Shown: piece by piece, positions 1 to 40,715 of the stretch
How positions within the stretch are numbered: position 1 is the first letter of the stretch
How the letters are laid out: the number at the start of each line of letters is the position of its first letter
NCBI GenBank assembly: GCA_947303055.1
Contig: CAMYXV010000007.1
Location: 1-40,715, forward strand
Source of the DNA: an uncultured Bacteroidales bacterium
GTDB lineage: Bacteria; Bacteroidota; Bacteroidia; Bacteroidales; F082
DNA: 40,715 bases
Reading direction: 5' to 3'
The notes under the pieces: generated by a model
Told to the model about the DNA's origin: nothing
Seen by the model: only the letters and a program-made list of their open reading frames with translations
Databases searched by the model: none
Position numbers and translations under genes: made by a program

Positions 1-397
1 TTTGGAAGCCATAGTTGAATACGTATTCGATGTTCTCCACGCAGGCAAAGCCTAACCCAATGAAAGAGGCGTAGACAATACCGTCGAAGTATTCATCGAA
101 GTTCTTGTCATTCCAGATGAAAATCATGAAAATGAGTAACTTGGACAACTCTTCTGGGATGCCAGCCTCCAAAAACGCGGAGAAAAACACTGTGTTTGCA
201 AGGGTTGTCCCTCCTAAAACTTTATTTATGCCTAAAACGATAATGATGTCCAAGGGGATGGCAATCATGCCGCCGATAAAAGCCTTGATGAGCGATTTGA
301 TGGGCTCTTGTTGGTATTTGTCCTTACGGTAGATGAAAATCATCAGAAGGACGACGGGCAGAATTGCGATAGCGAAGAGAAGGAGATAATAAAGCAT
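1..397 (-). CDS. PrsW-family intramembrane metalloprotease-like protein (3' end cut by window edge)
   Basis: Reverse complement from ATG at 397 reads MLYYLLLFAIAILPVVLLMIFIYRKDKYQQEPIKSLIKAFIGGMIAIPLDIIIVLGINKVLGGTTLANTVFFSAFLEAGIPEELSKLLIFMIFIWNDKNFDEYFDGIVYASFIGLGFACVENIEYVFNYGFQ, with PrsW-like EE-x-x-K and FDGIVYA..GLGFA..EN motifs. Missing from the supplied ORF track because it runs off the edge. Confidence 0.85.
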   Translation of the reverse strand, partial: MLYYLLLFAIAILPVVLLMIFIYRKDKYQQEPIKSLIKAFIGGMIAIPLDIIIVLGINKVLGGTTLANTVFFSAFLEAGIPEELSKLLIFMIFIWNDKNFDEYFDGIVYASFIGLGFACVENIEYVFNYGFQ

Positions 398-446
398 ACT
401 TTGATTCTTTTTGGCAAAAATACGGACTTTTGTTGAGAAAAAGTCT

Positions 447-454
447 TATTTTTG
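447..454 (+). promoter_or_regulatory. Bacteroidota-type -7 element TATTTTTG upstream of guaA
   Basis: TATTTTTG matches the TAnnTTTG consensus; TTG-containing stretch about 19 bp upstream; 16 bp before ATG 470. Confidence 0.5.
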
Positions 455-469
455 CCAAAATTTTCGTTT

Positions 470-2044
470 ATGCAAGAAATGATCCTCATTCTTGATTTTG
501 GCTCGCAGGTGACGCAGCTTATCGGTCGTCGCCTCCGCGAACTGAATGTGTATTGCGAAATCCATCCTTTTAATAAAATCCCTGCCATCGGTCCCAACGT
601 CAAGGGCGTGATCCTTAGCGGTAGTCCATTCTCCGTGCGTGATGAGAAGGCGCCTTTTGCCAACCTTGAAGGCATCAAGGGTAAACTGCCCCTGTTGGGC
701 ATTTGCTATGGCGCGCAGTTCATCTCTCAGCACTTCGGTGGCGAGGTCAATGGCTCCATTGCCCGTGAATATGGTCGGGCCATGCTGACGGTGGTGGATG
801 AGACTTCTCCTTTGTTTAAAGGGGTTAGCAAGACCAGCCAGGTGTGGATGAGCCACGGCGACACGATTGCCAAACTGCCCACCAACGCGAAAATTATCGC
901 CTCGACCGATGATGTAGTAAATGCCGCCTATAAGATTGACGGAGAGGAGACTTATGCCGTGCAGTTCCATCCTGAAGTGTTCCATACTAAGGAAGGACCA
1001 AAGATGCTGGCCAACTTTGCCTTGGGCATCTGTGGCTGCAAAGGCGACTGGACCCCCGACTCCTTTATCGACAACACCGTGGCAAGCTTGAAACAGAAAT
1101 TGGGCGACGACAAGGTCATCTTGGGCCTCTCGGGCGGCGTTGACAGCACCGTGGCTGCTGTGTTGCTCAACAAGGCGATAGGGCAGAACCTGACTTGTAT
1201 CTTCGTCGATAACGGCTTGCTGCGCAAAAACGAGTTTGAGGAAGTGCTTGATTCCTACAAGGAGATGGGCTTGAATGTCATAGGTGTGCATTCAGGGAAG
1301 TTGTTCCTTGAGAAACTGAAAGGCGTCACTGACCCTGAGGCCAAACGTAAAGCCATCGGCTCCACGTTTATCGACGTGTTTGACGCCGAGGCACAGAAGA
1401 TTGAAGGCGCACGCTGGTTGGCGCAAGGTACCATCTATCCCGATGTCATTGAGAGCGTGAGCGTCAACGGTCCGAGCTGCAAAATCAAGTCGCACCACAA
1501 CGTGGGTGGCCTGCCTGAGAAGATGAACCTGAAGATTGTGGAACCGTTGCGTTCCTTGTTCAAGGACGAGGTGCGTCGCGTGGGTCGCGCCTTGGGCATC
1601 AAGCGCGAGTTGATTGGCCGTCATCCTTTCCCGGGACCGAGTCTGGGCATTCGCATTTTGGGTGAAGTCACGGAAGAGAAACTCCGCATCCTCCGCGATG
1701 CAGACGACATCTTCATCAAAGGTTTGCGCAATTGGCCTTGTGAGTTGCCGAGCGCATCCTACCCGAACGAAATGGCCGACAACCTTTACGACAGCATCTG
1801 GCAAGCAGGCACAATACTGCTGCCCGTGAAGTCGGTCGGCGTGATGGGTGACGAGAGAAGCTACGAATACACTATCGCCTTGCGTGCAGTCATCTCAACC
1901 GACGGCATGACCGCCGACTGGGTGCATCTGCCATACGAGTTCATGGCCAAGGTGTCGAACGATATTATTAATAAGGTAAAAGGTGTCAACCGCGTGTGCT
2001 ACGACATTTCGTCGAAGCCGCCGGCGACCATCGAATGGGAATAA
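470..2044 (+). CDS. guaA: GMP synthase (glutamine-hydrolysing)
   Basis: [69 protein letters not shown]-terminal [12 protein letters not shown] at 470 preferred over the TTG at 452. Confidence 0.97.
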
Positions 2045-2071
2045 TTGGGTATCAAATAAAAACACTATATC

Positions 2072-4705
2072 ATGAAGAATAAGCTTTTTGTCGTATTCAT
2101 TTTCTTTTTCGGATTACTGGTGTTTTCTCCTTCTATTCAGGCTCAAAAGAAGACAACCGTAAGTTATAAAACGGTTACTGTCAAAGGGAAGAAGTATTAT
2201 AAGCACCATGTAACTAAAGGCGAGACTCTTATTGGCATTGCAAAAGCTTATAAGGTGTCGGTTGAAGAATTGACAAGACTGAATCCTTCTGTCGAAAAGG
2301 GCTTACAGGCGGAACAATATCTTATCGTTCCTATAAAAGTGAAGCCGAAACCAAAACCAGAGGTGAAACCAAAAACTGAGCCTAAAGCGGATACTGTCCC
2401 TTTACCTAAAGAAGATCCTAAGTTTGAATCAGGTCCTAAAGAAGAGCCTAAATCTGAACCGAATTTGAAGCAGGATGAGGTTGCTGCAAAGGAAAAAGAG
2501 GAAGAACAAATAAAAGAGCCTGGTAATGTGGTTGAGGATGAATCCAATACGGTTCAAGTAAAAGCAATCAATCCTGAAGACACCCCGAAGATAAGATTCA
2601 ATGACAAGGATTATTATCTGCATGATGTGAAAGCGGGCGAGACGCTGGAACAGATTTCAGAGGCTTATCAGATTTCAGCAGATGAAATCATGTTGTATAA
2701 TCCTGACCTGAAAAACGGCATGAAAGTCGGGATGGTGTTGGGTATCCCAGTCGGTGGCTCTAAAGATTCGAAGGATGAAAAAGGTGATGGAAACACACCT
2801 CAAGGCAAAAAAGAGGAGCCGGAAAACACGCCAAAGAATTCGGATAATGGAGTTGCCCCTGAGGTTCGGACAGAAACACCCAAAGTCAATCCAACTCCAA
2901 AGCCTGGTACAAATACGACTAAGCCTTCACCTGGAGGGTATTATACGGTGCAACCCAAGGAAGATCTGTATGACATTGCCAAGAAATTTGGTGTGGATAT
3001 AGCTGATTTAAAGGCTATTAATGAGGGTTTGAGCAACAATCCAAAGAGCGGAACGGTGATAGAAATACCAAAAATCGCCAATGAAAACGATTACATTGTT
3101 CACTATTGCGAGCGAAATGAACGTGTGACATCCCTTTTGAAGCGTTGGAAAGTAGATGAAAGTGCTTTTAGGGCCAAGAATATTTCGGTTGGTTCTCATG
3201 TTTTTGAAAATCAAGTTGTTCTGATTCCCATTCAACCGATTACGGATTTTTATTGGATGGATGAGGAACAGGAAGCGGTGGTTGCGGAGAAAATCCAAGA
3301 AGAGGGAATAGGGGAAGAAGTAGAAGCTCCTAAGCCTCCTGTTGATTTGCCTCAATTGGATTTCGATTTTGAAGCGAATGATATTCCTGTTTGCGTTGCC
3401 AACCCGGCAAATGCCCAAAAACGCTATCATGTGGCTTTGATGGTGCCTCTTTATCTGTATGATATTGATAACTTGAGCATCTCAAAGGAAAGATCAAAAA
3501 AGACGCAGAAGTCGCGTTCGATGTCTTTCCTGCAGTTCTATGAAGGTTTTATGATTGCGGCCGAAACGCTTGAAAAGCAAGGTCTGAAGTTGGATTTGAC
3601 GGTCATGGATGTGACCGACAACGTGTCATCGGCAGAGAGGGCTCTGGAGCAGATTCGTGGCAAGGACTTTGACTTGATAGTTGGGCCTTTCTTTGGCAGG
3701 TCGTTTGACGTCATAGAAGAGTATGCCAAAGCTAATGGCATTGTCATGGTCAATCCTTTATCAACCCGCGAGTCGGTCATTGAAAACAGCCCGAATGTGG
3801 TGAAGGTGAAGCCTGGCGACATAGGCATGATTCTCTCCATTTCAAGTTTGGTGAAGAATTCCTATTCTAATGCCAATGTGTTCATTGTCAGCCGTGAAAA
3901 AGCTGCAGATACGGTTTTTTTGAATCAATTGGAGCATCATCTGAATCTGGCAGTGAACGAAGAGGTTACCGTGTCGGGTGACGAGTTTTTGAACTTTGCC
4001 CGCGATGAAAGTGAGCGTTTGGAAATGGGTAGCCGTTTGGTGCCTACACTTGATGTGGAAGGTCAGGTGTATTCGACCGATGATTTCCAAAACGGCAGCA
4101 TGGATAAAGTGGTGATGCCCAACTCCGTCAGACGCTATTCCTATAGCGAAATGGGCACGCTGAAATCGCATCTTTCCGGTGTGCGCCCCAACTTGATTAT
4201 CGCTTATGGCGACGATAACGTGTTTGCAACCCAAATCTTGAACGCTTTGACCAAAAGTGCCGACCGTTTCCCCATCACTTTGGTTTGCGTCTCGGATTGG
4301 CAGAAGCATGAAAAGCTTTTGGTTGATAACTTGCTGAAAATGAATGCTATCTATGTTAGCGACTTTTTCGTTGATTATCAAGACGAAGACGTAAAGCGTT
4401 TTGTGCGTCGTTTCAGAAGCAAGTATGTCACCGAACCGCAGAACTATGCATTTGAGGGCTACGATGTGGGCTATTATTTTCTCAATGGTCTCATGCAGTA
4501 TGGCAATGAGGACTTGATAGGTTGCCTGCATTGTTATGAAGCCTCGCTCTTGCATACCCATTACCGTTTCTATTACAAAAACTATCTGAAATCGGGTGAA
4601 GAATATGGCAAGGAGAATCTGTATTGGAGTCTCTATCAATATGACAAAGAGAATATTGAACTGGTGCCCATCGACCCGTTCAAGAAGATTTCCGACCATG
4701 AGTAA
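2072..4705 (+). CDS. LysM-repeat protein with C-terminal periplasmic-binding (receptor ligand-binding-like) domain
   Basis: Signal peptide, multiple LysM-like segments (YYKHHVTKGETLIGIAKAYKVSVEELTRLNP; YYLHDVKAGETLEQISEAYQISADEIMLYNP; GGYYTVQPKEDLYDIAKKFGVDIADLKAIN), Pro/Lys/Glu-rich linkers, then YHVALMVPLYL...FYEGFMIAAETLEKQGLKLDLTVMDV... Confidence 0.8.
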   Translation: MKNKLFVVFIFFFGLLVFSPSIQAQKKTTVSYKTVTVKGKKYYKHHVTKGETLIGIAKAYKVSVEELTRLNPSVEKGLQAEQYLIVPIKVKPKPKPEVKPKTEPKADTVPLPKEDPKFESGPKEEPKSEPNLKQDEVAAKEKEEEQIKEPGNVVEDESNTVQVKAINPEDTPKIRFNDKDYYLHDVKAGETLEQISEAYQISADEIMLYNPDLKNGMKVGMVLGIPVGGSKDSKDEKGDGNTPQGKKEEPENTPKNSDNGVAPEVRTETPKVNPTPKPGTNTTKPSPGGYYTVQPKEDLYDIAKKFGVDIADLKAINEGLSNNPKSGTVIEIPKIANENDYIVHYCERNERVTSLLKRWKVDESAFRAKNISVGSHVFENQVVLIPIQPITDFYWMDEEQEAVVAEKIQEEGIGEEVEAPKPPVDLPQLDFDFEANDIPVCVANPANAQKRYHVALMVPLYLYDIDNLSISKERSKKTQKSRSMSFLQFYEGFMIAAETLEKQGLKLDLTVMDVTDNVSSAERALEQIRGKDFDLIVGPFFGRSFDVIEEYAKANGIVMVNPLSTRESVIENSPNVVKVKPGDIGMILSISSLVKNSYSNANVFIVSREKAADTVFLNQLEHHLNLAVNEEVTVSGDEFLNFARDESERLEMGSRLVPTLDVEGQVYSTDDFQNGSMDKVVMPNSVRRYSYSEMGTLKSHLSGVRPNLIIAYGDDNVFATQILNALTKSADRFPITLVCVSDWQKHEKLLVDNLLKMNAIYVSDFFVDYQDEDVKRFVRRFRSKYVTEPQNYAFEGYDVGYYFLNGLMQYGNEDLIGCLHCYEASLLHTHYRFYYKNYLKSGEEYGKENLYWSLYQYDKENIELVPIDPFKKISDHE

Positions 4706-5351
4706 GTCGTGTTGGGTGGTTCTTTTTTTCGTCGTCTTAGTGTTGACTGCCTGCGACAATGGCATAAAAAAGGCCTATTGGGAAAACGGTCAACTGAAAT
4801 CTGAGCTGCGTTATGACGGCGACAAGCTCAATGGTGAAAGCGTGTGGTACACCTCCGATGGACGTGTGATGACGCGCGCTTTTTATCAAAATGACACCCT
4901 CAACGGTCGCTATCAACGTTTTTATTCTAACGGTGCACTCGAAATAGAGTGCTGGTATAAAAATGGTCTGCGCGACAGTATCTATCGTTCCTATTCCGAG
5001 AAGGGCAATCTGGCCTCGGAAGACTATTATTTGGCTGGCAAGCTCAACGGCGAGTCAAAGAAATGGTACGACAACGGGCAGATTTTCCAAGAAGGCCAGT
5101 ATGTCGACGGCATGATGAACGGTTCATGGTTTATCTTCTATCCCAGTGGTGCCTTGGCGGGTAAGGCTGAGTACAAAATGGGCACAGGGAAACAGATTGG
5201 TTATGAGGAATCAGGCTACAAATGCTTGGAAGTCCCGTATGTTGACAACCTCAAGCACGGAAAGGAAATCTATTTTAATCCCGACGGTACCGTGACGAAA
5301 ATCGTTGAATATGAGCGAGGAAAGATGGCTTTTGAAAACGATAATCCATAA
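4698..5351 (+). CDS. MORN-repeat / YwqK-like lipoprotein
   Basis: ATG at 4698 overlaps the previous stop; lipoprotein signal LVLTACDN; repeated YxNGxLxxExxYxxGxxxGxxxxYxxxG motifs. The tracked start at 4596 overlaps the upstream gene extensively. Confidence 0.75.
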   Translation: MSKSCWVVLFFVVLVLTACDNGIKKAYWENGQLKSELRYDGDKLNGESVWYTSDGRVMTRAFYQNDTLNGRYQRFYSNGALEIECWYKNGLRDSIYRSYSEKGNLASEDYYLAGKLNGESKKWYDNGQIFQEGQYVDGMMNGSWFIFYPSGALAGKAEYKMGTGKQIGYEESGYKCLEVPYVDNLKHGKEIYFNPDGTVTKIVEYERGKMAFENDNP

Positions 5352-5420
5352 AAAAACAAATTACGGTGCGAAGTGAAGAAAATATTTCAACAAAATTTGA
5401 AATTGTTTAAATAAAAGTCC

Positions 5421-5428
5421 TAAATTTG
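5421..5428 (+). promoter_or_regulatory. -7 element TAAATTTG upstream of gdhA
   Basis: TAnnTTTG consensus in an AT-rich intergenic region, ~65 bp before ATG 5494. Confidence 0.45.
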
Positions 5429-5493
5429 CACCGATTTATAAATGAAACAAGCTTTCTAACACAAATAACAAACCTTTAATTAAAGTCAAAAAA

Positions 5494-6834
5494 ATGAAAG
5501 TAAAAGAAATCATGAAGGCTCTTGAAGCCAAACATCCTGGCGAAAAAGAGTATTTGCAGGCCGTCGAAGAGGTCCTGGTTTCCATTGAGAAAGTGTACAA
5601 CGAGCACCCCGAATTCGAAAAAGCGAAGATCGTCGAGCGCCTTGTGGAGCCCGATCGTATTTTCACTTTCCGTGTGACCTGGGTCAACGATAAGGGTGAA
5701 GTCTGCACTAACTTAGGTTATCGTGTGCAGTTCAACGCCGCTCTTGGCGCTTACAAAGGTGGTCTCCGCTTCCACCCGGCTGTCAATGTCTCCATGCTGA
5801 AGTTCTTGGGCTTCGAACAGATCTTCAAGAACTCCCTGACCAACCTGCCTCTCGGCGGTGGTAAGGGCGGTGCCGACTTCGACCCGACGGGCAAGTCCGA
5901 CGCTGAAATCATGCGTTTCTGCCAGGCCTTCATGTATGAGCTTTGGAGAAACATCGGTCCTGACCAAGACTCACCTGCTGGTGACGTCGGCGTTGGCGGC
6001 CGTGAGATCGGTTACCTCTATGGCGCTTACAAGAAGCTCGCCCGTGAACACAGCACTGGCGCTCTGACTGGTAAGAGCTATGGCTGGGGTGGCTCACTCA
6101 TCCGTCCTGAAGCTACAGGTTTCGGTGCCATGTACTATGTTGAGCGCATGGTGAAGGAAAAGAAAGAAACCATGAAGGGTAAGAAGATTGCTCTGTCTGG
6201 CTTCGGTAATGTGGCTTGGGGCGCTGCCACCAAGGCCGTTGAAATGGGTGCCAAGGTCGTGGCTATCTCCGGTCCCGATGGCGTCTGCGAAATCAAGGAC
6301 GGTATCACCAAGGAGATGATCGACTACATGCTTGACATGCGTGCCTCTAACCGTAACAAGGTTGAAGACATGGCCACCAAGTTCCCGAAGGCCGCTAAGT
6401 TCACTGCCGGCAAGAAGGCTTGGAGCGTCAAGTGCGACATCGCTATGCCTTGCGCTTTCCAGAACGAGCTTAGCGAAGACGACGCCAACATGCTGATCAA
6501 GAACGGTGTGAAGTTCGTCGCCGAAGTGTCGAACATGGGTTGCCAGCCCGGTGCTATTGCAGCTTTCCAGAAAGCCAAGCTGCCGTTTGCTCCTGGTAAG
6601 GCTGTCAACGCCGGTGGTGTTGCCACCTCTGGCCTTGAGATCTGCCAAAACGCTGGTCACATCAACTGGACTGCCGAAGAGGTCGATGTCAAGTTGCACA
6701 AGATCATGAACGACATCTATGACATGTGCGTTGAGTACGGTAAGAATGGCAAGACCATTGACTACGTCAAGGGTGCCAATATCGCTGGCTTCATGCGCGT
6801 TGCCAAGGCTATGCTCGCTCAGGGTATCATCTAA
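5494..6834 (+). CDS. gdhA: NADP-type glutamate dehydrogenase
   Basis: GYRVQFNAALGAYKGGLRFHPAVNVSMLKFLGFEQIFKNSLTNLPLGGGKGGADFDP; full-length 446 aa. Confidence 0.95.
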   Translation: MKVKEIMKALEAKHPGEKEYLQAVEEVLVSIEKVYNEHPEFEKAKIVERLVEPDRIFTFRVTWVNDKGEVCTNLGYRVQFNAALGAYKGGLRFHPAVNVSMLKFLGFEQIFKNSLTNLPLGGGKGGADFDPTGKSDAEIMRFCQAFMYELWRNIGPDQDSPAGDVGVGGREIGYLYGAYKKLAREHSTGALTGKSYGWGGSLIRPEATGFGAMYYVERMVKEKKETMKGKKIALSGFGNVAWGAATKAVEMGAKVVAISGPDGVCEIKDGITKEMIDYMLDMRASNRNKVEDMATKFPKAAKFTAGKKAWSVKCDIAMPCAFQNELSEDDANMLIKNGVKFVAEVSNMGCQPGAIAAFQKAKLPFAPGKAVNAGGVATSGLEICQNAGHINWTAEEVDVKLHKIMNDIYDMCVEYGKNGKTIDYVKGANIAGFMRVAKAMLAQGII

Positions 6835-6855
6835 TCCAGAGTTAAAAAAGGTTTT

Positions 6856-6890
6856 GCAAGGCGGCTCACAAGGCCGCCTTGCTTTTTTTC
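6856..6890 (+). terminator. Rho-independent terminator after gdhA
   Basis: Perfect 10-bp stem GCAAGGCGGC (6856-6865) / GCCGCCTTGC (6873-6882), 7-nt loop, followed by TTTTTTT. Confidence 0.9.
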
Positions 6891-6965
6891 TGCTTTTTTC
6901 AAAAATATTATGTAAAAACCGTTACGTAAAATACGTAATATTGGAAAAATGTCTATTTTTGAGCT

Positions 6966-7430
6966 ATGAAACAAACCACCCAATGCTATTTGGAGTGCGG
7001 CAGCCAATACCTCATGCTGCACCGCACCAAAAAGGAAAACGACGAAAACCACGACAAATGGATTGGCGTGGGCGGCAAGTTCGAGGAAGGTGAGAGCCCT
7101 GAGGACTGCATGAGGCGCGAAATCCGCGAAGAGACGGGCTTTGAAGTCACGGCATGGCGCTATTGCGGCATTGTGACCTTTGTGCACAACATCTGGCCTG
7201 CCGAACAGATGCACATCTTCGTCTGCACCGACTGGATGGGCGAACAAATCGACTGCAACGAGGGTGATTTGGAATGGATTGAAAAACAAAAGCTTCTCGA
7301 GCTTCCATCTTGGGAAGGCGACAAGATTTTCCTTCGCCTTATTGATGAACACAGGTCATTTTTTTCGTTGAAACTGACCTACGAAAACGACACGCTGAAA
7401 GAGGCGGTTTTGGACGGAAAACCGCTGTAA
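6966..7430 (+). CDS. NUDIX hydrolase (8-oxo-dGTP diphosphatase-like)
   Basis: Nudix box GGKFEEGESPEDCMRREIREETGF. Confidence 0.9.
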   Translation: MKQTTQCYLECGSQYLMLHRTKKENDENHDKWIGVGGKFEEGESPEDCMRREIREETGFEVTAWRYCGIVTFVHNIWPAEQMHIFVCTDWMGEQIDCNEGDLEWIEKQKLLELPSWEGDKIFLRLIDEHRSFFSLKLTYENDTLKEAVLDGKPL

Positions 7431-7474
7431 ATGAACTTTTTTCTTGCATAATTGGTACGTTTTTTGCATTTTTA

Positions 7475-7482
7475 TACGTTTG
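7475..7482 (+). promoter_or_regulatory. -7 element TACGTTTG upstream of the first T9SS protein
   Basis: TAnnTTTG with TTG at 7453-7455 (19-bp spacing), 28 bp before ATG 7510. Confidence 0.5.
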
Positions 7483-7509
7483 TGTTTTTAGAAACAAAGT
7501 CAAATTACA

Positions 7510-10500
7510 ATGAATAATCGAATGAAATGGCTTTTTAAAACTTTGGCGATGCTGTTGATGCTTTCGTCACCTCGACTTTTTGCCCAAACGATTGCCAATG
7601 CAGATTTCGAAAGTGGAAACACTGGTTTCCAATCAGATTATACTTATGTAAATCCGCAAAACAATGGCCAAAATGTGGGTATAGAAAACGGAAAGTACAC
7701 CGTTGACAATACTTCGAACGGACATGGAATCGGTAGTATTGGATGGCCGACAATTCAAGGTTATGGTGGCTCTGGTAAATACATGTTGGTCAATGGTTTT
7801 GGTGGCAATACAAATCCCACTAAAGCGGCATGGAAACAGACTGTCACAGTTACTCCTAATACCGATTACATCTTCTCTTGTCAAGTGGTGAATTTGGCAC
7901 AGTCGGTTTTCGGATATAGCCCCAATCCAGCCATATTGAGGTTGAAAATCAATGGCTCGACGGTAGGAAGTGATTATACTGTTGCACAAAACAACAATTG
8001 GCATGAATGGTCGATCTCGTGGAGCAACGGAAATGCCACACAAGTAGAGATTGCGATATACGATGTCTATACTGGTGATTCTGGTCTTGGCGACGACTTT
8101 GGCCTTGACCATCTTTCGCTTACTTCACAGGCTACCTATAGCGTGAACGCTGTGGATGATGATGTCCCGCTATGTGTCGAATACTATCAAACCTATCAGA
8201 TAGATGTGTTGGCCAATGACATCATCACACCGAGCGGTCAAATTTCAGGTGCAACGGTTCAAGTGATACAGGCACCGGTGCATGGTACCGCAAACTGGAA
8301 CAATAATACACACAAGATCAATTATACATTTTTGGATCAAGGCTATTACGGTGGCATTGACCAATTCAAGTATAGGGTCACGATTCCACATGGCGAGTCT
8401 TCTGATGCTTGGGTATATGTCAATACAGGTAGGACACCTAATGTTGGCTGGATTGACCCTCCTGGGCCGATTTGTGCAGGCGGTCCCTTGGGCATTCCCC
8501 TCCCATCCGTTGAACCCGACCAGGGCAGTGGGCAATGGGTGGCTAGCCAAACACAAAATGGCACTTATTCGTCTTTTGATGCTAACAATGTTCCGCTCTC
8601 GATGAATGGTTGGTATGTGAAGTTTAAAGCAACTAATGATTGCGGTGACGGTTACAGCAACACGGTGCAGATTACGGTAACCAATGGTCCGAGTTGGGCA
8701 TCGGGGCAGGCCGGACAAACGCCTCAGATTCAGCCTATTTGCGCAGGTGGTAACTTGAATTTGACACCTCCAAGTTTCAATGCCAATGGTTTACCCATCA
8801 TAAGCCAAGGTTGGGTGATTTCCCAAACGGAAAACGGAACCTACAACTCATTCAACCTGAACAACGTTCCGTCATCATATAACGGCTGGTACATCTGTTA
8901 CATGGTGGAAAGCAGCTGTGGCCCCATCTACAGCAGCCCCAAGCGGCAGTTGGTGGTGAACGTTGCACCCGATGTCACGGGGACATTGCAAGCACCCGAG
9001 GCCATTTGCGCAGGCGATGACCTTGAACTTACCGTACCGAGTTATACTGGGAATGGGACAGGCGCATGGGAAATCAGTCAGAATGCAAATGGTACTTACC
9101 AATCCTTTACTCCTCAGAATGTTCCAGCGACATACAACAATTGGTATATCCATTACAAGGTGAGCAACGATTGCGGCAACGATGTCAGCAATGCGGTGCA
9201 AATCCATGTGTATGATGCTCCGACGATTTCCACACCTGCAACACCTCAAGCCATTTGTGCTGGCAATAGTTTCAACCTTACCACGCCGACGATTCAAAAC
9301 AATGGCTCGACCGTCACCAACCAAGGTTGGCAGATTGCGGCCAATCAGAACGGCACCTATAATGCTTTCAATAACAACAATGTGCCCTATACTTACAACG
9401 GCTATTGGATTCGTTATTTCGCTGAGAATGATTGCGGAATGACTTATAGTGCGCCTGTCCAGATTACAGTGAACGACGAACCTGTTGTCGGCGACATTAC
9501 CACACCAGCAGGTATTTGTGCAGGCCAATCCTTCAACTTGACCACGCCCCAAGTCAACTGGAGACACACTAACCAAGGCACGGGCAGCTGGGAAATCCAG
9601 ATCAATGGTGTGTGGCAACCCCTGAACAACAGTAACATCCCATTCGACTATAATGGATGCAATATCCGCTATAAGGCTGTCAACGGATGTGGCACAAGCT
9701 ATTCCTCCAACTTGGTGCAGGTTACAGTGTATTCTACTGAGCCGACTTATGAGACTATCACAGCATGCGATACGTATATATGGAATGGCATCCAATGCGA
9801 TCACACGGGCGACTATCAGGCGCAAGTTCAAAATGAAAATGGTTGCACCATCACTGCCCACCTGCATTTCATTCTGAGCGATGCTTACACCGAAACGCAA
9901 ACGTTCTCTGAATGTGGCTCGTTTACATGGCCAGTGAATGGGCATAACTATACTGCCTCATGTAGCGATACCTGCTGGATTGAAAGCAGCAATCCTTTGA
10001 TTTGTGACAGTATCTTCATTCTAGACTTGACCATCAACAATGCTCCTCAGATAACGAGTAATATCTCTGCGCCGTCTGCCATTTGTGCGGGAAGTCCCAT
10101 GAGTGTTACGGCACCCCAATATGTAATGAACCATGTAGAAGGTGGAGATGCCCATTGGGAATATGCCTTCTCGGCCAATGGCCCCTTCACGCCTTTTGAC
10201 CCATCGGCTAACACTTTGACCATTGGCACTTACTATCTGCGTTTTGCAGTCATCAATGCTTGCGGCAATGCTTATAGCAATGTGGTTTCCTTCCATGTGG
10301 ACGAAGCCCCCGAGGCGTTGATGCAGCTTTCGGGGCAGCAGGTATGTGAAGGACAAAGCCTCGATTTGCCAGAGATTAGTGTCAACTGGAACAACGAAAA
10401 CCCAAACGACCGTGTGGCTCAATGGCAGATGGCCTCTACCCAAAATGGCACATACGCCCAGATTGACCCGACCATGCCCATGCAGATGAGCTATAATGGC

Positions 10501-12174
10501 TATTGGTTGCGTTTTTGGGCGCATAATTCCTGCGGCGATGACATCGTTGGCCCTGTTCAGATAACCGTGCTTACAGCGGAAGACCAATGGCTGGATACCA
10601 TCACGGCATGTGACATCTATATACTTCCTTCTGGAGAAGAAATTACGGAGAGTCTGGATGTTGAATATGAAGAATACGAACCTTGTTTCCATATCGTTCA
10701 CCAGCATATTGAGATTAACCATAGCGACCATGTGGTGGAGCCCATCACTTCATGTCATGAGACTTTTGAATGGCATGGGATGACTTTCTATTATTCCGAC
10801 CAAACTCAATATGCGACAGTTACGCTGACCAATATGGCAAACTGTGACAGTATTGTGGATTTGCAACTTGATTTCGACGAGTTTTCTTCCTATACGCACA
10901 ATAGAATTGCTTGTGACTCCTATGAGTGGGAGATGAATCCAGGTCATATTTACTATGAGACCCAACGTGATTCGGTGTTTGTGCCAGCCGTCGATCCAGA
11001 CGATTGCGATACGTGGTATTTCCTTAACCTCACTTTGGGACACAATAGTCTTAATGATGGCGGCACCATGACGGAATGCAGCGGTTTCGTCTGGCATGGC
11101 GTTCCCTATTACCAGAATGCCGTAGTGTATGACACCTTGTTTACAGCGGTGACTCATTGTGACAGTATTATTTCCTACGACCTTACCATTATCCCGCCGC
11201 TTTCAGGCGAGGAGAGCATCGTTTCGTGCCAACCCATTTGGTGGCAGGAACACTATTGCGAGGAAGAAGGTGATTATCAGCATATCTTCGAATCCCAACA
11301 AGGTTGCGACAGCATTGTCACCATGCACTTCAGCTTGGCGGACGAGATTGTCAACGAGTTCGACACAATAGCATGTGAGCCTTTCACCTGGTTTGAATAC
11401 GAATGCAACCAAGACGGCATGACCTGCTTCCACAGCTTCGTGACCTCTATGGGTTGCGACAGCACCGTCATCAAGCACGTGTATATGAACCATTTCGAGA
11501 TGAACACCCAGTTTATCTCCGCTTGCGACTGGTATGAATATAATGGCATTGTCTATGATGAGCCGGGTGTCACCTATATCGAAGTCGACACCATCTTCAA
11601 TCAGTATGGTTGCGACAGCATTGTCAGCAGGATTCACCTCGAAATCAAGGACTCGGAAATGATTGGGTTGATTGACGGTCTGTCAAATGTATATGTGGCT
11701 TCCAATCTGATCAACGGCATCTACCGTTATGAAATCAATCCTGACGAGGTGCAAGGTGAAATCACTTGGAGCCTTTCGAATCCCGATTGGTTGATTGTGG
11801 AAGATCAAGACAACTATTGCCGCGTCTTTGTCGGTACGCCTGGATCAGCCACATTGACCGCCAATTTCAGGACGCCCGATTGTGGCGAGATTGAGCGTGA
11901 ATTTATCATCAACGCAGGCTTCTTCGGTGTTGGGGAACAGACCATGGAAGTCAATGTGTACCCCAATCCTACCAAGGGAACGGTGACCATTGAGGCTGAA
12001 GGTATAGAAAGCGTTCGCTTGATTAACATGATGGGGCAGGTGCTTGAAGACCGTCATGGTATTCATACCAATAGTCTTGATTGGAATCTTTCTGGCTATG
12101 CACCTTCGGTATATCTTATTGAGATCCATACGGTCTATGGCACGGTGAAGAAACGTGTGACGGTTTGCAGATAA
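7510..12174 (+). CDS. Giant secreted T9SS type A-sorted multi-repeat surface protein
   Basis: Signal peptide (MLLMLSSPRLFAQT), jelly-roll-like N-terminal domain, seven ICAG...NGTY...CG...Y repeats, about nine Cys-pair (..CD.Y.W.G...GCDSIV..) repeats, and C-terminal sorting domain VNVYPNPTKGTVTIEAEGIESVRLINMMGQVL...YLIEIHTVYGTVKKRVTV. Confidence 0.85.
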   Translation: MNNRMKWLFKTLAMLLMLSSPRLFAQTIANADFESGNTGFQSDYTYVNPQNNGQNVGIENGKYTVDNTSNGHGIGSIGWPTIQGYGGSGKYMLVNGFGGNTNPTKAAWKQTVTVTPNTDYIFSCQVVNLAQSVFGYSPNPAILRLKINGSTVGSDYTVAQNNNWHEWSISWSNGNATQVEIAIYDVYTGDSGLGDDFGLDHLSLTSQATYSVNAVDDDVPLCVEYYQTYQIDVLANDIITPSGQISGATVQVIQAPVHGTANWNNNTHKINYTFLDQGYYGGIDQFKYRVTIPHGESSDAWVYVNTGRTPNVGWIDPPGPICAGGPLGIPLPSVEPDQGSGQWVASQTQNGTYSSFDANNVPLSMNGWYVKFKATNDCGDGYSNTVQITVTNGPSWASGQAGQTPQIQPICAGGNLNLTPPSFNANGLPIISQGWVISQTENGTYNSFNLNNVPSSYNGWYICYMVESSCGPIYSSPKRQLVVNVAPDVTGTLQAPEAICAGDDLELTVPSYTGNGTGAWEISQNANGTYQSFTPQNVPATYNNWYIHYKVSNDCGNDVSNAVQIHVYDAPTISTPATPQAICAGNSFNLTTPTIQNNGSTVTNQGWQIAANQNGTYNAFNNNNVPYTYNGYWIRYFAENDCGMTYSAPVQITVNDEPVVGDITTPAGICAGQSFNLTTPQVNWRHTNQGTGSWEIQINGVWQPLNNSNIPFDYNGCNIRYKAVNGCGTSYSSNLVQVTVYSTEPTYETITACDTYIWNGIQCDHTGDYQAQVQNENGCTITAHLHFILSDAYTETQTFSECGSFTWPVNGHNYTASCSDTCWIESSNPLICDSIFILDLTINNAPQITSNISAPSAICAGSPMSVTAPQYVMNHVEGGDAHWEYAFSANGPFTPFDPSANTLTIGTYYLRFAVINACGNAYSNVVSFHVDEAPEALMQLSGQQVCEGQSLDLPEISVNWNNENPNDRVAQWQMASTQNGTYAQIDPTMPMQMSYNGYWLRFWAHNSCGDDIVGPVQITVLTAEDQWLDTITACDIYILPSGEEITESLDVEYEEYEPCFHIVHQHIEINHSDHVVEPITSCHETFEWHGMTFYYSDQTQYATVTLTNMANCDSIVDLQLDFDEFSSYTHNRIACDSYEWEMNPGHIYYETQRDSVFVPAVDPDDCDTWYFLNLTLGHNSLNDGGTMTECSGFVWHGVPYYQNAVVYDTLFTAVTHCDSIISYDLTIIPPLSGEESIVSCQPIWWQEHYCEEEGDYQHIFESQQGCDSIVTMHFSLADEIVNEFDTIACEPFTWFEYECNQDGMTCFHSFVTSMGCDSTVIKHVYMNHFEMNTQFISACDWYEYNGIVYDEPGVTYIEVDTIFNQYGCDSIVSRIHLEIKDSEMIGLIDGLSNVYVASNLINGIYRYEINPDEVQGEITWSLSNPDWLIVEDQDNYCRVFVGTPGSATLTANFRTPDCGEIEREFIINAGFFGVGEQTMEVNVYPNPTKGTVTIEAEGIESVRLINMMGQVLEDRHGIHTNSLDWNLSGYAPSVYLIEIHTVYGTVKKRVTVCR
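8458..10569 (+). repeat. Protein-coding ~85-aa ICAG repeats (about 7 copies, two Cys-pair repeats inserted between copies 5 and 6)
   Basis: PICAGGPLGI, PICAGGNLNL, AICAGDDLEL, AICAGNSFNL, GICAGQSFNL, AICAGSPMSV, QVCEGQSLDL; each repeat ends near N.CG..YSN.VQ(I/V)TV. Confidence 0.85.
9756..11646 (+). repeat. Protein-coding ~40-aa Cys-pair repeats (about 9 copies, interleaved with ICAG repeats)
   Basis: TACDTYIWNG..GCTITAHLHF; SECGSFTWPVNG..CDSIFILDLTI; TSCHETFEWHG..NCDSIVDLQLDF; TECSGFVWHG..HCDSIISYDLTI; VSCQPIWWQE..GCDSIVTMHFSL; IACEPFTWFE..GCDSTVIKHVYM; SACDWYEYNG..GCDSIVSRIHLEI. Confidence 0.8.
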
Positions 12175-12210
12175 AGGTTGGGCCGTTTTGTGACGAACGA
12201 GAATAATTGT

Positions 12211-12218
12211 TATTTTTG
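12211..12218 (+). promoter_or_regulatory. -7 element TATTTTTG upstream of the second T9SS protein
   Basis: TAnnTTTG consensus 24 bp before ATG 12243. Confidence 0.45.
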
Positions 12219-12242
12219 CGCAACCAACTAACTGAATTGACT

Positions 12243-14885
12243 ATGAAAAGAAGGTTGTTTTTGTCGGCTTTGATGATTCTTTTGGCGTATATGGCTATGG
12301 CTCAGCCAGTCACTATCACGCCCCCTTCGGCTAATATCGAACTAGGTCAGTCGGTGACGCTGACGGCCTCGGGGGCCACCTATTACACATGGTCTCCTGC
12401 TACAGGACTATCGACAACCGAAGGGCCAGTAGTTGTGGCATCGCCTATGGTGACTACCACTTACACCTGCTCGGGTTATGCCCCAGGTGCCGAGAGTGTT
12501 GTCAATGGTAACTTTGATCAAGGCAATGTGGGGTTTACCTCAGCATACCAATACAATACCAATCTTTTTGGGGAAGGAACCTATTATGTGGATTACGATG
12601 CCAGTCTTCATCATGAGAATTTTGTCGGTCTTGGCCATGGCGGTACGGGTAATTTCATGATTGTCAACGGGGCGACTACTCCCGGGATAAATGTATGGAC
12701 AGAACAGATTACAGTCGTTCCCAACACCTACTATGCTTTCTCCACATGGGTGTGTACGCTTGCTGGTACTCCCGACCAGGTGGCATTGCTTCAATTCAGC
12801 ATTAATGGTAATCAAATCGGCGGCATTTTTTCGGCGCCTGCACAATTCAACACATGGCAGCAGTTTTATGAGCTATGGTACAGCGGCAGTTCCACTTCGG
12901 CTACCATTACTATCCTGAACCAAAACACGGGTGTTGCCGGAAACGACTTTGGCTTGGATGATATTTCGTTCTGTGAGATTGTGTTGGTCGGTGCGCCCCA
13001 ATGCACAGTCTATGTGGGCAGCATGAGCGCGACAGCCACTGCCGATGATACCGAACTCTGCGAAGGTGAGTTGACCACGCTGCACGCCCTGCCGACTGGC
13101 GGTTCGGGTAACTACTCCTATAGCTGGACACCCGCCAACAGCTTGAACAATGCCACCATCCAGCATCCGGTGGCGACGCCGCCTGTCGGTACCACAACCT
13201 ACACTTGTCATATCACTGACAACAGCTGGGGCAGTTCACAGGACGTGAGCGTCACCATCGTGGTGCATCCCAATGAAGTGGCGCATGAGTACGATACCAT
13301 TTGTGAAGGCGATACTTACGACTTCTATGGCCAAATGGTCAGCGTTCCAGCCCTGTATGAGCATCACACGCAAACCCAATATGGTTGCGACAAGACCATC
13401 TACCTGCATTTGGACAACTGGCCAACTTATGACGAGACAACCATCACTGATTACATCTGTGACGGTGAGAGTTATTTGTTTTATGGTACCTCATACAACC
13501 ACTCTTGCCAAGAAGCCTATACTGACCACAGCATCCACGGCTGCGACAGTATTGTCAGGCTTAACTTGACCGTCTATCCGCCTAATGATACCTTGGTTAT
13601 TGATCCGAGCATCTGTGTTGGAGACACTTACAATTTCCATGGAACATTGTATGACCAGGACGGCCAAATCGCCTATTTCGACACCATCGACAATCATGGC
13701 TGTTTGAAAGTGGAGAAGCTGGTACTTACCGTTGACCAATACCAGATGCCTCCTGTGCTCAACCAATATGAATGCTATACGCATGGGTCGACTCCGAGTT
13801 GGTATTGGGACAAGACGGGAATTACCTATCATGAGGACACCTACGACGAAATCATCCTTGATGACCCGAATGGGGGTTGCCCTATTAAGCATCGTCTGGA
13901 TCTGAAATTCCATGAGGAATTCTACGACGAGCAGACGAAAGTGGCATGTGACTATTATTATTGGCCTATTACTGGTGTGACCTATTACGAAAGCCAGGAT
14001 AGGATTGAGAAGACTTTCCATACAACATTCGGTAATATCGAATGCGACAGCACTTATGTGCTTCATCTTGAGATTAGTGATTATGAAACGTTTGAATTTA
14101 CTGTACCGCCAGAGGAAAGCTGCGATAGTTATTTCTGGGATCCTCAAGGGCTAGAATACACTACGGAAGACCCATTTGATCCTGAGAACCATATCTTTAC
14201 AGAGTCTGACGAGTATCACAGGAGGTATAAGAACACACTCGGCTGCGATAGCGTCGTTACGATGCATGTCGAATTCGACTATACGCCAGTGCCCACGGAG
14301 ATTTATCCTATGGATCCGGCCAATACCGCTCCGCATTGGGTGGTCACGGCAACGGAGTTTCAGATCAACTCATACGATTTCCATTTGTGGGACACCAACC
14401 CGCACTGTTATTGGGACAGTGTCACCTGGAGTTTTGAAGAGCCCTTGTCATGGGTGCTTGAACCTTTCGGTGAAAAAAACCAGTGCTGTAAGGTGTATGT
14501 GCTGAGTCAGGTGGAGGATACTGTATGGCTATCAGCTCGGGCTTTTAACCGTTGCGCTCAGGATGGCATCGAACAAAGATACTGGTTTGTCTGTTCTTTC
14601 TATGGGGTAGAAGAGGACGGCCCTTCGACAGGCTCAGGGTCCTCGAACTTTGAGGTTGTCCCGAACCCCAACAACGGACAGATGACGCTTCATTTTGAGC
14701 GGCTCACAGGTAAAATAGATGTCAAGGTTTATGACATGAGGGGCGCCCTGATTGATAATGTTCAGACGTATAATGAAGTAGGATCAAACTCTATGGCATA
14801 CAATTTGAAAGGCAGTTGTGGCGTTTATTTCTTTGTGGTCACAGGAAAAGAAGGTGTGGTGGCGAAAAAAGTGATTGTCAGATAA
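12243..14885 (+). CDS. T9SS-sorted multi-repeat surface protein, paralogous to upstream gene
   Basis: MKRRLFLSALMILLAYMAMAQ signal; jelly-roll-like segment similar to the 7510 gene (NGNFDQGNVGF...FGLDDISF vs NADFESGNTGF...FGLDHLSL); Cys-pair repeats; sorting domain FEVVPNPNNGQMTLHFERLTGKIDVKVYDMRG. Confidence 0.85.
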   Translation: MKRRLFLSALMILLAYMAMAQPVTITPPSANIELGQSVTLTASGATYYTWSPATGLSTTEGPVVVASPMVTTTYTCSGYAPGAESVVNGNFDQGNVGFTSAYQYNTNLFGEGTYYVDYDASLHHENFVGLGHGGTGNFMIVNGATTPGINVWTEQITVVPNTYYAFSTWVCTLAGTPDQVALLQFSINGNQIGGIFSAPAQFNTWQQFYELWYSGSSTSATITILNQNTGVAGNDFGLDDISFCEIVLVGAPQCTVYVGSMSATATADDTELCEGELTTLHALPTGGSGNYSYSWTPANSLNNATIQHPVATPPVGTTTYTCHITDNSWGSSQDVSVTIVVHPNEVAHEYDTICEGDTYDFYGQMVSVPALYEHHTQTQYGCDKTIYLHLDNWPTYDETTITDYICDGESYLFYGTSYNHSCQEAYTDHSIHGCDSIVRLNLTVYPPNDTLVIDPSICVGDTYNFHGTLYDQDGQIAYFDTIDNHGCLKVEKLVLTVDQYQMPPVLNQYECYTHGSTPSWYWDKTGITYHEDTYDEIILDDPNGGCPIKHRLDLKFHEEFYDEQTKVACDYYYWPITGVTYYESQDRIEKTFHTTFGNIECDSTYVLHLEISDYETFEFTVPPEESCDSYFWDPQGLEYTTEDPFDPENHIFTESDEYHRRYKNTLGCDSVVTMHVEFDYTPVPTEIYPMDPANTAPHWVVTATEFQINSYDFHLWDTNPHCYWDSVTWSFEEPLSWVLEPFGEKNQCCKVYVLSQVEDTVWLSARAFNRCAQDGIEQRYWFVCSFYGVEEDGPSTGSGSSNFEVVPNPNNGQMTLHFERLTGKIDVKVYDMRGALIDNVQTYNEVGSNSMAYNLKGSCGVYFFVVTGKEGVVAKKVIVR
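14619..14642. repeat. Dispersed REP-like repeat GGCCCTTCGACAGGCTCAGGGTCC inside a CDS
   Basis: Near-identical to 38406-38429; GGCCCT / AGGGTCC arms; encodes GPSTGSGS. Confidence 0.75.
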
Positions 14886-14893
14886 ATGTTTGA

Positions 14894-15553
14894 ATGATGA
14901 AAAACAGAATAATCATATGGGTTTCAGGCTTGCTTATGTTGGGTAGCTTGGCTCTGAGTTCCTGCACAAAAAACGACGACAACACAATCGCGCTTATCGG
15001 TACGGAATACTACATTGACGATATCCTTTCTGTGATTCCGAGTTCGGTGCAGACACGGTTTTTTGCTGATTTTGGGGGCATCCCGGAAGGACCTGTGCCA
15101 CCCAAGGTGGAAGGCAGTTATGTGATGAGTCCCAAACAACGTGTGAGCTCCAATGTGGCTGTGGTGGACTGGCCTATTAATGTTGTTGAAAACAATACAT
15201 GGTTACGGTTTTCAAACCAGCATAATGGCATCGTCAAGATGGATTTGAACGAGGCCACGGAAACGAAGACGGACACCGTGTTTGTTTGTGGCAATGGCAA
15301 TGCCTTTACGGTTTATTTCATTGAGAATAAGGAATATGAGATGGGAATGGGCGGGCAGACCTATCATGCGCGAGTGAAACGAGGCATTGTCATGAAAGGT
15401 CAAGTGACCAGTGACGGGCTTTCCGATTTCCGTTATGCAACGGTCATCATGGAAACAGAAGACGATTCTAATGGCATCTTTACTCAGTATCCCCCAGGTT
15501 CTTATTTCATCTATAAGGACGGTGATGGTGTGGCAAGGAATGAGGAATGGTAA
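14894..15553 (+). CDS. Hypothetical lipoprotein
   Basis: Lipobox-type signal GSLALSSCTKN; 219 aa. Confidence 0.7.
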   Translation: MMKNRIIIWVSGLLMLGSLALSSCTKNDDNTIALIGTEYYIDDILSVIPSSVQTRFFADFGGIPEGPVPPKVEGSYVMSPKQRVSSNVAVVDWPINVVENNTWLRFSNQHNGIVKMDLNEATETKTDTVFVCGNGNAFTVYFIENKEYEMGMGGQTYHARVKRGIVMKGQVTSDGLSDFRYATVIMETEDDSNGIFTQYPPGSYFIYKDGDGVARNEEW

Positions 15554-15564
15554 ATAGTAAAGCA

Positions 15565-16386
15565 ATGAAAAGGTACTTGATAATCATATTGTTGACTGTT
15601 TTTGTTGGCGGTGTTTCCTTCGCTCAGTCGGGTAACAACCCGCCTGTGGAGAAGTCCGTTTCCATCGGGCTCAAAGGCGGTATGAATATGCCTCGAATGT
15701 ACTATTTCAATAATACGGCCTTGCAGCAATTGCCTCAGGCTTACGCTTTCACTCCGATGGGAGGCCTGTTTGTAGACATCCCCATGGGCAATGTTCTTGT
15801 TTTGTCGCCTGAGGTGGTGTATCTGCAACGCGGCACCGACATCAGCTATGAGCACTATTCAAGTGCGCAGGTTCACTACGCTATGTCTGTGCATTATGTG
15901 GATTTCCGTCTGCCCTTAGAAATACGTCTGCCCATCAAACCTTATTTACAGCCTTTTCTTTCAATAGGTGCTGAGGCAGGGATGCGTTTAGGTGGCCAAA
16001 TCCACATTGACCGTACCGCACCCATTGAATTTGACCAGACCATCGATGTAGGCGATGCCAACATGAACTTGATACACGCAGGAGCCTTTGCTGGTGTGGG
16101 CATCCGTAGCCGTATAGGTTTGGGAGGCCGACATATCCTGCTCAAGCTTAATGCTACGGTGCATCAAGGGCTGCTCGACAATTATGGAACTGCTGAGAAG
16201 GAGGGAAGTGTGCCCGCTGTCAATGTCAATGCCTATCAGGTGACGGGCTGGCGTTTGCCGCAAGGTCTGGAGGTTACATTAGGCGTGGCTATTCCTTTGG
16301 AGAAGCATCTTGAGGACGCTTGTGCTACTTTTGCAAAGGACCGTTACCGTCGTCACGGCAAAAGAGGGCATTTGTTCGGGTATTGA
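15565..16386 (+). CDS. Outer-membrane beta-barrel protein (PorT-like)
   Basis: MKRYLIIILLTVFVGGVSFAQ signal; SIGLKGGMNMPRMY, amphipathic strands. Confidence 0.65.
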   Translation: MKRYLIIILLTVFVGGVSFAQSGNNPPVEKSVSIGLKGGMNMPRMYYFNNTALQQLPQAYAFTPMGGLFVDIPMGNVLVLSPEVVYLQRGTDISYEHYSSAQVHYAMSVHYVDFRLPLEIRLPIKPYLQPFLSIGAEAGMRLGGQIHIDRTAPIEFDQTIDVGDANMNLIHAGAFAGVGIRSRIGLGGRHILLKLNATVHQGLLDNYGTAEKEGSVPAVNVNAYQVTGWRLPQGLEVTLGVAIPLEKHLEDACATFAKDRYRRHGKRGHLFGY

Positions 16387-16397
16387 TTAAGATTTTG

Positions 16398-16405
16398 TAT
16401 CTTTG
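16398..16405 (+). promoter_or_regulatory. -7 element TATCTTTG upstream of BatA-like gene
   Basis: TAnnTTTG consensus 17 bp before ATG 16423. Confidence 0.4.
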
Positions 16406-16422
16406 CCGCCTGTTTTTAGCTT

Positions 16423-18447
16423 ATGCGTTTCCTTTATCCACAAATGCTTTGGGGCCTGTTTGCCCTGCTGATTCCCATTCTCATCCACCTGTTTAATTTC
16501 AGGCGGCATAAGTTGGTGTATTTCAGTAATACCGCCGTGCTGCGGTCTATCCAACAGGAGAACGCCAAGACGCGGAAACTGAAATATCTTGTCACTTTGT
16601 TGTTGCGCTGCCTGTTTATTGCGGCCTTGGTGTTGGCTTTTGCCTTCCCCTATCATCCTGAGAAACAGTTGAATGTCAATACGGCAGACAACCTTATTGG
16701 TGTTTACATCGACAACTCGATGAGTATGAAGGGACAGTCGCAGCGCACCACCTTGATTGAGGATGCGCGGCAGTCGGCACGGGATTTGGTGCACAAGCTC
16801 AATCCCTCCAACCGTTACCTGCTGATGACCAACAGCTTCGAGATCCAGAACGAATACCCGATGAACCAAGAGGAGATGCTTGACCAGCTCGACCGCATGA
16901 GTCCCGACGGGGCACCCGTGCCGATGGGCGAGGTGATGGACCGTTTTGAAATGTTGGCCAAGCAGCATGGATTTGCCACTTCGACTATGTTCGTCTATTC
17001 TGATTTCCAAAGGAATACCTTCGACTTGTCGGCAGCCAAGGCCGACACGGCCATGCAAGTGGTGGTGATACCGATGACGCCCGAGTTCAAGACCAACCTT
17101 TACATTGATTCCGTGTGGTTGGCTTCGCCCGTGGTACAGCCTGGCTTGACCAACGACCTCAATGTCCGCATTGTCAACCAAGGCGACAAGGAGGTAAAGG
17201 GCTTGCCCATTACCTTCAACATGAACGGCACGATGGCGGCTTCCACGACTGTCGACTTGGAGAAAAATGGTAAACAGGAAGTCGTCATGCAGTTTGTGGT
17301 GGACGGCACTGGCGACCAACGTTGCAGTGTGTCGCTGAACGACCATCCCATCACTTTTGACGACTCTTACGACTTCGTCTTAGGCGTAAGGCCAAGCCTT
17401 TCCGTGATTGAGTTGGGCAGCGAGACCACGAGTTGCGCCCTGCTTTTTGAGGACGATGAGCAGTTCCGCTACACCTTGATGGAGCCTTCGCGCTTCGATT
17501 TGGACCAATTGGCCAAAGCCCAGTTCATCATCGTCAACGAGACTGCTAACCTAAACGAGACCTTACAGCAGACGCTATTGAATTGTGTCGCCGACGGTGC
17601 CGCTTTATTAGTGTTTCCTTCGAAATCAGACCCGAAGAATGATGCTTACCTTTTGAATAAGTTGGGCCTCTCGGTCATGGAACTCGACACCAACACCACT
17701 GTAGCGCAGGACTTGGCGCTGCGGCATGAGTTCTTCAGCGATGTCATCCTCGACATGCCCCAACATGCCGATCTGCCCAAGGTGAAGAAACACCTGCGTT
17801 TGAGAAGCAATGGCATCCCTAATACTTTGTTGATTTTGCAGAATGGCGACCCGATGCTGTTCTCCGAGGCAGTGGGTCAAGGACAGGCTTTCGTCATGGC
17901 CACCGCTCTTGATCCGAAGTGGAGCGACCTTGCCGACCATTCAATCTTTGTCCCGATGTTAGTCAAAATGGCACTGCTTGGCGGGCAACTGAACAGGCTT
18001 TCCTATACCATTGGCCAAGACAGAATGCTGGTTTTGAACGATATGAGCCTTGAAGGTGACCACCAATACCTCTTCGCGAATTCAGAACGTAGCTTTGAAC
18101 AAATGCCAGCCTCGGAGGTGAGGAACGGCAAGGTCTATCTCTATTTGAATGATAACCTGCCCTCGGCAGGCTTTTATGACCTGTTGGTCAATGATAGTGT
18201 CAATCGTGTGACGGCATGGAACGAAAGCCGTGTGGAGTCGCGCATGGACTTCGTGGACCGCGACGAGGTAAGCAAGGCCTTTGCCAAAGCCGGTTTCGAT
18301 GTGGCCGCCGTTTTGGACACTTCCGACTTTGCCACTGCCGACCTCGTGGAGGCCATGGCGCATCAGTCCTCGCAATGGAAGTTATTCGCGCTGATAGCTT
18401 TGCTGGCTTTGCTCGGGGAAATATTAGTGCTAAGGTTTTGGAAGTAA
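16423..18447 (+). CDS. BatA / aerotolerance-regulator N-terminal domain membrane protein
   Basis: MRFLYPQMLWGLFALLIPILIHLFNFRRHKLVYFSNTAVLRSIQQEN...LLLRCLFIAALVLAFAFP; VYIDNSMSM vWA-like; C-terminal TM helix. Confidence 0.85.
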   Translation: MRFLYPQMLWGLFALLIPILIHLFNFRRHKLVYFSNTAVLRSIQQENAKTRKLKYLVTLLLRCLFIAALVLAFAFPYHPEKQLNVNTADNLIGVYIDNSMSMKGQSQRTTLIEDARQSARDLVHKLNPSNRYLLMTNSFEIQNEYPMNQEEMLDQLDRMSPDGAPVPMGEVMDRFEMLAKQHGFATSTMFVYSDFQRNTFDLSAAKADTAMQVVVIPMTPEFKTNLYIDSVWLASPVVQPGLTNDLNVRIVNQGDKEVKGLPITFNMNGTMAASTTVDLEKNGKQEVVMQFVVDGTGDQRCSVSLNDHPITFDDSYDFVLGVRPSLSVIELGSETTSCALLFEDDEQFRYTLMEPSRFDLDQLAKAQFIIVNETANLNETLQQTLLNCVADGAALLVFPSKSDPKNDAYLLNKLGLSVMELDTNTTVAQDLALRHEFFSDVILDMPQHADLPKVKKHLRLRSNGIPNTLLILQNGDPMLFSEAVGQGQAFVMATALDPKWSDLADHSIFVPMLVKMALLGGQLNRLSYTIGQDRMLVLNDMSLEGDHQYLFANSERSFEQMPASEVRNGKVYLYLNDNLPSAGFYDLLVNDSVNRVTAWNESRVESRMDFVDRDEVSKAFAKAGFDVAAVLDTSDFATADLVEAMAHQSSQWKLFALIALLALLGEILVLRFWK

Positions 18448-18523
18448 AACACATGCATAATCAGTGTGTTGATTGACAGAATAGAGAATAATTCAATTGT
18501 TTACCAATTAATAAAATCAACTT

Positions 18524-19468
18524 ATGGAAGAATTCAAAAACAATTTGCATTGCAATAAGATTTATAAAGGTGACAAGCTTTTTAAAAGAAAGGCTAGAAG
18601 TAAGCAGTCGGACTTTAGAGAGAAAGTTTTAAAAGTTGGTTATGACATGGAAAACCGATTTGGTCAATATGGCGCATTTCTATTGCCAGAACATGCATCA
18701 AAGGGTTTAAACTTTTGTGAGGAGTTTAGAACTGAAATACTTGATCGAATAAAGTTGCGTTACCCTACCATGTCGAATGAACAACATGACGGACTATATG
18801 CTAATATGCTGAGAAGTGAGCATATACCTTGGAATATCTTTGTTCCTATGGATGAGGACAGACATGCCGCAGCCAAAGTGCTTAATGAAATCATTGGCGA
18901 TCCTTTCATAGACGAGATTACTAGAATAGAAATTGAATGGGCACCTGATAAAGCGCAAAGTCTTAATGACAACACATCATTCGACACATATATAGAATAT
19001 CTTAGTAGTGGTAAGAAATGTGGTATTGGCATTGAGGTAAAATACACAGAGGAGGGTTACCATTTCGGGGAAAAAGAGTATAAAGAGGTGATGGAGAACG
19101 AGCATTCTAAGTACGCTGAAGTTACTAAAGCTTGTGGTTTATACAGTGATAGCATCGCCAATACACCACTTCGTGAGACTCCTCTTTGTCAGGATGAATA
19201 CCGTCAGATTTGGCGTAATCATATCTTGGGCGAGTCAATGGTATTGAATCATATGCTTTGCAGATTCCATACTGTAACGTTATTTCCAAGTGGGAATCCT
19301 CATTTTTCAGAAGTGTTGCCAAAGTATTTGGAATTCCTTTCGGATTATGGAAAGTCCACGTTCAGATATATCACTTTTGAGGAACTATTTGAATTGTTGG
19401 GAACAAACTATAAGGAAGCCAAATATCAGAAATGGATTAATTATCTAAAAAAGCGTTATCCGTTTTAA
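18524..19468 (+). CDS. PGN_0703-family putative restriction endonuclease (orphan)
   Basis: NMLRSEHIPWNIFVPM...VLNEIIG...SFDTYIEYLSSGKKCGIGIEVKYTEEGYHFGEKE...YRQIWRNHILGESMV; EVK suggests a PD-(D/E)XK-type core. Family name from memory. Confidence 0.75.
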   Translation: MEEFKNNLHCNKIYKGDKLFKRKARSKQSDFREKVLKVGYDMENRFGQYGAFLLPEHASKGLNFCEEFRTEILDRIKLRYPTMSNEQHDGLYANMLRSEHIPWNIFVPMDEDRHAAAKVLNEIIGDPFIDEITRIEIEWAPDKAQSLNDNTSFDTYIEYLSSGKKCGIGIEVKYTEEGYHFGEKEYKEVMENEHSKYAEVTKACGLYSDSIANTPLRETPLCQDEYRQIWRNHILGESMVLNHMLCRFHTVTLFPSGNPHFSEVLPKYLEFLSDYGKSTFRYITFEELFELLGTNYKEAKYQKWINYLKKRYPF

Positions 19469-19549
19469 AAGGTTGTTGTAGTGCATAGATTAAGAAGGTT
19501 TTTCTTGCTTTATAGTTTTGGATATTTACTTATCTAAACGCTTTTTTAT

Positions 19550-19557
19550 TATTTTTG
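19550..19557 (+). promoter_or_regulatory. -7 element TATTTTTG upstream of parC-like gene
   Basis: TAnnTTTG consensus 19 bp before ATG 19577. Confidence 0.4.
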
Positions 19558-19576
19558 CAAGCAGTAGAAAACGCTT

Positions 19577-22315
19577 ATGGATAACGAAGAGAATTTGGAA
19601 AACGAACCCTTGGACGAGCAGCCCGTAGACGAGAACTTTGAAGGCGTGGAAGACGCTCAGGCTCAAGAAGATGAATACCATGTGATACCGCTAAAAGGTA
19701 TGTTCGAGAACTGGTTTCTCGACTATGCCTCTTATGTCATTTTGGAACGTGCCGTGCCCGCCATTGAGGACGGCTTGAAGCCCGTTCAGCGACGCATTTT
19801 GCACTCGATGGACGAACTCGATGATGGTCGCTTCAACAAGGTTGCCAATATCGTGGGTAACACGATGAAATACCACCCTCATGGTGATGCTTCTATCGGT
19901 GATGCATTGGTGCAACTTGCCCAAAAAGATCTGCTTATGGACACGCAGGGTAATTTCGGCAACATCCTCACGGGTGACGATGCTGCCGCTCCGCGTTACA
20001 TCGAGGCACGCCTCTCAAAGTTCGCCAAAGAAGTCGTCTTCAACCATAAGACTACGGATTGGACCCGTTCCTATGACAACCGTAACGCCGAGCCAGTTTC
20101 CCTGCCAGTGAAGTTCCCGTTGCTGTTAGCCCAAGGCACAGAAGGTATCGCTGTGGGTTTGGCTTCCAAGTTCCTTCCGCATAACTTCAATGAGTTGATT
20201 GACGCTTCTGTTGCCTATCTGCGCGACGAGCCTTTCACGCTCTATCCTGACTTCCCGACAGGTGGTTTGATGGATGTGACCAACTACAATGACGGTCTGC
20301 GTGGCGGCAAGGTGCGTATTCGTGCGCGAATCAGCCAACAGGATAAGAAGACACTGGTTATCAGTGAAATACCTTACGGTACCACCACGGGCGGTGTCAT
20401 CGACAGCATTGTGAAGTGCAACGATAAGGGCAAGATCAAGATTAAGAAAATCGATGACAACACCGCCGAGCAGTGCGAGATCGTGATTTATCTCAATCCT
20501 GGTGTTTCGCCTGACCAGACCATTGATGCGCTCTATGCCTTCACGGATTGCGAAGTGTCGATTTCGCCCAACGCCTGCGTTATTGTCAACCAGCATCCGG
20601 CCTTCATGGGAGTGAGTGAGATTTTGAAGCTTAGCACTGACCGCACCATGGAACTCCTTAGCTGGGAGCTCCGCATTCTCATCGAGGAGTTGGAAAACAG
20701 CTGGCATTGGATTTCCTTGGAGAAGATTTTCTTCGAGAAGGGCATCTATAAGGAACTGGAAAACAAGGACTACGAGACTTGGGACGACCAACTCACGGGC
20801 ATCGAACGTCGCTTCGACAAATACCGCAAACTGCTGAAACGCGAGATTACCCGCGAGGATGTGGAGAAACTCTGCGAGAAGCCTGTCCGCAAGATCTCCA
20901 AGTTCGACATCAAAAAAGCTGACGAGCAATTAGCTGATATTGAGAAGCGTATGGAAGAGGCACACTACCACCTCGACCATATTGTGGACTATACTATTGA
21001 CTATTTCTTGCGCATCAAAGAAAAATATGGCGAGGGCCGCGAGCGCAAGACCGAGATCCGCAACTTCGATAACATCTCTGCCGTAGCTGTGGCCGCCAAC
21101 AACGAGAAACTTTATGCCAACAAGGACGAAGGTTTCGTCTGCACTGGCGAAGGCTTGAAGCGAGAGAAGAACAAGGAGGCATACGAGTATGTGTGCGACT
21201 GCTCCGACATGGACGACATCATCGTCTTCCATGAGGACGGCAAGTACATGGTGACCAAGTTGCAGCCGAAACTTTTTGTCGGTCAGAAGGTGATTCATGT
21301 ACGTGTGTTCCATAAGAACGATGACCGCACGACCTATAATGTCGCATATCGTGACGGCAAAAATGGAGCGCCACATTATGTGAAGCGTTTTGCCGTGATG
21401 GGCGTCACGCGCGACAAGGAATACGACCTCACGCAAGGCAAACCCGGCTCGAAGGTGCGCTATTTCTCATGGAACCCCAATGGCGAGGCCGAGGTCGTCA
21501 AGGTGACCTTGGTGTTGTTCAACAAGAAGCAGAAGACCGTGGACTACGACTTCGCAGACTTGGCTGTGAAAGGCCGTGGCGTGCGTGGCAACCTGCTTAC
21601 GAAGTATGAAGTCAAGGAAATCAAGAAGAGTGGGGAAGGCGTCTCCACCCTCAACGCCCGTGAAATTTGGTATGACGACACAGTGCGCCGTCTTAACGCC
21701 GACAAACGCGGAAAATGCCTTGGCGCTTTCAAGGGTGAAGACAAGATTTTGCAGATTTTCGCCAACGGCGAGTATAAGATTTCGGGCTATGACCTCAATA
21801 CCCACTTCGACGACGACATGGTGGAAATCCGTAAGTTCGACCCGGATGAGATTTTCTCCGTCATCTACATCGAAGGCGAGACCCAAAAGATGTACCTGAA
21901 GCGTTTCTGCATTGAAGCGGAAACCAAGCTGAACGCCCGTGCTTCCTTCATTGGTGAGCATCCCGATGCTAAATATTTGGGCCGCAGTGTAGATGACATG
22001 CCGCGCTTGAGGCTGAGTTACAAAGTCAGCGACGCGGGCAACAGCTTCCCCGACGACGAAATCAATGTGGAGGAGTTCATCGGCATCAAGAGTTACAAGG
22101 CCAAGGGTAAACGCTTGTCAACGAGAGAGATTGACACTTGGGAGTTCTTGGAACCTTTCCAGCCTGAGCCAACGGAGGAAGAATCTGATGAGCCGACGGA
22201 ACCTGAGGAGGGGACGGAAAAGATTGCAGTGAACCCTGATGATGTGCCATTAGAGATCGTGGAACCCAAGGGCGACGGTGTGCAGATGGACTTATTTGGA
22301 GATGATGACGTATGA
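19577..22315 (+). CDS. parC: DNA topoisomerase IV / gyrase subunit A
   Basis: FLDYASYVILERAVPAIEDGLKPVQRRILHSM, KYHPHGDASIGDALVQLAQ, PRYIEARLSK; acidic C-terminal tail. Confidence 0.88.
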   Translation: MDNEENLENEPLDEQPVDENFEGVEDAQAQEDEYHVIPLKGMFENWFLDYASYVILERAVPAIEDGLKPVQRRILHSMDELDDGRFNKVANIVGNTMKYHPHGDASIGDALVQLAQKDLLMDTQGNFGNILTGDDAAAPRYIEARLSKFAKEVVFNHKTTDWTRSYDNRNAEPVSLPVKFPLLLAQGTEGIAVGLASKFLPHNFNELIDASVAYLRDEPFTLYPDFPTGGLMDVTNYNDGLRGGKVRIRARISQQDKKTLVISEIPYGTTTGGVIDSIVKCNDKGKIKIKKIDDNTAEQCEIVIYLNPGVSPDQTIDALYAFTDCEVSISPNACVIVNQHPAFMGVSEILKLSTDRTMELLSWELRILIEELENSWHWISLEKIFFEKGIYKELENKDYETWDDQLTGIERRFDKYRKLLKREITREDVEKLCEKPVRKISKFDIKKADEQLADIEKRMEEAHYHLDHIVDYTIDYFLRIKEKYGEGRERKTEIRNFDNISAVAVAANNEKLYANKDEGFVCTGEGLKREKNKEAYEYVCDCSDMDDIIVFHEDGKYMVTKLQPKLFVGQKVIHVRVFHKNDDRTTYNVAYRDGKNGAPHYVKRFAVMGVTRDKEYDLTQGKPGSKVRYFSWNPNGEAEVVKVTLVLFNKKQKTVDYDFADLAVKGRGVRGNLLTKYEVKEIKKSGEGVSTLNAREIWYDDTVRRLNADKRGKCLGAFKGEDKILQIFANGEYKISGYDLNTHFDDDMVEIRKFDPDEIFSVIYIEGETQKMYLKRFCIEAETKLNARASFIGEHPDAKYLGRSVDDMPRLRLSYKVSDAGNSFPDDEINVEEFIGIKSYKAKGKRLSTREIDTWEFLEPFQPEPTEEESDEPTEPEEGTEKIAVNPDDVPLEIVEPKGDGVQMDLFGDDDV

Positions 22316-23091
22316 AAACTAGAATAACCATAGTGATAGGTATACTGTCCGTTTTGCTGCTTTCTAGCTGTCAGACGGAAAAGAAATTGGCCAAACAATA
22401 CATGGCTGAGCGCCCTGTTATTGAGGCGGCAGTTTATTTCCCCGAGCAGGCTGAGGTGAAGGTGGAATATAACACGCAATATGGCAAAAAGACTGAGGTT
22501 TTGAATGGCTTCAGCCAGGATTTGTTCCTCGATGTGATGTATAACGCCTATGCTCAAGCCATGGGTGATTATGGCGTCAATGTCTATGTGCCCGAGGATA
22601 TCGACAAGGTGCCTGTCGACTCCGTACATTGGCTGGTCATGCTTTCGCGGATGGAGATTTCGGGGCGCATCACGGAGTATGAGGATTATCTCTTCAGTGA
22701 CACGGACGAATTTAGCTACAAGCATCCGTTGAACACGGTGAATGTGGCATCATGGTTCGAGGTCAACGATGGTGATTGGAAGCCCGTGCTGTTTTGCGAG
22801 CACAACCTCATGGACGGATTCGATTCCCAGGCGGACTATTCGTTCTGGACACAGAACATCGACTATCGCTATACCATTGACACGCTTGATCTTCAGGATG
22901 TGTACAACTATGCCGTGTATTTGGGCAAGCTCTATGCGGGCTACACCTACGACTACATGATGAACAGCTATATCGGGGCTGAACTCAAGAAACAAGGCTA
23001 CGCCTATCAGATCATGCTGCGTTATGACCCGTATAAGAAGCAGTTGCTCTATTCGGATGAGGATGATTACTTTATCGAAATAAAGGAGTAA
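22312..23091 (+). CDS. Hypothetical lipoprotein, translationally coupled to parC
   Basis: ATGA overlap with the upstream stop; lipobox LLLSSCQTE. Confidence 0.7.
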   Translation: MKTRITIVIGILSVLLLSSCQTEKKLAKQYMAERPVIEAAVYFPEQAEVKVEYNTQYGKKTEVLNGFSQDLFLDVMYNAYAQAMGDYGVNVYVPEDIDKVPVDSVHWLVMLSRMEISGRITEYEDYLFSDTDEFSYKHPLNTVNVASWFEVNDGDWKPVLFCEHNLMDGFDSQADYSFWTQNIDYRYTIDTLDLQDVYNYAVYLGKLYAGYTYDYMMNSYIGAELKKQGYAYQIMLRYDPYKKQLLYSDEDDYFIEIKE

Positions 23092-23865
23092 TTAGACTTT
23101 CAACTCTTTCTCAATTATTTCCTTCAATTCCAAAGGTTTAACGGTGCTGATTTGGCCGTTAATCACCATGCTGATGTTGCCCGTTTCCTCAGATACCACG
23201 AGCGCGATGCAGTCGTTGACTTCGGTCACGCCGATAGCGGCACGGTGGCGCAGACCATAATGACCAGGGATGTTGGTCTTTTGTGTCACGGGAAGGATGC
23301 AACGGGCAGCCGTGATACGGTTGTTGCGGATAATCATGGCGCCGTCATGCAGGGGACTGTTTTTGAAAAAGATGTTCTCGATGAGTGAGTGGCTAATGTC
23401 GGCATTGACCACAACACCTGTGGAGGCGATGTCATCGAGGTTGTTTTTTCGGGCGATGAGGATGAGCGCGCCTTGCTTGATGTCCGACATGTTTTGGCAG
23501 GCTTTGGTGATGGCATCCAAATCGAGGCCAGCATTTCCGGTGATTCTCAGAAACTTGAAACGTTGCACTAGTTTGCCCTCTTGTGCTTGGGTGCCGATGG
23601 TGAACAGGAACCTTCGGATTTCAGGCTGGAAGATGATGATGAGTGCGATGAAGCCTACGCTGACAAAAGCACCGAGGATGGAACTCAGCAACTCCATTTG
23701 TAAGAACTTGACCAGTTGCCAAATGAGAAAGATGGCCACGATGCCCAAGAAGATGCTGATGGCGGTGGTGCCTTTCAGGATGCGGTAGAACCAGAAGAAG
23801 AGCAAGGCCACCAGGATAATATCGATGAAGTCGAAGACTCGGAATTGAATGAAGAGGTCAATCAT
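23092..23865 (-). CDS. cdaA: Diadenylate cyclase (c-di-AMP synthase), CdaA type
   Basis: N-terminal TM helices, IIFQPEIRRFLFTIG, NSPLHDGAMIIRNNRITAARCILPVTQ, GLRHRAAIGVTE (DGA and RHR motifs). Confidence 0.95.
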   Translation of the reverse strand: MIDLFIQFRVFDFIDIILVALLFFWFYRILKGTTAISIFLGIVAIFLIWQLVKFLQMELLSSILGAFVSVGFIALIIIFQPEIRRFLFTIGTQAQEGKLVQRFKFLRITGNAGLDLDAITKACQNMSDIKQGALILIARKNNLDDIASTGVVVNADISHSLIENIFFKNSPLHDGAMIIRNNRITAARCILPVTQKTNIPGHYGLRHRAAIGVTEVNDCIALVVSEETGNISMVINGQISTVKPLELKEIIEKELKV

Positions 23866-23886
23866 AGTTTTAAATTTGGTGCAAAA

Positions 23887-24732
23887 TTACGAGGTTTTTC
23901 CGATACTTTCACGAAAAGTGCCGACCAATTCGATAGCTTCGCGTGCATTTTTCACGTCGTGAACGCGCAGGATGTCAGCACCGTTGAGCAGAGCAATGGT
24001 GTTCAAAACCGTCGTCCCGTTCTCGGCAGCCTGCGGAGTAGTGCCCAAAACCTTAAAGATTAACGACTTCCTCGAGATACCGATGAGGACAGGCAGCCCG
24101 TGGTGTCGATAGCGTTCCAAGTCGTTGAGCAACTGATAATTGGCATCAAGGCTCTTGCCGAAGCCGATGCCTGGGTCGAGGATGATTTGTTGTTCAGCGT
24201 AGGCCTCTAAAACTTCACATTGCTGCCTGAAAAAGTCCATCACAGTTTGGTGGATGTCGCCGCTGAGCGTGTATTGGTGCATGGTCTCGGGCGTGCCTAC
24301 ACAATGCATCAGCACGTAAGGGATGTGGTTCTGGCCAATGTAAGGCAGCATTTCCTCGTCAAACAATCCTCCAGAGATGTCGTTGATGAGGTCGGCACCT
24401 TCGCTGATGCAGGCTTCGGCTATGTTTTTCCTGAACGTGTCGATGGAAATCAATGTTACCGGGAAGGTTTTTCTGATGGCTTTCAAGATGGGGATGACGC
24501 GCTCTAATTCCTCGCTTTCTGCGGCGATGGCGTTGTTGGGTCTTGTGGAGCAGCCTCCAATGTCGATGAAATCGGCGCCATCGGTAATCATCTGCTCGCA
24601 ATGTTGTAAAGCCTTGTCCATCTGGTTGTAACGGCCACCGTCTGAGAACGAGTCGGGTGTCACATTGAGGATGCCCATGAGGGCGGGACGGTCGAAAATG
24701 AGGGGTTTGTCTTGCGTTTTGAGTTGAAACAT
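23887..24732 (-). CDS. folP: Dihydropteroate synthase
   Basis: MGILNVTPDSFSDGGRY, DIGGCSTRP, LDPGIGFGKS, LIGISRKSLI. Start ATG 24732 (MFQLKTQDKPLIFDRPALMG) preferred. Confidence 0.95.
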   Translation of the reverse strand: MFQLKTQDKPLIFDRPALMGILNVTPDSFSDGGRYNQMDKALQHCEQMITDGADFIDIGGCSTRPNNAIAAESEELERVIPILKAIRKTFPVTLISIDTFRKNIAEACISEGADLINDISGGLFDEEMLPYIGQNHIPYVLMHCVGTPETMHQYTLSGDIHQTVMDFFRQQCEVLEAYAEQQIILDPGIGFGKSLDANYQLLNDLERYRHHGLPVLIGISRKSLIFKVLGTTPQAAENGTTVLNTIALLNGADILRVHDVKNAREAIELVGTFRESIGKTS

Positions 24733-24754
24733 AACAAAGTGATGCTTAATTGTG

Positions 24755-24762
24755 CAAAAATA
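24755..24762 (-). promoter_or_regulatory. -7 element TATTTTTG (minus strand) upstream of folP
   Basis: CAAAAATA on + strand, 23 bp upstream of ATG 24732. Confidence 0.4.
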
Positions 24763-24832
24763 AGGATTTCTTCGATACCTTTTGTTTTTTCTCCTTATTT
24801 CAAAAAAACTCTTGCACAAATCAAAATTTTCC

Positions 24833-24840
24833 TATTTTTG
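24833..24840 (+). promoter_or_regulatory. -7 element TATTTTTG for the small ORF / FISUMP lipoprotein unit
   Basis: TATTTTTG with TTG at 24812-24814 (18-bp spacing); ~78 bp before ATG 24918. Confidence 0.55.
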
Positions 24841-24917
24841 CACCAATGTTTCTGAAAACGTTGTAAAACAATCACTTTTAATATTTTTCCAAAATTTAAC
24901 AACTAAATCAAAACGTA

Positions 24918-25067
24918 ATGAGAAATACCAACAAACACTATGAGGCTCCACAGGTGGAACTCATAGCCATCAAGCCCCAGGGCATGCTTTGCGCCTCGGG
25001 TGGTGCCGTTACCAACATGGGCGGCGGAACGGAATCCATGAACATGGTCGAAATCGATTGGCCGTAA
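24918..25067 (+). CDS. Small 49-aa ORF upstream of FISUMP lipoprotein
   Basis: MRNTNKHYEAPQVELIAIKPQGMLCASGGAVTNMGGGTESMNMVEIDWP*; follows a promoter-like element and lies 19 bp before the next gene. Resembles short Bacteroidales ORFs of the form Y..P.VE.I.....ML..SG... Not in the ORF track (too short). Confidence 0.65.
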   Translation: MRNTNKHYEAPQVELIAIKPQGMLCASGGAVTNMGGGTESMNMVEIDWP

Positions 25068-25086
25068 TGATGAGGAGGACACGACA

Positions 25087-26520
25087 ATGAGAAAGATTAC
25101 GACAATCGCAATGGCACTCATGATGGGCATGGTGATGCTCGTCTCGTGCAACAAGGACAAGGACAACGATGGTAAGGCTGTCTTCCACGCCACCATTGAG
25201 TCGCGGACGCAGGACAGGACCTACCTCGACCCCGTGAACGGCCAAGGCCAGGTGAAATGGATGGACGGCGACCAGATCCGTATCTACAACGGCAACGGCG
25301 AGGATGCTGTGTTCACCCTGACGTCGGGCGCGAACACCACCAACGGCACGTTCACCTACGCAGGCGAATTCGATATGGTGCCGCCTTATTTGGCGGTCTA
25401 TCCCATCACGGCCAGATATGTGGACGGCAGATCCACCTTCAGGGTGTCCACCGTGCAGAACCTCACCGAGACCGGCACTTTCGCCAACGGCGCGAATCCC
25501 ATGCTGGCCTACGGCACAGGCGACAACCTGTATTTCCAGAACCTCTGCGGCGGCTTGGGCATCCGCCTGTATGGCAACGCACATGTGAGCAGCATCGCCA
25601 TCATGGACGTTGAAGGCGCTAAGCTGAACGGCCAGTTTATGGTCGAGGTCGAGGATGCAGGCTTGGAGTCTTATCCTTACGGCAAAGAGGGCAATAACTT
25701 GGTCACCTTGACCTGCGACGTGACTTTGTCGCCGACCGACACCACGGACTTCTACGCCGTGTTGCCCGTGGGCGTGCTGTGCAATGGTGTCCTTGTGGAG
25801 ATTTACGACGGTGAGACCCAAGTCGGCGAAATATCGCTTCCGGATAGCCACGCGGCACAAGTGATGCGCAACACCATAAAGAGTTTCCCCCCTGTTGAAG
25901 TGACAGTTGGCGGTGGCGACGAGCACGAATACGTCGACCTCGGCCTGCCGAGCGGCCTGCTGTGGGCCACCTGCAACGTGGGAGCCGACACGCCCGAAGT
26001 TTACGGCGACTACTTCGCCTGGGGCGAGACCACGCCGAAGGACACCTACAACTGGAGCACCTACCAGTACTGCAACGGCAGCTACAACACGATGACCAAG
26101 TACTGCCAAAACTCCAGCTACGGCTACAACGGCTTCACCGACGACCTGACCACCTTGTTGCCCGAGGACGATGCCGCCACGGCCAACTGGGGCGAGGGCT
26201 GGCGCATGCCCACCAAGGCGGAGTTTGAGGAACTCTACAACAACACGACCGTGACCTGGACGCAGCAGAACGGCGTGAACGGTCGTCTCTTCACCGCCGC
26301 CAACGGCAACAGTATCTTCCTGCCCGCTGCGGGCTACCGCAACAATAGCAGTCTCTTCACTGCAGGGAGCTACGGGTACTACTGGTCGAGTTCGCTCGAC
26401 ACGGACGACCCGTACGACGCGTGGTACTTCTACTTCGGTTCGGACTATTGCGGCATGAGCGACGACTACCGCTACTATGGGCAGTCTGTCCGAGCAGTGC
26501 GTTCTTCTGGGCAGAACTAA
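25087..26520 (+). CDS. Surface lipoprotein: fimbrillin-like N-terminus plus C-terminal FISUMP / C-type-lectin-like domain; candidate DGR target protein
   Basis: Lipobox MLVSCNKDKD; EYVDLGLPSGLLWATCNVGADTPEVYGDYFAWGETTPK; WRMPTKAEFEEL; LPAAGYRNNSSLFTAGSYGYYWSSSLDTDDPYDAWYFYFGSDYCGMSDDYRYYGQSVRAVRSSGQN. Confidence 0.85.
   Translation: MRKITTIAMALMMGMVMLVSCNKDKDNDGKAVFHATIESRTQDRTYLDPVNGQGQVKWMDGDQIRIYNGNGEDAVFTLTSGANTTNGTFTYAGEFDMVPPYLAVYPITARYVDGRSTFRVSTVQNLTETGTFANGANPMLAYGTGDNLYFQNLCGGLGIRLYGNAHVSSIAIMDVEGAKLNGQFMVEVEDAGLESYPYGKEGNNLVTLTCDVTLSPTDTTDFYAVLPVGVLCNGVLVEIYDGETQVGEISLPDSHAAQVMRNTIKSFPPVEVTVGGGDEHEYVDLGLPSGLLWATCNVGADTPEVYGDYFAWGETTPKDTYNWSTYQYCNGSYNTMTKYCQNSSYGYNGFTDDLTTLLPEDDAATANWGEGWRMPTKAEFEELYNNTTVTWTQQNGVNGRLFTAANGNSIFLPAAGYRNNSSLFTAGSYGYYWSSSLDTDDPYDAWYFYFGSDYCGMSDDYRYYGQSVRAVRSSGQN
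26341..26517 (+). other. Candidate DGR variable repeat (VR) with downstream IMH-like end (approximate bounds)
   Basis: At 26398-26478 the exposed positions are GAC, TAC, AGC, TGC, GGC, TAT, GGT, i.e. all reachable from AAC/AAT by adenine substitution, set in an A-poor scaffold (TGG TCG AGT TCG CTC ... GCG TGG .. TTC ..). Followed by GGGCAGTCTGTCCGAGCAGTGCGTTCTTCTGGGCAG. Confidence 0.6.
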
Positions 26521-26553
26521 CCCTTGTTCCGTTACGGGCAAGACAGGCATAGG

Positions 26554-26618
26554 CGAAAAAGCCGTCGGGCGGGGCGCGCACAGGGTGCGCCACACGGCCC
26601 CGCGCGGCGGGTTTTTCG
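26554..26618 (+). terminator. GC-rich imperfect palindrome just downstream of FISUMP gene (possible bidirectional terminator or DGR-associated hairpin)
   Basis: CGAAAAAGCCGTCGGGCGGGGC (26554-26575) vs GCCCCGCGCGGCGGGTTTTTCG (26597-26618), 18/22 complementary; inner hairpin GCGCAC-agg-GTGCGC (26576-26590); A-run and T-run at the ends. Confidence 0.6.
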
Positions 26619-26654
26619 TAGGCAAATCATTCAACCAGCCGCGCATGTCAAAGC

Positions 26655-26715
26655 CCCGCTGTCCATGTCATTCCTGCAAGGGCATGTGCGGGGGCTGGAA
26701 TCTATGGGCAGCGGG
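26655..26715. repeat. Structured REP-like hairpin repeat, left copy
   Basis: Outer stem CCCGCTGTCCAT (26655-26666) / ATGGGCAGCGGG (26704-26715), one G-T wobble; internal loop GTC/CT; ATTCC (26670-26674) / GGAAT (26697-26701). Confidence 0.8.
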
Positions 26716-26758
26716 ATGTAGAAATAGAATCTATGTGCGGCGGTTAAAGAAGTAACAA

Positions 26759-27040
26759 ATGAAAACCTATTGGGTATATATGATGCAGAGCGCCAATGGC
26801 AGAGCCTTATACACAGGTGTTACCAATAACCTTGATAGGCGAGTTAGAGAGCATAAGGATGGTTGTGGTTCTGCTTTTACGGCTAGGTATAAGTGCCACA
26901 AGTTGGTATATTATGAAGATTTCGGGTTGATAGATCAGGCGATTGTTAGAGAAAAGGAGATCAAAAATATGACCAGAGCCTCTAAGGAAGAGCTCATTGA
27001 TACTATCAATCCAGAAAGAATAGACTTATTTGAATCTTGA
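26759..27040 (+). CDS. GIY-YIG nuclease superfamily protein (93 aa, UvrC-N/URI type)
   Basis: MKTYWVYMMQSANGRALYTGVTNNLDRRVREHKDGCGSAFTARYKCHKLVYYEDF...AIVREKEIKNMTRASKEELIDTINP; WVYMM...LYTGVTN is the GIY-YIG core. Confidence 0.9.
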   Translation: MKTYWVYMMQSANGRALYTGVTNNLDRRVREHKDGCGSAFTARYKCHKLVYYEDFGLIDQAIVREKEIKNMTRASKEELIDTINPERIDLFES

Positions 27041-27051
27041 CCATCATTGAC

Positions 27052-27116
27052 GGCCTTGGAAAGCATAGATTCCATACGCACATATCCCTGCGAGGAATGA
27101 CATGCTTTCCAATGCC
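27052..27116. repeat. Structured REP-like hairpin repeat, right copy (inverted relative to left copy)
   Basis: Outer stem GGCcTTGGAAAGCAT (27052-27066) / ATGCTTTCCAAtGCC (27102-27116); ATTCC (27069-27073) / GGAAT (27094-27098); CGCA (27077-27080) / TGCG (27089-27092). Reverse complement shares CATGTCATTCCT...GGAATCTATG with the left copy. Confidence 0.8.
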
Positions 27117-27206
27117 TGCTTTACTCAGCGTCGGGATGACATACCTGTTGAGGCCTGCGTCATTGCCTGTCATAGGGTTTGTTCTGCGGAATGATGCGAT
27201 AATGGT

Positions 27207-27240
27207 TTTGTAGAGACGTTGATTATCGCGTCTCTACAAA
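27207..27240. repeat. Palindromic repeat TTTGTAGAGACG ... CGTCTCTACAAA
   Basis: Perfect 12-bp arms 27207-27218 and 27229-27240 with a 10-bp spacer. Confidence 0.85.
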
Positions 27241-27255
27241 CGGGCAAACGAATGG

Positions 27256-27281
27256 AACCACCCTTTCGGGGGTGGTTTTTT
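27256..27281 (+). terminator. Rho-independent terminator
   Basis: AACCACCC (27256-27263) tttcgg GGGTGGTT (27270-27277) followed by T-rich tract. Confidence 0.8.
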
Positions 27282-27310
27282 GTAAAATGTGATTGTGTCG
27301 AAAAATTATG

Positions 27311-27318
27311 TATCTTTG
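27311..27318 (+). promoter_or_regulatory. -7 element TATCTTTG upstream of DUF1599 gene
   Basis: TAnnTTTG consensus, 18 bp before ATG 27337 and downstream of a terminator. Confidence 0.5.
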
Positions 27319-27336
27319 CCGCCAAAGACATAAATC

Positions 27337-27891
27337 ATGCCCAAGAAAGATACAAAAGCCCAATTTCATGCAGTTTTGGCGCAATGCCGCAAGCTGTTTG
27401 TCGACAAGATGAAGGACTACGGCCCGGCTTGGCGCATTTTGCGCACGCCGTCCATCACGGACCAGATTTTTATCAAGGTGAAGAGAATCAGGACGTTGCA
27501 GACGACCGCTGAACAACTTGTGGATGAAGGCATAGAGCCTGAGTTCATCGGCATCGTCAACTATGCAGCGATGGGTATCATCCAGCTGCAACTTGGCGTG
27601 GTCGACCAGCCGGATTTGAGTGCAGAGGAGGCTACCGCCTTGTACGACAAAGTCACCAACGAGGCCTACGAGCTGATGACGCGCAAGAACCACGACTACG
27701 ACGAGGCCTGGCGCGACATGCGTGTCAGTTCCATCACCGACCTCATCATGAGCAAGGTGCTGCGTACCAAGAGCATCGAAGACCATAATGGCAAAACCCT
27801 TGTCTCCGAAGGCCTTGATGCCAACTATTACGATATGATTAATTATGCAGTATTCGCGTTGATATTGCTTAGTGAACAAGATAAGAAATGA
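27337..27891 (+). CDS. DUF1599 domain-containing protein
   Basis: Two tandem copies of a D(Y/H)(G/D).AWR..R..SITD.I..K..R..(T/S) module. Confidence 0.85.
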   Translation: MPKKDTKAQFHAVLAQCRKLFVDKMKDYGPAWRILRTPSITDQIFIKVKRIRTLQTTAEQLVDEGIEPEFIGIVNYAAMGIIQLQLGVVDQPDLSAEEATALYDKVTNEAYELMTRKNHDYDEAWRDMRVSSITDLIMSKVLRTKSIEDHNGKTLVSEGLDANYYDMINYAVFALILLSEQDKK

Positions 27892-29126
27892 GAAAGAGAA
27901 ACGATACGAAACTTCCTTGGATCAGCATTTTGGTGGCATTGGCCTCTGCGGTGGGGATTTATTTCTTGCCGGCCTACCATCTTTGGTTCCTGGCCATTCT
28001 ACTACTTAACCTGCTGGTTGCCTTGGTGTTCAGCAAAAGATATAGTGTTTCGGCTTTAACCGTTTGTCGCCTGTTGGTGGGTGCCTTGTTCATCTTCAGC
28101 AGTTTCACCAAAGGCGTTGACCCCTTGGGCACAAAATACAAAATGCTGGACTATCTTGCCGTCTATGGCATGACCTGGCTGAACGACTTCGCTTTGGTTT
28201 TGGCCATGCTGATGATTTTGGCCGAGTTTATTGTGGGTATTTGCTTGATAACAAAAGTCTTGCCGCGATTGGCGGTGCTCGGTGCAACCTTGTTGATGCT
28301 GTTTTTCACCATTACGACTTTGTTTGATGCTTTGTACGACCTTGTGCCCGACTGCGGCTGCTTCGGCACAGCCATCAAGATGAGCAACTGGCAGACGTTT
28401 TACAAGAACCTCGTCATCGATGCGGTGCTCATTCCGCTGATCATGAATAACAAACAACTGGAAAACAAGCTGGAGAAGGGTGTGCAATGGATTATTGCGA
28501 TTGCATTCGCTTTGGCTTTCCTTGGCTTCGAGATATACAACTATCGCCATCTGCCTGTTGTCGATTTCATGAACTGGAAGGTAGGCAAGCAATTGACGAT
28601 GGAGACGGCGGAAGATAGCAAGGTGTATTTGACCTACAGGAACAAAGCTACTGGTGAGACGCAAGAGTACCTTTCACCGAACTATCCATGGAACGACTCG
28701 GTCTGGATGTCGCAGTGGGAGTTTGTCGACCAAAGGGCGGAAGGTGTCACCAATTTCCTTGGATTCTCCGCTTTGGACATCGATGGCAACGATGTGACGG
28801 AGAACATACTCGCTACCGAGAACCTGTTGATGTTCACTTCTCACGATTTGTCAAAAGTGACTGAAAAAGAATGGGATAAGGTGCGAGAGATCACGGAAGC
28901 CGCTGGGGAACGAGGCTATATAGTGATTTGGGTCGTGGCCAACGAGCCCGAGTATGTGGAAGAGTTGATGAAGAAATACGATTTCCTCTATGAAGTGTAT
29001 TACGCTGATGAGCTGGAAATCAAGCCGATAGTGCGTTCCAATCCTGGCCTCATCTGGTTGGATAATGGTTTGGTAAAGGATAAATGGAGTGCTGTTGACT
29101 TCAAAAAGGTATTGACCGCTTTGTGA
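27888..29126 (+). CDS. BT_3928-like / DoxX-type membrane protein
   Basis: VCRLLVGALFIFSSFTKGVDPLGTKYKMLDYL...; DCGCFGTAIKMSNWQTFYKNLV; ATGA overlap with DUF1599 gene. Confidence 0.8.
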   Translation: MRKRNDTKLPWISILVALASAVGIYFLPAYHLWFLAILLLNLLVALVFSKRYSVSALTVCRLLVGALFIFSSFTKGVDPLGTKYKMLDYLAVYGMTWLNDFALVLAMLMILAEFIVGICLITKVLPRLAVLGATLLMLFFTITTLFDALYDLVPDCGCFGTAIKMSNWQTFYKNLVIDAVLIPLIMNNKQLENKLEKGVQWIIAIAFALAFLGFEIYNYRHLPVVDFMNWKVGKQLTMETAEDSKVYLTYRNKATGETQEYLSPNYPWNDSVWMSQWEFVDQRAEGVTNFLGFSALDIDGNDVTENILATENLLMFTSHDLSKVTEKEWDKVREITEAAGERGYIVIWVVANEPEYVEELMKKYDFLYEVYYADELEIKPIVRSNPGLIWLDNGLVKDKWSAVDFKKVLTAL

Positions 29127-29130
29127 TGCT

Positions 29131-30198
29131 ATGGGTGCCTACGTCATCAGGAAGTTGCTATATGGTATCGCGGTGCTTTGGGGTGTCGCCACTTTGGTGT
29201 TTTTCCTCTTCAACATCCTGCCAGGCGACCCTGCCCAGATGATGCTTGGCCAACGTGCCGACCAGGAGTCGGTGAACGCCATCCGCGAGGAGTTGGGCAT
29301 GAACCAAAGCCTTGGGAAACAGTATGTCGACTATCTCAACGACTTGGCTCCTATTTCGTTTTATGATGTTTCGCAAGGCACGCAAAAGCTGGACAAAATC
29401 GGCCGGTATGCTAAGATTACCACACTCGGTTCGACCGCTGTAGTGCTGAAAGGCCCATATCTGCGTATGTCGTACCAAAGCAAGCGCAAGGTCTCCGACA
29501 TTTTGGGTGAGGCTTTTCCGAATACCTTGCTATTGGCAGCAGTGTCCATCTCCATCGCCATGCTGTTGGGCTTGGTGATAGGCATTCTAACGGCAGTCAT
29601 CAACACCAAGTTTCTTAATAAATTGACGCTTTTCATTACGACCATTGGCATGTCGTTGCCCTCGTTCTTCGCCGCTATCCTTATGGCTTGGATTTTCGGC
29701 TTCTTGTTGGAACACTACACGGGCTTGGGCATGACGGGCAGCCTTTATACCGTTGACGAATACGGCAGGGGAGAGTTCCTCAGTTTGCGCAACCTTATTT
29801 TGCCTGCTCTGACACTAGGTATGCGTCCCTTGGCAGTAGTAACGGAATTGACACGCACCTCCTTGCTGGAGGCCATGACGATGGACTATGTGCGTACGGC
29901 ACGGGCCAAAGGCCTGAAGCCTTGGCGTGTCATCTGTGTCCATGCTTTGCGTAATGCCTTGAACCCCGTGGTGACGGCGGTTTCGGGCTGGTTTGCTTCT
30001 CTGTTGGCGGGCGCAGTCTTCGTGGAGTATGTCTTCGACTGGAAAGGTATCGGTGTGGTGGTGGTCGACGCGTTGGATAAATACGATTTCCCGGTCATCA
30101 TGGGCGCGGTACTGCTCATTGCGGTCATGTTGATTATCGTCAATATCGTGGTGGACATCATCTATGGGATTATTGACCCGAGGGTGAGGATTAGTTAG
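29131..30198 (+). CDS. ABC transporter permease (DppB/OppB-like)
   Basis: VATLVFFLFNILPGDPAQMMLGQRAD; LTRTSLLEAMTMDYVRTARAKGLKPWRVICVHALRNALNPVVT (EAA loop). Confidence 0.9.
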   Translation: MGAYVIRKLLYGIAVLWGVATLVFFLFNILPGDPAQMMLGQRADQESVNAIREELGMNQSLGKQYVDYLNDLAPISFYDVSQGTQKLDKIGRYAKITTLGSTAVVLKGPYLRMSYQSKRKVSDILGEAFPNTLLLAAVSISIAMLLGLVIGILTAVINTKFLNKLTLFITTIGMSLPSFFAAILMAWIFGFLLEHYTGLGMTGSLYTVDEYGRGEFLSLRNLILPALTLGMRPLAVVTELTRTSLLEAMTMDYVRTARAKGLKPWRVICVHALRNALNPVVTAVSGWFASLLAGAVFVEYVFDWKGIGVVVVDALDKYDFPVIMGAVLLIAVMLIIVNIVVDIIYGIIDPRVRIS

Positions 30199-30282
30199 GA
30201 GTTGAGTGGTTTGAGTTATGAGGTGAGGATGGGAGTTGTTCAGTAATAACCATGAAAACAATATTTTAAAAATTTGAATATT

Positions 30283-31203
30283 ATGAAGTTAATGAAAAAC
30301 ACACTAATGCTATTAGCAATGCTTCTGCTTGCCAATGTCATGTCAGCGCAAACGGGTAAGGATTTCGATCCGTATTTCGGTTATCAAAAAACGAAGGACG
30401 GACTTTATTATAAGTTCTACACGTGTGGTGAGGGTGCTCAGCCTCAAATTGCTGATTTAGTGGAAGTCAACCTCAGTTGTACGGTGGATGATACAGTAGT
30501 AATCGTACCGAGCATGGAAAACACGATGCAAATGATTGCTTCACAATTTGCTGGTGACCTGTTTGAGGGTTTGGCCATGATGCATGTTGGCGATTCCGCC
30601 TCTTTCATCGTCAACATTGACTCTACTTTCATCAAGTTGTTCGGTCAGCCAGCCTTGCCTGAAGAGTTCAATTCGACAGACGTGATGCGCTTTGAGGTGC
30701 GATTGAACGACTGCTATCCGGAAAGTGAGTATACGTTGCGCTTTAATGCAAAACTAAAGAAAGAAACGGAAAAAAGAGTTGCCCAAATGAAAGCTGACTA
30801 CCCGAATGAAACCAATATTGCCGCCCAACAGCTCGCGGAATACCTTGCAAATAATAATATCAAGGTGGAACCGACAAAGTCGGGACTATATTATGTGAGA
30901 ACGCAGGAAGGCAATGGCGAGAGACCTTCGGTTGGACAACAGGTAATGGTGCATTATATCGGCAAACTGCTCGATGGTACGGTGTTCGATTCGTCCTATG
31001 ATAGAGGCAAGCCGATTGACATAACCATTGGTGTGGGGCAGGTCATTCCTGGCTGGGATGAAGGCATTTTATTGATGTCGAAAGGCGAGAAGGGCGTGCT
31101 CTATATTCCTTATTATCTCGGTTACGGAGACCGTGCCGCAGGTGATGACATAACTCCATTCTCTAACTTGATATTTGAAGTAGAACTTGTTGATTTTCAG
31201 TAA
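30283..31203 (+). CDS. FKBP-type peptidyl-prolyl cis-trans isomerase
   Basis: VMVHYIGKLLDGTVFDSSYDRGKPIDITIGVGQVIPGWDEGILLMSKGEKGVLYIPYYLGYGDRAAGDDITPFSNLIFEVELVD; signal peptide. Confidence 0.93.
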   Translation: MKLMKNTLMLLAMLLLANVMSAQTGKDFDPYFGYQKTKDGLYYKFYTCGEGAQPQIADLVEVNLSCTVDDTVVIVPSMENTMQMIASQFAGDLFEGLAMMHVGDSASFIVNIDSTFIKLFGQPALPEEFNSTDVMRFEVRLNDCYPESEYTLRFNAKLKKETEKRVAQMKADYPNETNIAAQQLAEYLANNNIKVEPTKSGLYYVRTQEGNGERPSVGQQVMVHYIGKLLDGTVFDSSYDRGKPIDITIGVGQVIPGWDEGILLMSKGEKGVLYIPYYLGYGDRAAGDDITPFSNLIFEVELVDFQ

Positions 31204-31296
31204 ACGATAAACTATTGTTTGTCCATGCGCATTGTTTGCACTATTAGGTGATTGTTCTTTGCTGAAAACACCCAAAAAGATAAGATAGCACACAGA

Positions 31297-32052
31297 ATGC
31301 AGAAAATCGGAAAATACGAATTCATGGCAGAGCCGTTCCACTGCGACTTCTCAGGACGGATGTTTCTGGGACATTTGGGCAACCAGATGCTTAATGCCGC
31401 GGATTTCCATTCCACTGATCGTGGCTTCGGGATGAAATACCTGATGACCATCAACCGCTCTTGGGTGTTGTCGCGGCTGGCCATTGAAATGGACGAGATG
31501 CCTTCGCAATATGACCATTTCATTATTGAGACTTGGGTGGAAAGTGCTATGCGTTTCTTCACCAGCCGTAATTTCTGCGTGTCGGACGGCAATGGCCGCA
31601 TATACGGTTATGGTCGCTCCATTTGGGCGATGATCGACACAGAGACGCGACAACCCACCGACATCTATTCCATTGACAATGGCGCCATCAAGAATTGGAT
31701 TGTGGACGACAAACCATGCCCTATCGAAAAGGGCGGTCGCGTAAAGATGTCGGAAAATGTTGAATTAGTCAGAACCTTGGGTGTCAACTACAATGATGTT
31801 GACCTCAATGGGCATGTCAACTCGGTGAAATACATAGAACACGTACTTGACCTCTGGGACATTGACTGGTATCGCAATCATCAACTGAAACGCTTTGAGA
31901 TTGCCTACGTTGCCGAGGCCCACCAAGGTGACCTGCTGAAATTCTATCAAGAGCAAATCGCTGAGAATGAGTATTGTGTGCGTTTGGTCAAGACGGAAAT
32001 CCAGACGGGAAATCAAGTTGAGGTTTGTCGCTGCAAGTTGCTTTTTATTTAA
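31297..32052 (+). CDS. Acyl-ACP thioesterase family protein
   Basis: MQKIGKYEFMAEPFHCDFSGRMFLGHLGNQMLNAADFHSTDRGFGM...; VNYNDVDLNGHVNSVKYIEHVLDLW. Preferred start 31297. Confidence 0.88.
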   Translation: MQKIGKYEFMAEPFHCDFSGRMFLGHLGNQMLNAADFHSTDRGFGMKYLMTINRSWVLSRLAIEMDEMPSQYDHFIIETWVESAMRFFTSRNFCVSDGNGRIYGYGRSIWAMIDTETRQPTDIYSIDNGAIKNWIVDDKPCPIEKGGRVKMSENVELVRTLGVNYNDVDLNGHVNSVKYIEHVLDLWDIDWYRNHQLKRFEIAYVAEAHQGDLLKFYQEQIAENEYCVRLVKTEIQTGNQVEVCRCKLLFI

Positions 32053-32066
32053 TAATTGAAAACGCC

Positions 32067-33026
32067 ATGAAAAAGCTGCTCTTCCTCATCATGATGCTGC
32101 TTGTGCTGCCGCTGACTTCATCTGCGCAGTTAATGGCATGTCGCGGCTTCGTTGAGGAGGGGTATGACTTTTGGCTTTATCTCCCAGATAGTTATGAGAA
32201 AGCTGAGGAGTTGCCATTGGTGATGTTTTTGCATGGGAAGAGCCTGAGTGGCGATTCGTTGGAAATGGTACTGCAATATGGTAGCATCCATGCCTTGTTC
32301 AAAGGGAGAGCCATCAATGCGATAGTGGTCGCGCCTCAAGCGCAGACTGCATGGGAACCGCAGCGTGTGATGGCCTTGTATGATTGGCTTGATGACCATT
32401 ACAAGGTGGACACCAATCGCTTCTATGTGCTTGGTATGAGCATGGGGGGATATGGAACCTTGGATGTGGCGACACAGTATCCAGACCGTGTGGCGGCAGC
32501 CATGGCGATGTGTGGTGGGGCAACGGGGAAAGAACTGTGCGGCTTGTCTACCTTGCCGCTTTGGATTATCCATGGCACGTCAGATAAATCGGTATCGGTG
32601 AAGTGTTCCGACCGTGTGGTCGACTCCATACGCTCCTGCGGCGACACTACAAGGTTGATATATGATCGTCTTGATGGCGTAAACCATTCTCGTCTGGCTC
32701 GTGTGTTTTATCTCAAGCAGACTTACGATTGGCTGTTTTCCCATTCCCTAAAGGACAAAGGTCGTCCAGTCAATAGGTCATATTCTATATCGACGGACTT
32801 GTTGGATGCTGCGTATGATGGTATGGACGAAAAGTTCACCGTAAATATCGTTGAAGCGGTCTATCCGAAACTCAGGGAGAGAAAGAAGTATTATGTGGTC
32901 AAGAAAGGTGACACACTGGCTTCTATCGCGGTGGAGAACTATACGACGGTCTCCATTTTGTGCAAACTCAATAAGTTTAAGAAAACCACCAAACTTTGGA
33001 AAGGCAGAAAGATTCGGGTGAAATAA
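32067..33026 (+). CDS. Secreted alpha/beta hydrolase (esterase-like) with C-terminal LysM
   Basis: Signal MKKLLFLIMMLLVLPLTSSAQ; LPLVMFLHGKS; VLGMSMGGYGT; IIHGTSDKSV; C-terminal KKYYVVKKGDTLASIAVENYTTVSILCKLNKFKKTTKLWKGRKIRVK. Confidence 0.85.
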   Translation: MKKLLFLIMMLLVLPLTSSAQLMACRGFVEEGYDFWLYLPDSYEKAEELPLVMFLHGKSLSGDSLEMVLQYGSIHALFKGRAINAIVVAPQAQTAWEPQRVMALYDWLDDHYKVDTNRFYVLGMSMGGYGTLDVATQYPDRVAAAMAMCGGATGKELCGLSTLPLWIIHGTSDKSVSVKCSDRVVDSIRSCGDTTRLIYDRLDGVNHSRLARVFYLKQTYDWLFSHSLKDKGRPVNRSYSISTDLLDAAYDGMDEKFTVNIVEAVYPKLRERKKYYVVKKGDTLASIAVENYTTVSILCKLNKFKKTTKLWKGRKIRVK

Positions 33027-33150
33027 AACCGGTTTTTATTTGTAGGTGTCGCCGAAATTGCCTTATTTTGCACAAACCTTGAAATCAAGACGATAATCTT
33101 GAAATAAAATCTTAAATCTTTGAATTTTAAATCTTTAAATTGAGAATACT

Positions 33151-33930
33151 ATGAGAAACAAAATCGTAGCCGGAAACTGGAAAATGAACCTCACTTTCGA
33201 TGAGGCTGAAGAATTGGTCGACGAAATCCTTGACCGCCTTGACGAACAAGATGAACTGAATTGTGAAGTCATCATTTGTCCGCCGTTTCCTTACCTTGAG
33301 ATGCTTACGGATTATGAGTTTGACGAACAGCGTTTCAATGTGGGCGCGCAGAATTGCAGCTCCTATGAGAAGGGGGCTTACACGGGCGAAGTGTCGGCCA
33401 AGATGCTGAAATCCATAGACGTGGACTATTGCATCGTCGGTCACAGCGAAAGGAGAAAATACTTTGGTGAAACCAATGAAGTGCTTGCCGAGAAGATTAA
33501 CCGCCTGATTGAGAACAATATGTCGCCTATCTATTGTGTGGGTGAGGTACTGGAAGAACGCGAAGCAGGCCGTCATTTTGAGGTCGTCAAGGAACAATTG
33601 GAGAAAGGCCTGTTCCACCTCGACGGAGATGCCATCTACGACACCATTATTGCTTACGAACCCGTTTGGGCCATTGGTACAGGCAAGACCGCCACGCCCG
33701 AGCAGGCGCAAGAGATGCATGCCTACATCCGCTCATTGATTAAGGAACACTATGACGAAGCTACGGCTGACGACATCCGCATCCTTTACGGCGGCAGCTG
33801 CAATGCCAAGAATGCTACCGAGCTGTTCTCGCAGCCTGATGTCGACGGCGGCCTTATCGGTGGCGCTTCGCTCAAGGCAGAGGACTTCGTCTCCATCTGC
33901 AACCAAGCCTCACACATCGGCGAAGAGTGA
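33151..33930 (+). CDS. tpiA: Triosephosphate isomerase
   Basis: RNKIVAGNWKMN; VGHSERRKYFGETNE; AYEPVWAIGTGKTATPEQAQE; ILYGGSCNAKN. Confidence 0.98.
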   Translation: MRNKIVAGNWKMNLTFDEAEELVDEILDRLDEQDELNCEVIICPPFPYLEMLTDYEFDEQRFNVGAQNCSSYEKGAYTGEVSAKMLKSIDVDYCIVGHSERRKYFGETNEVLAEKINRLIENNMSPIYCVGEVLEEREAGRHFEVVKEQLEKGLFHLDGDAIYDTIIAYEPVWAIGTGKTATPEQAQEMHAYIRSLIKEHYDEATADDIRILYGGSCNAKNATELFSQPDVDGGLIGGASLKAEDFVSICNQASHIGEE

Positions 33931-34757
33931 TGAAGACCTTTGAATACACTTTTACTGCTCCGTCATCTGACATCCAGCATGACATGCTGACCACGATGCT
34001 GGCTGAGATGGGCTTTGACTCTTTCATGGATGAGGAACATGCATTGAAGGCCTATTGCTCAGGTGAATGCCGCGATGATTTGGCGGTGGAGCATCTTCTG
34101 CTTGACCCCGCTTTTACGGATGTTCACTTGTTGAATGTGGAAGAGATGCCCGACAAGGACTGGAACGAGCTTTGGGAGGCTTCCTATCAGCCCGTGGTGG
34201 TCAATGAGCGTTGCCGCGTGCGTGCACCTTTTCATGAGCCTGACCCGAGTTTCGAGTTCGACCTTGTCATTGAGCCTAAGATGTCGTTTGGTACAGCGAA
34301 TCATGAGACAACAGCGCAAATCATTCAGTTGATGTTGGAGACCGACTTCAAAGCAAAAGAGGTGCTTGACATGGGTAGCGGTACTGCTGTGTTGGCCATA
34401 CTTGCCAAGAAACTTGGTGCAGCTCGTACTGTAGCCATTGACAATGATGAGTGGGCGTATCGTAATGCATTCACTAACTGTGAGTTGAACGGCATCTCCG
34501 ACATTGAAATCGTGCTTGGTGACGCTTTGTCAATAAAAGGGCGTTACGATGTGGTGCTGGCTAACATCAATCGTAACATCCTTTTACGCGACATGCATTA
34601 CTATGTGGAGGCCATGAACCCGAATGCTCACATCTTTTTCAGTGGCTTTTACACCGAGGATTTGTCGAGCATCCGTGAAGAGGCCGAACGCCTTGGCTTG
34701 CACTATTGCCGCCACTTGAGTCGCAACAACTGGGTGGCTGCTGAGTTTTGTAAATAA
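33930..34757 (+). CDS. prmA: Ribosomal protein L11 methyltransferase
   Basis: PKMSFGTANHETTAQIIQLML; VLDMGSGTAVLAILAKKLGA; NINRNILL; ATG overlaps tpiA stop. Confidence 0.93.
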   Translation: MKTFEYTFTAPSSDIQHDMLTTMLAEMGFDSFMDEEHALKAYCSGECRDDLAVEHLLLDPAFTDVHLLNVEEMPDKDWNELWEASYQPVVVNERCRVRAPFHEPDPSFEFDLVIEPKMSFGTANHETTAQIIQLMLETDFKAKEVLDMGSGTAVLAILAKKLGAARTVAIDNDEWAYRNAFTNCELNGISDIEIVLGDALSIKGRYDVVLANINRNILLRDMHYYVEAMNPNAHIFFSGFYTEDLSSIREEAERLGLHYCRHLSRNNWVAAEFCK

Positions 34758-34781
34758 TTGTTATATAACCGATTAGAAGGA

Positions 34782-37700
34782 ATGAAAAAAGGAATCCTTA
34801 TTGCCGTTTGTACGCTCTGTTTAGGTGTCGCTTCGACTTTTGCGCAGGCGTTTTTTCCTGCCGAAAAGAATGCCTTTTATGACCAATTGTCTGCCTACTT
34901 GAACTCCTCAACCTCGAAACAGGACCGTGACGAGGCAGCTGTGATGATGCAGAATTTCCGAGGAGTTTGGGATAGCTATTACGACAATCAGGAAGCTGGA
35001 ATGGTCATGCGGCTTTGCGAATTGCTGCACGCCAAAAGTGGGGGCAAGGCCTATGCCAACATCTTCAATTACATTGAGGTCGTGCAAAGGATTCCTACCG
35101 CGGGGTTGACGCACAAGGATGTGAACAACTGGCTGAGTTTTACGGATGCCAAGACGCAAAAATCGTTGAATGGTGTGGACAAGTATCTGTCTTCGTGCCA
35201 TAACATCTTTGTTGACAAGGTTTTATCGGCAAAAGGCAATTCTAAATGGACATTACGTGATGCCTTATGGAGTTTCCCCTCTACGGAAAAGTTTGAACTG
35301 TCCGTCGAAGGCACTTTGGCGTTGGTGTCGCAAAACGACGAGTCGGTGCTCAAAAATACCAAGGGCGTGTATTACTTGGACGGCAACCGTTGGGAGGGCA
35401 TGGGCGGCACCGCCGATTGGTCGCGTTTTGACATTTCTCCTGAAAAGGTCTATGTTACGTTGCCCGATTTTTATGAACTTGACATGAGCCGTTCAGAATA
35501 TGCCATTGATTCGGTAGTTTTTCACGAACGCGTTCATTTCGATCAGGATATTCTTTGCCGCTATGAGGATAAGGTTTTGGTGAACACGCCCGATGAAAAG
35601 ACGATGTTCCCTCGAGTGAAGTCGTATCGGTCCGATTATGCTATTCCCGACTTCATGCGAAACATCGATTTTGAAGGCGGCATCGGCATGATGGGCAATC
35701 AGGTGGAAGTGTTTGGCGGCGTGCGGAATAAGGCAGTTTTCCGTTTCCGTCAAGGGGGAAGGGAAGTGGTCAGAGTGCAAGCTAAGCGCTTGACGATGTC
35801 AATGGACGAGTTGCTAGTGTCCGATCATGCAGCCATGCGCCTTTATCTGATTGACTCGTTGGGCACCGGAATGGATTCCCTCTATCACAATGGTTTGGGC
35901 TTCCGTTACGACAACAAGACCAGAAAGATGATGATTTACCGTTCCGAAAAAGACTTCGGCGACGGGCCTTTCCATGATTATTATCACGGTCTTGACATCT
36001 TCTTGGAGGCCATGTATTGGGATATCGATGGCAACCAAGTGGATTTCAGAAGGATGGAAGGCGTCAATCCGGTAAGTGAAGGTGATGTGGTGTCGGTGAA
36101 TTATTTCCGTCACGAAGATTTCAAGCGGTTGCAAGGATATGACGCTGCACATCCCATGATTCGCATCGAGAAGTTCCTGAAGGGTTTCGACAATGTGGAC
36201 CGACAGGTGAAGTTTGCCGTGGGCGACTTGGCTTCTTATCTGGGTTATCCTATCGAGCAGGTGATTTCGCTCATGCTCCGACTGCAAGCCGAAGGCTATG
36301 TGGAATATGATACTGAAACCAAATGGGCCGTAGCCCTCCCGCGTTTCTTCGATGTAGTGGATTCCTTCCGCGAGACGATTGACTACGATATCATCAAGTT
36401 GCATACGGTCACGACAAACCGTCAACCTAATATTCGTATTGACTTGAATACTAGTGATTTGCTTGTGTATGGCATCACGAGTCAGATTGATGGTTTTGAT
36501 GGTCCGGCCATTTCGCTGAGCGACCGCAAACGAGTGGTCATCGTGCCCGATTTGGGCCGTGTTACCTTCACAAAAAATCAGAATTTCACATTTTCTGGCG
36601 GAATCTTGGCGGGAATGTTCGAATTCTTCACTAAAGACAGCGAGTTCAATTATGAAGACTTCTCCATCAAAATGGAAAAGGTGGATTCGCTGCGTTTTTA
36701 TGCTCGTCACGACAACCATATCATCCCTGTCGATGGTACTTTGGAGAAGTTGAAGGGACGTTTGGATATTGACCATGGCGACAACAAGGCAAGCCGTTAT
36801 GAGACCCCTGATTATCCAATCTTCCACAGCGATGCAGAAGGTTTTAAGTTCTATAGAAAAATCAATGGAGGTGTGTTCAATCCAGGTAGCGTCGATTCGG
36901 TGATGACTGCCGAGGACTTGGATGGCAAGTTCTATTACAGCGTGTATCCTTTTGTCATTGATAGTTTGAACGACCTCACAATGAAAAAAGTGCGTTTCGA
37001 TGGCGAGTTGGTCTCGGGCGGCATCATGCCCAACATCGAGCAGCCGCTGGTGGTCATGGACGATTATTCATTGGGCTTTGTTCACCAAATTGGAGAAGAC
37101 GAAACAGCATCCTATCCTTTGTATGGCGATTTAGGCCGGTTCCACAACAAAGTCTTCCTCTCGGGAAGCGGCTTCTTTGGCGAAGGTATGCTTGACTATC
37201 AGACCGCTGAATTCAAATCCGATCAGTTTATGTTCTATTTGGACTCAGTCACAGCCATCACCAATCATTTCAAGATGGTGCCTTTAGAGGATGGCACGGG
37301 TTTCCCCATGGCTTCGGCTGATGCACTTCGGCTGAAATGGGACATTCAGAAACCTGAATTGACCACGGAGACCATCGACAAACCCATCTGCATGTATGGC
37401 GACACCTACTTCTCGGGCAAGACGGCCCTTTCACCCGATGGTTATTCGGCTGACGGTAAGTTGCGCTTTGGCCTGACTGAGTTCGATTCCGACCATTTCG
37501 CTTTGGATGCCACGACTTTTGTGGCTGATTCGGCCAATTTCCTTTTGTATTCCGCCGACACAGCTAACATTGCTTTTGCAGCGACCAACTACCGTGCCAA
37601 TGTCGACTTTGATGCACAAAAGGTGAAATACGACTATCTCGACCAGAATAGTAACCTCGACTTCCCGATGAACCAATACATCTGTTCTTTGAAGGAAGCC

Positions 37701-39476
37701 GAATGGGACATGGCCACCAACAGCTTGCACCTGTACAATCCAGTGGAGTCTTTCGGTGACTATGCCACTGCCACCACTCATGAAGAACTGCTTGCCGTGC
37801 ATAACAACGCCTCCAAGTTTATCTCCTTGGTGCCCGAGCAAGACTCTCTGCAGTTCTATAGCATGAGTGCAGAATACGACATGACCAACTATGTCATCCA
37901 TGCCCATGACGTGAAGATTATCCGCGTGGCTGATGCGGCGGTGTTCCCGTATATGCACGATGTGGACATTAATGCGGAGTCGAAGCTTGAGCCTGTCAAC
38001 GGCGACCTTTTGGCTGACACCTTAAATCAATTCCACCTTTATAAAAATGCGGTGGTGAACATTCATAGTCGCAACTATTATGATGCACAAGGCACATGGG
38101 ACTACACCAATTCTGAGGGAGCCAGTACCCCGATTCGGATGGATACTATCGTTCCCATAGAGGGCATTACGCATGGCTATGCTCATATTGCCGACACGTC
38201 GGAGTTCAAGCTGAATACGCAATTTGGTTTCCAAGGGCGACTGATTTTGGATGCCACCGAAGAGTTGGGTTATTTTGACGGTTTGTTTGCCATGTTGGCG
38301 TTTGAAGAGCCTGAGGTCGTTGAGCCTGTCGAAACGCCGACAGATTCTACGAATTTGGAAGAGGACGTTGTTCTTGATGAAACGAATGAGATAATAGATG
38401 AACAGGGCCCTTCGACAGGCTCAGGGACCCTTGTCGAGACGGCGCAAGACACCATCGCTGCCCTTAACCATTGGTTTGCCTCTGCCACCCATGTCGACCC
38501 CACATTCATTCGCGTTCCCATCGATATGGAACGTATCCGCGAGAAAGATCCAAGGATGACAAACGGCCTCTATTATGAGCTGGCCATCGATGGCGGCTAT
38601 TTCGGGTCGTTCCTCACACCAAAAGAGGGCAGGAAGGAACTTGATGAGGCTGCTCCGATCAACGGTGTCTTGTGGTTTGATGCCGACAGCCTGTTGTTTG
38701 TGGTGACCGACACGACGCAGTTCGATGCCCGCCTTGAACTCGATTCGCGAGGTGTCATCGACGGCCATGGCACGACGGACTTGGGCTTTGAAACGCCTTT
38801 GGCCAAATTCATCGTACACGGTGACTATACGCAATATCCCAATGACAGTCTTACCTTGCAAGGTCTCAACGTCTTCAACGCCCCCGTTTTTGATGATAAG
38901 GCTTTGGAAGACATGGCCGAAGTCTTTGCCAATGCGGTGGGCATGTCAATTGACCTGACACAGACCAATTACTTACCCTATTTCCGCTCGGAAAATTCAG
39001 CAGAAAAGACCGAGGAACTGCGCATGAACATGGAGTTGGCAGGCGGTTATCCGCAGATGGAATCTTCTGATTTCTACAGTAATACGATTGTGATTCCGGA
39101 TTTGAAAATGGTGTGGAATGACAACCTCCACGCTTTTGTTTCCGTAGGGAAGATAGGTTTGGGCAATTTTGGAAACCATATTGTCAACAAATATGTAGAT
39201 GGCTGTGTGATGTTCGACCGCCGTTTGGGTAATATCACTTATTATTTCCAAAACGACATGTTCCAAACCTACATTAACTACAACACAGGTGACGGACAGT
39301 TCCAAGTGCATTGCACCTTCTCCGACATCAACCAACGATTGGCTGATACGAAAGAGAAGAGCCGTACGCGTACTAAGGATGACAAACAATTCCAATATGT
39401 TGCGGTGCCGTATGAGTCGATGCTCGACTTTCTGAACCGACTGAAATATGCGGGCTTGAGCATCGGGAGTTTCTAA
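34782..39476 (+). CDS. Giant (~1564 aa) secreted conserved hypothetical protein
   Basis: MKKGILIAVCTLCLGVASTFAQ signal; long uninterrupted ORF; no domain confidently recognised. Confidence 0.7.
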   Translation: MKKGILIAVCTLCLGVASTFAQAFFPAEKNAFYDQLSAYLNSSTSKQDRDEAAVMMQNFRGVWDSYYDNQEAGMVMRLCELLHAKSGGKAYANIFNYIEVVQRIPTAGLTHKDVNNWLSFTDAKTQKSLNGVDKYLSSCHNIFVDKVLSAKGNSKWTLRDALWSFPSTEKFELSVEGTLALVSQNDESVLKNTKGVYYLDGNRWEGMGGTADWSRFDISPEKVYVTLPDFYELDMSRSEYAIDSVVFHERVHFDQDILCRYEDKVLVNTPDEKTMFPRVKSYRSDYAIPDFMRNIDFEGGIGMMGNQVEVFGGVRNKAVFRFRQGGREVVRVQAKRLTMSMDELLVSDHAAMRLYLIDSLGTGMDSLYHNGLGFRYDNKTRKMMIYRSEKDFGDGPFHDYYHGLDIFLEAMYWDIDGNQVDFRRMEGVNPVSEGDVVSVNYFRHEDFKRLQGYDAAHPMIRIEKFLKGFDNVDRQVKFAVGDLASYLGYPIEQVISLMLRLQAEGYVEYDTETKWAVALPRFFDVVDSFRETIDYDIIKLHTVTTNRQPNIRIDLNTSDLLVYGITSQIDGFDGPAISLSDRKRVVIVPDLGRVTFTKNQNFTFSGGILAGMFEFFTKDSEFNYEDFSIKMEKVDSLRFYARHDNHIIPVDGTLEKLKGRLDIDHGDNKASRYETPDYPIFHSDAEGFKFYRKINGGVFNPGSVDSVMTAEDLDGKFYYSVYPFVIDSLNDLTMKKVRFDGELVSGGIMPNIEQPLVVMDDYSLGFVHQIGEDETASYPLYGDLGRFHNKVFLSGSGFFGEGMLDYQTAEFKSDQFMFYLDSVTAITNHFKMVPLEDGTGFPMASADALRLKWDIQKPELTTETIDKPICMYGDTYFSGKTALSPDGYSADGKLRFGLTEFDSDHFALDATTFVADSANFLLYSADTANIAFAATNYRANVDFDAQKVKYDYLDQNSNLDFPMNQYICSLKEAEWDMATNSLHLYNPVESFGDYATATTHEELLAVHNNASKFISLVPEQDSLQFYSMSAEYDMTNYVIHAHDVKIIRVADAAVFPYMHDVDINAESKLEPVNGDLLADTLNQFHLYKNAVVNIHSRNYYDAQGTWDYTNSEGASTPIRMDTIVPIEGITHGYAHIADTSEFKLNTQFGFQGRLILDATEELGYFDGLFAMLAFEEPEVVEPVETPTDSTNLEEDVVLDETNEIIDEQGPSTGSGTLVETAQDTIAALNHWFASATHVDPTFIRVPIDMERIREKDPRMTNGLYYELAIDGGYFGSFLTPKEGRKELDEAAPINGVLWFDADSLLFVVTDTTQFDARLELDSRGVIDGHGTTDLGFETPLAKFIVHGDYTQYPNDSLTLQGLNVFNAPVFDDKALEDMAEVFANAVGMSIDLTQTNYLPYFRSENSAEKTEELRMNMELAGGYPQMESSDFYSNTIVIPDLKMVWNDNLHAFVSVGKIGLGNFGNHIVNKYVDGCVMFDRRLGNITYYFQNDMFQTYINYNTGDGQFQVHCTFSDINQRLADTKEKSRTRTKDDKQFQYVAVPYESMLDFLNRLKYAGLSIGSF
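38320..38335. repeat. Variant dispersed repeat TTGAGCCTGTCGAAAC (inverted orientation)
   Basis: Reverse complement GTTTCGACAGGCTCAA shares TTCGACAGGCTCA with 14619 and 38406 copies. Confidence 0.6.
38406..38429. repeat. Dispersed REP-like repeat GGCCCTTCGACAGGCTCAGGGACC inside a CDS
   Basis: 23/24 identical to the copy at 14619-14642; encodes GPSTGSGT. Confidence 0.75.
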
Positions 39477-39570
39477 AATTTGAGTTTTTTTTCGATGAAA
39501 TGCCCTTGATGTTCCAATTATTTGTATTTTTACAACTTCAAAATTGAAAGATAAATAAATACCTAACTAT

Positions 39571-40695
39571 ATGAAATTCATAGTATCAAGCCTCAAACTG
39601 TTGAAGAGCCTGCAAGCCCTGAGTGGCGTCATTGGCTCGAAAAATACCTTGCCCATCTTGGACGACTTCTTGTTCCATTTGGACGAGAACCAACTGAAGA
39701 TTACCTCGTCAGACCTTGACGTGACCATGACGGTCAGCCTTATTCCTGATATGGTGGATGGCACGGGCGAAGTGACGATTCCTGCCCGTCTGCTCTTGGA
39801 AATCATGAAGAACTTCCCCGATGTGCCGATTACGGTTTCGGTCGACAACAGCACTTTGGCAGTCGAGCTGATTGCCGGTGAAGGTCGTTACAAACTCGCT
39901 GGTCACAAGAGCGACGAGTTCCCGCAACTGCCTGCCATGGCTGATACTTCCGTTTGGGAGATTCCTGCCGACGTGCTGGCCAAAGGTTTTGAGAAGACCG
40001 TCTTTGCCACGGGAATGGACGAGATTCGTCCCATCATGTCAGGTGTGCTGATGGAGATGACTGAAAACTTCCTGACTTTTGTCGCCACTGATGCCCATAA
40101 GCTGGTGCGTTACAGAAGAATGGACGTGAAATCGGACGTGGTGGCCTCGTTCATCATGCCCAAGAAACCCATCAACCAGTTGAAGAGCATATTGGCTACC
40201 TTGGCTGACGAGCCCGTACGCATCGAGTTCAACAAGACCAATGCTTCGTTTACGTTTGGCGACTACATGCTGATCTGTCGCCTCATCGAAGGCCGCTATC
40301 CCAACTACGACGCCGTCATCCCGAAGCAGAACCCTAATCACCTGACCATTGACCGTCAGACCTTCCTGTCGGCTATTCGTCGTGTGGCTGTGTTCTCCAG
40401 CAAAGCCACCCATCAGGTGCGTTTCCGCATCGCGGGACAAGAACTCACGCTGACCGCCGAGGACATTGACTTCTACAACGAAGCTAAGGAACGCCTCACC
40501 TGCAGCTACGAAGGCGACGACATGGAAATTGGCTTCAACTCACGCTTCTTGCAGGAGATGCTGGCCAACTTCGATTCCGAGACAATCAAGATTGATATGT
40601 CGGCTCCGAATCGTGCTGGTATCATCACTCCCGTTGACAATGAGAACGAAGCAGAAGACCTGCTCATGTTGCTCATGCCGGTCATGCTGAACTGA
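39571..40695 (+). CDS. dnaN: DNA polymerase III beta subunit (sliding clamp)
   Basis: MKFIVSSLKLLKSLQALSGVIGSKNTLPILDDFLFHL; TDAHKLVRYRRMDV; LLMLLMPVMLN C-terminus. Confidence 0.96.
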   Translation: MKFIVSSLKLLKSLQALSGVIGSKNTLPILDDFLFHLDENQLKITSSDLDVTMTVSLIPDMVDGTGEVTIPARLLLEIMKNFPDVPITVSVDNSTLAVELIAGEGRYKLAGHKSDEFPQLPAMADTSVWEIPADVLAKGFEKTVFATGMDEIRPIMSGVLMEMTENFLTFVATDAHKLVRYRRMDVKSDVVASFIMPKKPINQLKSILATLADEPVRIEFNKTNASFTFGDYMLICRLIEGRYPNYDAVIPKQNPNHLTIDRQTFLSAIRRVAVFSSKATHQVRFRIAGQELTLTAEDIDFYNEAKERLTCSYEGDDMEIGFNSRFLQEMLANFDSETIKIDMSAPNRAGIITPVDNENEAEDLLMLLMPVMLN

Positions 40696-40715
40696 TCCGT
40701 TGCGGCAAGAAAAGA

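Follow-up and report, generated by a model that had tools for sequence, protein, structure and literature searches.

The 477-residue open reading frame at positions 25,087-26,520 (plus strand) of the window, the whole 40,715-nt stretch of DNA analyzed here, is very probably a target of a diversity-generating retroelement (DGR), which is the best explanation of its 3' end. A DGR reverse transcriptase (RT), either ancestrally or in the present-day population, would have copied the RNA of a template repeat (TR) with AAC or AAT at the variable codons. Misreading of the template adenines by the RT and replacement of the variable repeat (VR) by the resulting cDNA would have left Tyr, Asp, Gly, Ser, Phe and Thr residues at the C-type-lectin-like Lcl_C end of what is probably an outer-membrane lipoprotein, where the rewritten codons may form a ligand-binding surface. 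A bipartite hairpin 3' of the stop codon would mark the VR for retrohoming. The RT, the TR RNA and a MutS-I-like accessory protein would reside in the portion of the genome absent from the assembly or on a mobile element, or would have been lost. An earlier note on this DNA had proposed a DGR variable repeat and this reading is borne out: homologous TRs beside DGR RTs have Asn codons where the variable columns were inferred, the differences among related VRs are concentrated in the first two bases of those codons, with few in the third base or the scaffold, and the VR is followed by a target hairpin of the DGR type.

The probable target gene and its variable codons

Contig C7, which makes up the window, belongs to a 58% complete assembly of 2.18 Mb in 198 contigs, and housekeeping genes surround the target gene. 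A lipobox (LVSC, residues 18-21, positions 25,138-25,149, plus strand), read off the translation, suggests that the product is a lipoprotein, probably of the outer membrane. The C-terminal domain matched the Pfam profile Lcl_C (PF07603) at residues 289-472 with 35.4 bits (cut-off 34.9), whereas the FISUMP profiles TIGR02145 (28.2 bits, curated cut-off 41.65) and PF09603 (20.8 bits, cut-off 33.9) stayed below threshold. By these scores the target files under Lcl_C and outside the FISUMP family TIGR02145. The previous description of the gene as encoding a fimbrillin/FISUMP lipoprotein is to be corrected in its family names; a profile search of the N-terminus gave no fimbrillin family match. Of five AlphaFold2 models of the domain, built from 72 homologues, the best had a pLDDT of 94.6 and the others scored lower. 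The top Foldseek match was the C-terminal domain of Legionella Lcl (E=0.1, poor superposition), followed by some C-type-lectin-like venom proteins, and a PDB sequence search gave no match. The predicted C-type-lectin-type fold rests mainly on the Pfam Lcl_C assignment.

A VR gene is found at the syntenic place in genome G072, between FolP/CdaA and DUF1599, the neighbors being 84-85% (FolP/CdaA) and 97% (DUF1599) identical to those of the window. A module composed of the domain plus the hairpin (25,921-26,631, plus strand) is kept in the G072 gene, the blastn match (76.8%) being limited to that stretch, whereas the N-termini of the two proteins share only 38% amino acid identity. A GIY-YIG-like ORF (26,759-27,040) that lies between the VR gene and DUF1599 in the window was not found at the syntenic G072 place. 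Similar ORFs lie near a VR at locus L131 and near an RT fragment at L106.

The VR spans 26,317-26,517 (plus strand), from the codons for FLPAAG to a CAG-AAC end, as delimited by codon-by-codon homology to the TRs of L279, L272, G033 and G142. Its 3' end, CAGAACTAA (26,512-26,520, plus strand), is IMH-like, a role suggested by its position, and reads CAGCACTTG or CAGCCCTTG in the TRs. Within the VR, TR alignment and codon reading place 20 variable codons (residues 417-464, positions 26,335-26,478, plus strand), all of which are NNY and none of which encodes Asn. The C-terminus quoted in the earlier note agrees with the translation of the 25,087-26,520 frame and, when the sequence was re-read, the codons named there were right and no AAC or AAT codon was found between 26,398 and 26,478. 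The variable zone begins further upstream, at 26,335, because codons 417, 424, 425, 429 and 431 (26,335-26,379) are also template-Asn columns. Derivation from Asn templates, which had been put forward for all of the listed codons, holds for the 20 columns but not for GAC-440, GAC-453 and TGC-455, none of which is Asn in the known TRs; TAT-464, for its part, is already encoded by the closest TR.

A search of 85,000 named genomes for a TR pattern gave further TRs located beside RTs in rumen Bacteroidales. The TRs closest in scaffold to the window VR are those of L279 and L272. Relative to the L279 TR, 19 of the 20 template Asn codons are changed in the window and the third base is the same in all 20, with three AAT codons giving T-ending codons and the rest C-ending codons. 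Mismatches to this TR, which comes from another genome, fall at 26 of 55 adenines and at 16 of 128 other bases (Fisher p=1.5e-6). The 16 differences at bases other than A and the family of origin count against the DGR reading, the best match to L279 among the genomes examined being G437, a member of another family. So do the lack of RT, TR and accessory-gene matches in the assembly and the unusual loop and outer mismatches of the window hairpin. That the best TR is found in another family suggests horizontal movement. The G033 TR is FLPAAGNRWDSELNNAGSNGNYWSRSLNTDNPNNAWNLNFNSDDCNMNNNNRNNGFSVRPVR, and at those Asn columns the window residues are not Asn.

The comparative set consisted of 103 VR-like genes, mostly of the same genus, picked by similarity to the window. 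At the 20 variable columns the mean entropy of the first, second and third codon base was 1.8, 1.5 and 0.91 bits, respectively, versus 0.56, 0.47 and 1.13 bits in scaffold columns. Ordinary coding divergence shows the opposite pattern to that of the variable columns. The third base was C or T in 93% of the pooled variable-column cells versus 60% in the scaffold. Note that these cells are not independent events, because the genes are related and were selected by window similarity, although choosing genes in this manner does not produce a contrast between codon positions. Between the window and its nearest gene (G071), 16 of 40 first and second positions of variable codons differ, as against 1 of 20 third positions and 8 of 102 scaffold positions. 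The VR gene of G037, G038 and G145, for which no hairpin element was reported, served as negative control and gave 0 of 40 differences at positions 1 and 2 whereas 7-15 of 102 scaffold positions differ. At these loci (L157, L156 and L164, respectively) all 20 variable codons are frozen across three species, and thus the codons are not intrinsically fast. The species-level pattern fits variation confined to template adenines.

An ordinary Lcl_C/FISUMP adhesin could mimic A-to-N changes in the absence of any DGR if selection or recombination varied the exposed loop residues and a preference for Tyr, Asp, Gly and Ser were combined with a bias to C-ending codons. The caveat on codon preference raised previously is well founded, as pyrimidines end 63% of codons in the rest of the gene (versus 20 of 20 variable codons, p ~1e-4), and other FISUMP proteins have similar ends. 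We nevertheless consider this explanation highly improbable. It is already contradicted by the agreement of all 20 third bases with the AAT or AAC of the TR codons, the scrambling of positions 1 and 2 with retention of position 3 and scaffold, the frozen columns of the hairpin-less orthologues and the Asn codons that TRs beside RTs carry at those columns. These comparative tests are much stronger evidence than is the pyrimidine count.

A bipartite hairpin 3' of the gene

An element common to the window and many VR genes, TAACCYTTGTTCCGTTACGGGC..., lies immediately 3' of the stop codon. It consists of a conserved spacer, TAACCCTTGTTCCGTTACGGGC... (26,518-26,552, plus strand; alignment A1), followed by a bipartite hairpin of 27 predicted pairs (26,553-26,619, plus strand), which folding and covariation resolve into an outer stem, a 6-nt bulge and an inner stem. 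In the family fold the outer stem is about 20-24 bp, the bulge is on the 3' side, and the inner GC-rich stem of 6 bp is closed by a loop that is mostly GGNA. The window copy is peculiar in that three outer positions are mismatched and the inner hairpin (GCGCAC-AGG-GTGCGC, 26,576-26,590, plus strand) has a 3-nt AGG loop. Double compensatory changes were seen at 18 of the 25 consensus pairs. Pairing was present in 95.2% of hairpin cells, compared with 84.4% in shuffles and 36-53% when the alignment was slid, and double-change cells numbered 87 versus 21.6. No Rfam match was found for the element. A covariance model matched the window at 26,518-26,621 (103.7 bits) and gave matches in 33 of 100 genus genomes, the window genome included, with up to eight per genome. 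The window genome has two copies, those of the window and contig C66, both behind VR genes.

The BPP-1 DGR requires a hairpin after the VR, with an 8-bp GC-rich stem and a GAAA loop, in which pairing matters but the stem sequence is free, and phage DGR hairpins have stems of 7-10 bp, GRNA loops and spacings of 4-34 bp (PMC3240598). As in BPP-1, the window VR is at the 3' end of its gene, the changes are adenine-directed and the hairpin lies just downstream, with a GC-rich inner stem of variable sequence and a family loop (mostly GGNA) that recalls the 5'-GRNA of BPP-1 (PMC3240598). Unlike that of BPP-1, the window hairpin is bipartite, with the outer stem and bulge around the inner stem, begins 35 nt after the VR and has the AGG loop. 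The window target is moreover a chromosomal lipoprotein gene with no RT or TR found in the assembly. The element looks like an enlarged version of the BPP-1-type target hairpin, and its composite form looks new.

The hairpin could instead be a bidirectional transcription terminator or a REP-like repeat unrelated to DGR targeting. A GC-rich stem with A and T runs right behind a stop codon would suit such a role, and the tests of the hairpin are purely computational. We think this unlikely, given that both copies in the window genome and nearly all re-examined copies in relatives stand behind FISUMP-type VR genes (the gene end was clearly of the FISUMP type at 13 of 15 re-examined loci; of the other two, L247 matched only in part and L231 not at all). 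Furthermore, the 6-nt bulge is kept, the loop is mostly GGNA, no copy was seen after a TR at the TR loci examined, and place and loop type are those of the BPP-1 target hairpin. In more than one family, cassettes that include an RT likewise have the element behind their VRs, and the window combines an IMH-like end with the bipartite hairpin as those cassettes do. Most likely, then, by analogy to BPP-1, the predicted role of the hairpin is to mark the VR for retrohoming, and its bipartite form lends itself to studying what retrohoming recognizes.

Cassettes, template repeats and targets across the genus

The assembly of the window genome (58% complete) gave no match to RVT_1 or to the G033 RT, and no TR was found in it with all DNA candidates scored. 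A search of this 58% complete genome with the G033 MutS-like protein, run with no positive control, gave no match to a DGR accessory gene. A match to the TR on contig C118 was rejected because it lies inside an alpha-galactosidase-like gene. The earlier statement that the window contains neither an RT nor a second copy of the segment is correct and extends to the rest of the assembly, but "orphan" can be proved only for the assembly and not for the organism, because the genome is 58% complete. The template repeat that the earlier note had proposed to look for was likewise not found in this 58% complete assembly, but matching TRs stand beside DGR RTs in other rumen Bacteroidales.

When the genus was scanned for pairs of segments whose differences are nearly confined to adenines, TR/VR pairs turned up at many RT loci; at the other RVT_1 loci, L029-L058, the scan gave none. 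The G033 contig, from the MAG RGIG4870 of roe deer rumen, has the order VR, hairpin, MutS-I-like ORF (PF01624, 19.4 bits, just below the cut-off of 20.6), TR and RT; another VR lies 6 kb beyond. Of the 48 adenines of the TR, 20 are changed in one VR and 22 in the other, while its 132 other bases are unchanged in both. The G033 RT has the motifs IGNLTSQ and YVDD, which we take to be a variant known for DGR RTs. Relatives of the RT share at most 41% identity on phages and at most 33% on plasmids, and the target domain had no match in phage records. Complete MSL-type cassettes of rumen Bacteroidales (G033/RGIG4870, L263, L272, L275 and L279) share with the window the VR scaffold, the kind of 3' hairpin and TR Asn columns that correspond to the window variable codons. 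Unlike the window, they have VR, MutS-I-like gene, TR and RT at one locus. Both targets of G033 (L088:1451-13201, contig C16) are protein-kinase/Lcl_C fusions, whereas that of the window is a lipoprotein. FHA-like, PP2C-like and caspase-like ORFs share the cluster of the G033 targets, an arrangement reminiscent of hypermutated sensor systems (PMC10907252).

Targets outnumber RTs in the genus. A cognate (G033-like) RT is present in only 2 (G033 and G058) of the 13 hairpin-bearing genus genomes with a completeness of 95% or more and a contamination of 5% or less, and G048 and G066 gave no RVT_1 match at all. Often all that RT-less targets retain of the accessory gene is its initial 34-83 codons. 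Such 5' stumps lie downstream of VR and hairpin, with no cognate RT, at L060, L063, L075, L133, L073, L131, L072, L076 and L170; several end near codon 42 and three share the same downstream junction. In G142 a TR is present with no RT behind it, and a VR on another contig differs from the TR at 26 adenines and at 0 of 133 other bases. The sister species G057 and G034 are 98.5% identical upstream of the VR (flanks 98.5-99%) and share the accessory-gene truncation point, with a 42-codon stump in the locus, but differ at 22 of 38 variable first and second bases versus 3 of 102 scaffold bases. Rewriting therefore seems to have continued after the split, although recombination could also have acted there because the stumps differ at 31 of 126 bases. 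In G034 (estimated 100% complete) neither RT nor TR was found, the TR search having scored few candidates per genome. The multi-genome DNA searches scored six, eight and two candidates per genome, and a TR may therefore have been missed in relatives. One-mismatch TR-pattern matches in G034, G055 and G065 were rejected, as they fall in one outer-membrane, TonB-receptor-like protein.

Treponema denticola isolates lacking RT and TR retain leftover DGR target genes (PMC4891356). Like that species, the genus has VR-signature targets without the core cassette, remote targets and repeated gain and loss (PMC4891356). Unlike it, the targets here occur in many species of one genus and come with a covarying hairpin and stumps of the accessory gene, and their variable codons differ between sister species. 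The scale of RT-less targets in the genus looks new. Metagenome surveys that require a VR beside an RT miss distant targets, as one such survey says of itself (PMC8144416), and codon-position entropy together with the target-hairpin covariance model provides a way to spot DGR targets with no nearby RT or TR.

The present status of the window copy can be read in several manners, all of which are sub-cases of the DGR-target explanation rather than rivals to it. The VR may be retired, RT and TR having been lost from a lineage in which a complete cassette once served the gene, with the signature now fixed. This has a substantial chance of being correct, somewhat short of even. It would account for the missing RT and TR (in an assembly seen to 58% only, which weakens the argument), the near-complete relatives with no RT, and the stumps and the TR without RT, which are traces of cassette loss. 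The second hairpin-bearing VR gene of this genome (C66:1741-2458, L024) looks decayed because it has an in-frame TAG in the domain and a less regular hairpin, and this, together with the altered loop and stem mismatches of the window, gives a slight lean towards retirement. In the other direction, decay of the frozen type is absent and rewriting seems to have gone on in G057/G034 after the species split. The intact ORF and the 20 NNY codons argue for either recent activity or recent loss.

The VR may also be live, the DGR acting on it at present through an RT and TR in the unassembled 42% of the genome, possibly at a distant locus; we entertain this only tentatively. Remote VRs are real, as the G142 VR and the second G033 VR show, but with cognate RTs in so few near-complete hairpin carriers the prior for an RT in the window genome is low. 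That shared or mobile machinery serves the window VR is rather doubtful. An equally speculative extension is a standing arrangement in which many chromosomes of the genus keep hairpin-marked targets that are rewritten in trans by mobile or shared RT/TR units mostly absent from single chromosomes; the G057/G034 locus would be an instance. A genus with more targets than RTs makes such sharing testable.

Two further loci concern other repeat types. On contig C42 of the window genome (2803-3027, L028) a FISUMP-type C-terminus is rich in NNY codons for Tyr, Ser and Ile (SCYIYTGYQYYYYY...) with some non-NNY codons; it resembles another DGR class and is possibly an older orphan VR. In the same genus, L095-L099, L103 and L104 have a different TR class with frames such as WNNNARNCRVSNRNNNTPDNRNNN and clean adenine-only mismatches, the targets of which are perhaps of the formylglycine-enzyme type.

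Follow-up and report, generated by a model that had tools for sequence, protein, structure and literature searches.

Repeats of the CGTC-tagged REP type, including dRS3 of Neisseria and RPE-4/6 of Rickettsia, have been described from five phyla without a dedicated transposase, and the enzyme that spreads them was left open (Di Nocera et al. 2013, PMC3733652). The REPtrons, composed of a RAYT gene encoding a Y1 transposase and of REPs with a GTAG tag, carry the enzyme gene between inverted REPs and have non-autonomous REP dimers elsewhere, and the enzyme clade matches the repeat type. A further related system is Ssn, a GIY-YIG nuclease, which in a 2025 report in Nature Communications is said to cut single-stranded DNA at the Neisseria repeat NTS; Ssn of N. 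meningitidis reportedly modulates transformation, and thousands of homologues with sequences of their own are said to have been found in the same study. If so, the pairing of such a nuclease with a repeat is already known and the locus described herein is a variant of it. In our literature search, no paper was found that connects CGTC-tagged REPs with GIY-YIG proteins. New in this study are the likely link to the CGTC-tagged REPs, the REPtron-like anatomy together with deletion derivatives, the paired outer stems of the hairpins, and the evidence for mobility.

The window, as we call the whole stretch of 40,715 nucleotides analysed here, is a contig of a 2.18-Mb metagenome genome (58% complete). 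From the letters alone, a 93-aa GIY-YIG ORF had been noticed between two hairpins of opposite orientation that share a core with an asymmetric GTC/CT internal loop, and this sequence-only reading was borne out: the ORF matches the GIY-YIG domain of Pfam (PF01541, E=1.2e-15), and both hairpins are as described (left, 26654-26717; right, 27056-27112, in minus orientation; details in Table 1). As single-stranded DNA, the left and right hairpins fold with energies of -17.0 and -15.2 kcal/mol, corresponding to z-scores of -3.6 and -5.3 against dinucleotide shuffles. GIY-YIG is the sole Pfam domain of the protein, without any Y1 HUH transposase domain, and the catalytic and motif residues are kept among its GIY-YIG relatives. 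The UPF0213/YazA housekeeping GIY-YIG proteins have the same fold, and the nearest solved structures are the UPF0213 proteins 1ZG2 and 1YWL. As judged by the nuclease, the nearest named relatives are uncultured Bacteroidales/Bacteroidia, several of them from ruminants (RUG and yak-abomasum MAGs), and the DNA seems to come from a rumen bacterium. A relative in N. gonorrhoeae (38% identity, pair E=3e-19), which is flanked by dRS3 repeats, belongs with the 93-aa protein to one large clade, but the two are placed in separate clades within the tree.

Table 1. Coordinates of the features of the nuclease-hairpin locus in the window
Feature	Position	Strand	Evidence or remark
Older interrupted left-end hairpin, 5' half (CAGCCGCGCAT-GTCA)	26636..26650	+	9-bp pairing with 26727-26749 across the inserted hairpin
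Left-end hairpin, outer arm, 5' side (CCCCGCTGTCCAT)	26654..26666	+	pairs with 26704-26717
Left-end hairpin core: GTC tag, ATTCC...GGAAT stem, CT opposite	26667..26703	+	21 copies in own genome
Left-end hairpin, outer arm, 3' side	26704..26717	+	folding, covariation
Older left-end hairpin, 3' half, and inner left-end motif GGCGGTTAAAG	26727..26749	+	motif in dimers and relatives
GIY-YIG nuclease gene, 93 aa	26759..27040	+	conserved Y7, Y18, G20, R28, H32, E65, K69
Inner right-end motif TTGACGGCC	27047..27055	+	common to short dimers and relatives
Right-end hairpin, outer arm (TTGGAAAGCAT)	27056..27066	-	pairs with 27102-27112
Right-end hairpin core, inverted relative to left core	27067..27101	-	core pattern matches
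Right-end hairpin, outer arm (ATGCTTTCCAA)	27102..27112	-	folding, pairing with 27056-27066
Older right-end hairpin, orphan 5' half (GGGATGACATACCTGTTGAGGCCTGC)	27133..27158	-	arm equals complete hairpins in other copies

The window protein is like Ssn in being a small single-domain GIY-YIG protein with repeats present in many copies, including around its gene, but the window unit differs in its REPtron-like build with deletion derivatives and in its bulged double-stem hairpins, and its site-specific cutting is inferred. With REPtrons it shares the enzyme gene between inverted repeats, the non-autonomous dimers elsewhere and the match between enzyme clade and repeat type; it is REPtron-like in anatomy only, with a GIY-YIG hydrolase in place of the Y1 transposase and a GTC tag in place of GTAG. 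The left hairpin is enclosed by a broken older hairpin, the arms of which still pair over 9 bp, and half of another hairpin is situated just outside the right one. The motif GGCGGTTcaaA after the left hairpin is found also in the short dimers and in the nuclease units L234-L240. At 27210-27237 the window carries, in addition, a near-perfect 28-bp palindrome, GTAGAGACG-N10-CGTCTCTAC, which is present in 33 copies in the genome; its 10 inner bases vary among the copies but are nearly always self-complementary, and its mobiliser is unknown.

A search for the core showed that the genome carries the hairpin at further sites too, in many cases as head-to-head dimers that resemble REPINs. The exact core, TGTCATTCCT-N(8-32)-GGAATCTATG, gave 8 matches in the own genome (G000) against 0 for the reversed pattern, and a relaxed gapped pattern gave 21 against 1, an excess over the reversed patterns that places the core beyond chance; a strict 26-mer hairpin pattern had no matches, and the gapped pattern was used instead. 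With this pattern, 16 copies were found in genome G003, 23 in G007, 8 in G012, 67 in G019 and 5 in G002 (reversed pattern, 0-1), and after the scanning of 40 relatives, 37 in G016, 69 in G021 and a few in G011 and G022. In total, the hairpin family is present in 4-69 copies in nine congeners and in 0-1 copies in the remaining ones, and most copies do not adjoin a nuclease gene. Two complete hairpins of the own genome, L007 (G000:C106) and L008 (G000:C129), occupy in-frame positions within mfd and within a glycosyltransferase gene; G003 carries both, G007 only that in the glycosyltransferase gene, and the other relatives neither, and between G000 and G007 the in-gene hairpin shows a paired change of the outer stem from CCTTGCAT/ATGCAAGG to CCGTGCAT/ATGCACGG.

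The claim that the outer stems of the two hairpins differ in sequence and yet stay paired, by compensatory change around a conserved core, was found to hold widely in the family, with strong support. In a set of 121 copies, drawn from six congeneric genomes, the median length of the outer stem was 9 bp; the stem reached at least 7 bp in 83.5%, against 4.9% when the arms were swapped between copies. Among 60 distinct copies, the covariation score was 0.640, compared with 0.174 after shuffling (0 of 500 shuffles as high) and 0.18 at most when the register was slid, and double changes were observed in 12 of the 14 outer pairs and in the single variable inner pair. The search pattern itself fixed the loop bases GTC and CT, and the presence of TGTC in all copies is partly imposed by it; the AT/AT step outside the loop is nearly invariant, though mostly not set by the pattern. 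The outer arms recur, for instance AGCAGCCAT 12 times and AGAAAGCAT 7 times. We considered also that the outer stems might be pre-existing palindromic targets, a reading that is not favoured because the arms recur in families with graded compensatory variants.

In the outer stems G-U pairs (43) exceed A-C mismatches (17), pointing to the GTC strand as the one that folds, an inference weakened by the relatedness of the copies. This bias fits selection on one folded strand of either RNA or DNA, and stem covariation by itself would be compatible with selection for a hairpin in RNA as well; together with the frequent location of the hairpins just 3' of genes, it could be argued that they are RNA elements, such as terminators or mRNA stabilisers, and that the proximity of the nuclease gene is incidental. 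We consider this very improbable, with an association with GIY-YIG genes far above that of control genes and repeated in many phyla with different hairpins (see below), two copies lying in frame inside coding sequences, and no match in Rfam; the search of PADLOC also gave no match.

The window hairpin is like the CGTC-tagged REPs in its TGTC/CGTC tag and a stem starting with AT, and the families are alike in occurring mostly as head-to-head dimers in intergenic, and sometimes intragenic, positions (Di Nocera et al. 2013, PMC3733652). The window family shares with the superfamily the unpaired TGTC tag that borders a short palindrome and the predominance of head-to-head dimers (27 of 38 adjacent pairs); it lacks the AT-starting stem of 8-9 bp with a loop of 4-5 nt, the conserved stem of the window family starting with AT but being 5 bp long with a longer, variable interior (mostly 11-25 nt) and an additional, covarying outer stem of about 9-15 bp. 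The tail in the window family is CT, followed by pairing into the outer stem, and is CC or CCA in other nuclease clades; the consensus tail of CGTC REPs is a short unpaired CCA (PMC3733652). The hairpin is a TGTC-tagged REP surrounded by an additional outer stem, which turns the GTC tag and CT tail into an asymmetric internal loop. The window hairpin therefore resembles the CGTC/TGTC REP superfamily without being a typical member, and the window locus differs also in carrying a nuclease gene between two hairpins.

The own genome encodes a second GIY-YIG nuclease (L028, G000:C25:2307-2555), flanked by a different repeat, GGTCCCTGAGCCTGTCGAAGGGCCG, of which 68 copies are present. This repeat is bimodal in the genus, with 34-98 copies in nine genomes and 0-3 in most others. 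All genomes in which its nuclease was identified are high-copy ones (5/5, chance 0.003), and this applies also to the window-family nuclease with its own hairpin (3/3, chance 0.01), genome relatedness being ignored in both estimates. The hairpin type tracks the protein tree, requiring 15 changes against a mean of 23.3 and a minimum of 18 in 400 shuffles, on a tree of few columns with hairpin labels on only 43 rows. No close relative of the window nuclease was found in G021 (98% complete; 69 hairpin copies), nor the nuclease for GGTCCCTGAGCCTGTCGAAGGGCCG in G018 with its 87 copies of that family, indicating that copies persist without the cognate gene or that another mover acts.

GIY-YIG relatives were identified in 192 of 296 Bacteroidota genomes, at up to 15 per genome. 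An inverted-repeat score of at least 20 was obtained for the flanks of 59% of 56 Bacteroidota GIY-YIG loci; for 276 control genes the figure was 5% (p=2e-18 for the scores, Mann-Whitney test). Among the usable named loci, 76 in number and belonging to many phyla, 67% reached this score, compared with 8% for cross-locus pairs. Control genes had been added because repeat families shared between loci inflated the first cross-locus control. The predicted enrichment near GIY-YIG genes is thus strong, and neither of the findings that would have refuted the proposed unit was made, namely hairpins without positional association to GIY-YIG genes or a gene conserved at syntenic sites without hairpins, the nearest relatives keeping both hairpins at non-syntenic sites. 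The arrangement of a gene between inverted hairpins was found in Bacteroidota, Chloroflexota, Planctomycetota, Pseudomonadota, Acidobacteriota, Cyanobacteriota and candidate phyla. Among named records, CGTC-type repeats flank the gene in N. gonorrhoeae (dRS3), Azospirillum (CGTCATCCCCGCGAAGGCGGGGATCCA), and Shinella and Neorhizobium (GTCATCCTCGGGCTTGACCCGAGGATCC), and likewise in Aeromonas and Sphingobium. Flanking inverted hairpins were absent at the GIY-YIG loci of Legionella, Photobacterium, one Rhizobium and Bacillota (Radiobacillus); the Radiobacillus gene, near yabA and beside rsmI, is outside the main clade.

Several other GIY-YIG loci may be described at this point. On plasmid p1 of Planktothrix agardhii (L103), a repeat-flanked gene is situated between a type IIL restriction enzyme and drmA of DISARM. 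At L021 (1504-1803) and L027 the reading frames continue into the repeat beside them, so that the protein ends, for example, in TGPSTSSGT. Genes of another clade, L024 and L033 (G025), L026 (G027), L032/L038 (G035) and L025/L034 (G036), lie among tRNA genes and tRNA fragments, with eight tRNA-like genes within 3.2 kb at L024, and this clade is possibly a tRNA-targeting relative.

The dRS3-flanked N. gonorrhoeae relative, together with the N. meningitidis Ssn, which is said to cut single-stranded DNA at such repeats and to modulate transformation, raises the possibility that the nuclease modulates DNA uptake or recombination by cutting incoming single strands at the repeats, these being marks for a host function and not parts of a mobile element. 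The patchy presence of the genes in Bacteroidota, their variable number, their non-syntenic positions and the non-autonomous derivatives are typical of a mobile element, and we regard the uptake role as an unlikely sole explanation; the two roles could coexist.

The derivatives are the short dimers. The head-to-head pairs, mostly about 50 bp apart, were counted together with the window pair, which entered the 38 several times owing to overlap between the loci. The nuclease locus has this same dimer arrangement, with a 361-bp spacer containing the gene, and non-hairpin sequence is common to both: the left hairpin is followed by GGCGGTTcaaa, and TTGACGGC precedes the right one. On the basis of these inner motifs, the 50-bp dimers appear to be nuclease units that have lost their interior, the equivalents of REPINs or MITEs.

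Mobility was then assessed from the genomic contexts. The seven nearest relatives (78-87% identity) have left hairpin, gene and right hairpin, with some ends rearranged or nested; their homology to the window DNA does not extend beyond the hairpins, and, apart from the syntenic pairs L235/L238 and L236/L237, they have unrelated genes on either side, so that the eight units occupy at least six contexts. At site A, a dimer follows a gene in G021 and G019 and is missing from G016, G003 and G000, in which the next gene follows almost directly; G016 is 93-95% identical to G021 on both sides. At site B the dimer is missing in several congeners. In Azospirillum lipoferum, REPs-nuclease-REPs lie between sufB and sufC, and the sufB-sufC regions of A. 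oryzae, A. ramasamyi and strain B510 (about 95% identity) contain neither REPs nor nuclease. The sister genomes thus provided the expected presence and absence at the same site, but not an exact empty site, and, as already noted for the window locus, no clean target-site duplication was found at the other sites; C and D are too diverged for such a reading, and B gives a hint of a 4-bp TACA repeat that we do not trust. Without a clean duplication or exact empty site at the loci compared, the joining step remains unseen. Among Sphingobium plasmids (L105, L149, L151), siblings were found with one fused palindrome where others have repeat-nuclease-repeat, a candidate product of excision or a candidate pre-insertion state.

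Of 175 complete hairpins, 13 have immediately upstream an orphan 5' half, consisting of an arm, GTCATTCC and a bit of loop, and none has an orphan 3' half there; a complete hairpin with both halves around it is rare (1/175). By this asymmetry, new copies appear to insert into the loops of older hairpins, on the 3' side of GTCATTCC, which is only suggestive as the count takes in related loci; such an insertion point fits an enzyme acting at its own recognition hairpin, the cutting being inferred. Hairpins inside or beside broken hairpins would also be expected if the GIY-YIG gene were a homing-type parasite, which invades repeats spread by another machine by cutting empty copies and is copied in through recombination between the identical repeats at its flanks. 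The high-copy genomes without the gene agree with this, as do the Sphingobium siblings TomTYG64/74, with a single fused palindrome (CCGTCACCCCGGGTCAAGCCCGGGGTGACGG in TomTYG64) in place of repeat-nuclease-repeat, although this difference is equally explicable as deletion. We are inclined to doubt the homing explanation: the short dimers keep the unit-specific inner sequences beside each hairpin, as deleted nuclease units rather than original targets would, and the hairpin type tracks the protein tree.

Taken together, we consider it probable that 26654-27112 is a small REPtron-like mobile unit, comprising a left hairpin, a GIY-YIG gene of the Ssn kind and an inverted right hairpin, and the REP/REPIN-like nuclease-repeat unit first proposed for this locus, at that time without a link to CGTC-tagged REPs or to Ssn, is supported by association, dimers and covariation. 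The unit and its boundaries, the unrelated contexts, the non-autonomous derivatives, the presence and absence at the same site, the stem covariation and the co-variation of nuclease clade with hairpin type are shown at the level of sequence. It is inferred that the enzyme binds and cuts at the loop and that its substrate is single-stranded; the joining of new copies and transposition itself are likewise inferred. As a working model, the hairpin would extrude from DNA that has become single-stranded, on the lagging strand or during repair or uptake, the nuclease would recognise the GTC/CT loop and cut there, and host polymerase, ligase and recombination would duplicate or transfer the intervening segment to another site, often an existing hairpin; the 50-bp dimers would be non-autonomous copies moved in trans. 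To our knowledge, GIY-YIG nucleases hydrolyse DNA with no known rejoining, which counts against the reading as a mobile unit.

A wider proposal, which in our judgement could fall either way, is that CGTC-tagged REPs are mobilised by GIY-YIG nucleases of the Ssn type, the enzymes missing so far, and that these nucleases define a transposase-free class of mobile elements in many bacterial phyla, responsible for much of the intergenic repeats of GTCATTCC, GTCATTGCGAG and GTCATCCTGAG type; an element of this class would consist of a nuclease and hairpin ends, and be completed by host repair. The window unit and the like arrangement in the other phyla name a candidate enzyme that may spread the CGTC-tagged REPs, which are among the commonest short repeats of bacteria; this was the question left by Di Nocera et al. 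(2013), and the bulged hairpin with the GTC/CT loop is a substrate testable in vitro. If true, the system would represent a second, independent solution to the RAYT/REP design, achieved by a nuclease that only cuts.
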